The notes: a model not told the origin generated them from the sequence alone. A DNA stretch of 64,000 nucleotides from Calditrichales bacterium MX18-03 (GCA_021083345.1 JAJGRE010000003.1:496001-560000), one strand, 5' to 3'; shown: positions 1 through 64,000, numbered from the stretch's first letter. A program made the numbers and translations.

Positions 1-575
1 AGTATGCAAAATTCCCCATTGAATTTAAGATAGGCTAATCTCTTGCTGCCTATTCCATAGTCATTTCCTGTAAATGCAAGCCCTAATAATACCCATAAGA
101 ATATAGGAAGGTGCATATAAGCCAGTATAATACTGTCTTTTTGCTCTAGTGGCAGCATATTAAGATAGAGTACGGAGATTAGGAATAACGCTGCAAGGGT
201 GTAAAGAACATTTTTTTTCGGGGTATTATTGTATACAAAATAGGCGGCAATAAAGGGAATTATACCAAAAATAAGGTTAATAGGGGCAATTGCTTGCATT
301 TCGGCAAAATGCAGAATGATCCTGGTGCTTATCCCGGCCAGAATTGCCAGAATGCCCATGGATAGGAAGTCTTTTTGAAGCAAGGAAGCTTTTTCTGTAT
401 TTGCCGCCTCCTTGAAATGTAATCTTTCATACCAAACGGCAAGAACCTGCGAATCAGGATTTTGTTCCCAGGCGTATGTGAATGACTTTTTAAAAGCTTC
501 GGGTTCCTTTTGAAACAGTCGCTCCAGCTCATGGGGGTTAGCAATATTTTCAGTAATCAGATTGTTAATGGCCAT
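1..575 (-). CDS. DUF4153-like membrane protein, N-terminal part (runs off the window)
   Basis: An open frame begins at an ATG at 575 behind a GGAGG ribosome binding site and continues past base 1, so only about 191 N-terminal residues are visible. Residues 1-65 are soluble and charged (with HELERLFQKEPEAFKKSF); after that come at least four hydrophobic segments separated by short loops. This layout resembles the N-terminus of DUF4153 integral membrane proteins, whose function is unknown. The next genes upstream (XRE regulator, DUF2975) are also membrane/regulator types on the same strand and could be co-transcribed. The family call is from memory of the N-terminal pattern and is moderate. Confidence 0.55.
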   Translation of the reverse strand, partial: MAINNLITENIANPHELERLFQKEPEAFKKSFTYAWEQNPDSQVLAVWYERLHFKEAANTEKASLLQKDFLSMGILAILAGISTRIILHFAEMQAIAPINLIFGIIPFIAAYFVYNNTPKKNVLYTLAALFLISVLYLNMLPLEQKDSIILAYMHLPIFLWVLLGLAFTGNDYGIGSKRLAYLKFNGEFCI

Positions 576-645
576 GGTTATACCTCCACTAATCATTGTC
601 ATATTAAGTCCTGCTTTCCTCTAAAATGTTTATTAATAAACTTTA

Positions 646-867
646 TTATCCTTGGATGTCTTCGTCACTTTTGTATTCTAAAACATCCCCTGGTTGGCAT
701 CCTAATGCTTGACAAATTGCCTCCAAAGTAGATAATCGAATCGCTTTTGCCTTTCCATTTTTCAATATTGAAAGGTTAGCCATTGTTATCCCAACCCTCT
801 CCGAAAGCTCTGTTACGCTCATTTTCCTTTTAGCCAGCATCACATCAATATTGATTATAATTGCCAT
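646..867 (-). CDS. Small XRE-family HTH regulator (YozG-like)
   Basis: A 73-residue protein that is almost wholly one Cro/C1-type helix-turn-helix domain (VTELSERVGITMANLSILKN as recognition region), followed by a short acidic tail. It should bind DNA as a small dimeric repressor. I chose the ATG at 867 because GAGGTG lies six bases before it; a GTG at 876 would overlap that site. The ribosome binding site overlaps the stop codon of the DUF2975 gene just upstream, so the two are translationally coupled. Such mini-regulators are commonly paired with DUF2975 proteins in Firmicutes. Confidence 0.85.
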   Translation of the reverse strand: MAIIINIDVMLAKRKMSVTELSERVGITMANLSILKNGKAKAIRLSTLEAICQALGCQPGDVLEYKSDEDIQG

Positions 868-877
868 ATTATTCACC

Positions 878-1354
878 TCAAACCGTTAATTCATTTTCTG
901 TTTTTATGTCTATGGCTTCTTTTAAAAGCATTTGAAGAACAGCAGCAAAGACTGCAATCACCATTGAAGCAAAGATAGGGACCATTCCGACAATTATGAG
1001 ACCTGGGGCATCGTCCTTATCTGCTACAAGAAAAACGAATGGCAATATCACCACATACAAGGCACTGATTGTGATTGCACAGTATTTTATATTCTTTAAA
1101 GCTTTAATAGAATTCTGTGAGAAAGCTTTGTTCTTGTCAATATAGAACAAAAGTTTAAAAGCTTGATACAAAGCGAAGTAAAACGGTATCGCCGATACAT
1201 ACAAACCTAATAAAATGGGATATAGTATATGGGCATAATCTGGATTTACCGGATTATTAGCTAACCAAGGCAACCCATATATACACAGGGCAAGAACCGG
1301 GATTCCTATAAGAATAACAGCTAACTTTAAAAAGAGTGTTGTTCCTCGTTTCAT
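878..1354 (-). CDS. DUF2975 family membrane protein
   Basis: A 158-residue protein with four predicted membrane segments (about residues 10-30, 43-68, 90-112 and 120-145) and a short charged loop after the second (IDKNKAFSQNSIKALKNIKY), typical of DUF2975. The family has no defined biochemical role. It is followed directly by a small XRE regulator whose start is coupled to this gene's stop, the usual DUF2975 arrangement, which suggests a membrane protein regulated by or regulating its partner. The start at 1354 is preceded by GAGGTG. Confidence 0.8.
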   Translation of the reverse strand: MKRGTTLFLKLAVILIGIPVLALCIYGLPWLANNPVNPDYAHILYPILLGLYVSAIPFYFALYQAFKLLFYIDKNKAFSQNSIKALKNIKYCAITISALYVVILPFVFLVADKDDAPGLIIVGMVPIFASMVIAVFAAVLQMLLKEAIDIKTENELTV

Positions 1355-1632
1355 AAAAGCACCTCACTTATTTATTGTTAACTCGATTTTAACACACTAT
1401 TTATTGTTTTACAATATATATTTATCTATTTTACTGTTATTTTTATCGTTAAACCAATGTCCAATTAAGGCAATTAAGGCTATTAGAGATTTTAAGGAAT
1501 TTAATCAAGGCAACTCCATGGATTTCTATGAATTCAATAGTAAAGCAAAAGCACCAATCCGATTTAGACTCAGAAAGGTGCTTGATTAAAAAGTCTTATT
1601 TACTGCTAATAACGCAATGTAAAGCCTTATTT

Positions 1633-3663
1633 TTATGCCTCAATTCGCCCTGTTGCAACTGCGATTGCACTTGTGCCTGAATAAACTGCTACATCTTTCT
1701 TGGCATGTACTATTCTGGCAGATAATTGTATATCCACCGATAGTTCACCCAAAGCCCCCCTCCTGCGTGCTTCCTCGGTTGCTGACTGAATCGCTGCCTC
1801 TTTAGCTGCGCAAGACGCTTCTTCCAAAGTATTATATACTTGTCTGCCATTAGGAGCGTAAACTGTATAGCCTACGATACCGCCCGCTGTATTTATGGGT
1901 TTAATCTCCACTTGTGCTTTTGTTGATATGTCTGCAATTATTGCACCAAACGCATTGGCAACCTCTGCGTGTTCCGGGATAATGCAGTTTGTACCAAGCG
2001 CTTTTGCCACATCAGGTAAGAACACATGCGTTGGTGCGCCTATTCCAACCAACGAAGCCACGGTCTTAAAACCAAAATCAAAAAATGGTATGGTGCAATC
2101 GCTTTTTCGCAGCTTCCAGCCCTGAGAAATCAAGAACCGAGTCTGCTCGTCCAAGCCTTTTTCAAACTGCTCCGGGTATTTTTCTGTCAGAAGGATGCGC
2201 ACGATATTTTCATAGAGCTTTTGCTTTACAAAGTTATAGACTTCGTCTGCAAAGGCACTAAGGCTATCTGCATCGTCATGATAATGGGAAAGGCATCTAA
2301 GGAAGTACCTAGCTGCCAGAATCGACGATTCCGTGTCATATAATATAAAATCACCCTTGATATGCATGATATCTGTCGGCGTCAATCCGCATCGCATGAC
2401 AATTCCCTCGGACTCAAGCCGTTCACTTTTCAAGCTGTAAATATCAATACCGGCTGACCTTGCTGCATTTCCGAGCATCATTGGACCTGCTCTCAGTGCG
2501 TCGATTAATGAGATTTCATTTGGATTGTACCGGGAAACATCCTTTGGCTCTCGGACAAGGTATAAAAATTCGTGCAGCGGATCGGCGTATATCCAGTGCC
2601 CGTTCAGTAATTGCCAAAGTGCCTCTCTGACACCCGGCCATTTCTTCGCTGCAACGCAAAGCGGCTGAACACGACGTGAACACAGTTCGAGTTTACCGTC
2701 CTTTATTCGAATTGCGCTGTCTCCGCCTAGCCCAAAGGTGTCTGTAAACACGCCTTTTATCTGTGTGCGCCATCCGCCGATGCGAATTCCGTTATTGACC
2801 ATAGCCGGAGCACCGCTTTTGACCATGGAGATGTCTGTGGTTGTACCGCCCATATCAATAATCAGACAATCCTCACAATTTGTAAGACCTATGCCGCCCA
2901 ATACACTTGCAGCCGGTCCGCTGAGTATCGTTTCAACCGGTCGATTTCTGCACAACTTGCCAGACATTAAGCTGCCGTCACTGCGCACAATCATCGTCGG
3001 CACATTGATGCCTCGTGCAGTCAGTGCAGTTGCAACTGCTTCCATAAACTCCTGTATGATCGGCAAAAGCCGCGCGTTAAGCAGTGCAGTTGCACCACGC
3101 TCCATTACATTCAAACCGCTTACCAATTCACTGCCAAGTACAACAGGTACATTATAACGTGCTCCCAATATCGCTTTTGCATTCTTCTCACAGAATGCGG
3201 CATTTCCGTGGGTGTAAACATCAGCCACACTCAGGGCATCAGCATCGGTAAGCCAGTTATCGGCATCCAGAAGCAGCTTGTCCCAATCCGGATCATCCAC
3301 GATCTTTCCATCAAAGCTTCCGTAAGTTTTTACACATAGGGTGTCATCATTTTTCAGCCCGTATTTTGCCTCAGCATCAATCCAATCAAGAACTTTTTGT
3401 GTTGTTCCTATCAATATCAGCTTTGCCCGTCCGCCTTTGTTTTCGATGCAAGCGTTGGTTGCCAGCGTTGTAGAGAGTGCGATAATCTTTGCCTGTGTCA
3501 AAAACTCACTTGGCAATGCGTCTATTGCCTCACCGATGCCTTTGGTCAAATCCTCTTTGGTGGTCAGTGCCTTTCCCTTTGCAAGAACTGTGCATGTATC
3601 AAAATCATAGACAACCGCATCGGTATAGGTCCCCCCCGTATCTATTCCAAGCCCTAGTCTCAT
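1633..3663 (-). CDS. Hydantoinase/oxoprolinase family protein (HyuA-like)
   Basis: A 676-residue protein of the N-methylhydantoinase A/5-oxoprolinase ATPase family, which hydrolyses cyclic amides such as hydantoins or 5-oxoproline with ATP. The N-terminus has the ASKHA phosphate loop GIDTGGTYTDAVV (residues 6-18); a second signature DMGGTTTDIS lies near residue 270 and GPAASVLGG just before it. The C-terminal third is unlike classical HyuA, and the protein stands alone without a HyuB partner, as in the single-subunit clostridial group. GAGGTG precedes the ATG at 3663. The substrate cannot be read from the sequence. Confidence 0.85.
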   Translation of the reverse strand: MRLGLGIDTGGTYTDAVVYDFDTCTVLAKGKALTTKEDLTKGIGEAIDALPSEFLTQAKIIALSTTLATNACIENKGGRAKLILIGTTQKVLDWIDAEAKYGLKNDDTLCVKTYGSFDGKIVDDPDWDKLLLDADNWLTDADALSVADVYTHGNAAFCEKNAKAILGARYNVPVVLGSELVSGLNVMERGATALLNARLLPIIQEFMEAVATALTARGINVPTMIVRSDGSLMSGKLCRNRPVETILSGPAASVLGGIGLTNCEDCLIIDMGGTTTDISMVKSGAPAMVNNGIRIGGWRTQIKGVFTDTFGLGGDSAIRIKDGKLELCSRRVQPLCVAAKKWPGVREALWQLLNGHWIYADPLHEFLYLVREPKDVSRYNPNEISLIDALRAGPMMLGNAARSAGIDIYSLKSERLESEGIVMRCGLTPTDIMHIKGDFILYDTESSILAARYFLRCLSHYHDDADSLSAFADEVYNFVKQKLYENIVRILLTEKYPEQFEKGLDEQTRFLISQGWKLRKSDCTIPFFDFGFKTVASLVGIGAPTHVFLPDVAKALGTNCIIPEHAEVANAFGAIIADISTKAQVEIKPINTAGGIVGYTVYAPNGRQVYNTLEEASCAAKEAAIQSATEEARRRGALGELSVDIQLSARIVHAKKDVAVYSGTSAIAVATGRIEA

Positions 3664-3764
3664 GTGATCACCTCATAAATATAACTCTCCATCTCAGATT
3701 TGAAGATGCTTTTCCAAAGTATACCATAGAAAGTCGAGTCATTCAATTCCTTACAGTATCCAGG

Positions 3765-4409
3765 CTATGACTCTAACCATTCGATTCGCTTACGTGACAG
3801 CTTAACCTTACCTTCCTCCTGCATTCTTGACAGTGTTCTGGATACCGCCTCCCTGGTTGCACCAATATCAACACCAATCTGCTCCTGTGTCAAACTGAAA
3901 ACGGCGTTTCCGGTAAGTTTCTTCTTTCCTTCAAAATATGCAGTCAGCCGGCTTTCAACACTTTCAAAACCAATATTGTTGATGACTCTGTATAGCTCAT
4001 CCATTTTATCATGCAGGTCTCTGTATATTTCCCTAAGAAATACCGGGTTGTCTGCCAAATAGGTTCTAAAAATATTATCAGGTATTATTGCCAAACGCAT
4101 TGCTTTCTCAGAGAATACCTCAAAGCTTATATCTTTATTATAAAGTAGTTTTGCAACAGTCAGATGACAGAAATCCCCTTTCCCCACACGATATACGGTA
4201 AGCTCACGCCCATTTCCACTCATGTATTGGATTCGCAGCAATCCCTCAATTACTAAAGTAAACCCCCGGCACTCATTGCCAGAGAAGCACAGTTTGTTGG
4301 CGCTGGTTTTGAATACCTCAATACTGTCAAGTATTTTATGCAAACTTACAGGCTCAAGCTTGGCGAATACCGGATAAGCTTGGAGAATTTCGTTTTCAAG
4401 TGGCTTCAA
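3765..4409 (-). CDS. Crp/Fnr family transcriptional regulator
   Basis: A 214-residue regulator with an N-terminal cyclic-nucleotide-binding fold (residues about 15-130) and a C-terminal winged helix (residues 150-212) containing LTQEQIGVDIGATREAVSRT, the Crp/Fnr recognition helix. It has no N-terminal cysteine cluster of the FNR type, so it is not an obvious 4Fe-4S oxygen sensor. Translation starts at a TTG at 4409 seven bases after GGAGG. It lies downstream of thioredoxin and a thioredoxin reductase homologue on the same strand, separated by a terminator-like hairpin, so a redox-related role is inferred, not shown. Confidence 0.9.
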   Translation of the reverse strand: MKPLENEILQAYPVFAKLEPVSLHKILDSIEVFKTSANKLCFSGNECRGFTLVIEGLLRIQYMSGNGRELTVYRVGKGDFCHLTVAKLLYNKDISFEVFSEKAMRLAIIPDNIFRTYLADNPVFLREIYRDLHDKMDELYRVINNIGFESVESRLTAYFEGKKKLTGNAVFSLTQEQIGVDIGATREAVSRTLSRMQEEGKVKLSRKRIEWLES

Positions 4410-4457
4410 TGCATACCCTCCTTATAGCGTTGATACTATATTATATTCATAAAAAAC

Positions 4458-4482
4458 AAAGCAGTGCAATAAGCACTGCTTC
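4458..4482 (-). terminator. Rho-independent terminator after thioredoxin
   Basis: Read on the minus strand, an eight-base stem (AAGCAGTG/CACTGCTT) with a short loop is followed by a T-rich run (GTTTTTTATG). It sits 22 bases after the thioredoxin stop and should end that transcript or attenuate read-through into the Crp/Fnr gene. Confidence 0.75.
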
Positions 4483-4504
4483 AACCAGTCTGTAGCGTCC
4501 ATTA

Positions 4505-4843
4505 TCAAACCGCTTTTGTCAGGCAATTATCCAGCATCTTTGCATAATACTGCTTTGGCATTGCCCCTACCAATTTATCACATACAACACCGTTTTTCAC
4601 CGCAATTACCGTAGGTATGCTCATGATCCCGAACTGATTGGCAAGCTCCGGTTCCTTATCTATATTGACCTTGCACACCTTGATACTACCTTTGTATTGT
4701 TCTGCCAGTTGGTCTATGGTTGGGCTTACCATGCGGCATGGCATGCACCATGTAGCCCAAAAGTCTATCATGACAACCTGGTCGGTATTCCTCACCTCAT
4801 TTGTGAAATTTCTGCTTGTTAGGTCAACAATATTTGCACTCAT
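4505..4843 (-). CDS. trxA: Thioredoxin with a CMPC active site
   Basis: A 112-residue thioredoxin, the usual length. The fold signatures are present: FWATWCMPCRMVSP with the redox pair, the buried Asp (MIDFWA), and the cis-proline loop SIPTV. The active site is WCMPC and not the classic WCGPC, a change known in some anaerobes that alters redox potential. It reduces protein disulfides in the cytoplasm, with electrons from the flavoprotein encoded just upstream (38 bases apart), so the two form a reductase/thioredoxin pair. Conserved family, high confidence. Confidence 0.95.
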   Translation of the reverse strand: MSANIVDLTSRNFTNEVRNTDQVVMIDFWATWCMPCRMVSPTIDQLAEQYKGSIKVCKVNIDKEPELANQFGIMSIPTVIAVKNGVVCDKLVGAMPKQYYAKMLDNCLTKAV

Positions 4844-4881
4844 TCCTATCTTCCTTTCTAATATTTAATATTCTCAAATCC

Positions 4882-5748
4882 TTATACAGCATTAGTCGGC
4901 AGCAGATGGTCCAAATAATCAGCTGCCATTAGTGCTGCAACATTCCCCTCACCGACAGCTTTTGCAATCTGAAGGGGTTTACCCGTACAGTCACCTGCAG
5001 CAAATATTCCTGGTAAATTTGTCTCCATTTTCTTATTCACTTTGATGTAAGCGCCTTCCATTTCCAATCCATCAATCAATGAACTTGTTGGCACTGAATC
5101 ACGGAATATGAAGACGCCATCAACTGCTAACTCTTCTTCTTCGGTTTTCAAAGCTTCCACCTTCATATGTCCTGCTATCGCCACTGGTTTCCTGTCTATT
5201 CTTTTAATCATCGTATTTACGTTTTCCTGATCCGGTAATTTCGAATACAAGTATATGTCATTGGTTAATTGCGAAAGATAGTTTGCTTCGTGCAAACCTT
5301 CCTCCGATTCAGCAATGACAGCAATCTTTTTACCTCTGTATAGCATGCCGTCACAAGTCCCACAGTAGCTGACTCCCCTACCCATGTATTCTGCCTCACC
5401 CCTCAATGTTTTTGGCTGGGTAGCACCTAGTGCCAGAATTATTGAATGCGCCTCGATATAGTCATAATCAATTCCTATAAGGTATCCTTTATCAGATGGT
5501 ATTATCTGTCTGACCAGTCCCCCAATGATTTCTACATCCATAGCCTTGGCCTGTTTTTCAAACACATTGAGCATTTCTCTTCCACTTACCTCCGGCAAGC
5601 CCGGATAATTATCTATGCGTTCAGCCTTTTCAAGCCAGCTGGCCTTTGATCTGTTAGAAATTACTTTGACTGTTTTATTCCTTTGCCTCGCGCTTATTGC
5701 AGCCGACAGACCGGCAGGACCCGCACCTATGACAACGATATCAAGCAT
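4882..5748 (-). CDS. Thioredoxin reductase homologue, ferredoxin-dependent (FFTR-like)
   Basis: A 288-residue FAD flavoprotein of the thioredoxin reductase fold. The FAD motif GAGPAGLSAA lies at residues 8-17, the redox-active pair in CGTCDG near residue 134, and the second FAD motif GIFAAGDCTG near 250. The NADPH-binding region is unusual: the expected GGGDSAVEEA is replaced by AESEEGLHEA, and the HRR motif that binds the 2'-phosphate is absent. This is the pattern of clostridial ferredoxin-dependent flavin thioredoxin reductases. I start it at the ATG at 5748 behind GGGAG; a longer frame to 5838 lacks support. It is followed by trxA, its likely partner. Confidence 0.85.
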   Translation of the reverse strand: MLDIVVIGAGPAGLSAAISARQRNKTVKVISNRSKASWLEKAERIDNYPGLPEVSGREMLNVFEKQAKAMDVEIIGGLVRQIIPSDKGYLIGIDYDYIEAHSIILALGATQPKTLRGEAEYMGRGVSYCGTCDGMLYRGKKIAVIAESEEGLHEANYLSQLTNDIYLYSKLPDQENVNTMIKRIDRKPVAIAGHMKVEALKTEEEELAVDGVFIFRDSVPTSSLIDGLEMEGAYIKVNKKMETNLPGIFAAGDCTGKPLQIAKAVGEGNVAALMAADYLDHLLPTNAV

Positions 5749-5847
5749 ATCTGCAACTCCCTTTGACTTCATATTTTGTAATTTGATTATACCCGTCAAA
5801 CAGGTTGAGTTCTGTGATTTAATCACAAAACCAACCATTTTTTCATT

Positions 5848-5981
5848 TTATACTTTCCCTAAGTATTCCTCCAGTGTAATATTTCTGCCTGCTATTTCAA
5901 GAGCGGTACTTTTACCTGTATAGCGGAGATGCCAGGGTTCAAACCGGTATCCTGTTATATTCTCCTTACCTTTTGGATAAC
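5848..5981 (-). pseudogene. VanY-type D,D-carboxypeptidase C-terminal relic
   Basis: About 43 codons end at a TAA at 5850-5848 and encode the C-terminal end of a VanY/LdcB family D-alanyl-D-alanine carboxypeptidase. The diagnostic piece is GYRFEPWHLRYTGK, matching the YEPWHWRYVG motif with the zinc-ligand His, followed by LEIAGRNITLEEYLG. Everything upstream is missing and a stop (TAA) precedes the conserved part in frame. It adjoins another relic of a different gene, so this is a deletion scar. Confidence 0.7.
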
Positions 5982-5989
5982 CTTAGGCT

Positions 5990-6100
5990 TATAATCAGTC
6001 TATAACTAAGCGGTAAATTGTCCATGGCATTTTGAAGGTCAAAGTTTTCATACATGTCTTTTTTTGTTTCAGAAGAACCAAGTCTTTAAGTGATCCACAT
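5990..6100 (-). pseudogene. ECF sigma factor fragment (region 4)
   Basis: On the minus strand a short open stretch encodes DLQNAMDNLPLSYRLIISLR, which resembles the start of region 4 of ECF-type sigma factors (LxxLPxxYRxxIxLR). The helix-turn-helix that should follow is missing and the sequence runs straight into the VanY relic. Probably a leftover of a deleted gene. The match is short, so the call is tentative. Confidence 0.45.
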
Positions 6101-6133
6101 TTGCCAAGCTGTCTCTACTTGAACAAAACAAGA

Positions 6134-6163
6134 GCAGACTAAGAATCAAAATTCCGAGTCTGC
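6134..6163 (-). terminator. Terminator hairpin, copy of the ssrA-type terminator
   Basis: A GCAGACT/AGTCTGC stem around a loop of AT-rich sequence, with a T-rich tail on the minus strand. The core is nearly identical to the hairpin at 28119-28146 and similar to the hairpin that follows the tmRNA-like copy near 46.76 kb, so it appears to be a stray copy of the ssrA terminator. No intact gene ends here. Confidence 0.6.
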
Positions 6164-6275
6164 TTATTATGGGGGAACATATCAACATGCTACATCTCCC
6201 TCACAGTATAGTCCTTCCTGCTGAGGTACTTAAAGTTCCTGGCCAGGGTAGAGAGATATGTTACAAATATCTATT

Positions 6276-7535
6276 TTATTTAGGTTTCACCAACCAATAA
6301 GTTGTCATTTCACCTTTACCTTTAATACAAATTGATCCTCGTTCTTCAACCAGATATTCATCCTGTATCAGCTCATAAGTCTCCTTTGTCACCTGAATCT
6401 TTCCCGGTAACCCGTGCGATTCCATCCTTGAGGCAGTGTTCACTGTATCTCCCCAAAGATCATATAGAAATCGCTTTTTACCAATTACTCCTGCCACAAC
6501 CGGACCTGAGTTTATTCCAATACGAATATTGAATGGAATTTTGTATTTAGTTCGGAAAATCTCAACAACGGCTAGCATATCCATAGCTAATCCTGCTACT
6601 GATTTTGCATGATCCTCCCTTGGTATGGGAACTCCGGAAGCAACCATATATGCATCGCCAATGGTCTTTATTTTTTCCAGACCATGTTTATCAACTAACT
6701 CATCAAATAAAGAAAAAAGCTCATTCAGGATTTTTACAGTATCTTCTGGCAGCCATCTTTCAGATATGGAAGTGAAATTTACTATATCAGCAAATAGAAC
6801 CGAAGCAGATAAAAACAGATCAGCAATGTATTGGGGTGAATCTTTCAATCGTTCCACGATGGTTTCAGGTAATACATCGCATAATAAACTTTCAGTTTTC
6901 TGCTGTTCAGCCAAAATCTGCTGCTTCTGCTGTTCTATCACCTTATTCTGGTAAAATATTTGCCGGGAAGACCGTTCAAGTATGTAGCCGCTTACGATGC
7001 TAATGGGTTCAATCAACCATAATATCGCGGAAAGCAAAGCAATATCACCAGTTTTATGACCTGTAGGCATTAATAGGGTAAGCTGGTATGCAGCGACGTA
7101 GAGTAGTGTTGTAAACAGTGCAATTCTGAACCTTAAGCGCAGGATTAGAAAAGCAAAAAAGGTAGCTGCAATTATACCAGAAATTGCAATAATGTTTTTA
7201 TCCAGCACAAAATAGCCTACATATATGAATACGAACCCTGCAATCCCATTGGCTACGGCAGTTAAAACCTGATAGTATTTTATATAACGAGGAGAAGAGG
7301 TTATTAGCATGACAAAAGTAAAAATCGGGAATAGAGCTAATGCAATAACCACTGTCACTTTCAAAAAATTTTGTGGAAAATTAAAATATGTAAAAACTAT
7401 CATAACGACCCATGTCAGATATGAAAGTAAAATGCCAACCTGATTAAACCTTCTATTTTCATAGTCATAGGTATGCCTAAACTCAGTTTCCAAATCCAAA
7501 TCTCTAAAGCTCAAACGCAATGGATCCAGCTTCAT
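6276..7535 (-). CDS. Membrane-bound class III adenylate/guanylate cyclase
   Basis: A 419-residue protein with six closely spaced membrane helices (about residues 35-195), a short coiled coil rich in Gln (residues 195-220) and a C-terminal class III nucleotide cyclase domain (residues about 240-415). Cyclase signatures are visible: VLFADIVNFTSISE with the first metal Asp, KTIGDAYMVASGVP with the second metal Asp, and GINSGPVVAGVIG and WGDTVNTASRME for catalysis. It should make cAMP (or cGMP) inside the cell. The start at 7535 follows GGGGG. It stands alone; a Crp/Fnr protein lies 2 kb away but no link is shown. Membrane cyclases of this type are uncommon in Clostridia. Confidence 0.9.
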   Translation of the reverse strand: MKLDPLRLSFRDLDLETEFRHTYDYENRRFNQVGILLSYLTWVVMIVFTYFNFPQNFLKVTVVIALALFPIFTFVMLITSSPRYIKYYQVLTAVANGIAGFVFIYVGYFVLDKNIIAISGIIAATFFAFLILRLRFRIALFTTLLYVAAYQLTLLMPTGHKTGDIALLSAILWLIEPISIVSGYILERSSRQIFYQNKVIEQQKQQILAEQQKTESLLCDVLPETIVERLKDSPQYIADLFLSASVLFADIVNFTSISERWLPEDTVKILNELFSLFDELVDKHGLEKIKTIGDAYMVASGVPIPREDHAKSVAGLAMDMLAVVEIFRTKYKIPFNIRIGINSGPVVAGVIGKKRFLYDLWGDTVNTASRMESHGLPGKIQVTKETYELIQDEYLVEERGSICIKGKGEMTTYWLVKPK

Positions 7536-7647
7536 CAAATTCCCCCTTGTATCACAATATGTTCTAGTTTCTCATAATTGAATTCACATAAAGAACACCT
7601 CCAACAAATATCGTTCATAGATGACTCAAATATGTCTCTCTCAACGT

Positions 7648-8286
7648 TTAGAGCAAGCTTTGCAAGAATAAATTCCATGCTTTATTATCATTTACAGGCT
7701 CCCCATGTGCCGTGCATATCCACTTAACGCCATCCAATTTTAATGCTTTGCAAGAATCTATATTCTTTTTCATGTCCCATGTCATGATTTTAGGAGGAAG
7801 CACCAACTTACCATCTTTACTGCTACATAAATCACCTGCAAAAAAGACATCGTTGAATCTGAAGCAGGTGTGTCCATTTGTATGCCCGGCTGCTGGTAAA
7901 ATTTCTATTCCACTTATCGTCCTTGTGTCAAAAGCCTTGACTGTTTTAGGAACACTTGCTTTCATAAGCATACCAAGAACCTTCTTAATACCATGTCTTT
8001 TCTTCATTCCAAGGACATAGGGCAAGTCTGCTTCGCTGATATAGGCTTCACATTTGCATTTAGCCATAAGATATTCAACGTTTCCGATATGATCAATGTC
8101 ATGGTGCGTTACTAAAATGCGCTTAATATCATTTGGCATTATACTATATGATTTTAATTCACTCAAAATTGCTTCACCCCTGCCAGGTATGCTTGAGTCA
8201 ACAAGAGTTACGCCATCATGAATCATTGCGTAGGCGTAAGAGCCCTTTGTGCAATCGAGCTTTATTACGTTATCTTTTAATCTCAT
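7648..8286 (-). CDS. MBL-fold metallo-hydrolase
   Basis: A 212-residue metallo-beta-lactamase fold hydrolase. The dinuclear metal motif is VTHHDIDHIGN (HxHxDH in the variant HHDIDH), followed by the third His in PAAGHTNGHTCF and the Asp in FAGDLCSS, and the last His in CTAHGEP. Substrate unknown; the family includes lactonases, thioesterases and glyoxalases. I use the ATG at 8286, preceded by GGGAGAG, because a longer frame would overlap the upstream gene. It is the third gene of a MarR-SDR-MBL operon with a 4-base gap to the SDR gene. Confidence 0.9.
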   Translation of the reverse strand: MRLKDNVIKLDCTKGSYAYAMIHDGVTLVDSSIPGRGEAILSELKSYSIMPNDIKRILVTHHDIDHIGNVEYLMAKCKCEAYISEADLPYVLGMKKRHGIKKVLGMLMKASVPKTVKAFDTRTISGIEILPAAGHTNGHTCFRFNDVFFAGDLCSSKDGKLVLPPKIMTWDMKKNIDSCKALKLDGVKWICTAHGEPVNDNKAWNLFLQSLL

Positions 8287-8290
8287 TATG

Positions 8291-9154
8291 TTATCTCTCC
8301 CACGCATCAAGATTTTTCTTAGCAAATTGACGGAATGTCTGTGGTTTTTTGCCCATTACTTCTTCGAACACGTTTGTAACCCTTTTGGCTGTACCCCAAC
8401 GGGTCATCATATAAAGCATACTCATTACTGTGGCGTATTTCTTATCAAGCCCGCGGGTTTCAACCCAATATTTCTTTGCAAACTTAGGTTTGGGATTTGC
8501 ATATATGATTTCTCTTCCGAGTTCTTCAGACAGGATTTTTGCCACTTCGTAGTAATCAATGGATTCAGGACCGGTGATTGAATAAGCAGTATTCTTATGT
8601 ATATCTGCATCGGTCAAGACTTTCGCAATGATTTCACCAATATCCTCTGCATCAATAAAGCTTGTAAGTGCTTTATTCACCGGGATAACAATCCTGTCAA
8701 AATGCTTGATTTCAAAGGCGTGCACTCCGCTAATGTTTTGCATGAAAAAGCTGGGACGAATATGACAGTATGGCAAGCCCGCCTTTTCAATATATTTTTC
8801 TATTTTGTAATGAGGAGGAACAGGATTGTTTTCAATACCTATTAGAGACAGAAAGCTTACAAGCTTTATGCCACCCTCTTCTTTCAGAGCTTCTACAAAG
8901 GGTTTTAATTCCTCTGGCTTTCCAAGATGTGGTGGACGTACGATAAATACTCTATCGACATCTTCAAGGGCTTCTGAAAATGTACCGATGTCGGAAAAAT
9001 CGAAATAAACGATTTTGGCTGTATCTCCATATATTCTTTTTAGATTTTCTATGTCCCTTCCTGCAACAACCACATCCTGAGCATTTTGAATCAAGAATTT
9101 TGCAGCATTGCTTCCAACGTTGCCTGATGCACCTGTAACCATTACTCTTCCCAT
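8291..9154 (-). CDS. NAD(P)-binding SDR, NmrA/atypical family
   Basis: A 287-residue atypical short-chain dehydrogenase. The dinucleotide motif is VTGASGNVGSNAAK at residues 6-19; later features resemble NmrA/NAD(P)H-quinone reductase-like proteins (HIRPSFFMQN, SFIDAEDIGEI, SITGPESIDYYEVA). These enzymes act as NAD(P)H-sensing or redox proteins, often on quinones. The start at 9154 lies one base after the MarR stop, with GGGGGT upstream, indicating translational coupling. Second gene of the operon controlled by the promoter at 9623-9651. Confidence 0.88.
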   Translation of the reverse strand: MGRVMVTGASGNVGSNAAKFLIQNAQDVVVAGRDIENLKRIYGDTAKIVYFDFSDIGTFSEALEDVDRVFIVRPPHLGKPEELKPFVEALKEEGGIKLVSFLSLIGIENNPVPPHYKIEKYIEKAGLPYCHIRPSFFMQNISGVHAFEIKHFDRIVIPVNKALTSFIDAEDIGEIIAKVLTDADIHKNTAYSITGPESIDYYEVAKILSEELGREIIYANPKPKFAKKYWVETRGLDKKYATVMSMLYMMTRWGTAKRVTNVFEEVMGKKPQTFRQFAKKNLDAWER

Positions 9155-9155
9155 A

Positions 9156-9584
9156 CTAATCATTACCCCCAATCAATATATCGTTCGCCTGCTCAAGAAG
9201 TCCGATAAGGCATGTAAACTTTTCATGACCTAACTTGTCTGCTAATAGCTGCATCGTTTTTAAGTATTCACAATATGTAGTTTCAACAAGACTCACAGCT
9301 TTTTCTGTTGGAGAAAGCGTAAAACTTCTTTTATCTTCAGATGAAGGAACCTTGATAATATAATCTTCCTTTGATAAATTGGATATCATTGATGCAACCA
9401 TTGGTTTTGATACCTTGAAAAATTCAGCAACCATTACAGGAGAAACAGGGTGCTCAGTTTTTACGATAAAAATAAGCATTCCCATTTCACTTGAGCGAAT
9501 GGGCAGGTTCTTTTTTGTGTTGATATTTAGTCTGCAAAACATTGATACTGCTTCTGCGCTTCTGATCAGTATGTTATTGTCCAT
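9156..9584 (-). CDS. MarR family regulator, operon head
   Basis: A 142-residue MarR-type winged helix regulator with a recognition region VAEFFKVSKPMVASMISNLS and the wing EDKRSFTLSPTEKA. It heads an operon with an SDR and an MBL hydrolase and is probably an autorepressor, because two near-identical 17-base sites flank and overlap its promoter. MarR regulators in this context often respond to phenolic or oxidising compounds; the ligand is not readable. AGGAG precedes the ATG at 9584. Confidence 0.92.
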   Translation of the reverse strand: MDNNILIRSAEAVSMFCRLNINTKKNLPIRSSEMGMLIFIVKTEHPVSPVMVAEFFKVSKPMVASMISNLSKEDYIIKVPSSEDKRSFTLSPTEKAVSLVETTYCEYLKTMQLLADKLGHEKFTCLIGLLEQANDILIGGND

Positions 9585-9603
9585 CTTCTCACTCCTGAAA
9601 CAT

Positions 9604-9651
9604 AGTTAATAAGGTTAACTTTATTATAGTTAATTAGGTTAACTATGTCAA
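9604..9651 (-). promoter_or_regulatory. Consensus promoter with two MarR-type operators
   Basis: On the minus strand TTGACA (9651-9646) and TATAAT (9628-9623) are separated by exactly 17 bases, a perfect sigma-A promoter. Two copies of a 17-base partly palindromic site, AGTTAATAAGGTTAACT (9604-9620) and AGTTAATTAGGTTAACT (9628-9644), overlap the spacer and the start region. Binding of the MarR protein here would block transcription of its own operon. Confidence 0.85.
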
Positions 9652-9722
9652 GATAGGAATGCTACAATACCTTTGAGAAGTGCAGATCATATTCAATCTG
9701 GATATTATAGGCTCGGAATGCT

Positions 9723-9757
9723 AAAAAAGTCTGTGATAGGAAATCACAGACTTTTTA
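9723..9757 (-). terminator. Bidirectional terminator
   Basis: A long near-perfect stem, AAAAAGTCTGTGAT/ATCACAGACTTTTT, with A-tract and T-tract on either side. It lies downstream of the DUF5667 gene and should end that transcript on the minus strand; it would also work on the plus strand. Confidence 0.85.
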
Positions 9758-9807
9758 GTCAACATCAATTCTTCAGTTGCTTACAGAAGCAAAATTAATT
9801 GTCTGGT

Positions 9808-10821
9808 TCAATCTTCATCGTCGCCTTTGTCGTCATCACCTTTTGACTTTTCGTAAGCCTTCTTAGCTTTCTCTCTTGCTTTTTCAGCTTCCTTCTTCAC
9901 CTTTTCCTCTGCCTTCTCTGCTTTCTTTTCAGCCTTTTCTTTTAGCTTTTCGACCTTCTCTTTCAACATTTCAGCTTCCTTATTCTTCTCTTCCAGTTCC
10001 TTTTTATTGTGTTCTTCTTGGTCTTTAACTGCTTCCTTTCTTACTTCTATCAGGTCTTTTGTCAATTCCTTCTCATCTTTGTTTTTTTCAGCTAACGCAA
10101 GCTTTTCCTGAGCTGCTTTTATCAAAGCTTCATCTTTTGATTCCACCGCTTTATTAAATTCTTCCTTAGCCAGTTCAAACTGCTTCTTTGATTCGAAAAA
10201 GTTTTCTTTTGCCACAGCAAAAGCTTCTACGGCGAGAGTTTCTTTCACAACAGTAGACACTTCAGCTTTAAGCTGCTCAGCAGACTCGGGCAGGACTTTT
10301 CCCTCAATGCTGACAGTAATTGTCTGAGCTGAATCTTGTGTAAGCTTTATATCTTGAATGATCGGTTTTACATTCTTTCCTTCTTCAGCAGCTTCTTTTA
10401 TTTGCACATTCGCTTTTTCCAACACTTCTAAGTAAGCCTTCATAATATCTTCAAATAACTCTACCTTGCTTTCATCATCCAAAACTGAAGCTTCTGCCAG
10501 TCTTTCATTAGCAAAACTTACTAAAAGTACAGCCTTTTCTTCACTTTGAAAAGTCAGAGTAACTTGTATGCTCTCCATGAGTTTGTCAAACACATACAGG
10601 GGGTTGTCCGGTGTTACTCCAGCTGCTGAAGCTGTATAAATGCCTGATTGCGTTCCTTCGCTGCTCGTCACGTTGGAATGTTGTGTCGTTGTTGTCTGAG
10701 CGCTTACAGTATCATTAGCTAATGTAGCAGCATTTACTGAATTATCATCCGCAAATAGGAACATTGTATTGGCTGCAATGACCGTGACGATGCAAGCGAT
10801 TGTTGCTGCGATTTTTTTCAT
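9808..10821 (-). CDS. Secreted DUF5667 protein with a Lys/Glu-rich coiled coil
   Basis: A 337-residue exported protein. Residues 1-25 are a signal peptide (KKIAATIACIVTVIAANTMF), then a low-complexity Thr/Ser linker. Residues about 72-140 match DUF5667 (TPDNPLYVFDKLMESIQVTL and AVLLVSFANERLAEA). From about 205 to 325 is a long, highly charged Lys/Glu/Ala coiled coil ending in an acidic tail (KGDDDKGDDED). DUF5667 proteins are extracytoplasmic and often lie near ECF sigma genes; their role is unknown. It is monocistronic, with GGGAGG before the start and a strong terminator after the stop. Confidence 0.85.
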   Translation of the reverse strand: MKKIAATIACIVTVIAANTMFLFADDNSVNAATLANDTVSAQTTTTQHSNVTSSEGTQSGIYTASAAGVTPDNPLYVFDKLMESIQVTLTFQSEEKAVLLVSFANERLAEASVLDDESKVELFEDIMKAYLEVLEKANVQIKEAAEEGKNVKPIIQDIKLTQDSAQTITVSIEGKVLPESAEQLKAEVSTVVKETLAVEAFAVAKENFFESKKQFELAKEEFNKAVESKDEALIKAAQEKLALAEKNKDEKELTKDLIEVRKEAVKDQEEHNKKELEEKNKEAEMLKEKVEKLKEKAEKKAEKAEEKVKKEAEKAREKAKKAYEKSKGDDDKGDDED

Positions 10822-10896
10822 GGTATTTTACCTCCCTTTAGTACTTAATATATACTTTCGATTGATATGAACTATTTTTTAAGGTAATATGTCAAA

Positions 10897-10928
10897 AGCA
10901 GCCTTAGGCTGCTAACGCGTAATTTTCG
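10897..10928 (-). pseudogene. ssrA (tmRNA) remnant 1, tag region only
   Basis: On the minus strand this short piece contains most of the tmRNA tag frame (ENYALAA then TAA), identical to the tag regions at 36122-36148 and 46990-47016. It breaks off at CGG, where a decayed proline racemase fragment begins. A junction of the same two sequences, less eroded, is seen at 46.98-47.15 kb. Confidence 0.8.
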
Positions 10929-11191
10929 GTACGACCGCCGGCATGCCGGCAATTCTCGTCTCCTCGATAATCCGACAGGTGAATATGCTTCCGATCAGGC
11001 TCTCATGAACAAAAGTTTCATTAAGCTTCAGTTCACCTTTTGCATGCAAAATTGCCATTTTAGCTGAGGTACCGGTACCGCAGGGAGATCTATCAATGGC
11101 GGCGGAAGTAATGATGACTGCGTTCCGGGCAGAAACACCAGGCGTATTGGAGGGAGCGGAAAATTAGATGTGTGTAACCTTATCCACAAAA
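10929..11191 (-). pseudogene. Proline racemase family fragment (duplicate of the 47 kb gene)
   Basis: About 262 bases match the 3' part of the intact proline racemase gene (47150-47410) with only scattered substitutions, including the catalytic-site region PCGTGTSA. One change converts a Glu codon (in the stretch read as HIEFSAP in the intact gene) to TAA, and both gene ends are missing. Same strand and same position relative to an ssrA tag as the intact copy, so it is a segmental duplication that decayed. Confidence 0.9.
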
Positions 11192-11246
11192 ACGCCGAAA
11201 AGCCCTTGAAATCAAGGACTATCCTAAATATTCCCCTTTCCATTCT

Positions 11247-11290
11247 ATATCTGTTGACTTTTCATTGCTTTGCACTCAATCAACAGATAT
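11247..11290. repeat. Inverted repeat
   Basis: Arms ATATCTGTTGA and TCAACAGATAT are perfectly complementary across a 22-base loop. It lies at the truncated end of the Rpn-like relic. It could be a terminator or an old element end; no further evidence. Confidence 0.45.
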
Positions 11291-11298
11291 ATCATATC

Positions 11299-11512
11299 TC
11301 TAATTGTATATCCATAATTATTACTATTAAGTTATTGAGGTCTCGTTTGTCACTTAGCTGTGATATATATGGTCTTGACCAGTAATACAATGCCGTCTTA
11401 TTATCGTATTCCTGATCTGCATTTGTTTTCAATATTGATCCTTCTACCCATCTCATCCTAGGCCTTTATGTCTATAATGCTTCCTTTATCGAGCTTATAT
11501 GTTTTGGGCGTG
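11299..11512 (-). pseudogene. Rpn family recombination-promoting nuclease relic
   Basis: The minus strand carries eroded pieces of an Rpn/PD-(D/E)XK nuclease family transposase-like protein. One frame reads KLDKGSIIDIKA, an amber stop, then DEMGRRINIE; after a frameshift comes YDNKTALYYWSRPYISQLSD, matching the family hallmark of a YYWSRLYxxQL segment following the DIxxxDxxGxxxxIE nuclease core. The stop, the frameshift and the missing remainder show it is dead. Confidence 0.7.
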
Positions 11513-11554
11513 TATAGGTTTTTTAGTATTCAGATCTTTACACTATTGATTTTA

Positions 11555-12439
11555 TCACAATATGTCACCGGTGAATAAATCTTTTAGTTTGCCTGAAAGT
11601 ATAGCTTCCTGATAGTGAATGTTTTTTGAAATAGTATCTTTATGTTTTTGAGCAAATTCTATAAACTGAACTGCATACAAAGGCTTAAATTTAATAAATG
11701 TTACGATGCTTCTGGCAACAGCAAATACCAACTCCTGTTGGTATGCCGGATTTGCTGCGGTAAGTAATCTCTCCCATGCGCAAATAACCCCTAACGTTTT
11801 TATATGGTTACTTTTAGTGATAGAATCAGAACGCTGGTAATAGTAATAAAGAGGCATTTCGATATAGGCAGGGGAGTTGGCGCAAGTCAGCAATAAAGGA
11901 TTGGTAGCGAGATCCTCATACCAGGTATCGTTATACTTAATCGTTTTAAATAAACTTTTTTTGATTAATTTATTACAAGAAAATGCGGCATCCGTAGAAT
12001 ACATAACAGCTTGACGATGGTTGAAAAAACTACCTGTAAAGCCTTTAAGAACGTAACTATAATTGTCCTCCTGAATTACAATGTAATCACAAATGATAAA
12101 GTCATGTCCTTTAGCTGCAATTTTATATAATTGTCTAAGCATCTGTGGATGAGTCCAATCATCGGAATCAACAAAGCCTATAAAATCTCCTTTGGCTATT
12201 CTTATTCCATAATTCCGGGCAATCCCCAGACCTTCGTTTTTTTTGATGACCGGAACAATCTTGCTTGGATGTTTCTTATAATACATATTGATAATCTTCT
12301 GGGAGTCATCAGAGGATCCATCGTTCACTACAATAATTTCAATATCCTTTAACGTTTGGTTTATTAAAGAGTCTAAACATTTCTTTAAATATTTCTTTGT
12401 ATTGAAGACCGGCACAATAATTGAGACTTTTGGCTTCAT
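11555..12439 (-). CDS. Family 2 glycosyltransferase
   Basis: A 294-residue GT-A fold glycosyltransferase. The N-terminus has VSIIVPVFNTKKYLKKCLDS, then VVNDGSSDDS and the metal-binding DSDDW near residue 94. It should transfer a sugar from a nucleotide-sugar to a surface polysaccharide or glycoprotein in the cytoplasm. It has no membrane segment. The ATG at 12439 overlaps the stop of the GT8 gene by four bases (ATGA), so translation is coupled. Last gene of a four-glycosyltransferase run. Confidence 0.92.
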   Translation of the reverse strand: MKPKVSIIVPVFNTKKYLKKCLDSLINQTLKDIEIIVVNDGSSDDSQKIINMYYKKHPSKIVPVIKKNEGLGIARNYGIRIAKGDFIGFVDSDDWTHPQMLRQLYKIAAKGHDFIICDYIVIQEDNYSYVLKGFTGSFFNHRQAVMYSTDAAFSCNKLIKKSLFKTIKYNDTWYEDLATNPLLLTCANSPAYIEMPLYYYYQRSDSITKSNHIKTLGVICAWERLLTAANPAYQQELVFAVARSIVTFIKFKPLYAVQFIEFAQKHKDTISKNIHYQEAILSGKLKDLFTGDIL

Positions 12440-13233
12440 TGCTCTTCACTCTCGTTCCATTTCGAGGATTCTAAATATTTGAAGTACTCTTCTTTATAAC
12501 GAATATCCGAGTTCCAAGGTTTATTCCTGCCACAAAAATGTATAATAGCCGGTTTAACGTGAGGTAAAGCATCCCAATGATAAGTTGTATAGTTCCATTT
12601 ATAGTCTATTTGGAGCCACTTGTTTTGAAGAACAGCATTCAAAGCGTCCTGATCCATAAATTTAAGTTTGGGATGGGAATGTAAGAAATTTATAATACGT
12701 TCTGAGACCTTATCTTTTCTGTATTTTTCCAGATTAATTAATAAAACCCCTGCATTGAAATAAAGGGAATTACTAGGCAAACCTAACTCAAGCACTAATC
12801 TTCTTTTTTTTATTGGATTTAAAATAAAAGACTCGTCTACCGCAGCCAAAACATAATTCTTTATATTTGTGTTCCACAATTCAGTGATATCATTATTAAC
12901 AATGAGATCACAATCAAGGTACAAAATCTTTTTTATTGTTTTATCCAATAGTTTGGAGAGTAATATTCTAAAGTAGGTATCTTTGGTTATGTAATCAATG
13001 GTTGAATCAGATGGAAGTTTCCTAAATAATCTCTCATTTGGCATAAGAAAGGTGATCGTTTTGTTGAACCTGCCTACCACTTTGTTAAGTCGCTTCTTGT
13101 TGGTTTTTGAAATATTTCCGTCTATTATAAAAATATTAACAAGCTCTCTGTTTTTTGTGTTCTCAAGCAGTGAGATTAGCATGACGCCTAAGTGCTGAGC
13201 ATATTGGTCATTTGCTGTACTCACAATATTCAA
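12436..13233 (-). CDS. Family 8 glycosyltransferase
   Basis: A 265-residue GT8 protein (LgtC/glycogenin type). Features are NIVSTANDQYAQHLGVML at the start, the metal-binding DxD in ILYLDCDLIVNND (residues about 97-109), FNAGVLLINLEKY, FMDQDALNAVL and the C-terminal IIHFCGRNKPW. These enzymes add galactose or glucose with retention. It begins at a TTG at 13233 behind GGTGGAG. It overlaps the downstream GT2 gene and follows another GT2 after 59 bases. Confidence 0.92.
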   Translation of the reverse strand: MNIVSTANDQYAQHLGVMLISLLENTKNRELVNIFIIDGNISKTNKKRLNKVVGRFNKTITFLMPNERLFRKLPSDSTIDYITKDTYFRILLSKLLDKTIKKILYLDCDLIVNNDITELWNTNIKNYVLAAVDESFILNPIKKRRLVLELGLPSNSLYFNAGVLLINLEKYRKDKVSERIINFLHSHPKLKFMDQDALNAVLQNKWLQIDYKWNYTTYHWDALPHVKPAIIHFCGRNKPWNSDIRYKEEYFKYLESSKWNESEEQ

Positions 13234-13292
13234 TGAACTCCACCTCTATTCTAACGGTATCCCCCATAATTAAAGTAATTTTAATTATGAAT

Positions 13293-13994
13293 TCATAAAT
13301 CACCTGCGTGGGCATATCCTTTTAGTATCATTTTCTTATAGTCTTCTGTTTGACAGATTATATTAAACCACTCTAAAAGCCCTTCGTCACTTATACCCCA
13401 TGTGTGTTCCTCAGGTTTTCTTCTGATATATGCAAAATTGTATTTGCTTGTTGAGTACAATTTAAAACCCTTTTCAACACAATCCGTTTGGAATAGTTTA
13501 TCCTCACCACCTGTAATATCACCCCATCTAACCCTCTTAAATACCTTTTTCTTTACTGATATGGTTGGTCCCGCAATCCAGTTTACAAATTTATTTTCAT
13601 AACCGTTCTTTGAGATAGCCAGAGATTTATATTTTTCAATATAGGAATAAAATTTTGACTTCCCAACAATATCAACTTCAGTTTTTTTAAATGCATTCAT
13701 AATTTCGGTTAAGTAGTAGGGTGCATAATAATCATCATCATCAAATTTTGTAATATAGTCATGCTGTGCTCTAGCAAAACCAAAATTTAGACAGTTGCCT
13801 AAACTTTGATGGGGTAGGTGATAAACCGATACTTTCGGATACTTTTTAGCTTTTTTTTGCCAATAATTAAGATCAGTATCGTCTCGGTTTATTATGATAA
13901 TAAGTTCCTTTCCTTTATAAACCTGGCGTTCATAATTATTAAAAATATTGGTTATCATTTCAGGTCTGTTTGTACAAGCAACTAATGAAATCAT
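13293..13994 (-). CDS. Family 2 glycosyltransferase
   Basis: A 233-residue GT2-like protein with MISLVACTNRPEMITNIF at the start, ELIIIINRDD, and KFDDDDYYAPYYL as the nucleotide-sugar/metal site. The short length and CTNRPE start resemble small GT2 proteins of spore or S-layer glycan clusters in Clostridia. I use the ATG at 13994, spaced seven bases from GAGAGGTG; the longer frame starts at a TTG. Part of the glycosyltransferase run. Confidence 0.88.
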   Translation of the reverse strand: MISLVACTNRPEMITNIFNNYERQVYKGKELIIIINRDDTDLNYWQKKAKKYPKVSVYHLPHQSLGNCLNFGFARAQHDYITKFDDDDYYAPYYLTEIMNAFKKTEVDIVGKSKFYSYIEKYKSLAISKNGYENKFVNWIAGPTISVKKKVFKRVRWGDITGGEDKLFQTDCVEKGFKLYSTSKYNFAYIRRKPEEHTWGISDEGLLEWFNIICQTEDYKKMILKGYAHAGDL

Positions 13995-14028
13995 ATACAA
14001 CACCTCTCAAATAGCCGGTATTTATAAG

Positions 14029-14868
14029 TTATTCTTTATTATACAGATAGGGATTTTTCAGAATTTTACCGTTCTTATTAATAAGTTCCTTTACGTTGAT
14101 CCAGCCATAGATGTCACAAAATACCGGAACGTACTTATCTCCCCATTGCAGTAGAATTTTTTCGACCATGTATTTTATTACCTTTGCAAAATATTTTATG
14201 TTTTCATCTGTCGTAATATTGTTTCGGTGTCTTCTTGCATGGTAGAGATTCTTGTCTACCCAATGAAAATTGCTGATCCCAATCAGCTTAAGAAGCAAAC
14301 AGCGATCTTCTCCAAATCGCCCATGATAAGGTATATCTATTGGTATTCCACCTACTTTTTTAACCGCTTTCGTTCGAAAAAAACGAGGACATGGCATATA
14401 AGGATAAAATATAAAATCATATTTATCACTGAAGGGTTTAAACTTTTTAACCTCTAGCTGAATCAAATTTTGTCCCGTTTCTTCCCAAGATACCATATTT
14501 CCATAGATTAGCGATGTTGATTTCGGCTGATTCTGCATTTCAGTGACCAAAATTTCCAATGCCTCAGGATCCAGCCAATCGTCTGAGTCAAGAGTGATAA
14601 AATAAGGCGTATCTATCGAGGAAAGTGCTACATTTAAAGCATGACCGGCTCCTTGATTTTTAGATAAATATGTATATTTGATTCGGGGATCCACCAAATA
14701 GGATTTAATAATTTCAGCTGTATTATCATTAGAAGCGTCATCGATGATGTGTAACTTCCAATGCTTATATGATTGCTGTAACACACTGTTAATAGAATGC
14801 GCTATATAATTTTCCCTATTGTATACTGTGGTTACAACTGTTACTAATGATGATGGTAATTTATACAT
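14029..14868 (-). CDS. Family 2 glycosyltransferase, first of the cluster
   Basis: A 279-residue GT2 enzyme: LVTVVTTVYNRENYIAHSIN, LHIIDDASNDNT, LDSDDWLD as the metal site, and FGEDRCLLLKL as the ED acceptor motif. It lacks membrane helices. The ATG at 14868 follows GGAGAGG; the frame open to 14919 has no such site. With the next three genes it forms a cluster probably building one surface glycan, but no polymerase, flippase or sugar-nucleotide genes are nearby, so the product is unknown. Confidence 0.9.
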   Translation of the reverse strand: MYKLPSSLVTVVTTVYNRENYIAHSINSVLQQSYKHWKLHIIDDASNDNTAEIIKSYLVDPRIKYTYLSKNQGAGHALNVALSSIDTPYFITLDSDDWLDPEALEILVTEMQNQPKSTSLIYGNMVSWEETGQNLIQLEVKKFKPFSDKYDFIFYPYMPCPRFFRTKAVKKVGGIPIDIPYHGRFGEDRCLLLKLIGISNFHWVDKNLYHARRHRNNITTDENIKYFAKVIKYMVEKILLQWGDKYVPVFCDIYGWINVKELINKNGKILKNPYLYNKE

Positions 14869-14989
14869 ATTAACCTCTCCTGAACATACAATGCTAGCCC
14901 CAGCCTTAATCAAATTCAAATACTTTCAATTACATATTATGAGATGAAGCATATAAAGGTAACTGAGTATAGAGATGTTTGACATTAGA

Positions 14990-15062
14990 TTAAAAGTATC
15001 GGAGCGGTAACCGTCTATGTCCTTTTAAGTATTTTCAGGTATTCGTTGAGCGCTATGCGCTC
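14990..15062 (-). repeat. Dispersed repeat: start of a membrane-protein gene normally found after ssrA
   Basis: The minus strand reads RIALNEYLKILKRT, a stop, then TVTAPILL. The same segment at 44868-44960 reads RIALNEYIKSHKRAYTAIAL, so both are remnants of the N-terminus of one unidentified membrane protein. The copy here adjoins an ssrA remnant, as does the one at 45-47 kb. Confidence 0.7.
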
Positions 15063-15087
15063 ACCTCTTCTTTTTTTCACCATCAAA

Positions 15088-15140
15088 CACACCCAAAGCA
15101 GGCTTACAGCGGCATCCAATCCCAAGGTGAGAAAACCCTG
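15088..15140 (-). pseudogene. ssrA remnant 2, internal piece
   Basis: Contains the tmRNA middle sequence with AAAGCAGGCTTACAG and ATCCCAAGGTGAG, but with the intervening pseudoknot region deleted. It lies between the dispersed repeat and the truncated ABC ATPase, and supplies part of the chimeric C-terminus of the ORF read there. Confidence 0.7.
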
Positions 15141-15172
15141 GTATGTGTCCCATGGACACCTAAAACCTGGCA

Positions 15173-15556
15173 GGCATATCCTATCGGTTTTCTCAGCTAT
15201 ACGCTGGTCATGTGTAATAATAATAAAGGTCGTGTTATGTTCTTTATTGATTTTTCTAATAATATTGTAGATATTCTCCGTACTCTCAGAATCCAGATTG
15301 CCTGTAGGCTCGTCTGCCAATATGATCGGAGGTTTGTTTATTAAGGCTCTGGCAATTGCTGTCCTCTGCTGCTGGCCTCCCGGTATATCCGTTGCACGAT
15401 TTTTTGCAACCTTCCCAATGCCGACCAGCTCAATAAGCTGATCAGCCCATTGCAAAAGCTCCTTTGGAGGATTGATATTGCGTATCAGATAAGGCATAAG
15501 GATGTTCTCTTTCGCAGTAAATTCCGGCAATAAGTAATGGAACTGAAAATGGTTGT
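15173..15556 (-). pseudogene. ABC transporter ATPase fragment (MacB/LolD type)
   Basis: A piece of about 127 codons closely matches residues 84-215 of the intact ATPase at 22093-22779, beginning at [10 protein letters not shown] and ending at RIAEKTDRI. The Walker A half is absent, the signature SGGQQ reads PGGQQ, and the C-terminus is replaced by out-of-family sequence derived from ssrA and repeat DNA. An ORF of 171 codons (15015-15530) can be read through it but is chimeric. Evidence of a lost paralogous exporter operon. Confidence 0.9.
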
Positions 15557-15786
15557 TGTGTCAGATGAGCAGATGTTATTTTTATCGTTCTTGTTTACAT
15601 AAACCATGTTCTTCAATTTATTCATGCGGCATGTGAGAAAAATCTACATCATCATATTTAAGACTTATGTATAATTATGGAGATATCTTGTATTAAAGTG
15701 CCTGATATCATAACTGCTGCAGCCTGGAAATTGTCGGGCTGGCAATGGTAGCATTATTGACAGCGTATTGGTTGATAAACGGGCAA
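15557..15786. other. Gene-poor spacer
   Basis: AT-rich sequence between the broken ABC gene and the carboxypeptidase terminator. I see no open frame, RNA gene or recognisable relic here. Confidence 0.5.
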
Positions 15787-15832
15787 TAATATTCAGGCTG
15801 GTTCACCATAAAAGAGAACCAGCCTGAATATT
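15787..15832 (-). terminator. Long-stem terminator after the carboxypeptidase gene
   Basis: A perfect 17-base stem (AATATTCAGGCTGGTTC with its complement) around a 12-base loop, ten bases after the stop of the gene at 15843. The tail on the minus strand is AT-rich rather than a pure T-run. Confidence 0.75.
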
Positions 15833-15842
15833 GGTAACAAAA

Positions 15843-17081
15843 TCAATACCTGATTAATCTCCATAGAAATCCCGGGGGATCAATTTGCTCTGTGTTTTGC
15901 ATCGTAACGGTTTGCGATATTTTTCCCGCCTGGATCGTCAAGGTTGCAACATCCGTGCCTGGAGCAGCCGGCAATTTTGTTGCCAGGGGACTAATGGAAT
16001 AAGATACCTTCATGCCCGGATAACCAAAGACCTGAATCGGTTCGCTCACTACTAAACCGCTTTGTGTATGCCAGGGAGTGGTAATTTGGCCAAAGCCATT
16101 TGCTGGCGGCGTCAATGCATGTGATTTAAACTGAGAGCGAACCTGGTCCAAAATCTGGGCATTGGCCTCCAGAGCACTTTGCAGATTTTGATTGTCCTTC
16201 CGACTGCCCAACACGGCGGCAATGATATAATGCTCTTTGCTTCCGTCTACTACCGGTGTGGCAGAAACAAAACACCCGCCGGCTATCGTGCCGGAACCGG
16301 TTTTGATACCCACAATACCATGTTTCCCCAGCATATTATTTACATTATATACCTTGCCGGCAACAGGAAGGATTGCCTGGGGCATGGCGACAATTTCGCG
16401 AAAAGCCGGGTCTTGCATTGCTGCCTGGGCAATTTTGATTTGATCGACGGCATTGCTCACAGTAGCCTCATTCGCCCCGCTGGCATCAGCATAGTGGGTA
16501 TTGTTCATACCGAGGGAATGAGCGGTTTCATTCATCTTGGCAACAAATGCTTCATCACTCCCTGCAACCCAGCGGCCTAGTGTATCAGCGATATTGTTCC
16601 CGGACGGCAGCATCAAACCTTGTAGAAGTTGTCTCTCAGTAAGGCGCTCCCCTAAAACAACCGGTAAGAGGGAATAGTTGTTTTGCTTGGCAAACGTGTA
16701 ACCGGCGACATCCTCAGCTGTCATCGTCAAGCTCGGTCCATCCACTCCGGGCTGCAACGGATGTTCCTTTAAAACCAAATAAGCGGTCATTATTTTAGCT
16801 ACGCTGGCAATTGGAATCGGGGTCTGATTCGGAGAAGAAGCTATTACACCAAAGGTATCCGTTCCAACGGCCGATTGGCCTTGATCGGGAAAGGTTACTG
16901 AAAACTCGCCAGGCAAAACGATATTTTGTGCCGTTGCTGTGGTACTAATCGCCGGAATTGGGCTATTGAAGCGAATAGCACCCATTATACCCAATCCAAC
17001 AATTACCAGAATAATAACCAGAACAAAAACCCCTTTGGGGGCAATACCAATAGATCTAGGTGATTTTGAAGAATCAGACAT
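15843..17081 (-). CDS. D-alanyl-D-alanine carboxypeptidase (DacF/PBP5-like)
   Basis: A 412-residue low-molecular-weight penicillin-binding protein (family S11) that trims the terminal D-Ala of peptidoglycan stem peptides. Residues 18-38 form an uncleaved signal anchor. Catalytic motifs are in order: SVAK (SxxK) in IASVAKIMTAY, SGN in LPSGNNIADTLG, and KTG in GIKTGSGTIAGG. A C-terminal beta-rich domain follows. It ends LWRLIRY without an amphipathic helix. The gene is visibly more GC-rich and has different codon use from its neighbours, hinting at transfer. GGAGG precedes the start. Confidence 0.93.
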   Translation of the reverse strand: MSDSSKSPRSIGIAPKGVFVLVIILVIVGLGIMGAIRFNSPIPAISTTATAQNIVLPGEFSVTFPDQGQSAVGTDTFGVIASSPNQTPIPIASVAKIMTAYLVLKEHPLQPGVDGPSLTMTAEDVAGYTFAKQNNYSLLPVVLGERLTERQLLQGLMLPSGNNIADTLGRWVAGSDEAFVAKMNETAHSLGMNNTHYADASGANEATVSNAVDQIKIAQAAMQDPAFREIVAMPQAILPVAGKVYNVNNMLGKHGIVGIKTGSGTIAGGCFVSATPVVDGSKEHYIIAAVLGSRKDNQNLQSALEANAQILDQVRSQFKSHALTPPANGFGQITTPWHTQSGLVVSEPIQVFGYPGMKVSYSISPLATKLPAAPGTDVATLTIQAGKISQTVTMQNTEQIDPPGFLWRLIRY

Positions 17082-17129
17082 AATAACCTCCGTAACAATT
17101 TTAATCTAATTTAATATCCTGTATTACTG

Positions 17130-17360
17130 CAGGGAGATGGACATTGAAAAACACACATTAAAGCTCCACACCTTTTAATTGGACAATCCCCGCTGTCGAT
17201 GGAATTTCCACCCTAATTATTCTTCGGCTGCCTTTGAAAGTAACCCACCAGGTTGTCCACTAGCTCTCCAATATGCACTATCATACTTTCTTCTTTCAGT
17301 ACCCGTTTTCCTGCAAAATTGACCTGGTATCTATTGGAAGGTCTCTAAAGATTTTTAACC
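17130..17360. other. Intergenic stretch without a recognised gene
   Basis: The minus strand has an open stretch of about 36 codons (VNFAGKRVLKEESM onward) ending in TAA, which I cannot assign to a family. It may be a relic of an unidentified gene. Confidence 0.3.
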
Positions 17361-17366
17361 TTATAA

Positions 17367-17396
17367 CAAAAGCACTACATCCGAAAATGCAGTGCT
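17367..17396 (-). terminator. Terminator-like hairpin
   Basis: AAGCACT/AGTGCTT stem with an AT-rich loop; on the minus strand it is followed by TTTTGTTAT. It is about 190 bases downstream of the cyclodeaminase gene and could end that transcript after it crosses the ssrA remnant. Confidence 0.5.
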
Positions 17397-17412
17397 TCAT
17401 ATGTAAATAAAT

Positions 17413-17540
17413 ACTCTCCCTCTACCTCACGCCCAAAAGCAGGCTTACAGCTTCAGTAGCTTCCTTTGTCATCCCTATCTCAAAGCTTTGATAGTGACGT
17501 CGCAACTTGTCACCTCTCCCGCTAAATGATGCCCAATCTT
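17413..17540 (-). pseudogene. ssrA remnant 3, central part
   Basis: Matches the tmRNA pseudoknot region (GCCCAAAAGCAGGCTTACAG, CTCAAAGCTTTGATAGTGACG, AAATGATGCCCAATC) with several mismatches, and lacks both the 3' CCA end and the tag region. Same orientation as the other copies. Confidence 0.8.
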
Positions 17541-17591
17541 ATGGCAGTTCTCTATCTCTCAACTTTCTTCAAATACAATGCCTAGCAATTG

Positions 17592-18614
17592 TTATAATGG
17601 TATGATCTTGCCTATATTGTTGTTTAAAGCAATATCAAATATCTCTCTGCCCATGACAACATCACATACAGACATGCCAATATTGCTGCAGACGATTAAC
17701 TCATCTTTTGATGTTCTTCCCTTTTTCACCCCGGCCAAAATTTCTCCGGTCTCGCATACAATATTGGGTAACCCATCAGGAAAATATCCCATTTTATCAA
17801 ATAGTTCATGCTCTTCTATGCTGTCAACAATGTATTTGTCTGCTCTTTTCGTAATTCTGGGATCCCAGAAGGTATTTAAGTCACAAGGCAGTATGGTTTG
17901 GCCTTTCGATACCCACTCATCTTTAACAACAGATAATGTGTCTTTTGTGATAATTGTCGCCGAACTCAACACCTCGCAATGCTCAGCCAATTCATGAGGG
18001 TTCTTGCCTTTTATGATCGGTACATCCACCACCGGTTGAATTGTTTCAATCAGGTGATTCATAGCTGCTTCGACGACATCATAAATATATATCTTCTTTA
18101 GCTTTTTCAATGATTTAACAATAAATCTTACATGCTCCACGCCTTGAACCCCACAGCCAAACATACCAAAGGTCTCGGCATCCGGGTGCAACTCTCCTGC
18201 CGCCAGAACCGTTACTGCCGGTGTTCGCATTGCAGTAAGCCAAGTACAGTCCATGATTGCCATAGGGCATCCTGAAAGAACATCATTCAGGATCAACAGG
18301 CCCGTTGTCTGAGGGATACCGAACTTTTTTGGGTTTTGCGGGTAACATTCTATCCACTTCATACCCACTGCTTTTTTTGAAGGAACATAAGCCGGCATTG
18401 CATGAAAGAATACGTCAGAAAATGGGTGAACTCCAATTTTGGCAGGCATTTCATACTCTTTTTTCCCATGAGCCACTAATGCCTCTTTTACCAGCTCCAA
18501 TACTCTGTCTGTAGTAATCCCGATATTACTGCACTCTTGCTTTGTCAGATAAAGTACCTCTGACCCAATATTAAGCTTCTTTGATATTTCCTCTCTGTCC
18601 CTCATCAAATCCAT
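17592..18614 (-). CDS. Ornithine cyclodeaminase/mu-crystallin family protein
   Basis: A 340-residue NAD(P)-dependent enzyme of the OCD/mu-crystallin fold. Visible features are the substrate-binding MKWIECYPQNP, LTAMRTPAVTVLAA and the dinucleotide-binding FGMFGCGVQGVEHVRF (residues about 135-150). Members convert ornithine to proline, reduce cyclic imines or act as amino acid dehydrogenases; the exact substrate cannot be told. The ATG at 18614 follows AGGAGGGG. It is divergent from an AraC regulator 135 bases away, which probably controls it. Confidence 0.88.
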   Translation of the reverse strand: MDLMRDREEISKKLNIGSEVLYLTKQECSNIGITTDRVLELVKEALVAHGKKEYEMPAKIGVHPFSDVFFHAMPAYVPSKKAVGMKWIECYPQNPKKFGIPQTTGLLILNDVLSGCPMAIMDCTWLTAMRTPAVTVLAAGELHPDAETFGMFGCGVQGVEHVRFIVKSLKKLKKIYIYDVVEAAMNHLIETIQPVVDVPIIKGKNPHELAEHCEVLSSATIITKDTLSVVKDEWVSKGQTILPCDLNTFWDPRITKRADKYIVDSIEEHELFDKMGYFPDGLPNIVCETGEILAGVKKGRTSKDELIVCSNIGMSVCDVVMGREIFDIALNNNIGKIIPL

Positions 18615-18749
18615 AATCTTTCCCCTCCTTTGATAATATACTAAATGAAACTTGCAGTGTTCCATTTGTCTATATTATACTTAAAACACACCACTATATA
18701 AATGAATAATGTTAGTAATTACTATACAAAATTAAACCGGAGGATAACA

Positions 18750-19652
18750 ATGATATGTTTTGAATTGGTTGAATTCCCTAGAATTGTATTGATAGGTCGC
18801 CGCATATGCGATCCGATTTGGGAATACTCTCCCTGCTGTATTCAAAACTACGAACTAATTTTCATATACCAAGGTGATGCGTACTTTTTAATTGACGATG
18901 AGTTACATATAGCACACACTGGGGATTGTGTACTTCTGAAGCCCAGTCAAATCTTCAGCGCCAAAACCAATCCAAAAAATCCTTGCAAATACTATATTAT
19001 ACATTTTCAATTAAACTGTCCGGTGAAAAGAATAGAAATGGATTTTACTACAACGCAAATAAAGCAAGCTATGGAGTCCTATGATTATAAGGAAATGACG
19101 GATGCTTTTGAAATGCCGCATATAGAATTTAAAGAGATTTATCTGTTGCAACAATGCTATCTTGGAATTTATAAAGGCACTATTTTTGATATTTTGGAGA
19201 AAACCATTGCTGAAAGAAACCAGCTGACCCTAAGTAGTGAACTTATGATTACCAGCTATTTATGCGAAATTCTTATTCTTCTTTCACGCTTGGCATTTGA
19301 GACCCTAAATATTGACATTGCTTTTAATCAAGGAAATGCAATGCCTCGTGTCCTCCAAGAAGCCATCTTCTATATACACTATAATTATATGAAGCAGATT
19401 AGCTTGCAGGATATCTGCGGACATCTAAATGTATCCCCCCAATATTTGATACGCATTTTTAAAACCAAATTGCATAGAACGCCCATTCAATACATCAATC
19501 TTTTCAGAATATCTCGTGCTAAGGAACTGCTAAAGCACACTACTTTATCCATAAAAGAAATTGCTTGTGAAGTTGGAATAGATAATCCATATTACTTTTA
19601 TCGTCTGTTTAAAAAGCTTGTTAATATGACACCTACCGAATTTAGAATATAG
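18750..19652 (+). CDS. AraC family regulator
   Basis: A 300-residue regulator with an N-terminal cupin-like sensor (residues 1-110, with GDAYFLIDDELHIAHTGDCV) and a C-terminal pair of helix-turn-helix motifs (residues about 205-300: ISLQDICGHLNVSPQYLIRI and IKEIACEVGIDNPYYFYRLF). I start it at the ATG at 18750, seven bases after GGAGG; the frame is open further upstream without a site. Divergent from the ornithine cyclodeaminase family gene, its likely target. Confidence 0.9.
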   Translation: MICFELVEFPRIVLIGRRICDPIWEYSPCCIQNYELIFIYQGDAYFLIDDELHIAHTGDCVLLKPSQIFSAKTNPKNPCKYYIIHFQLNCPVKRIEMDFTTTQIKQAMESYDYKEMTDAFEMPHIEFKEIYLLQQCYLGIYKGTIFDILEKTIAERNQLTLSSELMITSYLCEILILLSRLAFETLNIDIAFNQGNAMPRVLQEAIFYIHYNYMKQISLQDICGHLNVSPQYLIRIFKTKLHRTPIQYINLFRISRAKELLKHTTLSIKEIACEVGIDNPYYFYRLFKKLVNMTPTEFRI

Positions 19653-19740
19653 AAAAAGCAGATACATTACTGAACAATCAGTGAAGATTGTAGAGTCATT
19701 AATGGCTATTTCTCCATAAAAGAATCCCTGCGTGATGGCA

Positions 19741-19915
19741 TCTTGGTCAGAACTTCGACCATCGCGACTTCTGTTTGCTGGATGCTTTAGCCTCCGACCA
19801 TTCCCTCTACCGCACGCCCAAAAGTAGGCTTACGGCAACACCCATCCCAAGGCGAGGGAATCCCGGGTTGAACGAGCAGCCTTAGGCTGCAAAGCGTCAT
19901 TTTCGTTAGCGTTTA
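19741..19915 (-). pseudogene. ssrA remnant 4, with a frameshifted tag
   Basis: Contains the anticodon-arm-side sequence (TCTTGGTCAGAACTTCGACC), the conserved middle and the tag, but has lost the central pseudoknot segment and the CCA end. The tag reads GCTAACGAAAATGACGCTTTG and is one base shorter than the intact tag frame, so it cannot encode ANENYALAA. This directly shows decay. Confidence 0.85.
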
Positions 19916-19964
19916 AATTTAAGTATCTATCAAGAATTTTGTGCTTTGCTCTTTGTTAACTCCC

Positions 19965-21715
19965 TTAATCAATTAAGAAGATATTCCCCTTCAGTTCGCT
20001 AATAGATGTCAGAAATGTCTCTGCAAGAGCCCGGTCAAATTGACTACCGCTGCATCTTCTTATTTCTGCCTCCGCTATATCATGGGACCTTGCTTTTCTA
20101 TATGGCCTGTCATTTGTAATCGTATCATACGTATCCATTAGAGCAAGAATTCTTGACAATTTGGGTATCTGTTCACCCTTAAGACCCTGTGGATATCCAC
20201 TTCCATCCCACCTTTCATGATGAGAAAGAATTAGGTCTGCAACTTGAGCAAGCTCTGCTGAAGATTGAGCAATTCTATAACCTATCTCTGGATGTTTTTT
20301 AATTTCATTCCATTCCGATTTCTCCAGAGCGCCTGACTTTGCCAGGATTTTTTCAGATATGCTATGCTAATATTTCCGATATCATGAATATCAGCCAATA
20401 TGCGCAAATATTCTCCTTCCTTTTCTGTGAGCCGAAAAACCGATTCGATATGGCCTGCTAATACCCGCAATCTGTTGCAGTGTTCAATCGTGTCTGCACT
20501 GCGTTTATTCAGAATCGCCCTAAGCATAGATATAATTTCATTCCGCACCTTTTTTCCTTCAATCAGCTTGTTTTTGTACATTGCTTCTTCCGCATCAGAC
20601 AATACCTTTTTTATGCTTTCACGCTCGATGGTTTTTGTCGCTGTACCCAGCGCAATACTCGGCTTTATTGGTAAAGGCTCTGAAATCTCACATTTTTCCT
20701 TAATTCTTCTGCATATCTGCAGAGCATCCTCATTAGATGTGTTTGGCAGAATTATAGAAAACTCATCCCCACCCCAGCGCGCAATAATATCCGCATACCT
20801 GCAGGACTCCTTCAGAATACGTGCAATATTGATTAAGAGTTTATCCCCTTCATAATGTCCGAAAACATCATTAGCTAATTTCAGTCCATTAGCATCTCCG
20901 ACAATTATTGATATTGGGAGTTGATTTGCTGTATCCAAACGTTTCAATTCTTCATCGAAATAAGCACGGTTATATAAACCGGTAAGACTGTCATGCATGC
21001 TAAGATATGTAATTCTTTCCTGGTTTTTGAGTCTTTCAGTTTCATCCCGGATCGTTATCACAATCCCCTGCACATTTCCCAATATATCCCTAAGCTTTGC
21101 ACCCTTTCCGCTGACCCTTTTCCTTGTTGAATTTCTTGTAGTCAAAATGTAATCATTGAAGATCTCAATAGGCGTTTCTGATCCAGTTATACCTTCAACG
21201 CTTGCATCAAAATTAAGGGGTACATCTTTATCAAAAATTGAAACAATCTCTTCTATTCTTCTGCCTAGGGCATATTCTTTCAAGCATTCGCAAATACTTT
21301 CAGCTGCTGCATTCATAAAGCTTATCCTGTGATTGTTATCCATAGAAATTACACCGTCTCCTATAGACCGAAGGATTATATCCAATTTTTCTTTTTCATT
21401 AAAAATCTCTTCTTCCACTTTCTTTCTATGCGTAATATCTCTAGAAGCACCCACGATTTGAACAACTTTTTCTTCGATTATCACCGGTGATAATGTCGTT
21501 AACCATGTCTTTTTGCCGGACCTCAGGGTTAGTTCTTCTTCGTAGACTATGGATGAAAAGCACGTATCTTCCGTCACTTGTATCTCTCTCCCTACAAGCG
21601 TTACTACTTTATTCTATACAGGGTCAACCAGCCTCATAAAATCATACAAGTTTTCAAATGCCTTAAGCTTATCAATTTGCTCCTGTATCTCATTACTGAT
21701 GATTGTCTTCATCAT
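19965..21715 (-). pseudogene. PAS-PAS-GGDEF-HD-GYP signalling protein, disrupted twice
   Basis: Read through, the gene would encode about 580 residues: two PAS/PAC regions (GASRDITHRKK; RDETERLKNQERI), a GGDEF-type diguanylate cyclase (WGGDEFSIILP, signature intact) and an HD-GYP-like output domain (ADIHDIG, SHHERWDGSGYP). An in-frame TAG (21616-21614) follows codon 33, and near 20355-20365 a tandem AGCAT duplication shifts the frame inside the HD domain. Removing one AGCAT restores NISISEKIL. The start at 21715 has AGGAG. The GGDEF part may still be made from an internal start as a 431-residue protein. Confidence 0.88.
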
Positions 21716-21924
21716 TTTTTCTCCTTGCAATAAGATTTTTTTCTGCACAATTCGACCCATAATTTGTTATTTTTACTTATTCTATCACAATTTTTATCCA
21801 TGATTAAGCATTACAAATTCAAGAATTCAAAATTACTTCAATATATATCCTTCACATCCTGGTAATACTCCAGAAATTCACCTATATATATGGTATCGGA
21901 ATGAGCACCTTTAGGTGCATCGGT

Positions 21925-22092
21925 TTTCTGCTGAGAATAATGTGCCTTCTGCATTCAGAGGAGGATTTATACTGTTGAGAAGGTTGTCATAAACAACCGG
22001 TACTCCCAATACTTTGCCTATTTGCAGGACGTCTTCTATGTTATAGCATTCTTCATTGCTCTCAATTACCAATCGGTTTCTTATCTGTTCAC
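21925..22092 (-). pseudogene. UV damage endonuclease (UvsE) fragment
   Basis: The minus strand reads RLVIESNEECYNIEDVLQIG followed by KVLGVPVVYDNLLNSINPP. This matches the UvsE/UVDE core RLVxENDDxxYxxxDVLxI and GIPxVFDNLHxxxNP, which carries metal ligands. Both ends are missing and it abuts the ABC ATPase stop. A relic only. Confidence 0.7.
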
Positions 22093-22779
22093 TCAGCGCC
22101 TAATATCCAAGCCTATACGGCCGTCTTTTATTTCCACTATCCTGTCTGTCTTTTCAGCTATACGCTGGTCATGAGTAATGATAATAAAGGTAGTACCATA
22201 TTCTTCATTGACTTTCCGCATAGTATTGTAGACATTCTCACTGCTTTCAGAGTCCAGATTGCCGGTAGGCTCATCGGCCAATACCAGAGGAGGCTTGTTG
22301 ATAAGGGCTCTGGCAATTGCCGCTCTCTGCTGCTGCCCGCCGGACATATCCGTTGCACGGTTATGGGCCACTTTCTCAATGCCCACCAATTCAATAAGCT
22401 GGTCAGTCCAACTCAATACCTCCTTTGAAGGCTTAAAATGATTTATGAGGTAAGGCATGAGTATATTCTCCTTGGCAGTAAACTCCGGCAGCAAATAATG
22501 AAACTGGAATATAAAGCCGATTGTTCGGTTTCTTAGTTCAGCCAGCTCATCCTTTGTCATGTTTTCCGTTCTGCGTTTGTTGATATACAGCTGACCGGAG
22601 GTAGGTTTATCAAGCGTGCCTATGATATTAAGCAATGTGCTCTTCCCGCTTCCTGAAGCTCCAATGATTGAGTTGAAGCTCCCTGCCTCAAAACTTAGGT
22701 TGATATCATGCAGCACCTGTGTTTTAATTTTTTCGCCATAGGCTTTGTTAATGCCATGAAGCTCAATTATATTATCCAT
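22093..22779 (-). CDS. ABC exporter ATPase, MacB/LolD/DevA type
   Basis: A 228-residue ATPase with Walker [13 protein letters not shown] (residues 40-51), the type-specific [17 protein letters not shown], signature [15 protein letters not shown] and Walker [15 protein letters not shown]. It powers the permease encoded just upstream (8-base overlap). This class drives MacAB-like export or mechanotransmission and not classic import. Fourth and last gene of the operon adaptor, B12 protein, permease, ATPase. Confidence 0.93.
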
Positions 22780-23932
22780 TCTTGATCACCTCAATCGGGT
22801 TCAGCCTTGAAGATAACCGCGCAGGTATCAAAGATGCAAATACAGCCGCCGAAATTGCGAATAAACCTGACACAACCAAAAAAGGATAACTTATGAATAC
22901 AGGTACTACCGGAGAACCGTCCGGATTTACCGCAAAAGCCGTAAACATCAACAAAAGGCCAATGCCGAGCAGTATTCCCAGCACCCCGCCTATCACCCCC
23001 AGCAATAATCCCTGGAAAACAAATATCAGGCTGGCATCCCTGTCTTTAATTCCCATTGCCTTTAGTATACCAAGCTGCTTTGACCGTTGAACCACTGAAA
23101 TAGCCAATACACTAGAGATACCAAGCAAAACCGCCACGAGAACAAAAACTTGAATCATATAGCTGGACAGGCTCTGTCCGCTCAAGCCGCTAAGAAGCTG
23201 CTTGTTCTGGTCTTTCCAATTGTCCACGATCAGCCGGGAGTCTGATAATGTATTGTTGACCTGCCGGGCTAGATTGTCAGCATTGAAAACTTCGTCAACC
23301 TGCATCTCTACCGATGTAATACCATCGTCAAGGCCAAAAATGTCCTGAGCAGTCTCCAGATTGGTTATCAGCCAGGATTTGTTTACGGCTGAAACCCCAA
23401 GATCGTACAAGCCGGTAACCATGAGTTTCACGACCCCGCCTAAGGGTGTAACAAGGTTGACTCTTTCGTTGATTTCAACCTCGAGCTTTTCTGCCAGATC
23501 TCTCCCAATAATCGCCTCGTCTTTGCGCTGCGGCAATTTGCCATCGTAAAGCCCCCCACTGATTCCATAGATATCATCTGCATCTGCCAATCTAAACCCC
23601 CTTACAAGAATCGGCTCACTCCCATCCTCGTACTCTAAAAAAGCAGAAGCATCTACCGAAGGCGAAATATTGCGGATAGCTTTGCTGCTGATTCCAGCTT
23701 CATAGACAACGCGCTCCCAACTTCTAATAATCTTATCCCCGCTGCCTGAGGTTATTGTAATCTGTGAGGAATTACCAATCGTCTTTTCCACCAGGCTCAA
23801 CTGGAGCCCCTGGATAAGCGAACCGATGAAAACCTGCACCGCTACACCTACTGCTATGCCAAGTGCAATCAGTATTGTCTGATTCTTACCGGATAGGAGA
23901 AAGCGCAAGGCAATCTTAAATGCCAGTCTCAT
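22772..23932 (-). CDS. ABC exporter permease, FtsX/MacB/DevC type
   Basis: A 386-residue permease with one N-terminal membrane helix (residues 17-38), a large extracytoplasmic domain (about 40-265, with a MacB periplasmic-core layout: GGLYDGKLPQRKDEAIIGRD) and three C-terminal helices (about 270-375). The short cytoplasmic stretch VVQRSKQLGILKAMGI is the FtsX-domain coupling loop. It overlaps the genes on both sides (17 bases with the B12 protein gene, 8 with the ATPase), so the operon is tightly coupled. Confidence 0.92.
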   Translation of the reverse strand: MRLAFKIALRFLLSGKNQTILIALGIAVGVAVQVFIGSLIQGLQLSLVEKTIGNSSQITITSGSGDKIIRSWERVVYEAGISSKAIRNISPSVDASAFLEYEDGSEPILVRGFRLADADDIYGISGGLYDGKLPQRKDEAIIGRDLAEKLEVEINERVNLVTPLGGVVKLMVTGLYDLGVSAVNKSWLITNLETAQDIFGLDDGITSVEMQVDEVFNADNLARQVNNTLSDSRLIVDNWKDQNKQLLSGLSGQSLSSYMIQVFVLVAVLLGISSVLAISVVQRSKQLGILKAMGIKDRDASLIFVFQGLLLGVIGGVLGILLGIGLLLMFTAFAVNPDGSPVVPVFISYPFLVVSGLFAISAAVFASLIPARLSSRLNPIEVIKNG

Positions 23933-24584
23933 ACCTGCATTCCCCCTCTCTCATCCGGACAATATCCGCATAGCACGCAATGCAGTCATCGGCACCTATC
24001 AGACTTACTGCATCCTTATTATTCTCAAAGGCAGTACCCCCTACCAGTATGTAAACTCTATGTTCGGCGGCTTCCCGAATAAGCTTGACTGCCTTTTGGG
24101 CTGCAACCAGGTTATAATAGTCACTTACACTGATTGCAGCATACTTCGGTTTTTCCCGGTTTATTGCGGCTTTTATCTGCAGCACAGGCGTATTTGCTCC
24201 AACAAATAATGCATCATACCCGTTCAACACAAAAAAATCCGTCACCATACGCGCACCCATCTCATGAAGCTCATTTTCCGGGCAAAACACCAGCACTTTT
24301 ATTCCCAAACGTTTTATCCTTTTTTTAACCTTCAGAATAAATGGATAGCAGCATTCTATAATGGTCCTCACGATTGATGTCTTAAAATGTTCTTTCCATA
24401 TACAGTCGGAATCCTCCGAGAGGCAAGTGTTCATCTCATTAAGTGCAGGTGTCAGTATCTCTTCATATAAGCCAGCAATATCTATACTGCCCTCCTGGAG
24501 GCTTGTAATGGCAAAATCCAAGCATCTATCCTTATCTCCTGCTTCCAGATACCTTGCAAACAACTCCTTTTGATTCCCTGCCAT
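23916..24584 (-). CDS. Stand-alone B12-binding protein (CarH-like cap plus cobalamin fold, no HTH)
   Basis: A 222-residue protein. Residues 5-85 form a helical cap like B12-binding_2 of CarH/methionine synthase, with WKEHF supplying the EH pair found in CarH-type photosensors. Residues 90-215 are a Rossmann-like cobalamin domain: the base-off ligand motif reads ELHEMGARM (ExHxxG in place of DxHxxG), then FVLNGYDALFVGANTP and ILVGGTAFE. There is no DNA-binding domain and no catalytic domain. Its place inside an ABC exporter operon, overlapping the permease, suggests a corrinoid-sensing or corrinoid-handling partner. AGGAGGG precedes the start. Confidence 0.8.
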   Translation of the reverse strand: MAGNQKELFARYLEAGDKDRCLDFAITSLQEGSIDIAGLYEEILTPALNEMNTCLSEDSDCIWKEHFKTSIVRTIIECCYPFILKVKKRIKRLGIKVLVFCPENELHEMGARMVTDFFVLNGYDALFVGANTPVLQIKAAINREKPKYAAISVSDYYNLVAAQKAVKLIREAAEHRVYILVGGTAFENNKDAVSLIGADDCIACYADIVRMREGECRYETGI

Positions 24585-24596
24585 CTTTAACCCTCC

Positions 24597-25868
24597 TTAT
24601 CTTTGCTCATATCGGACCAGATCTCCGTCCTTAAGTTCCTCAGGCGGATTTGATAGGATTAATTGTCCCTCCGATATGCCCGACTTTACCTCAACATAAT
24701 AATCATCAAATAACCCGGTGGTCACTGAATGAGCCTTGACCCGTCCTGCTTCCACAACATACACTATACTTTGTCCATCCCGGTCCTTTCTAAGAGCTTC
24801 ACGGGGTATTGCCAGTATCTCCGATACTTTCCCAACCATAATATCCGCTTCTGCATCGAAGCCAACAGTCAGGCTCTCATCTTTACTCCGGAACTCAAGC
24901 TCCAGTTCCACCTTCGGGGTGCGGCTGGCGCTGGTTTGATCCATAACCGCAAATGGCTTTATATCAGCCACAACTCCATCGTACTCTCTATCCAGGCCTT
25001 TCAGCCTTATCACTGCAGTTTGTCCCTTCTTTATCAATACTGCATCCTCTTGGATAACTGAAGCTTTAAAAATATATCCTGTGGTATCGAAAACTCTAAT
25101 AGTGCTTTTTTCATCGGTCATTCTACCTTCCTTAAAGGAAAGCTGAACAACCTTACCTGCTATTGATGACTTGACTATACTATCCTCAAGTTTTTTCACA
25201 AGGCTCTTTCTATCAGCATTCACAGCTGCAATCTGCCTCATTTTTTCTTGTATTTTCATAATTTTGTTTATATCATAATCCTGGTATTCATTACGAGCAT
25301 TTATCAAATCAACTTCAGCCTCGATCAGTTGTTCCGATATATCATCTCTTATGCTGATCTGTGCCTTGTAATCATTCTCAGACAAACCACCACCGCCGAA
25401 AAGAACCTGTGCCTCCTTCACCTTTTCTGACTGCTCCGAAAGCTTCCGCTCAAGGCTCTTGTAAATGATTTCAGCTTTTGTGAGTCTGTTCACTACAGCC
25501 TGCCTTCCCGAAACTGTCTCAGGTTCTTTTAGCTCCTTCATCTCTTGCTGCAGCTGCTCCAAATTAATCTCCACCTTCTCCAGTTGTATGGCTGCATCAT
25601 CACTATCCAGCTCAACAAGGACCTGTCCCTTATCAATAACCTGGTTCTCACTTACGTGAAGCTTTAAAACCTTAAGTCCTGGATCAATTCTGATCTCTTC
25701 ATGATCAACAGCTTCCACTCCTCCTGCTACTCTTACTTCTTTTACTATAGCCCCTTTGGAAACAATAAGAGTATCCACAAAAACACCTTTACTTCTATTT
25801 ACTGCTGTACAACCGGTTAGGCCTAAGACTGATACTGTCAGTAATGCAATTATGAAGCGCTTTCTCAT
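24597..25868 (-). CDS. Membrane-anchored periplasmic-adaptor-type lipoprotein (MacA/HlyD family)
   Basis: A 423-residue adaptor. The first 21 residues are a lipoprotein signal with lipobox LTGC (Cys at about 20). Then come a lipoyl half-motif (VDHEEIRIDPGLKVLKLHVS), a long alpha-hairpin coiled coil (residues about 80-210), the second lipoyl half and a beta-barrel (VVQLSFKEGRMTD; AVIRLKGLDREYDG) and a membrane-proximal domain. First gene of the operon; in Gram-positive exporters this protein couples the permease to extracellular substrate or envelope. A GGGGG-type site precedes the ATG. Confidence 0.92.
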   Translation of the reverse strand: MRKRFIIALLTVSVLGLTGCTAVNRSKGVFVDTLIVSKGAIVKEVRVAGGVEAVDHEEIRIDPGLKVLKLHVSENQVIDKGQVLVELDSDDAAIQLEKVEINLEQLQQEMKELKEPETVSGRQAVVNRLTKAEIIYKSLERKLSEQSEKVKEAQVLFGGGGLSENDYKAQISIRDDISEQLIEAEVDLINARNEYQDYDINKIMKIQEKMRQIAAVNADRKSLVKKLEDSIVKSSIAGKVVQLSFKEGRMTDEKSTIRVFDTTGYIFKASVIQEDAVLIKKGQTAVIRLKGLDREYDGVVADIKPFAVMDQTSASRTPKVELELEFRSKDESLTVGFDAEADIMVGKVSEILAIPREALRKDRDGQSIVYVVEAGRVKAHSVTTGLFDDYYVEVKSGISEGQLILSNPPEELKDGDLVRYEQR

Positions 25869-26034
25869 ATATTTACCCCCTTACCCATGAATTTTAACAT
25901 TTAGCTTAACGCCTGGCTTTATTATGTTTAACAATATTTGAAAGGCCTTCCAAGATTTTATTAGTAATATATATTATATACCAATAATCATTATTATTAA
26001 AGTAATATTATTTATTTTTGTGCTCAGTACCTTG

Positions 26035-26215
26035 GAATTCCATCCCTACCTCCTGATGTTCGGTCCTTCCCCGATGTTCCAGACCATCTGGGTACTATGA
26101 CCTCTGCTGACTTCCGGCTGTTTAGTCATGCATCACTGCGTGGGTTGCTGCTTAGAAATTCATCACTGCAGCTTATCTGCCATACTTCCGCGGGTAAGCT
26201 CGCGCGCATGCCGCG
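26035..26215 (-). pseudogene. Possible group II intron 5' remnant
   Basis: On the minus strand one frame reads TKQPEVSRGHS and continues into WNIGEGPNIRR before a stop; another reads SRKSAEVIVP. Such sequence is found just upstream of the reverse transcriptase ORF in many clostridial group II introns. No reverse transcriptase or domain V is present. I make this call from memory of the family and cannot confirm it here. Confidence 0.35.
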
Positions 26216-26227
26216 CGCACAAACAAA

Positions 26228-26256
26228 AGCCCGGCGAAAAGTCGCCAGGCTTTTTG
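26228..26256 (-). terminator. Terminator after methylenetetrahydrofolate reductase gene
   Basis: On the minus strand GCCTGGCGA and TCGCCGGGC pair around a short loop (one wobble), followed by a TTTTG tail. It starts 23 bases after the stop. Confidence 0.85.
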
Positions 26257-26278
26257 TGAACGGCTCAATATCTATCCA

Positions 26279-27781
26279 TTATTTCGTGCTCTTGCCGCAT
26301 CTGCTTGTATAGTCCCTGCCGTTAAAATAGTTCAGCCAGGATGAAGTATTATGCAGGTCCCAGTTGCAGGGCGGAATATATCCGTCCTTCATGGCTTCTT
26401 CCCTGTTTACTGCTTTAAACTTTTCATACATATCAACATAAATACATTTCTGTGTGTCGGGGTACACCTCGCACCAGCCGTCGTAGCTGCCGCCGCATGC
26501 ACCGTTCCTCTGCTGCTTCGGGCATTGCGACATGGGACAGATAAATCCCAGGTCGTGCAGTGCGCAGTCCCCGCAGGCTTCACATTCATTTGTTATCGTT
26601 TTTGTAATATACTCAAAATAGGTAAAGGGCTTTTTTAGGAATGATTTGTCAATCATTTCTGCTACCTTTCTGAATATAGGGAAAAACGGTGCCTTCCTGT
26701 CAAAAAACACCTTGTGCACCAGAGTGAAAAGCATGTAGTTGAGGGAAAGCCTCCCTTTCCCGGTTTTGCTTCTGTCCACAGGCTTGTCCGTATTGAGTCC
26801 AGTGGAATCATCCCTGTTGAAATAGTAGAAGCCTTCACGCTGAGGGAAGTTCAATTCTTCAACTATGTCCTGCCAGTTTCTGGAGAGTTCTTCGCCTTTT
26901 TCAATAATATGCTGAATATCATCATAGCCTACTCCGTGTCCGCTGATATTTACCCCTTCATACTTCAAGCCCTTGAGCACGGCATACAGCTTGGCAGACC
27001 TGTCCAGATGGGCTACCTTTGCATTTACGCCCCTCGCTTTTTCAGCCTCAAGCATTGCCAGCATTTCATCGGTGACGACACAGCCGGGTATAAGGTTTTT
27101 GTGCATAAGTCTGGCAACAGGAAGGGACAGGACAAATATATTCCCTATCAGAGGTACGTTAAGCCTGTTCTGATCCACGTACCTGCGCAGCTCGTCAAAT
27201 TTGCGGATGTCATAGCCCAATTGGGTAATAATGAACTTTGCTCCGCTTTCCACTTTTTTCTCAAGCTTGTAATACTGGGTCATAAGCTCTGATTCATGCT
27301 TCTTGAAAGGAGATACTACCGCACCTGTAAAAAACTCGGCGGCATTCATCTGCCCGATCATCCTCAGAGCTTGGACCGCATCAATGTCAAACACGGGCTT
27401 TGGCCTGCCGCTGTAACCTTGGGTAGGATAGTCCCCGGTCATAACCAGCAGGTTCTCGATGCCTGACCTGGCAAGGGCATACAGCTCGCTTTCGATGTCA
27501 TTTCTGTTTTTATCCTTGCAGGTAAAATGTATGATAGGCTCTATGCCCAGCTTCTTGGCTTCGACACCAAGGGTGTATGCCAGTATGGCAGGCTTTCCGC
27601 CTGGATTATCCGTAATGGTGATACCGTTTATCCTCAGGTCCTTTCCGGCCAGCTCCGCCATTTTCAGCACATGCTCCTGGGATTTTTCCCGCGCGCCTTT
27701 GCCCGGGACCAGCTCCCAGGTAACAGACAGTTTCTCGGGATTCGATAACGCTTGGCGAAAAGAAAGCTTATTTATTGACAT
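26279..27781 (-). CDS. Methylenetetrahydrofolate reductase with MetV-type C-terminal domain
   Basis: A 500-residue fusion. Residues about 10-300 are a MetF-like TIM barrel (TWELVPGKGA; GITITDNPGG; IIHFTCKDKNRN; LLVMTGDYP). Residues 380-500 are the cysteine-rich MTHFR_C domain (CEACGDCALHDLGFICPMSQ, then NGACGGSYDGWCEVYP), which in acetogens is a separate zinc/iron-sulfur subunit, MetV. It should interconvert methylene- and methyl-tetrahydrofolate for methionine or Wood-Ljungdahl carbon flow, probably with ferredoxin or another partner. It is monocistronic, with a G-rich ribosome binding site. A Crp/Fnr-like box lies 71 bases upstream. Confidence 0.92.
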   Translation of the reverse strand: MSINKLSFRQALSNPEKLSVTWELVPGKGAREKSQEHVLKMAELAGKDLRINGITITDNPGGKPAILAYTLGVEAKKLGIEPIIHFTCKDKNRNDIESELYALARSGIENLLVMTGDYPTQGYSGRPKPVFDIDAVQALRMIGQMNAAEFFTGAVVSPFKKHESELMTQYYKLEKKVESGAKFIITQLGYDIRKFDELRRYVDQNRLNVPLIGNIFVLSLPVARLMHKNLIPGCVVTDEMLAMLEAEKARGVNAKVAHLDRSAKLYAVLKGLKYEGVNISGHGVGYDDIQHIIEKGEELSRNWQDIVEELNFPQREGFYYFNRDDSTGLNTDKPVDRSKTGKGRLSLNYMLFTLVHKVFFDRKAPFFPIFRKVAEMIDKSFLKKPFTYFEYITKTITNECEACGDCALHDLGFICPMSQCPKQQRNGACGGSYDGWCEVYPDTQKCIYVDMYEKFKAVNREEAMKDGYIPPCNWDLHNTSSWLNYFNGRDYTSRCGKSTK

Positions 27782-27851
27782 AACTTCGCCCCCCTTGCAT
27801 CAGTGAAATTTTGGTATTATTTCATTATAACATAATAGGTAAAGTTTTTAC

Positions 27852-27865
27852 GTGATCTTGATCAC
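27852..27865 (-). promoter_or_regulatory. Crp/Fnr-type palindrome upstream of the MTHFR gene
   Basis: GTGATCTTGATCAC is a perfect GTGA-N6-TCAC inverted repeat, the core of Crp/Fnr family sites, centred about 78 bases before the start codon. A Crp/Fnr family regulator is encoded at 3765-4409, but a link is only a guess. Confidence 0.5.
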
Positions 27866-27899
27866 TGATAATTATTTAGTGTATGGAAGTCAAAATGCA

Positions 27900-28040
27900 A
27901 GCTTAACCCAGTCCCTGAAAACATACCGGCAGCCCCTTCAATCATACGCTTGATCGGAAGGAGTTTCTGCTAAAAAAGTTGTCCTCCGTATTAAGGAAGA
28001 TATTTACAAGATAAAAGAGCGAATTTCCGTATTTTCAATA
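27900..28040. other. Spacer without recognisable gene
   Basis: No convincing frame or RNA on either strand. It leads into a decayed copy of the post-ssrA repeat. Confidence 0.4.
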
Positions 28041-28146
28041 CCCTCGTTGAGCTCTATGCGCTCAGCTCTTCTTTTTTCTTCACTTTTAGGCACCACTAAA
28101 TATTCAAAAAAACAAAAACAGACTAAGAATCAAAATTCCTAGTCTG
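28041..28146 (-). repeat. Dispersed post-ssrA repeat with ssrA-type terminator
   Basis: CGTTGAGCTCTATGCGCTCA matches the repeat core seen at 15035-15062 and 44925-44945. At 28119-28146 lies CAGACT...AGTCTG, a hairpin followed on the minus strand by TTTTTGTTTTTTTG; it is the same terminator that follows the tmRNA copy near 46.76 kb. No ssrA sequence remains beside it. Confidence 0.75.
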
Positions 28147-28359
28147 TTAATTTATGTTTTTGTCTAAAATGAGCGTCATTGATACAATTTAATTTTTCCT
28201 CGGTTAATGATTCTCCGAGGGGTGCAAATTGTGTAGGGGGGTGCATCTCTGCTTCACCACTCGAATATTTCTACTTGATAATTGACTCTGATTGCTTTTT
28301 ATTTAAACCAATGTACTTTCTCCATTCATAAGGCACGTTCTTTTCATGAAAAATTGCAC

Positions 28360-28551
28360 TTACAGGCAGACTGTGACGTAAACACCGCATTCAATGCACT
28401 CGTCAGGATTGATAACAAGATGCTCTTCTGCTTCATATATGCAGGAAACCGGGCACGCTTTTTGGCATGGCTTGGATTCCTCATTAGGGTAAATTAATCC
28501 GGGAAAATTTGCCGGTTTGGTTTCAACAAATTTTATAACATCAAGAATCAT
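28360..28551 (-). pseudogene. Degenerate 7Fe/8Fe ferredoxin
   Basis: A 63-codon frame matches bacterial ferredoxins around KPCQKACPVSCIYEAEE and LVINPDECIECG. The second cluster motif should read CxxCxxxCP but the third position is Tyr and the final Pro is lost (CIECGVYVTVCL). The N-terminal part does not resemble a ferredoxin and the C-terminus stops early. It probably cannot hold two clusters. It follows the 4Fe-4S genes on the same strand. Confidence 0.65.
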
Positions 28552-28596
28552 TAGTAATCTCCCTACTTCATATTAATATTACTACTAATTGCCACA

Positions 28597-29529
28597 TCAC
28601 ATTTTTCTCTTGTCATAAGAGTTTTTAACCTTGTCATAATTGTTTTTAAAGAAGGTGCATTCCTTTATACACACAGTGCAGCCATACTGTTTACTAAAAG
28701 GCAATGCACATTTTTTACAATCTATATGGCTTTCACTACCATCTTCAAAAAGCAAAGGCTTTTCATAAATAGCTTTGGCTGGGCATTTTCTCACACATGC
28801 ATTGCATGAATCACAAAAATTTTTTATCCACGCTTCTTCATCTGATACATAATATGGAAGATTTTCTATATCTGTGAGAACCGCTGCAATACGAACACTT
28901 GGACCGAACTCCTTGGAAATAATAAGTCCATGCTTTCCAAATTCGCCAAGCCCTGCATCCCTTGCCATAACTGAAAGATTTAAATTACTTCCTATTGCAG
29001 GAATAGGTTGTGCGTTATATCCATTCTTTCTCATGAATTCCGAAATAAGATTCACAGATTTCCCCAACTCGTAATATGTTCTGAATGCCTCTTTATTTGT
29101 CCTTTTTGACGGGGCCTGCTCAATTTCACTTTTCTTCATTTCCATAATGAATACCGTTGCGTTTTTAAAAAGAACGATGGAGTCTTTAAACATATGTGAT
29201 TCTTTAACTTGTGTATATCCAATTGCTGCTATACCATGCAACTTGGCATAGCTTTCTAATTCGTCCTAAAATTTAGTTGTTATCGTTCTTTTTCCGGTAT
29301 AGGGATTATTTCTTATAGATTTTACTGTCTTATTCAATTCCCTAAATGAACCAATAAGGTATTTGGCATAGGATGGCATTGTTTTAACTTTTGAATACAA
29401 ACTGCCGTATTTGATATTGATCTCCGGTACTGAAAGTCCTTCTTTGTATGTAGGCTTACCATACCAAACTTCATCAATAGGTCTGATGTATTTATACTCT
29501 CTGGGCATTGGAAACTTCATTTCACTCAT
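28597..29529 (-). pseudogene. 4Fe-4S reductase-like protein (QueG-related) with in-frame amber codon
   Basis: Two frames, 29529-29269 and 29265-28597, lie in the same phase and are separated only by a TAG (29268-29266). Together they give about 310 residues, the length of the paralogue at 29994-30953. The C-terminal part has LGEFGKHGLIISKEFGPSVR, a cluster motif CDSCNACVRKCP and a second Cys group (CKKCALPF, GCTVCIKEC). This is the epoxyqueuosine-reductase/reductive-dehalogenase-like iron-sulfur fold. Either a nonsense mutation killed it or the codon is read through. It follows a MarR gene with an 8-base overlap. Confidence 0.8.
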
Positions 29530-29977
29530 CGTCCTCCCTCATCTCTAATTCTGCAGTTAACTTTTGCGAATTTACATATAGCTTAGATAAAAGCTTTAAA
29601 AAAGTGCTTTTATCCTCCTCATTAAAGCCTTCGAACAAATCTGCTTCCACACTTGTCTTCACATCCAGTAGCTCATGAACTATTCCTTCTCCCTTTTTCG
29701 TAACAAAACAACGTGAATTCCGCCGATCTTCCTCGTCGGTAATTCTTGTTACAAACCCATCCTCTTCAAGTATTTTCAATGCCTTTGTGACACTTGCCTT
29801 GCCGACATTTTTCATCCTCGCCAGTTCCAACTGGTTTATTCCCGGTATACTGTAAATCAGCAAGAAGTACTCGAATTGCCCATGCTTAATGCCATACCTT
29901 TCTATTTTTGAGCCAATAAAAAGATTTACATTCGAAGTAATACCTCTAATAAGTGCTCCCATTTCATTTACTTTCAT
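29522..29977 (-). CDS. MarR family regulator
   Basis: A 151-residue winged-helix regulator: INQLELARMKNVGKASVTKA is the recognition helix and DEEDRRNSRCFVTKKGEG the wing. I use the ATG at 29977, eight bases after AAAGGA; the frame opens at 30001. It lies between two paralogous 4Fe-4S reductase-like genes on the same strand (stop of the first overlaps its 5' region, its own stop overlaps the second). A similar MarR/4Fe-4S pair ends the window, so this is a recurring module. The probable operator is at 30973-31008. Confidence 0.92.
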   Translation of the reverse strand: MKVNEMGALIRGITSNVNLFIGSKIERYGIKHGQFEYFLLIYSIPGINQLELARMKNVGKASVTKALKILEEDGFVTRITDEEDRRNSRCFVTKKGEGIVHELLDVKTSVEADLFEGFNEEDKSTFLKLLSKLYVNSQKLTAELEMREDDE

Positions 29978-29993
29978 AAAAATCATCCTTTCA

Positions 29994-30953
29994 CTATTCA
30001 TATGCTGAACTTCTTTTATGATAAGCTTTTTTTATTTTCTCATAATTTCCACCAGTAAAAGGACATTCCTTGATACAAATACCACATCCATATCTTAAAA
30101 ATCCCTTACAACATTTTTCGTAGTCAATTCTTGTTGGATTAACCCCGTCTGAAACAACAGGATTTTCGTAAATTGCTTTTTCCGGGCACTTTCTGATGCA
30201 CTTTCCGCACTTTTGGCAAAAATCTTTGATCCAGGTCATATCTTCCGTATTCTTTATGAAATCTCCAATATTTTCTATATTGGTATATACAACCGATAAT
30301 CTGTTGCAGGCCCCATTATTCTTAGTTATTGCCATGCAATGTCTGCCTGTCACAGCTATTCCTGCCCACTCGGCAGCCATGGAATAGTCAAGCTGCCCTC
30401 CCATCGAATGATTGGGACTTGCTCCGAAACCTTTATTTTGCAGAAATTCAGAAACCCGGTTGGTGATGTTTCCTGTCAGAGCATAGACCCTTGCGACATC
30501 TATCTGGCATTCGATACTAGGTGCATTCTCAAATGCTTTCTTATCCATAGCGGCTGAGAATACCAAAGCATATTTATATGGAACACCACAGCCTCTAAAT
30601 ATTCTTTCCGGTGTGACTTCAAAGAATCCAAAGTCATCAACCTGAAGCTCTGTCAGAAGCTGAACCAAGTCATCATATATTTGCTTTGATATTTGATTTT
30701 TCGAAGGGATATTGTTCTTCTTAATTAACTTTAATGTCTTATACAATGTATAGGGAATTTTGTAAATTCTTTTTATATTTTTTATAAGCTTGATGATATC
30801 TTGTTTGCTGAAGTTCAGTCTATTTTCCTCCACATAAAGTCTTTTTCGGGGAGAATTATCATTGGCGAAAATACTTGCACGTCTGTTCAATTCATTTGCT
30901 TGGGGCTTAGCGATCTTATTCAAACTTAATCCCATATTTATCCCAGCTTTCAT
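29994..30953 (-). CDS. 4Fe-4S reductase-like protein (QueG/reductive dehalogenase-related)
   Basis: A 319-residue iron-sulfur protein. Residues 130-230 resemble the cobalamin/flavin-binding part of epoxyqueuosine reductase-like proteins (GFGASPNHSMGGQLDYSMAA, AEWAGIAVTGRHCMAI). The C-terminus has CQKCGKCIRKCP and CCKGFLRYGCGICIKECP, two 4Fe-4S clusters. It lacks the HEAT repeats and other parts of true QueG, so the substrate is unknown. No twin-arginine signal is visible. First gene of an operon with a MarR regulator and a second, broken paralogue. Confidence 0.85.
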   Translation of the reverse strand: MKAGINMGLSLNKIAKPQANELNRRASIFANDNSPRKRLYVEENRLNFSKQDIIKLIKNIKRIYKIPYTLYKTLKLIKKNNIPSKNQISKQIYDDLVQLLTELQVDDFGFFEVTPERIFRGCGVPYKYALVFSAAMDKKAFENAPSIECQIDVARVYALTGNITNRVSEFLQNKGFGASPNHSMGGQLDYSMAAEWAGIAVTGRHCMAITKNNGACNRLSVVYTNIENIGDFIKNTEDMTWIKDFCQKCGKCIRKCPEKAIYENPVVSDGVNPTRIDYEKCCKGFLRYGCGICIKECPFTGGNYEKIKKAYHKRSSAYE

Positions 30954-30972
30954 ATAATCTTAATAACAATAT

Positions 30973-31008
30973 AACACCTTTTAGTTTACCGGTAAACTAA
31001 AAGGTGTT
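30973..31008 (-). promoter_or_regulatory. 36-base perfect palindrome over a promoter (probable MarR operator)
   Basis: Arms AACACCTTTTAGTTTACC and its exact complement meet at CCGG. On the minus strand TTTACC inside it and TATATT just after it are 17 bases apart, giving a plausible promoter whose -35 and spacer are inside the palindrome. It precedes the 4Fe-4S/MarR operon, so repression by the MarR protein at 29522 is likely. It could also act as the terminator of the TetR gene. Confidence 0.7.
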
Positions 31009-31169
31009 ATTTAAAATAAAAAAAACCGTAGACTCGATGTTTATCACATCTTTATCTGCGGTCCAAATCCTACATATTGTTGCGTCCATATCCATAGTCG
31101 AATGGATATCAATGTGTCAGCGCCTCAGGATAAGCTGTATGCTTAGCATACATATAACCTTCTCTATAC

Positions 31170-31733
31170 TTATCTAGGCAGCTGCTTCATTACCCCCTCC
31201 TCCATCAAACGGAATATCAATTCAAATAATTTTTCACTTGTCAGATGTTCTGATCGTTTAACCCAATAGCTCATTATTCCAATCATAGCAGACAGGGTGT
31301 ATTCCATTATGTAATCCAGTTCTATCTGATCAACATTTTGCTTGTCAGCAAATACTTTCACTATTGTCGGTTTTATTGAGTTTTTTAGCTTGCTTGCAAA
31401 TGCAGGGTCCCCATTGTCTCCAAGCAATACAGAATAATACCTGCTGTTTTGTTCATAAAGCTTCAGAAACATATCCAGTGGCATTCCAATAGTTCCTGAT
31501 GGCATGGAAACAGGAGGAAGCTCGTCTAAGGTAGGGATTAATGAGTTCTCTATGTGTTCCAGGACATCATACACATCCGTGAAATACTCATAGAAGGTGC
31601 CCCTGTTATAGCCTGCTTTGTCTGTGATATCCCTTACTTTTATTTTTTCTATTCTTTTTTCGCAATACAAGCCCCAAAATGCATCAATTATATTCTGCTT
31701 CGTCTGGGCTGTTATTTCTTCCCGTTTTTTCAT
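31170..31733 (-). CDS. TetR/AcrR family regulator
   Basis: A 187-residue TetR-type repressor. The helix-turn-helix is VRDITDKAGYNRGTFYEYFT (residues about 35-54); the C-terminal part is a variable ligand domain with LDMFLKLYEQNSRYYSVLLG, as in the TetR_C group of clostridial regulators. The start at 31733 is seven bases after GAGG. It is divergent from a glycosyltransferase/MFS operon, which it probably represses. Confidence 0.9.
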   Translation of the reverse strand: MKKREEITAQTKQNIIDAFWGLYCEKRIEKIKVRDITDKAGYNRGTFYEYFTDVYDVLEHIENSLIPTLDELPPVSMPSGTIGMPLDMFLKLYEQNSRYYSVLLGDNGDPAFASKLKNSIKPTIVKVFADKQNVDQIELDYIMEYTLSAMIGIMSYWVKRSEHLTSEKLFELIFRLMEEGVMKQLPR

Positions 31734-31752
31734 AATCATACCTCATTTTGAA

Positions 31753-31834
31753 TTCCGACAAATCAAATAACATTGTTGGTTGATATTCAACAGTCGTGAA
31801 TCTATAATTAAATTATACAACATGGTGTCGGATT
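31753..31834. promoter_or_regulatory. Divergent TetR/glycosyltransferase promoter region with inverted repeats
   Basis: TCCGACA near 31755 and its complement TGTCGGA near 31825 are inverted across the intergenic region, and TTGTTGGTTGATATTCAAC lies between. An AT-rich -10-like region (TATAAT at 31802-31807) faces right. These are candidate TetR sites; the assignment is not tested. Confidence 0.45.
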
Positions 31835-31853
31835 ATTCAAGGAGGTTAAAAAT

Positions 31854-33101
31854 ATGATTACAATTCTTTGTTCTGGTTCACGCGGTGATTTTCAGCCATA
31901 TATCGCCCTTGCACAGCAGTTAAAAAAGCTGGGGAAGGATGTTCGCATCACGGGAAGTAAAAGCTTTGAAGGCTTCCTTCGCAGCTATGGGATCGATGTT
32001 TACCCTATAGCTGCAGATATTGAAAGTCTGAATGTTGATCCAAAGCTTTTGAAAGCTGCCGGTTCAGCTGACAATCCTTTGAAAATGCTTTTGACTTTCA
32101 ATAAAATGAAGGAATATGGTATTTATATGGTAAATGATTACTACTCCGCCTGCGAGGGAAGTGAACTCATTATCTACCATCCCGGCTGTACTATCGGCTA
32201 TTTTGCCGCACAGAAATTTGGTATTCCTTCTGTCCTGGCGTCTCCCTTCCCAGTGCATAAGACTAAGGAATATTTATCTGTGGTTATGTATGGGAAAACA
32301 AAATCTAATGTTCTTTCTAAAAAAATCAGCTATGCTATGCTTCAGGGAATGCTGTGGATGGCCTCAAAGGATTCTGTGAAAGGATTCTGGAAAAAACGTT
32401 TTGGGAAAGTACCTGACAATTTCAGTTGTCCCTTTGAAAAGCATATAGATAAAAAACATCCTGCCATTACCTCATGCAGTAATTTCGTTTTCAAAAGACC
32501 TGATGATTGGAACGAAAATATTCATCAGAGCGGCTATTGGTTTGTTGAAGAGCCTTGCGAGTACACTCCAACCGATGAGCTTGCAGCTTTCTTAAATGAC
32601 GGTGAAAAACCAGTATATATAGGATTCGGAAGTATGACAGCTTTTGAAAAGCATCAGGGTCTGGCAGAAATGTCAGTGGAAGCGATTACCAAAAGCGGCA
32701 AACGTGGCATTATCTGTGGCATGGGAAAACCAGCAAATCTCTCAAAAAACATTTTTGCAATTGACAGCATTCCTCATTCCTGGCTGTTTGAGAGAGTTTC
32801 CGCTGTATGCCATCATGGTGGGGCAGGCACAACTGCGGCAGGATTTAAAGCAGGAATTCCCAGCATTATTGTACCATTCTCCAATGACCAGTTTGCATGG
32901 GCACATAGGGCTTATGACTTAGGGGTTGGAGCCAAACCCATTCCTAAAAAGGAATTGTCTGCAGATAAGCTTGCTGATGCAATCAGATTTGCCTTAACTG
33001 ATAAAATCATTGCAAACGCAAAAGCTCTCGGCAAAAAAATTGCTACTGAAAACGGAGCTATAGAATGTGCAGAAATTATTGTAAAGTGTCTTGAGAGGTA
33101 A
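31854..33101 (+). CDS. GT1 glycosyltransferase, sterol/macrolide UGT type
   Basis: A 415-residue GT-B enzyme. The N-terminal ILCSGSRGDFQPYIALAQQL and the C-terminal donor-binding region (FGSMTAF; CHHGGAGTTAAGFKAGIPS; PFSNDQFAWAHR) are typical of GT1 enzymes that glycosylate lipids, sterols or antibiotics. GGAGG precedes the start. It is followed by an MFS exporter (start 33106, four bases after this stop) and faces a TetR gene, an arrangement seen for modification plus export of a toxic small molecule or a glycolipid. The substrate is unknown. Confidence 0.9.
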   Translation: MITILCSGSRGDFQPYIALAQQLKKLGKDVRITGSKSFEGFLRSYGIDVYPIAADIESLNVDPKLLKAAGSADNPLKMLLTFNKMKEYGIYMVNDYYSACEGSELIIYHPGCTIGYFAAQKFGIPSVLASPFPVHKTKEYLSVVMYGKTKSNVLSKKISYAMLQGMLWMASKDSVKGFWKKRFGKVPDNFSCPFEKHIDKKHPAITSCSNFVFKRPDDWNENIHQSGYWFVEEPCEYTPTDELAAFLNDGEKPVYIGFGSMTAFEKHQGLAEMSVEAITKSGKRGIICGMGKPANLSKNIFAIDSIPHSWLFERVSAVCHHGGAGTTAAGFKAGIPSIIVPFSNDQFAWAHRAYDLGVGAKPIPKKELSADKLADAIRFALTDKIIANAKALGKKIATENGAIECAEIIVKCLER

Positions 33102-33105
33102 AGAT

Positions 33106-34344
33106 ATGGAGCAAACAGAGAATTGGCGAAAAAAAATCTTTACAATCTATACAGGTCAGGCATTTTCATTATTAAGCTCTAGTGCAGTTCAGTTTTCAAT
33201 CATCTGGTGGATTACCGTGGAAACCAGCTCAGCTTTTGCCTTGACAATAGCCAGTGTCATAGGCTTGTTGCCGCAAGCTCTTATCGGCTTGTTTGCAGGA
33301 GTTTGGATTGACAGGTTCAACCGTAAAAAAATAATGATTATAGCTGACATAGTAGTGGCATTATCAAGCTTGTTTTTAGGAATTCTATTTTTTATTGGGA
33401 TTAAATCCATTATATATGTTTATATAGTTCTGCTTATCAGAGCTTTGGGCGAGACTTTTCACAAACCAGCTCTTCAAGCAGCCATTCCCCAACTGGTTCC
33501 TCCTTCAGAGCTTTCAAAAGCAGGCGGTTTCGGGCAAATGATCAACTCTGCAACCTCTATGGTCGGGCCTATGCTTGGCGCTTTTTTAATGAGCATAACA
33601 ACACTTCAATATGCAATGATTGTTGATGTTTTGGGAGCTGTTTTGGCAGTATCAACATTGTCTTTTATAAAAATTCCAAAACGCAGGATAGAGCAGACAA
33701 TAAAACTAAGCTTCATACAAGACATGAAGCAAGGGATCCGAGCATTTAAATCAAATAAGGCGTTGCTCCGTCTTTCCATTCCCATGCTGATATCAACCAT
33801 CATTTTTGTTCCTTTGGGAACACTGCTTCCACTTATGGTTAAAGGTTATTTTAATGGTACGGCATGGCACAACGGCGTTGTACAAACCTTGTTTTCCAGC
33901 GGAATGCTTATCGCAGCAATGGTAATCGGCATTACCGGAGGACTCAAAAAACAATTTTTAATGATATCAATTTCCACGGGTTTATTAGGTATATGTGCAT
34001 TAATTGGCGGTATCTTACCTGCATCTATGTTTTGGGTTTTCTGCATTGTTGTGTTTGTTATGGGGACAACGGGTATGGGTTTCAACATTCCCTTTATATC
34101 CTACATTCAAAGGACGGTTCCAGCCGAAAACCTGGGGAAAGTTATTTCTCTTGTTACAAGTGTTATGAGCTTCGCAGCACCTGTAGGAATGTTTATTGCA
34201 GGTCCTGTATCTGAAATAATAGGAGTAAGCAGTTGGATGTTTTTCGCTGGGATAATTATGATCTTCATAGGCATCTTGTGTTACATTTTGACCAAAGAAT
34301 TTGATATTCCATTAAGAAATGAGGTTGCTACCAATTATAAATAA
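33106..34344 (+). CDS. MFS efflux transporter (MefA-like group)
   Basis: A 412-residue major facilitator protein with twelve predicted helices. The loop 2-3 motif is GVWIDRFNRKKIMIIADIVV (residues about 69-88), as in the drug:H+ antiporter-3/MefA group, and GETFHKPALQAAIPQLVP follows helix 4. It probably exports a hydrophobic compound, perhaps a product of the preceding glycosyltransferase. The ATG at 33106 follows GAGAGG and is five bases after the upstream stop codon. Confidence 0.92.
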   Translation: MEQTENWRKKIFTIYTGQAFSLLSSSAVQFSIIWWITVETSSAFALTIASVIGLLPQALIGLFAGVWIDRFNRKKIMIIADIVVALSSLFLGILFFIGIKSIIYVYIVLLIRALGETFHKPALQAAIPQLVPPSELSKAGGFGQMINSATSMVGPMLGAFLMSITTLQYAMIVDVLGAVLAVSTLSFIKIPKRRIEQTIKLSFIQDMKQGIRAFKSNKALLRLSIPMLISTIIFVPLGTLLPLMVKGYFNGTAWHNGVVQTLFSSGMLIAAMVIGITGGLKKQFLMISISTGLLGICALIGGILPASMFWVFCIVVFVMGTTGMGFNIPFISYIQRTVPAENLGKVISLVTSVMSFAAPVGMFIAGPVSEIIGVSSWMFFAGIIMIFIGILCYILTKEFDIPLRNEVATNYK

Positions 34345-34603
34345 AATTTTTAAAGGTTTTTGGGGAATAATAGCTCTGACTATTTCTCCATTCATCATGT
34401 TAGCTATAGTAGGAATTTTGTATGTTACATTTCAAATGATTGGAGGGACATATTTTACTGTAGGAGTTCAATCATTTACTAAGTTGATCTACAGTCTTGT
34501 ACCATTTTTTTCGTACCTAACAGCAATACCCGTTATAATGGTTTCAATTATGCTATTTGTTAAAAATAGACAAAAAATCGTGAAATTTCTGAAGAAACAA
34601 TAG
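34319..34603 (+). CDS. Small two-helix membrane protein, unknown
   Basis: A 94-residue frame with two or three hydrophobic segments (about 18-40, 52-70, 68-85) and a basic C-terminus (KNRQKIVKFLKKQ). Its ATG is inside the end of the MFS gene (26-base overlap), there is no clear ribosome binding site, and a terminator follows seven bases after the stop region. Co-transcription suggests a small partner of the exporter. I do not recognise a family. Confidence 0.55.
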   Translation: MRLLPIINKIFKGFWGIIALTISPFIMLAIVGILYVTFQMIGGTYFTVGVQSFTKLIYSLVPFFSYLTAIPVIMVSIMLFVKNRQKIVKFLKKQ

Positions 34604-34609
34604 ATATAA

Positions 34610-34654
34610 CCTTAAGCATTGGAGTTTTTTTGATTTGCATAACAATGCTTAAGG
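34610..34654 (+). terminator. Terminator of the glycosyltransferase/MFS operon
   Basis: Twelve-base perfect stem CCTTAAGCATTG/CAATGCTTAAGG with a T-rich loop, followed by CTATTTGTTTT. Confidence 0.75.
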
Positions 34655-34748
34655 CTATTTGTTTTCAATTTGCATTTCTCAAATTCCTATTCACTGGTAT
34701 ATCCAGTCCCGACTTAAATCCCACTGTTACATTATTTCTTTTTTATGT

Positions 34749-35860
34749 TATTCAAAATTCTGACCCATCCTTAAAAGTGAACCGTATATCCTCTTCCGAG
34801 AACACAGTTACTGTATCCACCAGTGTATGCCGCAATCTCACTTCAAATTCAGCAATCAGTTCATATTGCTCCTTAAGTCTGCACAAAAAAGCTTCAACGC
34901 TTTCACGTCGCACCTTTATTTTCTGCTGATGCTCGCTAATTTCATTAAACCTTGCCTTTGCCACTTCAAACCTTGCACCAGCCCTTATAACTCTTCTTGT
35001 ATTCTTCCTGGTCAAGCTTGGCTTGAGCATTTTCATTGACACATTTTTGTATAAGCCCGGCAACAACAGACATTTCGTTTCTCATTTCTGAATGCTCCAT
35101 CTCAAGCTTTGTGACATCGAATATGGTGTTCTTAATCATTTCAAAGTTTTCTAATATTGCATCTTTATTTGAAATTAGTTTATTTACACCTGTGACAAAT
35201 AGCTTTTTTATATTCTCTTCGTTTATATGTGGGGTCTTGCACTTATCGGCTCCTTTGAATTTATTATTGCACTGGAATATCACCCGGCGGTACTTACTGT
35301 TTGAATGCCAAACCTTTGAACCATATAGACCTCCACATTCTCCGCATATTATCTTACTTGAGAACATCCCTGCACTACTGTGGCGGTTTTTCATGGTTTT
35401 CCTTTGCTTCATCTTTTCCTGAACCATTTCGAAAACATCTGATGAATTAATCGCCGGATGGCTGTTTTCTACATAATATTGGGGCACTTCACTCTCGTTG
35501 ACCTTCTGCTTCTTGGTCAGAAAATCCACTGTGTATTTCTTTTGCAAAAGAGCATCACCTTTATATTTTTCGTTGGTTAGGATATTTCGGATAGTTCCTG
35601 ACTGCCATTTTTCCTTGCCTCCCGGCGAGGTTAAGCCTTGCTCGGTAAGATGTTTTGCAATGCAATGCGGTGTCTGCCCTTCAAGGAAAAGTCGGTAAAT
35701 AAGCCGGACTATTTTCGCTTCTTCCTCATTAATCTGTGGCAGACCATCTTCACTCCTGTCATATCCAAGAAATCGTGAGTAAGGTAGACTAACTTTTCCA
35801 TCTGCAAACCTTTTCCTCTGACCCCATGTGACATTTTCAGAAATACTCCTGCGTTCCTCT
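34749..35860 (-). pseudogene. Large serine recombinase, truncated and frameshifted
   Basis: The minus strand encodes the recombinase domain and zinc-ribbon of a large serine (site-specific) recombinase: ENVTWGQRKRFADGKVSL, IYRLFLEGQTPHCIAKHL, GTIRNILTNEKYKGDALL, then the zinc ribbon CGECGGLYGSKVW with CNNKFKGADKCKTP and a coiled coil. The catalytic N-terminal domain is missing: the reading frame starts directly after an ssrA 3' end. A frameshift near 34970-35060 separates the last hundred codons (HTLVDTVTVFSEEDIRFTFK). Such enzymes move prophages and ICEs. The gene is dead. Confidence 0.9.
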
Positions 35861-36212
35861 TGGTGGAGGCGAGTGGAATCGAACCCCTGTCCGAAAGTAT
35901 CTTGGTCAGAACCTCGACCAGCGCAGCTTCTGTTTGCCGGATGCTTTAGCCTCCGACCATTCCCTCTACCGCACGGCCAAAAGCAGGCTTACGGCTTCAG
36001 TAGCTATATAATGCGTCAGTTATCTCAAATCTTTGATAGTGACGCCGCAACTTGTTGCTTCCCCCTCTAAATGACGCCCAACCCCAAGGTGAGGGAACCC
36101 CGGGTTGAGCGAGCAGCCTTAGGCTGCTAACGCGTAATTTTCGTTAGCGTTTAAATTAATTTTCCAGCTTTTTATGGTGCCTCTGGGACCACCGCTCGCT
36201 ATCCCGGCCTTA
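35861..36212 (-). pseudogene. ssrA: ssrA copy 5, the most complete, lacking its 5' end
   Basis: Read on the minus strand, this contains a 5'-side helix region (from GGGATAGCGAGCGG), the resume/tag frame encoding ANENYALAA with TAA (36148-36119), the pseudoknots, the T-arm (GGGGTTCGATTCCACTCGCC) and the CCA end at 35861. The first 25-30 bases, which should include the GGTTTCGACGGGG tRNA-like segment and pair with the acceptor, are absent: the sequence breaks off at AAGGCCGGG. Without that half it cannot form alanyl-tmRNA. Confidence 0.85.
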
Positions 36213-36240
36213 TGATAACATAACACACCTGTTTATAAAT

Positions 36241-36275
36241 AGGGGACACGGGGACAAGTCCCTTGTCCCTGTTCC
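36241..36275. repeat. REP-like palindrome
   Basis: GGGACAAG-TCC-CTTGTCCC is a perfect eight-base stem with three-base loop inside AGGGGACACGGGGACAAGTC sequence, the type of GC-rich palindrome that in Firmicutes accompanies REP-associated tyrosine (Y1) transposases. No transposase is in the window. Confidence 0.55.
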
Positions 36276-36348
36276 AAAAACTCTACGGAGCGTTTATTGA
36301 ATAGTTATGTTATAACGATTATATTAGGTATAGAGAGGAGGAATTAAT

Positions 36349-36933
36349 ATGGACTGTAGTAAAGTTGGCGCCTTAATATTGAGCTTGCGCAAAGAAAAAA
36401 ACATGACCCAAAAAGAAGTTGCTGACCGGATGAATATAAGCGATAAAACCATCTCGAAGTGGGAGCGTGGCATGGGTTGCCCCGATGTGACTCTACTCGG
36501 CGACCTTTCCGTTATATTGGGTGTAAATATCGAAAGAATCTTAATGGGTGATTTGGAAGAAAACGATAAGGATGGAGGCAATATGAAAAGAATAAAGTTC
36601 TACGTATGTAAAAACTGCAACAATGTAATAACCAGTACAAGTGATGCTGATGTTTCTTGCTGCGGCAGGAAGCTTACAGAATTGGTTGTAAAGCCTGAAG
36701 ATGAAGCTCACAAAATTACTGTAACTGACAGCGATGATGAGTATTATATAACAATAGATCATCCAATGAACAAATCCCACTATGTATCATTTGCAGCTCA
36801 TGTGGGTTTTGACAGGATTATACTTGTGAAGTTTTATCCTGAACAAAACTTGGAATTAAGAATTCCCAAAATGCAGCGTGGAAAGCTGTATACTTATTGC
36901 AGCGAGCACGGACTTTGGGTGAAAGGAATATGA
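36349..36933 (+). CDS. XRE-type HTH fused to a desulfoferrodoxin (superoxide reductase) domain
   Basis: A 194-residue fusion. Residues 8-66 are a Cro/C1 helix-turn-helix (MTQKEVADRMNISDKTISKW). Residues about 78-194 resemble a whole two-iron desulfoferrodoxin: FYVCKNCNNVI and VSCCGR give the four Cys of the desulforedoxin centre, and EAHKITV, DHPMNKSHYV and CSEHGLW supply the four His and one Cys of the catalytic centre. It could be a regulator that senses superoxide or iron with its own reductase, or a DNA-bound enzyme. AGGAGG precedes the start; a CatA-like gene follows with coupled start. Confidence 0.88.
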   Translation: MDCSKVGALILSLRKEKNMTQKEVADRMNISDKTISKWERGMGCPDVTLLGDLSVILGVNIERILMGDLEENDKDGGNMKRIKFYVCKNCNNVITSTSDADVSCCGRKLTELVVKPEDEAHKITVTDSDDEYYITIDHPMNKSHYVSFAAHVGFDRIILVKFYPEQNLELRIPKMQRGKLYTYCSEHGLWVKGI

Positions 36934-36934
36934 A

Positions 36935-37603
36935 ATGGAAGTAAAATTTAATCCGATTGATATGCAAACATGGCCAAGGGGTCAGATATACTATTACTTT
37001 AGTAAGATTGCCCCAACGGGTTATTCCTTGACGGTTGATTTAGATGTGACTATAATGAAGTCGGTTTTGAGGGAACGTAATATTAAGTTTTTCCCTGCAT
37101 ACCTTTGGTTAACAACAAAATTGCTTAACAGGCAGATTGAATTTAAAGTAGCAATGGTTGATGAAGTGCTTGGATACTGGGATTTCCTAACTCCACTATA
37201 TGCAACCTTCCATGAGGATGATAAAACCATCTCGCTAATGTGGACTGAGTATAATGATTCCTTCCCAGCTTTTTATAAGCGGTATTTGGAAAACCAGCAA
37301 AAGTACGGAACCAATCATGGTATCCTAGCTCAACCGGCATGTCTGCCTCCTGCAAATTGTTACACTGTTTCTGCCATACCCTGGGTGGATTTTAAGCATT
37401 TCTCACTGCACGGATATGAGAATAAGCCGTATTACCTTCCCACTGTAGAAGCCGGCAAATTTCATGAAAACAACAATAAAACTCTGATGCCCCTATCAAT
37501 TACCGTACATCATGCTACTACCGACGGCTGGCATATAAAAAACTTTTTGGAAGAATTGCAGCATGAAATGAATAACCCTGAAGTTTGGGCATTTGAACAA
37601 TAA
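36935..37603 (+). CDS. CatA-like acetyltransferase with altered active site
   Basis: A 222-residue member of the chloramphenicol acetyltransferase family (homotrimeric, acetyl-CoA dependent). The catalytic His motif is present as HHATTDGWH near residue 193 and LMPLSITV precedes it. The conserved PWxSF serine, which stabilises the transition state, is Asp here (IPWVDF), and the usual Asn before PW is Ile. It may therefore not acetylate chloramphenicol. The ATG is one base after the stop of the HTH-desulfoferrodoxin gene, so the two are co-translated. Confidence 0.85.
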   Translation: MEVKFNPIDMQTWPRGQIYYYFSKIAPTGYSLTVDLDVTIMKSVLRERNIKFFPAYLWLTTKLLNRQIEFKVAMVDEVLGYWDFLTPLYATFHEDDKTISLMWTEYNDSFPAFYKRYLENQQKYGTNHGILAQPACLPPANCYTVSAIPWVDFKHFSLHGYENKPYYLPTVEAGKFHENNNKTLMPLSITVHHATTDGWHIKNFLEELQHEMNNPEVWAFEQ

Positions 37604-37633
37604 GCACTGTATTCACCTTTCGAATACAGTGCT
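37603..37633 (+). terminator. Terminator after the CatA-like gene
   Basis: Perfect twelve-base stem AGCACTGTATTC/GAATACAGTGCT starting at the stop codon, followed by CTTCT. The T-run is weak. Confidence 0.75.
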
Positions 37634-37682
37634 CTTCTATGTAAATCAATATTATTCTTGTCTAATCACTTAGTATTTGATA

Positions 37683-37713
37683 CAATTTAGCGCTATTGAT
37701 TAACGCTAAATTG
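37683..37713. repeat. Hairpin
   Basis: CAATTTAGCG and CGCTAAATTG pair across an 11-base loop. It may be a terminator for the decayed cysteine hydrolase gene that ended here. Confidence 0.4.
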
Positions 37714-37926
37714 TTTGATTAATGCAAATTTCCAGTCCGGTGAACCATACTTTAAAAATGTAGTATTCTCAGGTTGACTGTAAAATACTTTCACTCTATT
37801 ATGATTTGCCCAATCAATGAGTCTGTTAATATTTTCCATAAGCTTCCTCGCCTGATAAACAGGTTGCTTTAGCTAAAGAATAGCTTCTTGCATATCAATA
37901 ATGACTAAACCGAATTGTTTTTCCAT
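37700..37926 (-). pseudogene. Cysteine hydrolase (isochorismatase family) N-terminal relic
   Basis: From an ATG at 37926 the minus strand reads MEKQFGLVIIDMQEAIL, a TAG (37875-37873), then LKQPVYQARKLMENINRLID, then YGSPDWKFAL. This is the N-terminal third of an isochorismatase-like cysteine hydrolase (catalytic DMQ motif). The Lys and Cys parts of the active site are missing. It is clearly a remnant. Confidence 0.7.
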
Positions 37927-37952
37927 TATAGTCTTGTCCTTTTGTAAAATTA

Positions 37953-40900
37953 TTACACTTTATTTAACCAGCCTTCTCTTAATACATATCCTCCACACTC
38001 CCCGCCCTCAGGTCCCATCTCAATCACATAATCTGCTTGTTTTATTAGTAATGGGTTATGTTCCATAGCGATAACAGTTGCACCTTTCGAGGTTAATTCA
38101 TCAATAATAAAACTAAGTTTCTTAACATCATCATCATGAAGTCCGGTAGTTGGCTCGTCAAGAATATAAATTACATCTTTGGTTCTGCTGTCGCAAAGCT
38201 CCTTTGCAAGTTTTATCCTCTGAGCCTCACCCCCTGATAAGGTGGCCGCACTCTGACCCAGTTTGATATATGAAAGTCCTACCTTGCAAAGCATATCCAG
38301 TATCTCATACATTTTAGTTTCACTTTTAAATAAATCTTTCACCTCACCGATTTCCAGTTCAAGTAAATCGGCAATAGAATACCCCATATATTGAACCTTT
38401 AATATATGCTCTTGATATCTTTTACCATTACACTTACTGCATGTGGTATAAATATCCTGCATAAAGTGCATTGGTATGGCTATTTCACCTGCCCCTTTAC
38501 ACTCCTCACATTGTCCTTTTGCACTATTAAAGCTAAAGTGTTCTTTTGTCAGCTTCTCTCTTTTTGCATCACTTAAGTTAGCATAAAAATCCCTTATTAA
38601 ATCAAATACTCCAGTATATGTTCCGGGGTTTGATCTTGAATTCTTCCCAATGGCCTTTTGACTGACAAAATGTATGTCATTAATCCGATTTACTCCGGTT
38701 ATGCTATCATACTCTCCTATTACGTCAACTCTTTTTCTAAGTTCCTTCATCACGGCAGGATAAAGGGTTTTTGAAATCAAACTGCTTTTTCCCGAGCCAC
38801 TGACACCAATAACACAAATGAACCTGGAAAGCGGTATTGAGATATCTATATTTTTTAGATTGTTTGTTCTTACACCTTTTAATACAATTACTTCATCTGA
38901 TTCAACTTTATCACTCCTAATCGCAAAATCAAAGCAGTTTAAATCCGGCGCTTCCGCATACTCTACATCTTCCGCCCGTAATAACCGCCCCCCATAATGC
39001 CCTGCTCCCGGACCAATTTCAACGAGATAATCCGCCATATTAATAAATTCTTTTTTATGCTCTACAATAATAACTGTATTGTTTTGTCTTTTTAATTCCT
39101 TAATGGTCTCAATTAGAAATCCGAAATCCTTTGGATGTAACCCCTTTGAAGGTTCGTCCATGACATACAAAATATTCGAAAGTCCTGTACCAAATTGAGT
39201 TGCTATCTTCAACCTCTGCGCTTCTCCACCTGATAGTGACGGAATGCTCCTGTCCAGATTAATGTACCCAAGTCCTACTCTCTCAAGTTTTTTAAGTCTA
39301 GCGATAATTTTAGTAAGAATAGCCTTACATTTTTCCCTTTGATTATTATCCAAACTTCTGTAAATCGAATGACACCACTTCTTTAACACGGTAATGCTCA
39401 TCATGGTAGCTTCAGGGTATCTTGTATTGCCAATCCTCACCATTCGCCCTTCTTCAAGCAATCTCTCACCGTTACATCTACTGCATTTTTTATTTACAAT
39501 AAAGCGCTCAATATGATCAATCGATTTATTTTCACTACTATCTGCTAATAATCGCTGCAATATATTGACTACGCCTTCAACCGGTCTTGTTATTGTGCCG
39601 TTTCTGCCGTTAGTATTCTCATAGCTTAAAGTTACTTCTCTGCCATTGCTTCCATAAAATATCTGCTGCTTAAATGCTTCTGAAAGGTCTTTAAAAGGCA
39701 CTTCAAGGTCTTCATTCATATCGGCTGCCAACGCCAACACTTCACCCTTCATCCAATTGGCATTCGGCTTTTCCCTATGCTTCCTGAGGTTACCCCACCA
39801 AACTGAAGCACCGTCTAGTATGGACAACTCCGGGTTAGAAACAATCATATCAATATCAATCTGAAGTTCCTCGCCAAGTCCTTTACAGACAGGACACATA
39901 TACTCAGGATGATTATAGTTAAACATTGCTGGCGTAAGAGTAAAAAATATGGTACCACAGCTTCTGCAAACATTATTTTCAGGGATAATCCCATTACAGA
40001 ACGGACACACTCTTTCACCGATTGTGGCAAATAGCAGCCGTAAATACTCCCCAATTCTCGTTACTGAAGCAACAGTTGATCTGGGATTTGTTCCTAGATT
40101 TTTCTGCTCTATGGCAATTGAAGGCTGGAGACCGGTAATTCTTTTAACCATAGAATCTTTCAGATCAGTCCCTGTGAGGGAATTCGAGGCAACCAAGTCA
40201 ATAAATTGCTTTTGACTTTCACGATAAATGGTATCAAATGCAAGACTTGATTTCCCACTTCCGCTAACTCCTGTTATTACCGCTATTTTTCCCTTTGGAA
40301 TCCTTACTGAAATATCTTTTAAGTTGTGTATAGAGGCATTCTCAACAACTATTTCATTTGAATCGACATAGTCATGCTCGAAAGTTTCTCCACTTTCAAG
40401 CTCTTCAAAAAAAACTGTTTCATTATCAGCTGGGAGATAGTTTGTCTCATATGAAATAATATTCATTTCAGGGGTATCATGAAACACTTTATAATTGGTC
40501 CAATGTTCCACCCATTTCGGTACTCTTATGTCATTATAAGCTTTATCTTGATATGGCATAATCTGCAGAATCACAGAGTGCTCAAAACCATCAAATCCTA
40601 AAACTGATATGCTTTGATTATATTTATCTATCGATTTTATTTTTACAATAGTTGAAGCTAATGGATTGGGTCTGACAGGAGACCTGGTGGCGAATACCCC
40701 GCATTTGGGGGCATTTTCATAGGGAGGGTTACACATGAGGTGACTGCGGTATCTCTTGTCATCAAACCTATGGAACCACCATAATACTCTTACAAAGTCA
40801 CCTGGCTGTATTTTCTCAAGCTGTTCAGAGATTTCTTCTGCCGATAGAGTTTCCGATTGGTATAATTTAAGCATCCCACAGTTATTTTTGAATAAATACT

Positions 40901-41276
40901 CACCAACTGGCTTTCCTTTAAATGAGATGGGTACGAAGGTCTCATTTGGTGAGCCATTTTTTTTATAATCTTCTACTACCTCTTCACATGGAAAATACGG
41001 CTTAATATCTACCAAATCACCTCTGATGGCCTGAGACTTTACATTGGTTTCAATAATCATCTCACCGCTTTTCTCTATGATCTCTATTATTTTAAAAGCA
41101 TAACAATAGATTTCGCTTTCGTCCTTTGTAAATAGAACACAATGACTGAAATAATCCAGATTTATCAAGGCATCTTTCAATTCTTTATTTATCCGAACCT
41201 TAATGAGATTACTCCATTCACCATCCCTATAAATCATCTCATAACAGCCAATCATTTGAAATTCAATACTTTTCAT
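37953..41276 (-). CDS. TrmO-like/UvrA-like fusion ATPase (UvrA2-type)
   Basis: A 1107-residue fusion. Residues 1-110 look like a degenerate TrmO fold (LDYFSHCVLF, LVDIKPYFPCEE). Residues about 120-275 are a clear TrmO/TsaA domain (GDFVRVLWWFHRFDD; GVFATRSPVRPNPLAS), in true TrmO a SAM-dependent tRNA methylase. From about 320 it is UvrA: Walker A GVSGSGKSSLAFDTI, zinc Cys pairs CPFCNG/CRSCG, two signatures LSGGEAQR, and Walker B VMDEPSKGLHP and ILDEPTTGLHD. The UvrB-binding insert after the first zinc motif is missing, as in UvrA2/drug-resistance UvrA proteins. It starts 16 bases after an AraC-GyrI gene. Confidence 0.9.
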   Translation of the reverse strand: MKSIEFQMIGCYEMIYRDGEWSNLIKVRINKELKDALINLDYFSHCVLFTKDESEIYCYAFKIIEIIEKSGEMIIETNVKSQAIRGDLVDIKPYFPCEEVVEDYKKNGSPNETFVPISFKGKPVGEYLFKNNCGMLKLYQSETLSAEEISEQLEKIQPGDFVRVLWWFHRFDDKRYRSHLMCNPPYENAPKCGVFATRSPVRPNPLASTIVKIKSIDKYNQSISVLGFDGFEHSVILQIMPYQDKAYNDIRVPKWVEHWTNYKVFHDTPEMNIISYETNYLPADNETVFFEELESGETFEHDYVDSNEIVVENASIHNLKDISVRIPKGKIAVITGVSGSGKSSLAFDTIYRESQKQFIDLVASNSLTGTDLKDSMVKRITGLQPSIAIEQKNLGTNPRSTVASVTRIGEYLRLLFATIGERVCPFCNGIIPENNVCRSCGTIFFTLTPAMFNYNHPEYMCPVCKGLGEELQIDIDMIVSNPELSILDGASVWWGNLRKHREKPNANWMKGEVLALAADMNEDLEVPFKDLSEAFKQQIFYGSNGREVTLSYENTNGRNGTITRPVEGVVNILQRLLADSSENKSIDHIERFIVNKKCSRCNGERLLEEGRMVRIGNTRYPEATMMSITVLKKWCHSIYRSLDNNQREKCKAILTKIIARLKKLERVGLGYINLDRSIPSLSGGEAQRLKIATQFGTGLSNILYVMDEPSKGLHPKDFGFLIETIKELKRQNNTVIIVEHKKEFINMADYLVEIGPGAGHYGGRLLRAEDVEYAEAPDLNCFDFAIRSDKVESDEVIVLKGVRTNNLKNIDISIPLSRFICVIGVSGSGKSSLISKTLYPAVMKELRKRVDVIGEYDSITGVNRINDIHFVSQKAIGKNSRSNPGTYTGVFDLIRDFYANLSDAKREKLTKEHFSFNSAKGQCEECKGAGEIAIPMHFMQDIYTTCSKCNGKRYQEHILKVQYMGYSIADLLELEIGEVKDLFKSETKMYEILDMLCKVGLSYIKLGQSAATLSGGEAQRIKLAKELCDSRTKDVIYILDEPTTGLHDDDVKKLSFIIDELTSKGATVIAMEHNPLLIKQADYVIEMGPEGGECGGYVLREGWLNKV

Positions 41277-41292
41277 CTGATATTCACCCTTC

Positions 41293-42204
41293 CTATAGAG
41301 GAGTTATTGGAATGAATATCTCAACAATCCTCCTCATGCTATCATTTTCACATTCCTGTGGTGGATAGTACTCAAAACACAGCCGATCATCAGGCATATA
41401 GCCACTCTCTGGCAACCATTTTGAAACCATATAGTCCCAGGCGTTTTGATACTCATTTGTTTCTAACAAAAATCTGCCAACAGCATATTTCCCACCAGCA
41501 AGCTCCATACAGCCAAACTCTCCCTGACTGCTGAAATCATTTTGGATAGACATACACACACTCAACCTAAGCTTTTCTTTCTCAGTTAAATCTCCATAAT
41601 CATGATATACGGTGTACCACTCTGTTCCGGAACTAACAAAGCCTCTTCTGCTCGCAAAGCTATAGAGCCTTGTAAAAAGCTTCATGAATAAATCAGAATT
41701 ACCTTTATAAGCGCCTGTATGTCTGATGTATAGAACTTTTATAGGGTCAATTTCTTTAATTTTCAATTCTATAGGGATATTGTAATTCATTCTTCCTTTT
41801 AATACTTTTCCATTCATGCTAATTTCATTGATTAATTTATCCATTTCCAAATCACCAATTTTCCTTATCACACTCGCACTAACTCTGTATCTTTCCTTAA
41901 ATGCTTTTGCAAAGGATGCTTGATTAGAAAAACCCACCGATAGTGCAATATCCTGAATCGTCATTTGATTATTCTTTCTTAGAAGAAATATTGCTTTTTC
42001 CAAGCGAAGTCTCTTTATAAAGCTATGTAGGCTTTCACCTGTGAAATGCCTGAAAATTCTTTGAAAATGATATTCAGAAAAAGAAGCCACTCGTGCAAGT
42101 TGCTGAATAGAGAGTTCATCATCTAAATGACTTTCGATATAATCTTGCACAATATTAATTTTAGAAATATATATTTGTCTTGATACATTTAATATAAGGT
42201 CCAT
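41293..42204 (-). CDS. AraC regulator with GyrI-like ligand-binding domain
   Basis: A 303-residue regulator in the Rob/SoxS-like order: N-terminal double helix-turn-helix (residues 15-115: LSIQQLARVASFSEYHFQRI, MTIQDIALSVGFSNQASFAK) and a C-terminal GyrI-like (SHS2) domain (residues 145-300: LYIRHTGAYKGNSDLFMKL, CFEYYPP). GyrI-like domains bind cationic drugs. It precedes the TrmO-UvrA gene by 16 bases and probably activates this two-gene operon in response to a toxic compound. AAGGA precedes the start. Confidence 0.92.
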   Translation of the reverse strand: MDLILNVSRQIYISKINIVQDYIESHLDDELSIQQLARVASFSEYHFQRIFRHFTGESLHSFIKRLRLEKAIFLLRKNNQMTIQDIALSVGFSNQASFAKAFKERYRVSASVIRKIGDLEMDKLINEISMNGKVLKGRMNYNIPIELKIKEIDPIKVLYIRHTGAYKGNSDLFMKLFTRLYSFASRRGFVSSGTEWYTVYHDYGDLTEKEKLRLSVCMSIQNDFSSQGEFGCMELAGGKYAVGRFLLETNEYQNAWDYMVSKWLPESGYMPDDRLCFEYYPPQECENDSMRRIVEIFIPITPL

Positions 42205-42279
42205 ATTAATCTTCCTTTAAAACTTATTTACAACCTAACTAATAATAGGCTTATCTTTTTGCCCCTACAGTAATAAGTA

Positions 42280-42675
42280 TTATTTCAGTCTTATATAATT
42301 TCCAGGAAGCGCTTCAAAAATCTCCGGATAATGCCCACACCTGGCTCTAATCTGGTTATATTGGGCTTTATCTCCATTTTTCTTAGTGTAAAGCCTTCGC
42401 TCAAAAATAATATCGGCTAAAACAGAAGCATGCAGTGTTTGATTGTCTGCCTCCATCAACACAGCTTGCATTGCTTCCTGTAATGTCTTATTTTTTTGTG
42501 GAATGTGTTTTGCTAGAACTGGCTGAGAAGATTCTTCATACTTCATAATTATATACACTGGTCTATTTTCTTTTAAAAGAACAACCTTACCATTCTTATC
42601 AACAAGGTCAAATACCTCTTTTGTTTCAGACAGTGCTTTTTCAAAAGGGAATAAACTATCAATGCTTATTTCCAT
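42280..42675 (-). CDS. Phd/YefM-type antitoxin domain with C-terminal HARE-like winged helix
   Basis: A 131-residue protein. Residues 1-50 match Phd/YefM antitoxin dimerisation domains (FEKALSETKEVFDLVDKNGK then ENRPVYIIMKYEE). Residues 68-131 look like a HARE/HB1-type winged helix (LHASVLADIIFERRLYTKKN, FEALPGNYIRLK). The ATG at 42675 follows GAGGTG. No toxin gene is next to it: upstream are only relics and downstream is the AraC gene, which reads in the same direction. It may be a solitary regulator. Confidence 0.75.
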   Translation of the reverse strand: MEISIDSLFPFEKALSETKEVFDLVDKNGKVVLLKENRPVYIIMKYEESSQPVLAKHIPQKNKTLQEAMQAVLMEADNQTLHASVLADIIFERRLYTKKNGDKAQYNQIRARCGHYPEIFEALPGNYIRLK

Positions 42676-42804
42676 ATAAATCACCTCAGAAAAACAATAA
42701 CACAATTGTGCGTATTTTTAAATACATTTGTACGATTTTGTACGAAGTGGCACAAAAATACCCAAAGGGAGACAGAAACCGTCAAACCTTTGGGTATTGC
42801 GGAA

Positions 42805-42897
42805 TATTCAAAATTCGGAACCATCCTTAAACATGAACCGTATATCCTCTTCTGAGAACACAGTTACTGTATCCACCTGAGTATGCCACAACCTCGC
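42805..42897 (-). repeat. Displaced copy of the 3' end of the serine recombinase gene
   Basis: About 92 bases closely match 34749-34840, the last coding region of the decayed large serine recombinase (VTVFSEEDIRF region). It is fused to the truncated MerR gene and supplies the last residues of the ORF read there. A recombination scar. Confidence 0.85.
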
Positions 42898-43336
42898 CCA
42901 ATTTGGGTATGATGTCAAAATATGCGTTGTAGTTTGGAATTACCATCCTTTTTGAATACACAATAACCTCAGGCAATTCTTTTAATGCAACCTGATAACT
43001 CATATTAAAATCCGCCTTCATTCTTTCAAGGTAATGTGATATCTGGGAAAGTTGAAACTGACTTTCATGAATTGCAGCTTCAAACTCGGTTTTCCTATTA
43101 CTAAATATCCCTGCAATATTGTGGCCATTCAATATCAGAGAAATTTCATCGATAGAAAAGCCTATCTGTCTTAAAGCCATAATCTTATGAAGCTCCGGTA
43201 GCTGCTCAGATGTATAATAGCGGTATCCGTTTTCCTGATCCACAAATGAAGGCTTTAGGATTCCGATTTCGTCATAATATCTGAGTGCTTTAATTGTTAC
43301 TTTATTAATCTTGGGAAACTGGCCGATACGATAGAT
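42897..43336 (-). pseudogene. MerR family regulator, start-loss and 3' truncation
   Basis: Read from 43336 the minus strand gives YRIGQFPKINKVTIKALRYY and DEIGILKPSFVDQENGYRYY, a typical MerR helix-turn-helix, then a coiled coil and the first part of a GyrI-like domain (VALKELPEVIVYSKRMVIP). The expected initiator at 43336-43334 is ATC and not ATG, with GGGAGTGGTG upstream, so the start codon is lost. The ligand domain ends abruptly in a copy of recombinase 3' DNA. A 138-codon chimeric ORF (42827-43243) can be read but is not a real gene. Confidence 0.85.
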
Positions 43337-43409
43337 TTACACCACTCCCATCACATTAACTTTATGATTATAATATAAATCCTCCCCTAACAGGAGAGTC
43401 AAGAGATTT

Positions 43410-43560
43410 TTAAAACAATTTATTTATTGTGTATGTTGCAGTTTCAATAAGCTCTGACCGAGTATCTTCATCAGGATAGTCTGATGTAATCACTTTGTCC
43501 TTCGATACCTTTTCATGATTTCATCATAAGCATGAGGCGGAGCTATAAGCATTTTTGTAC
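43410..43560 (-). pseudogene. Unidentified decayed coding sequence
   Basis: One minus-strand frame reads MLIAPPHAYDEIMKRYRR and, after a frameshift, another reads DKVITSDYPDEDTRSELIET ending in TAA. The first part resembles a small DNA-methyltransferase-like (MGMT family) clostridial protein, but the match is too short to claim. Between 43337 and 43410 nothing else is seen. Confidence 0.3.
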
Positions 43561-43633
43561 CTCATCACTTTAAAAAACATTGATTCTACATGGGGTTTCA
43601 CGCTTATCATTTAGTATCTGCATACTGACCAAT

Positions 43634-44314
43634 TTACTTTGTTGATGCGATATAACTTTCAATCAATTTAATTCTATCCACACGATTTCTTCTTTTGTTT
43701 GCGTTCAATTGCAACTCTATCGGGGGGATTCTTATATCAAAATCCGCCCATCGAATTGTTTCCAAATTTCTTTTTGCTGTGGGACCACAATCAACAGGGA
43801 TCGGATCATCAAGACTTTCAACCGGGTCAGATGCAATGTCAATTCTTGCTTTTAAAAATATAACACCAAAATCTTTTGTTAGCCATCCACCTGTATTAAC
43901 AATTGGCTCTATCAAATATTCAGAGAAGAGGCTTTCTATTAAATGTATGTCTTTTGAATCAACCATTATATCAACATCATGCGGTTTTAATGCAATTCCT
44001 CGGAGGCAAGATGCACAACTACCAGTTAGCCACCAATCAATATTATATCCTTCTACTCTTTGACAAAATAGTTTTAAAGCATCTTCCCACGGAATCTCAG
44101 AATAATAACCTAATTGCTTAAACATATCTTCAGCAAATAGTTCAAAGTTTTTTCGAACATTATCCATATACTGATAATCCGCCGAAAAATTCTTATAATA
44201 AACTCCATTTAATTCATTATAAAAACACATTTTTAAAATTTCTCGATACTTTTCATCAAAATTAGAAATAGAAAACCTTATCTTACTTTCAAATTCTTCA
44301 GTCATTATTTTCAT
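43634..44314 (-). CDS. Nucleotidyltransferase-fold protein
   Basis: A 226-residue protein whose middle carries a nucleotidyltransferase active site: WLTGSCASCLRGI (GS motif) and HDVDIMVDSKD (two metal Asp), with DIASDPVESLDD providing the third acidic strand. This is the layout of minimal nucleotidyltransferases, including lincosamide-type and AbiEii-type enzymes. The N-terminal 90 residues are an unassigned helical segment. No partner toxin/antitoxin gene is adjacent. GGAGGG precedes the start at 44314. Confidence 0.75.
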   Translation of the reverse strand: MKIMTEEFESKIRFSISNFDEKYREILKMCFYNELNGVYYKNFSADYQYMDNVRKNFELFAEDMFKQLGYYSEIPWEDALKLFCQRVEGYNIDWWLTGSCASCLRGIALKPHDVDIMVDSKDIHLIESLFSEYLIEPIVNTGGWLTKDFGVIFLKARIDIASDPVESLDDPIPVDCGPTAKRNLETIRWADFDIRIPPIELQLNANKRRNRVDRIKLIESYIASTK

Positions 44315-44425
44315 AATTGCCCTCCTAAATAATGTTAATTTTAAGATAGCGTTAACGTAACTACACTATCCCCATAGTTATTAAAACATAATAGTAGTGG
44401 GTGGTGTACAAATGTAAGGTTGTTG

Positions 44426-44536
44426 TTATAATTTTTTAATCTTATCAATGATAGGATGAATTTTTTTCGCAGCGTCTAACAATTTCAGCAATTCATGAAG
44501 CCAACGGTCTCCAACTGAAATAAGATCATCTAACAT
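44426..44536 (-). other. Short ORF or C-terminal relic
   Basis: A 36-codon minus-strand frame, MLDDLISVGDRWLHELLKLL then DAAKKIHPIIDKIKKL. It is amphipathic and could be a small peptide or the tail of a lost gene; no ribosome binding site is visible. Confidence 0.3.
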
Positions 44537-44543
44537 ATCGCGC

Positions 44544-44873
44544 ATGGATGATGATATTAAACATTTAACCAAGAGAATTAAATTAGCAAAGCAAGAAATT
44601 AAATTAAAACCCGAAAGCTCCTATCTGGAAACATACATCTTTGAGCTTGAGCAAGATTTAGAACAATATAAAGAAAATAGAGATAAAGCTGAAGCGAGCA
44701 TATCAAACTCAAATATACCGCCTGATATGCTATCATTAATAAGAGGTGAACTAAAAGAATTCATAAGTGGCATTTGGACCTATACTCCCGATGTCCAGCA
44801 TAATATACTTAAAAAGTATGTCATATCAGTTTCTTCAGTTCTAGAAAAACAACTTTATTGCAATCTGGAATAA
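44544..44873 (+). pseudogene. Probable C-terminal relic of a coiled-coil protein, possibly a serine recombinase
   Basis: A 109-codon frame: a long charged coiled coil (residues 1-60) followed by LIRGELKEFISGIWTYTPDV and ILKKYVISVSSV. The coiled coil plus a terminal stretch like WxxxxxxxxxxILKxxV resembles the C-terminus of large serine recombinases. There is no ribosome binding site and it sits on the plus strand among minus-strand relics. Function not claimed. Confidence 0.35.
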
Positions 44874-45008
44874 AAGTATCAATGCGATAGCCGTGTATGC
44901 CCTTTTATGTGATTTGATGTATTCGTTGAGCGCTATGCGCTTAACCTTTCTTTTTCCTCACTTTCAAGCCCAATCAAATACTTAAATAAAACAAAAACAG
45001 CCTGAGAA
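44868..45008 (-). repeat. Post-ssrA repeat: membrane-protein N-terminus and left terminator arm
   Basis: The minus strand encodes RIALNEYIKSHKRAYTAIAL (44868-44945), preceded upstream by a leader and by one arm of the ssrA terminator (CAGCCTGAGAA, 44998-45008). The other arm (TTCTCAGACTG) lies at 46738-46748, beyond the IS3 element. The original order on the minus strand was ssrA, terminator, this gene. Confidence 0.8.
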
Positions 45009-45094
45009 CTAACTGAACTGCCCCCTGTCAAGTAGACAGGACAAAAAAGAAAAACGATCGAACTGGATTTCGTCAACAAACGGAATCCAGTTTT

Positions 45095-46009
45095 TTATGC
45101 TGCATTTTCGAGCAGCTGTCGGTAAGTCATAGGCGCTAGATGATCTAGCTTTTTCTGACGACGCTCAAAGTTGTAGAATTGGATGTAATGCTCAATAGAT
45201 GTGGCTAAGCTGTCATAGTCCTCAAATTTGTTTAGATAGTACATCTCGCACTTTAGGATGCCCCAAAACCCCTCCATTGGCCCATTATCAATGCAGCGCC
45301 CCACACGGGACATGCTTTGTGTCATCCCGGCATTATCCAGCCTAGATTTGAACTGCCGACTGGTGTACTGAAAGCCCCGATCGCTATGAAATAGCGGATG
45401 GGCGTCAGTATATTTGGCTACAGCCAGATCAAACGTATCGAATACAAGGCGATTATCGTTACGTTTTCCAATTGCAAATGAAACAATACCCTTGTCCTTA
45501 AGGTCGAGGATTGCGCTCAAATACAGTTTCTCATTGGCTCCATATTTGAATTCTGTTATATCGGTTAGCCATTTCTCGTTGAGTTTATCTGCTGTAAACT
45601 TACGGTTCAGAATGTTCTCTGCCGTAATCTCCGGTGTGGAGCGCTGGTATTGCGGACGCTTTCTACGGATGACAGCCTTTAGCCCTACGATCCTCGTCAA
45701 ACGGTAAACTCGCTTGTAGTTGTATTGGGTATTGCATTGGTTGTTCAACTCGTCTGTTATCCTGCGGTATCCATAAATCCCGTTGAATTCGGCATATATA
45801 TATCCAATCTTATGTAGCAAATCTTCGCTCTCTTCCTCTCGCGCACTCTTGCTGCGGCTGAGCCACTTGTAGTATGATGACCGGTTCAGATTTAAGATTC
45901 GGCAGATCCTTTCAATAGGATAACCTTTCTCTTTATGTAACTCAGTAACTGCAACATATAGACATTCCTGCCTGACGCCGTTCAGTCCCGCCTCCTTTCT
46001 ACCTCCTGA
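45095..46009 (-). CDS. IS150-type transposase OrfB (DDE integrase domain)
   Basis: The frame is open from about 46009 to the stop at 45095, roughly 300 codons; the ATG-like start at 45820 is internal. It contains the HTH_21 region (YAEFNGIYGYRRITDEL) and a DDE catalytic core: WLTDITEFKYG (D), LFHSDRGFQYTS (D) and PMEGFWGILKCEMYY (E). It has no good start of its own and is expressed as an OrfAB fusion by -1 frameshifting at the A-run at 46012-46018. Confidence 0.92.
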   Translation of the reverse strand, partial: SGGRKEAGLNGVRQECLYVAVTELHKEKGYPIERICRILNLNRSSYYKWLSRSKSAREEESEDLLHKIGYIYAEFNGIYGYRRITDELNNQCNTQYNYKRVYRLTRIVGLKAVIRRKRPQYQRSTPEITAENILNRKFTADKLNEKWLTDITEFKYGANEKLYLSAILDLKDKGIVSFAIGKRNDNRLVFDTFDLAVAKYTDAHPLFHSDRGFQYTSRQFKSRLDNAGMTQSMSRVGRCIDNGPMEGFWGILKCEMYYLNKFEDYDSLATSIEHYIQFYNFERRQKKLDHLAPMTYRQLLENAA

Positions 46010-46665
46010 ACTTTTTTTAATATCTCTATCTCCATATCCTTTTGTCTGTTCGCAGCCTCTAACAGTTTAACTTCCGCACGAAGGCGCTCGACCTCGTTCA
46101 TCTCTTCCAATGGTTTTCTCTTACCGCGCTTATCGACGAGCCCTTCCACACCGTGTTCTTCGTACTTTCGTACCCAACTGTAAATCTGCTGGTAGGATAC
46201 GTGGTATTTCTCAATCGTCTTGCCATAGTCCTTTCCATTGGAAATGCAGTGACTCACCATCTCTATGCGTTCTTCACAGGTAGTTTTGCGTCCATTGACC
46301 ATATAGATTTCACTCCCACTTTTTGGTGTTCTGAACTCTTTATGGTCATTATACTTCTTTATCCATCTTCGTACAATCTGAGGATCTGTAATGTCATATT
46401 TTCGGCATAGCCCTTCTATAGAAATATCTCCTGCTATATACTCTTTTACTACCATCACTTTCAGTTCAGCAGAGTATTTCCGGTCCTTTGCAGTTGGTAC
46501 CAGGCCTTCTATACCCCGCGTCTCATACAATCGTACCCATTGTCTTAGTATAGTCTGGCTGATCCCTGTTGTTTCACATATAGAGCTAATTCCTTCCTTC
46601 CCGGCCAAGTAGTCTTCAACGATCTTTATTTTCCTTTCTACAGGTAATCGTCCCTTTTGCGGCAT
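45982..46665 (-). CDS. IS150-type transposase OrfA with frameshift site
   Basis: A 227-residue DNA-binding protein with three successive helix-turn-helix repeats (GISSICETTGISQTILRQWV, SIEGLCRKYDITDPQIVRRW and YGKTIEKYHVSYQQIYSWVR) and a C-terminal leucine-zipper coiled coil (EVERLRAEVKLLEAANRQKD). Near its end TTA AAA AAA G (46012-46018) is a slippery run followed by AGGAGG, a shine-dalgarno-like stimulator, suited to -1 frameshifting into orfB. The start is at 46665. Confidence 0.92.
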   Translation of the reverse strand: MPQKGRLPVERKIKIVEDYLAGKEGISSICETTGISQTILRQWVRLYETRGIEGLVPTAKDRKYSAELKVMVVKEYIAGDISIEGLCRKYDITDPQIVRRWIKKYNDHKEFRTPKSGSEIYMVNGRKTTCEERIEMVSHCISNGKDYGKTIEKYHVSYQQIYSWVRKYEEHGVEGLVDKRGKRKPLEEMNEVERLRAEVKLLEAANRQKDMEIEILKKVQEVERRRD

Positions 46666-46762
46666 AAAAATACTCCCTTCAAAGTTTTCAGATGTTTTTT
46701 ATTTCATCTGTCTACTTTGAAGGGAGCATATCAAACTTTCTCAGACTGATCATTTAAGTTTT

Positions 46763-47018
46763 TGGTGGAGGCGAGGGGAATCGAACCCCTGTCCGAAAGC
46801 ATCTTGGTCAGAACCTCGACCAGCGCAGCTTCTGTTTTAACATTCCCTCTACCGCACGCCCAAAAGCAGGCTTACAGCTTCAGTAGCTTCATAATGCGTC
46901 AGTTATCTCAAAGCTTTGATAGTGACGTACCCCTCTAAATGACGCCCAATCCCAAGGTGAGGGAACCCCGGGTTGAACGAGCAGCCTTAGGCTGCTAACG
47001 CGTAATTTTCGTTAGCGT
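46763..47018 (-). pseudogene. ssrA: ssrA copy 6, with CCA end and intact tag, lacking the 5' half
   Basis: Minus strand: tag frame ANENYALAA plus TAA (47016-46987), pseudoknot region, T-arm and CCA end at 46763; the terminator hairpin follows at 46748. A 25-base segment of the helix present in copy 5 (GGATGCTTTAGCCTCCGACC region) is deleted, and the tRNA-like 5' half is absent: sequence diverges at TTATAACGAGCAGG. Not functional as tmRNA. Confidence 0.88.
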
Positions 47019-47055
47019 TTATAACGAGCAGGCAAATCTATATTTCCTTAAAACA

Positions 47056-48063
47056 TTAGCCTAGTTCAAACCCTTCAGCCAGAGGATCGTCAGGGTCCAT
47101 CATAAACGTACTCATGCCGGTTAGAAAGGCGCGGCCGCTAATCTCCGGTATGACCGCCGGCATGCCGGCAATTTTCGTCTCCGCGATAATCCGGCAGGTG
47201 AATATGCTTCCGATCAGGCTCTCATGAACAAAAGTTTCATTAAGCTTCAATTCACCTTTTGCATGCAAAATTGCCATTTTTGCTGAGGTACCGGTACCGC
47301 AGGGAGATCTATCAATGGCGGCGGAAGTAATGATGACCGCGTTCCGGGCAGAAACACCAGGCGTATTGGAGGGAGCGGAAAATTCGATGTGTGTAACCTT
47401 ATCCACAAAAGGGAGTTCGGGATGACGGACCTGGATCTGCTCGTTGATGTACTTTCTTAGTAAAACCCCCTTTGCCACAATCTCTTTGGATCGTTCAGGT
47501 ACTAGTTCCAACCCAAGCGAGGCAGCCGGTAGGATCGCATACATATTTCCGCCATATGCCACGTCAAAGGTTACACGGCCGAATTCAGGCGTGTCAACAT
47601 AGTAGTCACGACCAATCACAAGGGCAGGTGCATTCACGAACGTAACATTCTTTGCCCTTTGATCCTCTACTTCCACACGCGCTTGAACAACACCGCTGGG
47701 TGTATCGAAAACGATGTCAGTAAAGGGTTCTTTAACTTCCACCATACCAGTTTCCACCAAAGCCGTAGCGACGCCGATAGTGTCATGGCCGCACATCGGG
47801 AGCCAGCCGCCGGTTTCATAATACAATACGCCGATATCCGCACCTAGGGTGCAGGGCGGAGTCAAAAACGCTCCGGACATTACTTCATTGCCGCGAGGTT
47901 CTAGACACAGTACTCTACGCATCCAGTCATTATGCGTCTGCATATAAATGAATTTTTCTTGCATCGTTGAACCAGGAATCACCGGCACACCACCTACGAC
48001 GGTTCTAGTGGGTTCTCCACCGGTATGTGTATCTATTGTTTGAAAAGTTCTACGAATTTTCAT
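47056..48063 (-). CDS. Proline racemase/4-hydroxyproline epimerase family enzyme
   Basis: A 335-residue cofactor-independent racemase fold enzyme. Both catalytic cysteines are present: first in WLPMCGHDTIGVATAL (near residue 90) and second in DRSPCGTGTSAKMA (near 253). Having both Cys fits a proline racemase or trans-4-hydroxy-L-proline 2-epimerase and argues against the 3-hydroxyproline dehydratase type, in which one Cys is Thr. GAGG precedes the ATG. It follows the serine dehydratase gene in a catabolic cluster. A decayed piece of the same gene is at 10929-11191. Confidence 0.92.
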   Translation of the reverse strand: MKIRRTFQTIDTHTGGEPTRTVVGGVPVIPGSTMQEKFIYMQTHNDWMRRVLCLEPRGNEVMSGAFLTPPCTLGADIGVLYYETGGWLPMCGHDTIGVATALVETGMVEVKEPFTDIVFDTPSGVVQARVEVEDQRAKNVTFVNAPALVIGRDYYVDTPEFGRVTFDVAYGGNMYAILPAASLGLELVPERSKEIVAKGVLLRKYINEQIQVRHPELPFVDKVTHIEFSAPSNTPGVSARNAVIITSAAIDRSPCGTGTSAKMAILHAKGELKLNETFVHESLIGSIFTCRIIAETKIAGMPAVIPEISGRAFLTGMSTFMMDPDDPLAEGFELG

Positions 48064-48110
48064 TTTAACCTCTATTTCGCCGCTACCGCTGGCGACACAA
48101 ATTGTAATGT

Positions 48111-48139
48111 AAAGTGGTGCGCAGTATTCACCACTTTTT
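48111..48139 (-). terminator. Hairpin between serine dehydratase and racemase genes
   Basis: AAAGTGGTG and CACCACTTT pair across a 9-base loop. It may terminate or attenuate the serine dehydratase transcript. Confidence 0.6.
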
Positions 48140-48240
48140 GTTAAGAATTTTTTGAAGAGAAGCTAAAGTATAAAGCACGATGAGTTGAACTTACATACCA
48201 TGAGATATCTCCTTTAAGAACAACTTCATACACATTCGCA

Positions 48241-49809
48241 TTATGGTAGCCGCTTGCTGATTTCAATGGAGGTTTTTGTCTTCCCGAGGCCACCAAAGGT
48301 GCACCGAAGTTCCAGTGGAAGCTTTAGTCCCATATCGTATATTGCAGCAATGGTTTCATCCAGAGGTATTACTTTATCATAACCAGCCAACGCCATATTA
48401 GCGCTGGCAATGGCATTAGAACCGCCCATGATATTCTTCCCAAGACAAGGTACCTCAACCCGATTTGCCACCGGGTCGCATGCCAATCCCGTTATATTTT
48501 GCAGAGCCATAGAAGCTGCATCCACACATTGCTCCACAGTGCCATGGAACATCTGTGTAATGCCAGCTGCAGCCATACCAGAACCAGCCCCGCATTCTAC
48601 CTGACATCCGGCCACCTCTGCTGCAAATGTTGCTCCTTCTGAAATAAATACGCCAATTAATCCTGCTGCAAGCATTCCTTTTGTAATTTCTTCCCGAGAC
48701 ATGCCCATGGTTTTGCCAACCCCCAGAAGCGTACCAGGCAGACAGCCGCAGGAACCTGCAGTAGGCGCTGCCACAATTACACCCATAGAGCTTTTTACTT
48801 CCATGATGGCTGTAATAGACTTAATAACGTGAATCAGTATGTCACCCGGAATCAAACAACCCTTTTGGACACCCTCCTCTATTTTATACGCCTGGGGCCC
48901 CAGAATTCGGTATGAATATTTTGTGCCGGCCAAGCCTTCCGCGATACAGTTTTCCATGATTTCTACAAGTCGGTACATTTTATCAAATACATCTTGTTCT
49001 GTGGTATTGCCCCGCTTGCTTTCATACAGTGCAGCTAGTTCCCACATTTCCCTGTTTTCATTTTTCGCCCACTCCAAAAGCTGGGCGGCTGTCGTAAATG
49101 GCACCTTGCAGTTCACGCTTGACTGAGTAGGAAGGATGGGATGTATATGTACGACATCAAGAACATATAAAGTCCGGCGCAATTCCGTCAATATTTTATC
49201 ATCAAGTTGTGATATAGCTTTAATATTGATTAGTCCTTGGTTAGAACCCTCGATGCAGGCAATGTCTTCGTATTCCTTTACGATGCTTTTAATTGTTTGA
49301 AGAACATCTTCCAGTGCGCATTCAGTGGTATCAACTTTTATAAGGAGCTCATAAAAATCGCCGCATATGCATATTTTAAAACCATCGAAATTCTGCATTT
49401 CGATCATGCCACCACCTACAGAAATTGCTTCCCATTTATGGCAAGCTCCATCCTCCGAATATGCTTCTATTCTGTAATTATTGGGGTGTGCTGCACCATA
49501 ATCAGAAATATGGAATTGTATGTCAACCCCCCGTTCTTTGGCAATTTCACATGCATGCGGTACAGATATGTCTGTCAACTCCATCCCCAGAATACCACTG
49601 ACAAAGCCTATATCTGAACCATGTCCATGATAAGATTCAGCAAGAGAGCCATTAATATCAAAATTCACAGTAACCCTTATAACCTTTTCATTTAATGACT
49701 GTCTTACAATGTTCCCAATCCGCGCAGCACCAGCTACATGGGAACTCGAAGGACCTCGCATAACAGGTCCTATGACATCGTTAAATATGCTGGCAGGTAG
49801 TTTTTCCAT
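48241..49809 (-). CDS. L-serine dehydratase, iron-sulfur type, beta and alpha fused
   Basis: A 522-residue single-chain L-serine ammonia-lyase. The N-terminal part is the beta domain (VIGPVMRGPSSSHVAGAARI, residues about 12-31) with an ACT-like stretch, and the C-terminal half is the alpha domain (APTAGSCGCLPGTLLG; CQVECGAGSGMAAAG; GLACDPVANRVEVPCLGKN) that holds the 4Fe-4S cluster. It deaminates L-serine to pyruvate and ammonia, feeding fermentation. GGGGGG precedes the start. It lies between the symporter and the racemase genes on the same strand. Confidence 0.95.
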   Translation of the reverse strand: MEKLPASIFNDVIGPVMRGPSSSHVAGAARIGNIVRQSLNEKVIRVTVNFDINGSLAESYHGHGSDIGFVSGILGMELTDISVPHACEIAKERGVDIQFHISDYGAAHPNNYRIEAYSEDGACHKWEAISVGGGMIEMQNFDGFKICICGDFYELLIKVDTTECALEDVLQTIKSIVKEYEDIACIEGSNQGLINIKAISQLDDKILTELRRTLYVLDVVHIHPILPTQSSVNCKVPFTTAAQLLEWAKNENREMWELAALYESKRGNTTEQDVFDKMYRLVEIMENCIAEGLAGTKYSYRILGPQAYKIEEGVQKGCLIPGDILIHVIKSITAIMEVKSSMGVIVAAPTAGSCGCLPGTLLGVGKTMGMSREEITKGMLAAGLIGVFISEGATFAAEVAGCQVECGAGSGMAAAGITQMFHGTVEQCVDAASMALQNITGLACDPVANRVEVPCLGKNIMGGSNAIASANMALAGYDKVIPLDETIAAIYDMGLKLPLELRCTFGGLGKTKTSIEISKRLP

Positions 49810-49932
49810 AATGCCCCCCTGTTTCTATATTCCGTCAACTAGCTTCATCATTCTTTTTTAATATTTCTCATCTGAGTATATCTTTCATACTTAACATCAA
49901 CATTGGTTTCAAATTGTAAATATCATATTATC

Positions 49933-49965
49933 ATTACAAAAGCAGATATTCACTGCTTTTGTAAT
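49933..49965 (-). terminator. Terminator after the symporter gene
   Basis: ATTACAAAAGCAG and CTGCTTTTGTAAT form a perfect 13-base stem with a 7-base loop, 12 bases after the symporter stop codon. The T-run is short, so efficiency is uncertain. Confidence 0.65.
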
Positions 49966-49977
49966 GATAAATCCTCT

Positions 49978-51291
49978 TTATGATAAATTAATGGAATTGC
50001 CAACCTTGGTTTCCCATTTCGTTGTATCCAACAGTCCTTCGCTCTTTGCTACAATAACTGTTCCAGCAATATCTCCAGTTACATTTACTGCCGTTCTTCC
50101 CATGTCAAGAATTACGTCAATTCCAAGAATCAAAGCGAAAACTGCACCGACTATAGTTCCAGCTTCAACATTAAGACCTACCATGTTCATAACTGCCAGC
50201 AGAATAACCGGCCCTGAGCCAGCGATTCCAGCAGTGCCCATTGTACCAACAGTAACAACGAAAATAACTATTAATTGTTGTGGAAATGAAAGATGAATCC
50301 CTGCAGCAAAAGCAGCACAGAATACAGATAATATCTGATAATAAGCTTCCCCATCCAAATTGATTTGTGATCCAAGTGGTAGAGTAAAGCCCCCTATACT
50401 TCTTGGTACTCCTAGCTTTTCTTCGGCAACTCTTAATGTTACAGGCAAAGTTGCTCCGCTGCTCCTTGTTGCAAATGCCATAAGTGTAGCCTCTCGTGCC
50501 CTTGAAAGAAAATTCCAAAAGTTTAATTTATTAATAGATAAGAAAGTTCCGTATACAACAAAAAGTTGAATGGCATAACCAAGATAACAAAGCCCTATTA
50601 AGACGGCCATAGAACTAAGAATCTTAGTACCTTGTTGTGCAAAAACCACACTAATCAACGCAAAAATACCTATTGGAGTATATTGGAGCACTGCATTTGT
50701 AATGCCGAACATTATTTCTGCTACGCCCTCACAGAATTTATAAACTGTCGTGACTGCTGTACTAATTCTCTCATCTTTATGATCTCTGAGAAATGAAACT
50801 GCAAGCCCGAATAATAAAGCGAAAACCACTACTTGTAAATAAGCGCCATTAGCAAATGAAGCTGCCACATTATCAGGCACCATGTTTAACATGACTTCGC
50901 TAATGGAAGGATTGCTGACTGAAGCACCTTCAGCAGCAGCCGCTCCTGAAAAAGCCATACCCAATCCTGGTTTAAAAATATTCGCCAAAATAAGACCAAT
51001 CGAAGCTGCAAGTAAGGTAGTAAAAAAATAGTATAAAAGTATTTTCCCTGAGACCCTTCCAATTTTTGAAGCAGGCATGCTCCCAACGCCCATTACTATT
51101 GCAGAAAATATGAGCGGCAGTATAATCATTTTAAGTAGCTTAATCATCAACGTACCTAAGGGTTCAATTACTGCAATTTTCGGACCAACAACCACCCCGA
51201 GGATTGCACCTGCAATAAGAGCTGTTAGAATTCTCCATACAAGAGGCGTGTCAAAATACCAGCTCAACCATTTTTTCTCTTTTCTATCCAT
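49978..51291 (-). CDS. Dicarboxylate/amino acid:cation symporter (DAACS family)
   Basis: A 437-residue secondary transporter of the glutamate/aspartate symporter fold with eight helices and two re-entrant hairpins. Hallmarks are LIFSAIVMGVGSMP, the serine-rich first hairpin FATRSSGATLPVTL, LGSQINLDGEAYYQ and the second hairpin GSGPVILLAVMNMVG. It imports a dicarboxylate or an acidic or neutral (for example serine) amino acid with Na+ or H+. In this cluster it probably brings in the substrate. A palindrome lies 33 bases upstream. Confidence 0.93.
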   Translation of the reverse strand: MDRKEKKWLSWYFDTPLVWRILTALIAGAILGVVVGPKIAVIEPLGTLMIKLLKMIILPLIFSAIVMGVGSMPASKIGRVSGKILLYYFFTTLLAASIGLILANIFKPGLGMAFSGAAAAEGASVSNPSISEVMLNMVPDNVAASFANGAYLQVVVFALLFGLAVSFLRDHKDERISTAVTTVYKFCEGVAEIMFGITNAVLQYTPIGIFALISVVFAQQGTKILSSMAVLIGLCYLGYAIQLFVVYGTFLSINKLNFWNFLSRAREATLMAFATRSSGATLPVTLRVAEEKLGVPRSIGGFTLPLGSQINLDGEAYYQILSVFCAAFAAGIHLSFPQQLIVIFVVTVGTMGTAGIAGSGPVILLAVMNMVGLNVEAGTIVGAVFALILGIDVILDMGRTAVNVTGDIAGTVIVAKSEGLLDTTKWETKVGNSINLS

Positions 51292-51323
51292 TTTTGCACC
51301 TTCCTTTATAATTTTTTCTATAA

Positions 51324-51340
51324 TAACCGATTAACGGTTA
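51324..51340 (-). promoter_or_regulatory. Palindromic site upstream of the symporter
   Basis: TAACCG-ATTAA-CGGTTA, six-base arms. It is placed where an operator for the symporter gene would lie. The binding protein is unknown; it differs from the GntR-type site upstream of AOR. Confidence 0.45.
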
Positions 51341-51353
51341 CTATCGCATCTTT

Positions 51354-51399
51354 AAAGCAGTTACCCTGTTTCCCCTTGGTAATATTTTGTAACTGCTTT
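51354..51399 (-). terminator. Hairpin after the DapA-family gene
   Basis: AAAGCAGTTA and TAACTGCTTT pair across a 25-base loop, between the DapA-family stop and the symporter promoter. Probable terminator. Confidence 0.55.
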
Positions 51400-51474
51400 T
51401 GAAATAAACATAAGGATTTGGAATATGGAACTAGTGAGGGCATGTTTCTGGTCCTACCAGCTAAAAAGGCAAAT

Positions 51475-52359
51475 TTAAATAAGCTGAAGGGATTTCAAAA
51501 TATCTACCAATTCAGCTTCTTCTTTTTCATTCAAAGGCCCTCGTGGTAATCTTGCTGGACCCGCAGGTCTCCCCATAAGGTTCAGGCTTGCTTTTACCTT
51601 CTGTATGGCTTTTGGTGTGTTTTCCAGCATATCAAGGAGAGGATACAGCTTTTCAAATAATTCCCTTGACTCTTCAAGTTTGCCGTCTCGAACTAATTCA
51701 TAGAGCATTTGTGCTTGTTTTGGCACTATGTTGGCACATACGCATATCCAACCCGTTGCACCCAGTATGAAATTTTGGAGAGATAAATCCTCACCACCAC
51801 AAAATACGTTAACTTTTCCTTTAACCAATCTTACAAGATCAGATGTCCTTCTTAGGTCACCTGAAGCATCCTTAACATATTCTACGTTTTTTAAAGTACC
51901 AATCTTTGCAATCAGTTCCGGTTTCATGTCTACGCCTGTATGAGCCGGGTTATTATATACCATTATGGGTATGCTTACAACCTCGGAAACAGCCTTATAG
52001 TGGGCGAATATCTCATCTTCGGTGGGAAGGCAATAATAAGGATTGATTATCATTACGCCATCTGCACCAATTTCTTCAGCATGCTTTGTTAAGAATATCG
52101 TTTCGGCTGTAGTTTCGGCTGCTGTTCCAACCAAACATTTTATTCTTCCATTCACATGCTTCACTGCGGTTTCTGCAATAGCTAATCTTTCCTCTTTCGT
52201 AAGGCTGGGAAACTCCCCTGTGCTGCCGCACACACATATACCTGGTATTCCTTCCGCTATCATCCAGTCTATGTTTTTCTTAAGACCCTCCAGATCAACC
52301 TCCTGATTGAGAGTCATTGGTGTGATTAAAACTGCAAAAGAACCTTTCATTGCTTCCAT
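51475..52359 (-). CDS. DapA/NanA family class I aldolase or dehydratase
   Basis: A 294-residue TIM-barrel lyase. Signatures: GICVCGSTGEFPSLT (carbonyl-binding TT/ST pair), YNNPAHTGVDM (catalytic Tyr) and VKDASGD (Schiff-base Lys near residue 162). It could be a dihydrodipicolinate synthase paralogue, a 2-keto-3-deoxy acid aldolase or a 1-pyrroline-4-hydroxy-2-carboxylate deaminase. The presence of a hydroxyproline-epimerase-type gene in the cluster favours the last, by inference only. AGGAGG precedes the start. Confidence 0.9.
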   Translation of the reverse strand: MEAMKGSFAVLITPMTLNQEVDLEGLKKNIDWMIAEGIPGICVCGSTGEFPSLTKEERLAIAETAVKHVNGRIKCLVGTAAETTAETIFLTKHAEEIGADGVMIINPYYCLPTEDEIFAHYKAVSEVVSIPIMVYNNPAHTGVDMKPELIAKIGTLKNVEYVKDASGDLRRTSDLVRLVKGKVNVFCGGEDLSLQNFILGATGWICVCANIVPKQAQMLYELVRDGKLEESRELFEKLYPLLDMLENTPKAIQKVKASLNLMGRPAGPARLPRGPLNEKEEAELVDILKSLQLI

Positions 52360-52394
52360 TTAAGAACCTCCTTTTGTTTAAACTATATTTTAAT

Positions 52395-52592
52395 TTACCC
52401 ACCGGATAAGGGCTTAATGATTTTTATTATATCACGCTCCTTCAAAACAGCATTTTCATATTCCTTTTCCAGCAGCTTATTTCCATTCACAAATACCGTA
52501 ACCCAACCGTGATGCCCCAGTTGCTTCAACAGCTTCTCTACAGTAATACTGCTGTCAACAGAGATTTCCTTATTATTCACATCAATCTTCAT
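52395..52592 (-). CDS. MoaD/ThiS-like sulfur carrier
   Basis: A 65-residue ubiquitin-fold protein ending in PLSGG, the C-terminal diglycine needed for adenylation and thiocarboxylation. The ATG at 52592 is inside the end of the AOR gene (11-base overlap) with GGAGG upstream; a longer frame in the databases style would begin at 52811 and is spurious. Pairing with an aldehyde:ferredoxin oxidoreductase is common, so it probably supplies sulfur for the tungsto-/molybdopterin of that enzyme. Confidence 0.85.
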   Translation of the reverse strand: MKIDVNNKEISVDSSITVEKLLKQLGHHGWVTVFVNGNKLLEKEYENAVLKERDIIKIIKPLSGG

Positions 52593-54489
52593 CTGAACCT
52601 CCAGACAACCATTGCAGAGAAAGCCTCCGCAAATTCGAACCGGTTGGATTACCGGTTGCCTTATCCCACCCGGCGAATTCATAGTACAATTCCTTGGCAC
52701 TCTCAAAAGCATCCTTATCCAAGCATCGGCCCTTTGAAGGCCCGTCGGTGAAAGGCTGGAATATTCTTTCCGGCAGTGTATCCTGCGCTTTGGTGAAGCC
52801 TTCTCTTGCATTGAAGTATCTCATCATATTTATTCTTCTCTCTCCTATTTGCATAAGCTCATAGATAGAGGTATCCCATCCTATTCCATACTTGCACAAT
52901 GCTATCAGTTCCTCAGGTCCATAGAGCTCCCAAGCAGGCCCCCAAACGAATTGGCATAAGCATAAGGTATCAAGCATGGAAAAATAACACTGAGTATCAA
53001 AAGCAAATCTTACTTTTTCATCATCCAGTTCAAAGGGATTGTCATATCCTTTATGTATTCCAAGCATAGCCAGTCTCTTTCTCACAATATTATCCTCTGG
53101 AAGAGTGAGGAAAGGGTCGTGCTCGCTCGACTGATGATCTGCTCCGAAAGGGTTGACAGCATAGACTAATCCTACCGAGGGCTTAAACTGAGGCATATGA
53201 GCCGGGAGTTCCTGGCCCTTGACACTCATACTTAAGCTTAGGGCTTCGCCGCCAATGGTTTCCGCGGCTTTTCTGGAACCTTCAGCCAATAAATTGCCAA
53301 AACCTTCTCTATAAGCTATTTTCTTGATTAACTCTTCCAATACTTCACGATTGCCGAAGTTAAGATTCATTCCTTCAGTGTCTTTATAGGAGATAAGACC
53401 CTTTTCAAAGCATTCCATTGCAAAGGCTATCGTTGCGCCGCAGGATATGGTGTCTATACCACACATATTGCAAAGCTGGTTTGCAAGGGATATTGCTGTC
53501 AAATCTGTAATACCGCAATAGGAACCAAAGGTGGCGCAAGTTTCATATTCAGGTCCCCCATACATCGGATCAATAACTCCAGGTACTTCTACCACCCTTT
53601 TGCATCTTACTGCACAGCCGAAGCAAGTGTCACGCTCTTTCAATATGGTTTGAGTCATAGTTGCTCCTGTAATATTAGAAGCCCCTTCAGGAAAATAACC
53701 CGTAGTCCAGTTTTTAGTTGGAAGAAACCCTTCTAGATGAAAACCTTCCAAATCTCCATCGGTGCCATGCTCAAATAATCCGGATAGAGCAGGATTATTT
53801 CTTATGGTCTTCATTGCATTTTTCCCAAAGTTACTGAAGTTCTCTGGATCATGAGCCTTGATAGCCTTTGTCTTTTTTACTACAACAGCTTTAAGGTTTT
53901 TAGAGCCCATTACAGCCCCCATACCGTTTCTGCCGTTTGCTCTATTACACTTATTGATGATGCATGCATAACGTACCAGATTTTCACCGGCAGGTCCTAT
54001 TTGCGCAATTTCCACATTGGAAGTGCCAATTTCTTCTCTTATTATTTTCTCACTTTCACCGGTTACCTTCCTCCATACCCTGGATCCATCCATCAGCTTT
54101 ATATCATCACCATCAATATATATGTATACTGGTTCTGCTGCCCTACCTCGAAGGATTATGGCATCAAATCCGTTACCTTTAAGATATGCAGGGAAAAAAC
54201 CACCAGCTTGACTGTCCCCTATGGCTCCTGTCAAAGGACTCTTTGCAGTGGCTACAATTCTGCTCAAACCGCTTGCCGGCAGTCCTGTGAGAGGAGAAAC
54301 TGAGAAAACTAATATGTTATCGGGTGATAATGGATCTATACAAGGCTTTATATTTCTCAACAAAAGATATGAGCCTAATGCAGATCCCCCGGGATAAAGT
54401 CTATAGATTTCTCCGGGCAAAGTAGCTTTCTCCACCTTCATATTAGTCAAATCTATATCCAATATTTTCGCTTCAGGGAATAAACTCAT
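52582..54489 (-). CDS. Aldehyde:ferredoxin oxidoreductase family enzyme
   Basis: A 635-residue tungsten-pterin enzyme of the AOR family that oxidises aldehydes to acids with ferredoxin. The N-terminal domain has YPGGSALGSYLL, the pterin-binding NGRNGMGAVMGSKNLKA near residue 190, and the 4Fe-4S cysteines in CFGCAVRCKR (residues about 290-300) with the fourth probably in LCLCQF near 525. The start at 54489 follows GGAGGT with good spacing; an ATG six bases upstream is too close. First gene of the catabolic operon, downstream of a GntR-type operator. Confidence 0.93.
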   Translation of the reverse strand: MSLFPEAKILDIDLTNMKVEKATLPGEIYRLYPGGSALGSYLLLRNIKPCIDPLSPDNILVFSVSPLTGLPASGLSRIVATAKSPLTGAIGDSQAGGFFPAYLKGNGFDAIILRGRAAEPVYIYIDGDDIKLMDGSRVWRKVTGESEKIIREEIGTSNVEIAQIGPAGENLVRYACIINKCNRANGRNGMGAVMGSKNLKAVVVKKTKAIKAHDPENFSNFGKNAMKTIRNNPALSGLFEHGTDGDLEGFHLEGFLPTKNWTTGYFPEGASNITGATMTQTILKERDTCFGCAVRCKRVVEVPGVIDPMYGGPEYETCATFGSYCGITDLTAISLANQLCNMCGIDTISCGATIAFAMECFEKGLISYKDTEGMNLNFGNREVLEELIKKIAYREGFGNLLAEGSRKAAETIGGEALSLSMSVKGQELPAHMPQFKPSVGLVYAVNPFGADHQSSEHDPFLTLPEDNIVRKRLAMLGIHKGYDNPFELDDEKVRFAFDTQCYFSMLDTLCLCQFVWGPAWELYGPEELIALCKYGIGWDTSIYELMQIGERRINMMRYFNAREGFTKAQDTLPERIFQPFTDGPSKGRCLDKDAFESAKELYYEFAGWDKATGNPTGSNLRRLSLQWLSGGSDED

Positions 54490-54513
54490 ATTCATACCTC
54501 CAATACATTCATA

Positions 54514-54530
54514 ATCTGGTCAGACCAGAT
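54514..54530 (-). promoter_or_regulatory. GntR/FadR-type operator
   Basis: ATCTGGTC-A-GACCAGAT is a perfect 17-base palindrome with the TGGTC-N-GACCA core typical of FadR-subfamily GntR sites, 25 bases upstream of the AOR start. The divergent GntR gene at 54794 is the likely ligand-responsive regulator. Confidence 0.8.
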
Positions 54531-54780
54531 ATATTATTATATATATTCTACTTTTTTCCCTTATATCCTTCTTATTGGTTGCAAAGTTGTGTTTTTTTTT
54601 TTACAATAATATTAAACTGAAAATACTATTTTAAAAGGTTTATTATATATATTGAAATGAATCTAAACACAATGGTTCTTCAAGTAATTTTCATTTTCTA
54701 TTATTTGAAAGCTGAACCATGTCTGCTATTAATGTAAACCGATTCATATAATAAAGGCAGTCCTGCTAATAATTAATACG
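54531..54780. other. AT-rich intergenic region between AOR and GntR genes
   Basis: About 260 AT-rich bases with poly-T and poly-A tracts, no ORF. It should contain the divergent promoters. I see no second copy of the operator. Confidence 0.6.
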
Positions 54781-54793
54781 AGGGAGTTCTGTT

Positions 54794-55480
54794 ATGAAAT
54801 TAGAAAAGACCATGTCACTCAAAATAGCTGAGTCCTTAAAAGATGATATAGAGTTTGGGGTATTGAAACCCGGGGATAAACTAGTATCAGAAAGAGATTT
54901 GGTGAGGAAATTTCAGGCAAGCCGCTCATCCATCAGAGAGGCAGTGAAGATTCTTGCTAGCCTGGGCTACATAGAATCCTTAGAAAGAAAAGGTAATTAT
55001 GTCTCCGCAAAATACCAAGATAAAAAATATGAGAATATCCAATTGAACGAGTTATTAAAGAATGGATCTATATCTGACTTAATGGAAGTAAGATTTTTCT
55101 TAGAAGAAAATTTTATTAAACTAGCTATCCAAAGGGCAAATGAGAAAGACTTTAAGAAAATGAAAGCTGTAATAACTAGAATGAAGAACAGCGAGGATTT
55201 ATCCACGTTTTTACAGGCCGATATGGACTTTCATCTTGCCCTTGCAGAAACTACTCATAATGAATTAATTTTAGAACTGATGAAGATAATCATAAAAAGA
55301 ATAGGGGACAATCAAGACTACTTTTTGGCGACAGCACTTAGAACCCGTCTTTATACTATTGACTCCTTTGAAAGACTGGTGGATAATCTCATAAATAAAA
55401 ACTTGGATGAAGCTAAACGCATTCATTACGAACATCTGCATCTAGTAAAAGATGCTTTAGAAAAAAACGGGTGCTCTTAA
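54794..55480 (+). CDS. GntR/FadR family regulator (FCD domain)
   Basis: A 228-residue regulator. Residues 8-75 are a GntR winged helix (GVLKPGDKLVSERDLVRKFQ, ASRSSIREAVKILASLGYIE). Residues 90-225 are an FCD helical ligand domain with its metal-binding pattern (DLMEVRFFLEE; FLQADMDFHLALAETT; His near the end). FCD proteins respond to small carboxylates. It is divergent from the AOR operon and probably represses it through the palindrome at 54514. GGGAG precedes the start. Confidence 0.93.
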   Translation: MKLEKTMSLKIAESLKDDIEFGVLKPGDKLVSERDLVRKFQASRSSIREAVKILASLGYIESLERKGNYVSAKYQDKKYENIQLNELLKNGSISDLMEVRFFLEENFIKLAIQRANEKDFKKMKAVITRMKNSEDLSTFLQADMDFHLALAETTHNELILELMKIIIKRIGDNQDYFLATALRTRLYTIDSFERLVDNLINKNLDEAKRIHYEHLHLVKDALEKNGCS

Positions 55481-55609
55481 TATCTAAATGACCTTCAAGC
55501 CCTTACCCCAAATTCACCAAGTTTAGAGAATTGATGTTCTTAGAGATCGAATTAAACTCGTAATGTTCTCATAGATATCTATATCGAATTTCAAACAGAA
55601 AATAAAGAA

Positions 55610-55650
55610 AAATGTGCTTTGTAGGTATCGCAACCTATAAAGCACATTTG
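55610..55650 (+). terminator. Terminator after the GntR gene
   Basis: AATGTGCTTTGTAGGT and AACCTATAAAGCACATT pair (one mismatch) around a 5-base loop, with TTGTTTTCG after it. It is also adjacent to ssrA remnant 7 on the minus strand. Confidence 0.75.
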
Positions 55651-55695
55651 TTTTCGTGTAATAAACCTATGTAATTTTTAATTTTGACTTAGGGT

Positions 55696-55756
55696 TGGTG
55701 GAGGCGAGGGGAATCGAACCCCTGTCCGAAAGCATCTTGGTCAGAACCTCGACCAG
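55696..55756 (-). pseudogene. ssrA remnant 7a, CCA-end half, split by IS21
   Basis: The tmRNA 3' part with T-arm and CCA end (TGGTGGAGGCGAGGGGAATC on the plus strand) and the arm down to CCTCGACCAG. Interrupted at 55756 by the IS21 element; the rest continues at 58110. Confidence 0.9.
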
Positions 55757-55828
55757 TGTATTTGGCAATACAAAAATGCATAATTCGGCAGCTTTTTTCT
55801 GTAGAAAGCAATTGCCAACTCCGAAGTA

Positions 55829-56461
55829 TTAAGTTCTGTTCATAGCTTCCTTGAGACGGAAGCTGTCACCGGTAAAAGTCAGTATGTGGGCGTGGTGAAC
55901 CAACCTGTCAATAAGCGCTGCAGTCAGCTTGTTATCTCCAAATATGCTGGTCCATTGTCCAAATTCCAGGTTAGATGTTACGATTACGCTTTGCTGCTCA
56001 TAACAGTCAGCAATAACATTAAACAACAGCTCTGATCCAGTCTGGCTGAAAGGTACATAGCCTACTTCATCCAGTATAAGGAGTTCAGCCTTCTTCAGTT
56101 TGGCTTGAAAACGGGCCAGTACGCCAAGCGCAATAGCCATATGGGTTTTCCCTGTACCAACTGCACCCAGCATCAATATGTTTTCTTTTTTCTCAATCCA
56201 TTCAAGGGACTGCAGCTTATCACGGTTGCAGCTTGCCGGGAAACCAATATTGCCATACTGATATCCATCAAAGGTCTTCAGATGCGGAAACATCGCCTGA
56301 TGAACCAGCTTGTTAAGCTTGGAGCGCTTTCTGCCTTCCAGCTCTGCTGTGAGTATCTCTTCAGCTAGACGAATCAGCTGTTCATCTTTCTGAATCTCCA
56401 AGGCTTCAGTAACATGTGCAAGTCTTAGTTGACGGCACATCTCTGTAAGTGTCTGAGTCAT
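55829..56461 (-). CDS. istB: IS21 helper ATPase IstB with internal deletion
   Basis: A 210-residue AAA+ ATPase, about 35-40 residues shorter than normal IstB. Walker A is GAVGTGKTHMAIAL; directly after ALGVLARFQAKLKKA comes Walker B LLILDEVGYVPF. In ordinary IstB some 35 residues (the RGYKVxFxxxxxLVxxL stretch) separate these, so a segment is deleted in frame. SNLEFGQW and ALIDRLVHHA are intact. The deletion removes a strand of the ATPase core and probably inactivates it. It overlaps istA by four bases. Confidence 0.9.
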   Translation of the reverse strand: MTQTLTEMCRQLRLAHVTEALEIQKDEQLIRLAEEILTAELEGRKRSKLNKLVHQAMFPHLKTFDGYQYGNIGFPASCNRDKLQSLEWIEKKENILMLGAVGTGKTHMAIALGVLARFQAKLKKAELLILDEVGYVPFSQTGSELLFNVIADCYEQQSVIVTSNLEFGQWTSIFGDNKLTAALIDRLVHHAHILTFTGDSFRLKEAMNRT

Positions 56462-57957
56462 ATATTTTCACCTCCCTTCGCAAGCAGATCATATCTGCTT
56501 AAGTCCATAGTCAGTTTCCTGACTTCCGGAGGTGTATAGGACTCGTTAAGGGTATCTTTGTATGGGCTGGATAAAGGCTTTAAGAGCGCAAGTCTGGCGG
56601 TTATCAGCTCAACTGGCGGTTCATCCCCAAGGTATTTAAGAACTTGCTCGATCTCATTGACTGTATAGTTACCGCACCAATGGAATACAGCCTGAAGACG
56701 TTCTTTGCGCAGATTGATGACTTCGGTTTTAATATATGTACGCAATCTTTCAGGAAGCATCTTAACCAAGTGGGCATGATTGATGCTTCGCGGTTTATGT
56801 ATGTAATTTCTGAAGGCTTCCTGCCAGGGTATCTCTGTTTTCTTTCCGGTATATGCCCGTGGGAATGTGGCTAATACATGATGATACTCGTCCAGTACAT
56901 CCACACGATCCCACCAAAACCTTAGTATCACAGTGCTCTCCGGTTTCGCCTGAAAGAGCGGGACATGGGTCTTGTCAACCTTGACTTCACCATAGGCATT
57001 TACTTTGGCACTTTCAAGGCGATAGACTGAGAAGTCTGTCGGAGGAAGCTTTAGCAGCTTAGCTTGCTCCTGTTGCCATAAATCACGGATTAGAGTTCCT
57101 TTAGCATAGTGTGGGCGATCTATGTCGGACAGTGCTGCTGCATCCAGTTGCTCCGCTAGTTTCTCTTGAGATTCGAATATCGGGATAGGAACACACCAGT
57201 TGCGCTTGCTGTAACCACACTTGCTTTCAACATTGCCTTTCTCATTGCCACTATTGGGATTGCAGAATATAGCTTCAAAACGATAGTGTGAAGAGAAGCG
57301 CATGAAAGCATCTGTCAGTTGCCTTTTGCCTTCAGGTTTTACGGATATTACTGCGGCAGAGAGATTGTCAAACCAGATCCGTTCGGGCACTCCACCTGCT
57401 TTTTCAAACAGGATCTTTAACCCTTCCAGGAAGCACTCCTGGTTCTCCGATGGAACAGGATGTACGAAAGCAGCATTGCTGAATGGAAAGGATAGAACTA
57501 GCAGCTTGTACTCCAAAAGATTACCGTCATGGCTTACTTGAATCGTTGTAAAATCAGCTTGAGCTTCTGCTTCAGGGTGATCCAAGCGGTGATATGTCAT
57601 AGCTTTGTCGAGTTGCATCTCACTTTTTTGTCTGCTGACATAGGCACTCACTGTCCTTATTGAACCTTTGTACTCATGTTGTTCAGTAAGTATCCGATAT
57701 ATCTTGGCATTGGTGTGGCGCTGTTTTCTTGGTAGAAGACTGTCCTCCAGCAGTATGGTATCAATGAGTTCTTTGGATGGATCAATGACCGGCATCTTGT
57801 ATTGTTTGAGTATAGTCGGTAAGTTCCAGTCATCCTTATCCGCATACTTTTTGGCAGTACGCCAATCAATACCGATAGTCTCGGCAATCTCTGTAATATT
57901 TGCTCCTTCAATTTCTCGAAGGAATCGGATATACTGTTGTTGAGGCACTTTTAACAT
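56458..57957 (-). CDS. istA: IS21 transposase IstA
   Basis: A 499-residue DDE transposase. The N-terminal helix-turn-helix is NITEIAETIGIDWRTAKKYA. The catalytic core contains the first Asp in AQADFTTIQVSHDG, the second in IWFDNLSAAV and the Glu in GNEKGNVESK, followed by a C-terminal beta-barrel (GEVKVDKTHVPL). No stops or frameshifts are visible. It binds the inverted repeats and needs IstB. Confidence 0.93.
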   Translation of the reverse strand: MLKVPQQQYIRFLREIEGANITEIAETIGIDWRTAKKYADKDDWNLPTILKQYKMPVIDPSKELIDTILLEDSLLPRKQRHTNAKIYRILTEQHEYKGSIRTVSAYVSRQKSEMQLDKAMTYHRLDHPEAEAQADFTTIQVSHDGNLLEYKLLVLSFPFSNAAFVHPVPSENQECFLEGLKILFEKAGGVPERIWFDNLSAAVISVKPEGKRQLTDAFMRFSSHYRFEAIFCNPNSGNEKGNVESKCGYSKRNWCVPIPIFESQEKLAEQLDAAALSDIDRPHYAKGTLIRDLWQQEQAKLLKLPPTDFSVYRLESAKVNAYGEVKVDKTHVPLFQAKPESTVILRFWWDRVDVLDEYHHVLATFPRAYTGKKTEIPWQEAFRNYIHKPRSINHAHLVKMLPERLRTYIKTEVINLRKERLQAVFHWCGNYTVNEIEQVLKYLGDEPPVELITARLALLKPLSSPYKDTLNESYTPPEVRKLTMDLSRYDLLAKGGENI

Positions 57958-58109
57958 CCTTTCAAACCCCTCTCGTTATTTGCTTCGAACACAAACAACG
58001 ATAAGGTAAATTGATGGAGTTGGCAAGTGCCTTCCTATTAGGCTAAACTGGTAATTCTACTCTGTAGATTTAGGCTGCCGATCCCTGCATTTCTATTTTG
58101 CCATAAACA

Positions 58110-58297
58110 ACCAGCGCAGCTTCTGTTTTAACATTCCCTCTACCGCACGCCCAAAAGCAGGCTTACGGCTTCAGTAGCTTCATACTGTGCCAGTTATCTC
58201 AAAGCTTTGATAGTGACGTACTCTGCCATATGACGCCCGATCCCGGGGTACGGAAACTATATATTATCAATGCATACTGGCTGCCATGGCCTCAACG
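58110..58297 (-). pseudogene. ssrA remnant 7b and 45-base flank
   Basis: Continues remnant 7a beyond the IS21 with CAGCGCAGCTTCTG, the pseudoknot region and CGATCCCGGGGT, then ends before the tag. From 58253 to 58297 it shares a non-ssrA sequence (ATTATCAATGCATACTGGCT and following) with remnant 9 at 59.75 kb. No tag is left. Confidence 0.85.
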
Positions 58298-58430
58298 CAT
58301 GATTAGTAGATTCAAAAGCCTAAGCTCACACAGACTTGGAAGCATGCAATCGGTGTCCAACTAAATCTATAACATGCGTACCTGCTAATTGGAGATTTCA
58401 AGACCTGAGTAATACTAGTTGAACGAGCAG
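58298..58430. other. Spacer without recognised feature
   Basis: Sequence between remnant 7b and the amidohydrolase stop. No frame or relic seen. Confidence 0.4.
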
Positions 58431-59468
58431 CTATTGCAAAAAATCTTCCGGCTTTTTATAAAGCAGCTTTTTCATATCTTTAGCTTCCAGGTTAAGGTGA
58501 TTTATTGTTGCGTCCAGGAATTCCTTGGGCTCACGTGCAAAGTAATCACTCCCCCACAGAATTCTTTCAGGACCCCATGCTTTGATCAGTTTTGCCATTT
58601 TATCCAGTGATTCCTGAGAGGTTTCAGGTAGAATGCTAACTGTATCCTTAGTCCATATTACTGCTGACATATCAAAGAAAAGATTTGCCTTGTTAAGCTT
58701 TTCGTTTTTATTGTAGGCAGTGACTATTGCTTCCATTACTTTCATCTCCGGCTCGCCGACATATCCTAGATGTGCTATACATACTCTAAGATCCGGATGC
58801 TTCGCAAGAATCTTATCTATAATTATCTGTGAATCCTTAGGCTGGGAGAATTTCGTCCATATATGAATAATTACAGGTATACCCCTTTTTTCTGCATGAG
58901 ACAGCACATCATTCAGCTTTCTGAGCTGGTTATAATCATTTATATTAACCGACGAGCTTCCCAAATGCAATTTCATTGCTTTCACACCTTGTTCTTCAAT
59001 GCAGCGATCCATTTCTTCAATTGCATAATCCGCAAGTGGGTTAATCGAAAAAACCGGAACAAGCCTATCTGCATATTTTGCTGCTTGCGCAGCAGTCCAG
59101 TTGTTCTCCTGCTTGACTTTTTCGTATTGAAGAGGCTCAGCAATCATAGGAATAGCTTTTGCAGGTAAAATAGTACTCCATAGGTATGCACCGGAGAATA
59201 CTAGCGCCTTATCTGTTCCAGCTTTATCCATCTCAGAAATAATGATATCCGCATCACATTTTTTACTCAATTTCTGAATTGTGGGGTCAAATGCTGCTAA
59301 ATTGGCTTTTACCTCCCTGGCCAATTCGTCACTCAAAATGTGCATGTGGAAGTCTGTGATAATACTATCTGTTGGATTACTCCACCCATAGATATATAGA
59401 AAAATAACTTAGAGTAATGCAACAAACAGTAAGACAAATATTGTACACCTCGATCCAATTAATTTCAT
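58431..59468 (-). pseudogene. Amidohydrolase family protein with a stop in its leader
   Basis: From an ATG at 59468 (AGGAG upstream) the frame reads a membrane leader (MKLIGSRCTIFVLLFVALL), a TAA at 59411-59409, then continues in phase to DFHMHILSDEL, the HxH metal motif of amidohydrolase_2 (PF04909) enzymes. The body, about 304 residues, has MKLHLGSSSVNI, VIIHIWTKF, CIAHLGY and ILWGSDYFARE with the usual His and Asp. The stop cuts the signal anchor. An internal ATG at 59345 would make a protein lacking the first His. Direct-repeat ssrA remnants flank the gene on both sides. Confidence 0.82.
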
Positions 59469-59626
59469 AAAAACTCCTATTAATTGTTAGCAAGAGTCCT
59501 TGCTAAAATAATGTTTAATTAGAAATCAAAAATAGAAAAACATACTTTAAGCTGTTATTCAGATGCATTACCACCATCTGTCTAGCCAACTTTCTCTACT
59601 AATATGTACGTAAAAAACTGAGTTCT

Positions 59627-59786
59627 CCTCTACCGCACGCCGGCTGACAGGCTAACGACTTCAGCAGCTTCATAATGCGTCAATTGCCTCAAAGCTTTGG
59701 CAGTGACGTACCCTGCCATATGGCGCCCGAGCCCGGGGTGCGGAAAGTCAATATTATTAATGCATGCTGGCTGCCATGGCCTTAAC
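59627..59786 (-). pseudogene. ssrA remnant 8 and shared flank
   Basis: Contains CTCTACCGCACGCC, TCAGCAGCTTCATAATGCGT, CTCAAAGCTTTGGCAGTGAC and GCCCGGGGTGCGG, then the same flank as 7b (TTATTAATGCATGCTGGCTG). Some compensated changes suggest age. It has no CCA end or tag. Together with 7b it brackets the amidohydrolase gene. Confidence 0.85.
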
Positions 59787-59796
59787 TCATTATCAG

Positions 59797-59888
59797 TTAA
59801 TGTGGTGCCAGGCACGGCAGTTAAGAACTCATTTACTGCACCAAGCGCGATAAGTTCTAAGGTTCTGTTCCTGGCACTATGTCACAGC
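59797..59888. repeat. GTGCCAGGCAC-type palindromic sequence
   Basis: GGTGCCAGGCACG and CCTGGCACT at the two ends of a 90-base segment form an imperfect inverted pair, similar to REP-like GTGCC(T/A)GGCAC repeats of Clostridia. No transposase nearby. Confidence 0.45.
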
Positions 59889-59912
59889 AGCAGAACCAAA
59901 AATAGTATTTAA

Positions 59913-60836
59913 CTACTGAGGTTTTTTCTTATGAAGTGAATTTCCAGTAACGTATGATTCTATCCCTCTAATGCTTATCAGTTCCTCATTGAGAATTTCA
60001 AGAAATTTATTTGTAATTTCAGGTTTTTTCTTTTTTCCCAGCAGCAGATATATGATCCTGTCCGGCGGAGAATCATGTAATCTGCATATTGATAAATCAA
60101 TACGTTTGTTCATTTCCCCGGCAACAGATATAGGTACAATCGCCCAGGTATCCGGCTGCACTATAAAGTATTCCATCAATGACATTTGGTCAAGGAAAAC
60201 GTGTGGATAGTCAGTATTTTTAAACCAGAAATCATGCCAAAGGTCATATTCGGGATTCCACGGCAGCCTTATCTCACGGCTTGCATCGAGCATCGAAGGA
60301 TGGGTTGCATTATTATATTTTGATGCTGTGGTAGTAACCAGTACCATTTCTTCTTTAAATAATGGGATGGTTTCGACATTTTTTGAATACATATCATCAG
60401 ATATGATAGCTAAATCAATCTGTCCGCTTTCAACATATCCATAGGCTTCAAAGGAATGGTAATTATGAAAGCTTAGCCTGTACTCAGGATTTAAACCCAT
60501 AAAACGGCAAAAAACAGGTGGAAGGATATATGTGCTGACACTTCCAACGGATGCTACGTCCAGATGTCTATGCCTGTCAAGCCTTACTATCTCCCGAGCC
60601 TCATTCCAAACAGCTTTCCATTTCTCGGCTACCAAAACGAAAGCATTTCCCTCATCAGTCAGTTCAATTGTACGAACGCCCTTCCGCCTTCGAATCAACG
60701 TATACCCGAGTTCCTTTTCCAAGGTAATAATACGTCTGCTGAGAGCAGACTGTGTAATAAAGGATTTTTCTGCTGCTGCCGTGATATTTCCTGCTTTTAC
60801 AATTGCAAGAAATGCGTCTATTTCGAGTTCTGTCAT
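59913..60836 (-). CDS. LysR family regulator
   Basis: A 307-residue LysR-type regulator: N-terminal helix-turn-helix (NITAAAEKSFITQSALSRRI, residues 17-36) with the linker helix, then a periplasmic-binding-like sensor (LDVASVGSVSTYILPPVF). It is divergent from the MATE gene 117 bases away. An AT-rich intergenic region with a T-N11-A-like site is expected, but I did not define one. The ligand is unknown. Confidence 0.93.
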   Translation of the reverse strand: MTELEIDAFLAIVKAGNITAAAEKSFITQSALSRRIITLEKELGYTLIRRRKGVRTIELTDEGNAFVLVAEKWKAVWNEAREIVRLDRHRHLDVASVGSVSTYILPPVFCRFMGLNPEYRLSFHNYHSFEAYGYVESGQIDLAIISDDMYSKNVETIPLFKEEMVLVTTTASKYNNATHPSMLDASREIRLPWNPEYDLWHDFWFKNTDYPHVFLDQMSLMEYFIVQPDTWAIVPISVAGEMNKRIDLSICRLHDSPPDRIIYLLLGKKKKPEITNKFLEILNEELISIRGIESYVTGNSLHKKKPQ

Positions 60837-60953
60837 ATTTTCACCGCCTAAATATGATGTCTGCTTTATATTTTAAGTATTAATTATGCATTTTACAAGT
60901 ATAATCGCTAAGTTTATAATAAAAACGAATTGTTCAAAACAGTGGGGTGTATT

Positions 60954-62300
60954 ATGTCACATGCAATGGCTTTGACCGAAGGCGACATCAGGAAGCAATT
61001 GATATCTCTTACTTTCCCTTTGCTTATCGGAAACATATTGCAGCAGCTGTACAATACCGTCGATGCGATAGTTATTGGAAGATATGTCGGGCAAACCGCA
61101 TTTGCAGCTGTTGGTGTTGCCGGAACCGTTATGAACCTTTTTACATTCATATTAAGCGGGTGCTGCGCGGGGATCTCCGTCATTTTTGCCCAGCTATACG
61201 GAAGCGGCGATTATGAGGGTTTTCGCAGAGAAGGTTTTCTATCTGCTGCCTTTGGAGGGGCGTTTGCCGTAGCCCTAAGTATTCTGGCCATACTTTTTCT
61301 CCGACTGCTGTTGAAAGGCATCAGCACGCCCGACGAAGTGGCGGTCTATGCCTGCAAGTATCTCTATATCGTTTTTTGTGGATTGCTTGCCACTTTTCTT
61401 TATAATCTATGTTCGGCAGCATTGCGCGCTATAGGAAACACCAGTGCCGCTTTAACTATATTAATAGTGGCAATGCTAAGTAATCTGGGATTAAACTTGC
61501 TTTTTGTCGCGGTATTCCGTTTGGGGGTCCCTGGTGCTGCTTGGGCGACTGTTGCATCACAGATGTTGTCTGCGACCCTTTGCTTTATTTACCTGCAAAA
61601 AAAACTTCCGCTTCTTGTTTTCAAAAAAAGCGATATGCGTTATGACGGTGTACTGCTAAGAAGGACACTGAATTATGGAATAATATCAGCATTGCATCAA
61701 TCAAGCCTATATATAGGAAAACTATTGGTCCAGGGAGCTGTGAACTCTATGGGCACGGCAATGATATCAGCGTATACTGCCGCAACGAGGATTGAGGGGT
61801 TTGCCAATTCGTTTGGGGACAGCGGAGCAGTATCAATATCCGTTTTTGTTGCTCAAAACATCGGTTGCGGAAATAAGAAACGCGCCATGCAGGGATTTCG
61901 TATCGGATTAATTTTGATGATATTGCTGGGATTAACACTATCTCTTGTCATGTATGTCACATCGGATACAAGTATTGCCTTTATGCTTGGCAACTCAGGC
62001 AGTGTGGAGAAGGCAAACGGAGTGAGCTATCTGAAAACAATATCCTTCTTTTACACCTTATGCTTCATCGGAAGCACTTTCGTTGGCATGTTCCGCGGAT
62101 GCGGTAAAGTAAATGTTCCAGTTTTGGGCACGATACTCCACATTTCAATCAGAGTTGTTTTATCATACTTGCTTGTACAAGGTTTGGGGCTTGGCGCAGT
62201 TGCCTATGCAACCGGGATAGGATGGATGGCGGTTGTAAGCTTTCAGTATTTTATCTATCAAAATATGCGGAAATCGGATAATTTGCTAAACATAATATAA
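60954..62300 (+). CDS. MATE family efflux transporter
   Basis: A 448-residue Na+- or H+-coupled multidrug/metabolite exporter of the DinF/clostridial branch with twelve helices. The first-helix motif LTFPLLIGNILQQLYNTVDA and GRYVGQTAFAAVGVAG, the internal repeat SALHQSSLYIGKLLVQGAVN and RIEGFANSFGDSGAVSISVF are family hallmarks. The ATG at 60954 follows GGGGTG. Divergent from a LysR regulator that probably controls it. Confidence 0.93.
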   Translation: MSHAMALTEGDIRKQLISLTFPLLIGNILQQLYNTVDAIVIGRYVGQTAFAAVGVAGTVMNLFTFILSGCCAGISVIFAQLYGSGDYEGFRREGFLSAAFGGAFAVALSILAILFLRLLLKGISTPDEVAVYACKYLYIVFCGLLATFLYNLCSAALRAIGNTSAALTILIVAMLSNLGLNLLFVAVFRLGVPGAAWATVASQMLSATLCFIYLQKKLPLLVFKKSDMRYDGVLLRRTLNYGIISALHQSSLYIGKLLVQGAVNSMGTAMISAYTAATRIEGFANSFGDSGAVSISVFVAQNIGCGNKKRAMQGFRIGLILMILLGLTLSLVMYVTSDTSIAFMLGNSGSVEKANGVSYLKTISFFYTLCFIGSTFVGMFRGCGKVNVPVLGTILHISIRVVLSYLLVQGLGLGAVAYATGIGWMAVVSFQYFIYQNMRKSDNLLNII

Positions 62301-62410
62301 ATAATCTGTACAAGATTTATAAAGGTAAAGGAATATTGTTTCAGCTGCAAAGAGCTATCCAATTACAATTATTCGATGCTTATTCAATAAAGAATTCCCT
62401 CTAAGCGCTC

Positions 62411-62451
62411 AAAGTATCAATGCGGTAATCGCCTCAAAGCTTTGGCAGTGA
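62411..62451 (-). pseudogene. Post-ssrA repeat joined to an ssrA piece (remnant 9)
   Basis: AAAGTATCAATGCGGTAATCG matches the outer end of the dispersed repeat (44871 and 14992), and CCTCAAAGCTTTGGCAGTGA right after it is the ssrA pseudoknot segment of remnant 8. Everything between was deleted, leaving a 41-base fusion. Confidence 0.65.
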
Positions 62452-62539
62452 TTTTGCTGTAAAGGTTATTATAGACAGGCAGCCCCTGCCTTGAATTCGT
62501 TGTGGCTGTATACTTGCGTTTTGTGCTTTAGCCCCGGTC

Positions 62540-62729
62540 TCCCCATTTGTAAAATCCACTCCCAGCCACCTTCAAAACCTGGCACATCTTCTTGAACCGG
62601 TTGATCCATTTATAGACGCTGTTTTTTTAATTTCAAGCTCTGCTGCAATCTGTTTACCGCTTTTTCCACCCTCTAGGGACTTCCTTGCAATTGCTCCTGT
62701 TGTTCCAAATCGTATCGCTTTGCAGGCAT
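62540..62729 (-). pseudogene. IS3-family OrfA relic
   Basis: From an ATG at 62729 the minus strand gives MPAKRYDLEQQEQLQ and, with frameshifts, SLEGGKSGKQIAAELEIKK and SVYKWINRFKK, a typical IS3-group OrfA helix-turn-helix. The rest of the element is missing. Short CAACCCCT inverted pieces near 62735 and 62790 may be an old end. Confidence 0.65.
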
Positions 62730-62807
62730 AAAAACAACCCCTTTCCAAGTAGTATACCTGCCAATTCTGACTCTACCTTTTCAGGGGTTGTCCATAATTA
62801 TTGAATA

Positions 62808-63886
62808 TCAGGATTCGGACGCATAAATTCCCTTATTATATATTATATATATCTGCTTAAGCTTGTTGTATTGAGTTTCACCTTTTGAAAATGGACATAC
62901 TTTGACACATACGCTACAACCGAGTGTCCTATTGAAATAGGGATAGCATTTTGTCCTATCAATGCAGGTTCTTGTTTGTTCTATCCCTGAGACATTTTCA
63001 ATAGAGATTTTCTTTTCTGAGTAAATTGCCCCTGTGGGACAATTCTTTTCACACTTCCTACAGTTTTTACAGAACTGTTCAAGCCATTTATGCTCTGAAT
63101 TATCAGTAAACTGGAATATTTTATCTTGTATGAAGATAGGTGCAATTCTTTGTCGTTGTCCAAATTTAGGGGTTATCAAAAGTCCATTATGTCCTTGCCA
63201 TCCTAATCCAGCTTTTGCAGCTAGTGGAGATGTATTTACAAGTCCACCTAAAGGATGATTACTCTGACATTTCACACCATACTTTTCCCTAAGCCAGTTT
63301 GCTATGTCATCAACTCCGAACCCTAACTCTTTATAGACACGCATCACTTCGCTCCCTGCTTCTAGCTCAGGCGCTTTATTGATTTTGTCTTCACGCATTT
63401 CTTGTAGCATACAATGGCATACTTAAAAAGAACAGCCTTACCTTTAAAAACCAATTCTTCCGGTACTTCAGTAAATCCAATATGAATGTCCCATTTTTCT
63501 TTGGCATAGTGTGTCAATTCATTCCAAATCGAATCATTTGGGTAACTTGATATTAAAGCGTCACTAGTCCCTTGAACAAAACCTTTGGTTTCTAATTCAT
63601 CAAGATAAGGCTGAATATCAACAAAACATTGTCCACGGGTTTTCATCATTTTCCCCATGTGCTTTAAGAAAATATTAATCATGCCAAAGAAACCTTTTAA
63701 GCCACCTGCAGTAAATCTCTCCAATAGCACGGGTGTTGAATTTCCGTACTTTTCTAGATAATCTTCTGATTCAAAATACTCAAATCCCTCTTGAGGTGAC
63801 TTTATGTTTGCATGCACCCCTTGGTTTTTATATTCTTTCATGCATTCTAAATATGCTTTTTCTTCTTTTCCAATAATAGTGTGCAT
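62808..63886 (-). pseudogene. 4Fe-4S reductase-like protein, frameshifted
   Basis: Two frames in different phases, 63886-63362 and 63410-62808, together match the 4Fe-4S/QueG-like family. The first ends at AVLFKYAIV and the second continues at MLQEMREDKINKAPELEAGS; one base is missing near 63410. The C-terminal part has GLGWQGHNGLLITPKFGQRQ, CKNCRKCEKNCP and GCSVCVKVCP for two clusters. It follows a MarR gene, the same arrangement as at 28.6-31 kb. Confidence 0.85.
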
Positions 63887-63894
63887 ACTTCAAT

Positions 63895-64000
63895 CTACTC
63901 CTCTTCTAATATATGTGTAATGCCTGATGTTAAAGCTATAGAATTTTTGTGAAATAACGAAAGGTAATTATAGAAGATATCTTTGTCTTCCTCATCAAAA
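63895..64000 (-). CDS. MarR family regulator, C-terminal end (runs off the window)
   Basis: An open minus-strand frame from the right edge to a TAG at 63897-63895 encodes FDEEDKDIFYNYLSLFHKNS, resembling the C-terminal helix of the MarR protein at 29522 (FNEEDKSTFLKLLSKLYVNS). It precedes the frameshifted 4Fe-4S gene. Confidence 0.7.
   Translation of the reverse strand, partial: FDEEDKDIFYNYLSLFHKNSIALTSGITHILEEE

Follow-up and report, generated by a model that had tools for sequence, protein, structure and literature searches.

Which substrate is consumed by a gene block that brings a racemase of hydroxyproline-epimerase type and a DapA-family enzyme together with an aldehyde oxidoreductase (AOR)? 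The block, from an anaerobic bacterium, lies in a 64-kb stretch of DNA, the whole of which was analysed here and is called the window, and a first-pass annotation had read it as a possible anaerobic hydroxyproline route ending in the AOR. We favour the same answer, tentatively and with the balance close to level: the block would encode most of an anaerobic 4-hydroxyproline epimerase pathway ended by the AOR, its activities and substrate being predicted from protein families, specificity residues and gene context.

All of the genes that had been listed for the cluster were found in their place, with the GntR regulator lying just beyond the range that had been given. Reading along the minus strand from 54495 to 47056, the block consists of an AOR (PF02730 and PF01314; 52582-54495), a small ThiS/MoaD-like protein attached to it (52395-52592), a DapA-family protein (PF00701; 51475-52359), an SDF symporter (PF00375; 49978-51291), a fused beta-alpha iron-sulfur L-serine-dehydratase-like protein (48241-49809) and a racemase/epimerase of the Cys/Cys type (PF05544; 47056-48063). 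An FCD-type GntR regulator is encoded divergently from the AOR on the plus strand (54794-55480). The MoaD-like gene overlaps the AOR stop by 11 nt and is separated from the DapA gene by 35 nt, the three forming a tightly packed unit, whereas the symporter, serine dehydratase and racemase genes are more loosely spaced, following gaps of 183, 168 and 177 nt, respectively. A 138-aa open reading frame at the MoaD-like locus was discarded as a spurious longer reading. All six block genes are intact, with open frames and plausible ribosome sites, and the main domains of the block proteins were matched with E-values of 2e-61 to 5e-122, except for the MoaD-like protein (3e-8), the GntR domains (7e-14 and 2e-18) and the beta domain of the dehydratase (8e-13).

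The first step, from trans-4-hydroxy-L-proline to cis-4-hydroxy-D-proline, would fall to the PF05544 protein. Proline racemases have Phe at position R1 with Leu/Cys at R2, and hydroxyproline epimerases have Ser/Val at R1 with His at R2 (PMC1964878, PMC4364671). In the alignment, the block racemase keeps the catalytic Cys/Cys pair (MCGH and DRSPCGTG), with Ser at R1 (in EPRGNEVMSG) and His at R2 (in VTHIEF). The same Ser/His combination is present in racemases from bacillar hydroxyproline-type clusters, and the best plasmid match of the block protein (50% identity) comes from such a cluster in Bacillus badius. Phe/Leu occupies these sites in the second racemase of this genome (C8) and in nine relatives from the class, all nine of those examined being of the proline-racemase type. 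A tree without long branches excludes the block racemase from the proline-racemase clade (support 100/100), and residues and tree position together uphold the type named in the first-pass annotation. At the R3 block (ILH) and site 5 (Ile) the protein does not match the XLA and Cys/Tyr of characterised epimerases, and for this reason it is termed epimerase-type instead of epimerase; the bacillar cluster racemases likewise lack both features, so this rule may fail for the group.

An ordinary proline racemase, with the block belonging to proline metabolism, would agree with the top NCBIfam model (proline racemase, 386 bits, short of the cut-off of 556) and with the best solved relative, which is also a proline racemase. 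We consider it very improbable, as Ser/His replace Phe/Leu at the deciding sites, the protein falls outside the proline-racemase clade and matches to PrdA in this genome are all below the cut-off. The nearest functional evidence for the block racemase is from Bacillus cereus, whose pathway racemase, a protein that could not be purified, was identified from growth with hydroxyproline and from induction of the gene (PMC4113996).

The DapA-family protein is the candidate pyrroline-4-hydroxy-2-carboxylate deaminase, which would form 2-oxoglutarate semialdehyde in the third step. It matches PF00701 at 7e-76, its Schiff-base lysine is aligned in VKDASG, and it has His at a site where the lysine-pathway DapA proteins of this genome (C7) and Escherichia coli have Arg. 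Its best plasmid match (47%) is again a B. badius gene, and a single B. badius cluster holds the top racemase and DapA matches together with FAD dehydrogenases, [2Fe-2S] proteins and an aldehyde dehydrogenase. In the phylogeny that had been proposed as a check, the block protein grouped with DapA proteins from hydroxyproline clusters: it forms a clade with those of B. badius and of the Clostridia MAG locus L027 (support 97/93), apart from the lysine-pathway proteins. In the tree, DapA proteins from the proteobacterial and Priestia megaterium clusters make up a group of their own, which may mean that the superfamily evolved the deaminase function repeatedly or that one of the groupings is misleading. 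Among 391 genomes of the class, only G018 has a relative (44%), which adjoins TRAP and FAD genes. The PDB matches listed included no structure of a named deaminase. A search of plasmid DNA with the whole block returned similarity to the racemase gene only.

The second step, from cis-4-hydroxy-D-proline to pyrroline-4-hydroxy-2-carboxylate, would depend on a dehydrogenase encoded elsewhere. The cluster was correctly said to lack a D-hydroxyproline dehydrogenase, and the genome-wide search then suggested also found no orthologue, the three best matches being relatives of about 30% identity. Two of these belong to HcnABC-like complexes encoded on C10 and C12, and behind each complex lies a further AOR-like protein (717-774 aa). 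Both fall in a different clade and were rejected as orthologues; they are retained as distant candidates, the only ones for this step. Among solved proteins, the C12 complex comes nearest to 1y56_B, listed as sarcosine oxidase and known as an L-proline dehydrogenase subunit. Elsewhere, the genome encodes HypD, the glycyl-radical hydroxyproline dehydratase, which scores 1427 bits against a curated cut-off of 1100. Hydroxyproline is accordingly a plausible substrate for this organism, yet a second route for it would not be needed.

In the last step the AOR would oxidise 2-oxoglutarate semialdehyde to 2-oxoglutarate and reduce ferredoxin, replacing the NAD-dependent dehydrogenase of aerobes. Both AOR domains are present, and the alignment retains the four cluster cysteines (CxxCxxxC...C) and the equivalents of Glu313 and His448. 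The position equivalent to Tyr427, a residue said to be conserved among AORs (PMC12096430), is occupied by His in 40 of the 44 aligned proteins, including the block AOR and those of L027 and G637 (see below), and this is a clade feature. In FOR, a relative of AOR, a C5 semialdehyde is thought to be oxidised (PMC12096430), so that such a substrate is chemically reasonable for the block enzyme. Members of the family can use tungsten or molybdenum, and the label of tungsten-type applied to the block AOR follows from family membership. A MoaD-like gene also follows the AOR in several relatives.

The genomic contexts of the 80 AOR relatives retained were surveyed, and a racemase match was found beside the AOR at none of these 80 loci. 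Many of the closest relatives (L024-L026, L028-L030, L032 and, in part, L031) occur in a recurring ectoine-like cluster with GntR, an ectoine-hydrolase-like M24 protein, a transporter (TRAP in most, amino-acid ABC in L032), an M20 hydrolase, the AOR, often MoaD, and an SHMT-like protein. The closest of all (L024, 72%) has this context, which means that the substrate cannot be read from the AOR clade. At L027 the order is ABC transporter, MttB-like protein, HcnA, HcnB, ferredoxin, BFD, HcnC, DapA and AOR, with DapA 55% and AOR 69% identical to the block proteins. Its HcnABC-like complex is D-hydroxyproline-dehydrogenase-like, and HcnC shares 47-49% identity with the FAD dehydrogenase of the bacillar clusters. 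In one further genus (G637 and G804), genes for peptide transport and peptidases are found with DapA, a Ser/His racemase (56% to P. megaterium), HcnA, HcnB, BFD, HcnC (54% to L027) and an AOR. This AOR belongs to another clade, being only 36% identical to that of L027, and the DapA proteins of G637 and of the block are no more than distant relatives. G806 has the same order from DapA to HcnC, on a contig that stops short of the AOR position. No aldehyde dehydrogenase was seen when the L027 and G637-genus stretches were read by eye.

These gene sets are complementary: the block has epimerase, DapA and AOR, L027 has dehydrogenase, DapA and AOR, and G637 has all four. This is the main reason to take an AOR-ended hydroxyproline route seriously. 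The original proposal is thereby strengthened in one part, since L027/G543 and the G637 genus have dehydrogenase complex, DapA and AOR adjacent with no aldehyde dehydrogenase seen, and weakened in another by the lack of an orthologous dehydrogenase in the genome itself, the acidic type of the symporter, the mostly ectoine-like clusters of the AOR kin and the presence of HypD.

The regulatory sites and the symporter bear on the choice of substrate. FadR-family GntR proteins bind operators of the type TGGT-N3-ACCA. The motif CTGGTNNGACCAG is present at two places in the 64 kb, as the palindrome CTGGTCAGACCAG between the AOR and GntR genes (54516-54528) and as CTGGTAGGACCAG on the minus strand (51448-51460), about 155 nt ahead of the symporter start; 0.03 sites were expected, a figure that overstates the surprise because the motif was chosen after both sites had been seen. 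The looser TGGTNNNACCA has three sites in the 64 kb against 0.76 expected. With candidate operators before both the AOR and the symporter, AOR-MoaD-DapA and the symporter look like one regulon, which the GntR protein probably controls. The motif search of the 64 kb found none of these sites ahead of the serine dehydratase or the racemase, and the epimerase and serine dehydratase appear to be tied less tightly to the putative regulon. A perfect 18-bp hairpin directly past the symporter gene (49928-49970) may separate their transcripts from that of the symporter, terminator-like matches in the region being no commoner than in shuffles.

The transmembrane helix 8 (TM8) arginine of such symporters binds a side-chain carboxylate. 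The block symporter is of the GltTk type and retains this arginine in the alignment; it should carry an acidic amino acid, for which it looks specific. Its type and its position inside the putative regulon favour another reading, namely that AOR-MoaD-DapA and the symporter serve a different acidic or hydroxylated amino acid, e.g., hydroxyglutamate or hydroxyaspartate. We regard this as possible, if doubtful. Under it, the DapA protein would act as a retro-aldolase on a 4-hydroxy-2-oxoacid, the AOR would oxidise the released aldehyde, the serine-dehydratase-like enzyme would deaminate a beta-hydroxy amino acid and the racemase would be a neighbour or serve another step. The combination of ammonia-lyase, DapA and AOR recurs at L036, where an AOR from the same clade has as its neighbours a DapA-family protein (35%), RidA and a threonine-dehydratase-like protein, and in the ectoine-like clusters the AOR clade stands beside the SHMT-like, aldolase-type protein. 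However, the block DapA groups with that of the hydroxyproline clusters and not with that of L036, and the racemase residues favour hydroxyproline. The serine dehydratase, the presence of which had been noted earlier and which proved to be of the fused iron-sulfur type, was set aside as a clue to the substrate: in the regions read, its relatives did not adjoin racemase, DapA or AOR genes.

The setting of the block points to its origin. The 3' part of ssrA (tmRNA), from the tag ORF onward, abuts the racemase gene (46763-47021, minus strand), and beyond the opposite end of the block 61 bp from the ssrA 3' end are repeated exactly (55696-55756, minus strand), with the continuation of this copy at 58110, past an IS21-like element. 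More ssrA copies or fragments occur near 10.9, 17.4, 19.7, 35.9 and 59.6 kb, and the piece at 10.9 kb adjoins a truncated copy of the racemase gene (96% over 272-276 nt). No intact ssrA was found right of the window as far as the contig end. The window has a G+C content of 0.40 and the block one of 0.425, both below the 0.49-0.53 of five regions elsewhere in the genome. The flanking ssrA repeats and the AT-rich composition make acquisition of the block at an ssrA integration hotspot probable.

The same history could have left a patchwork that does not work as a pathway, assembled by repeated ssrA integration and IS activity, in which the AOR would scavenge aldehydes in general and the racemase would be a remnant. 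The flanking IS elements and ssrA pieces, the truncated racemase, the missing dehydrogenase and the low G+C would all fit. We judge this unlikely, given six intact genes, the tight AOR-MoaD-DapA unit, an operator-like site common to two units and a DapA-AOR adjacency that is also found in L027. Returning to the hydroxyproline route, a broader version of it, on the speculative side and rather unlikely, is that some anaerobes have two hydroxyproline arms, one through HypD to proline and one through epimerase, dehydrogenase, deaminase and AOR, the latter having recruited AORs of different clades independently and being mobile through ssrA hotspots.

For most AORs no physiological substrate has been assigned, and detoxification is often given as their role. 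An AOR in the place of an aerobic aldehyde dehydrogenase offers a concrete candidate, 2-oxoglutarate semialdehyde. If this is true, hydroxyproline, an abundant amino acid of collagen, would be a source of low-potential electrons, the oxidation of the semialdehyde being conserved as reduced ferredoxin. In the part of the literature searched, no joint treatment of tungsten, aldehyde oxidoreductase and hydroxyproline was found, and the AOR-ended route would be new as a variant of a known hydroxyproline pathway.

Among known systems, that of proline racemase and D-proline reductase (prd) shares the racemase superfamily and the Cys/Cys pair with the block, but the specificity residues differ and this genome has no PrdA above the cut-off. 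The HypD route of Clostridia (PMC9044972, PMC7077986) is likewise an anaerobic use of trans-4-hydroxy-L-proline, and HypD is also encoded here; it proceeds by dehydration to pyrroline-5-carboxylate without epimerase, DapA or AOR, and its genes are unrelated. The AOR sensu stricto and FOR of Pyrococcus furiosus (1aor, 1b25) are of the same family and have the cluster cysteines and the Glu313 and His448 equivalents in common with the block AOR, which differs in forming a clade of its own, in the change of Tyr427 to His and in its attached MoaD-like gene. A further likeness is to the aerobic 4-hydroxyproline epimerase pathway, e.g., of B. cereus (PMC4113996), which comprises HypE, a D-hydroxyproline oxidase or dehydrogenase, a DapA-type deaminase and 2-oxoglutarate semialdehyde dehydrogenase. 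The epimerase-type and DapA proteins of the block are of the bacillar type; the dehydrogenase was not found in this genome but is present in L027 and G637, and where the aldehyde dehydrogenase stands in the aerobic pathway, the block has an AOR and its MoaD-like gene.

Genes with possible roles in hydroxyproline metabolism were also identified outside the block. HypD, the glycyl-radical trans-4-hydroxy-L-proline dehydratase, is encoded on contig C10 (164943–167291; L193:8940–11300), with a score above the curated cut-off and with an activase-like gene upstream. An ornithine cyclodeaminase/mu-crystallin family gene (PF02423) was observed in the window at 17592–18665 on the reverse strand, approximately 29 kb from the racemase-DapA-AOR block; members of this family include pyrroline-2-carboxylate reductases of 3-hydroxyproline routes. 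In L027, the Clostridia locus carrying a dehydrogenase, DapA and AOR cluster, several MttB-like proteins adjoin the cluster (L027:2922–4355; L187:1783–3201 and 4250–5665), and one of these could demethylate hydroxyproline betaine ahead of the pathway.

The window's own genome encodes two HcnABC-like dehydrogenase complexes of the FAD/[2Fe-2S] type, one on contig C12 (about 241–247 kb; L113/L114) and one on C10 (about 228–234 kb; L115), and the gene for an AOR-like protein comes after each of them. The two AOR-like proteins are unusual and long, sharing 64% identity, and the complexes perhaps oxidise proline or N-methyl amino acids, with this oxidation coupled to an AOR.

AORs of the same clade as that of the window were associated with a different gene set at L024 (3619–13391), namely an ectoine-hydrolase-like M24 protein, an M20 protein (CpsA/DoeB2-like), a transporter and an SHMT-like protein. 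Clusters of similar make-up recur at L025, L026, L028–L030 and L032. They possibly function in (hydroxy)ectoine breakdown under anaerobic conditions, in which case the AOR substrate may be the aldehyde released by the SHMT-like aldolase.

Partial ssrA (tmRNA) copies occur in the window at 10897–10931, 17417–17536, 19701–19919, 35860–36153, 46763–47021, 55696–55756 with 58110–58257 (two pieces of one copy) and 59600–59747; most of them retain the 3′ portion of the gene, starting at the tag ORF. They probably mark a hotspot at which successive rounds of integration have taken place. A shortened second copy of the racemase gene (10920–11191, reverse strand; 96% identity to 47139–47410) is fused to an ssrA fragment. 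ORFs resembling, by eye, C-terminal remnants of large serine recombinases lie at 34966–35547 (reverse) and 44544–44873 (forward) with ssrA copies nearby. The Rfam model RF01998 (group II intron D1-D4-1) matches at 26063–26147 (reverse) with 59.6 bits.

Tyr427 of the Pyrococcus AOR has been described as conserved (PMC12096430). Its equivalent is histidine in 40 of 44 sequences in the AOR group that holds the proteins of the window, L024–L059 and genome G637, as well as the paralogues on contig C8 of the window's own genome.
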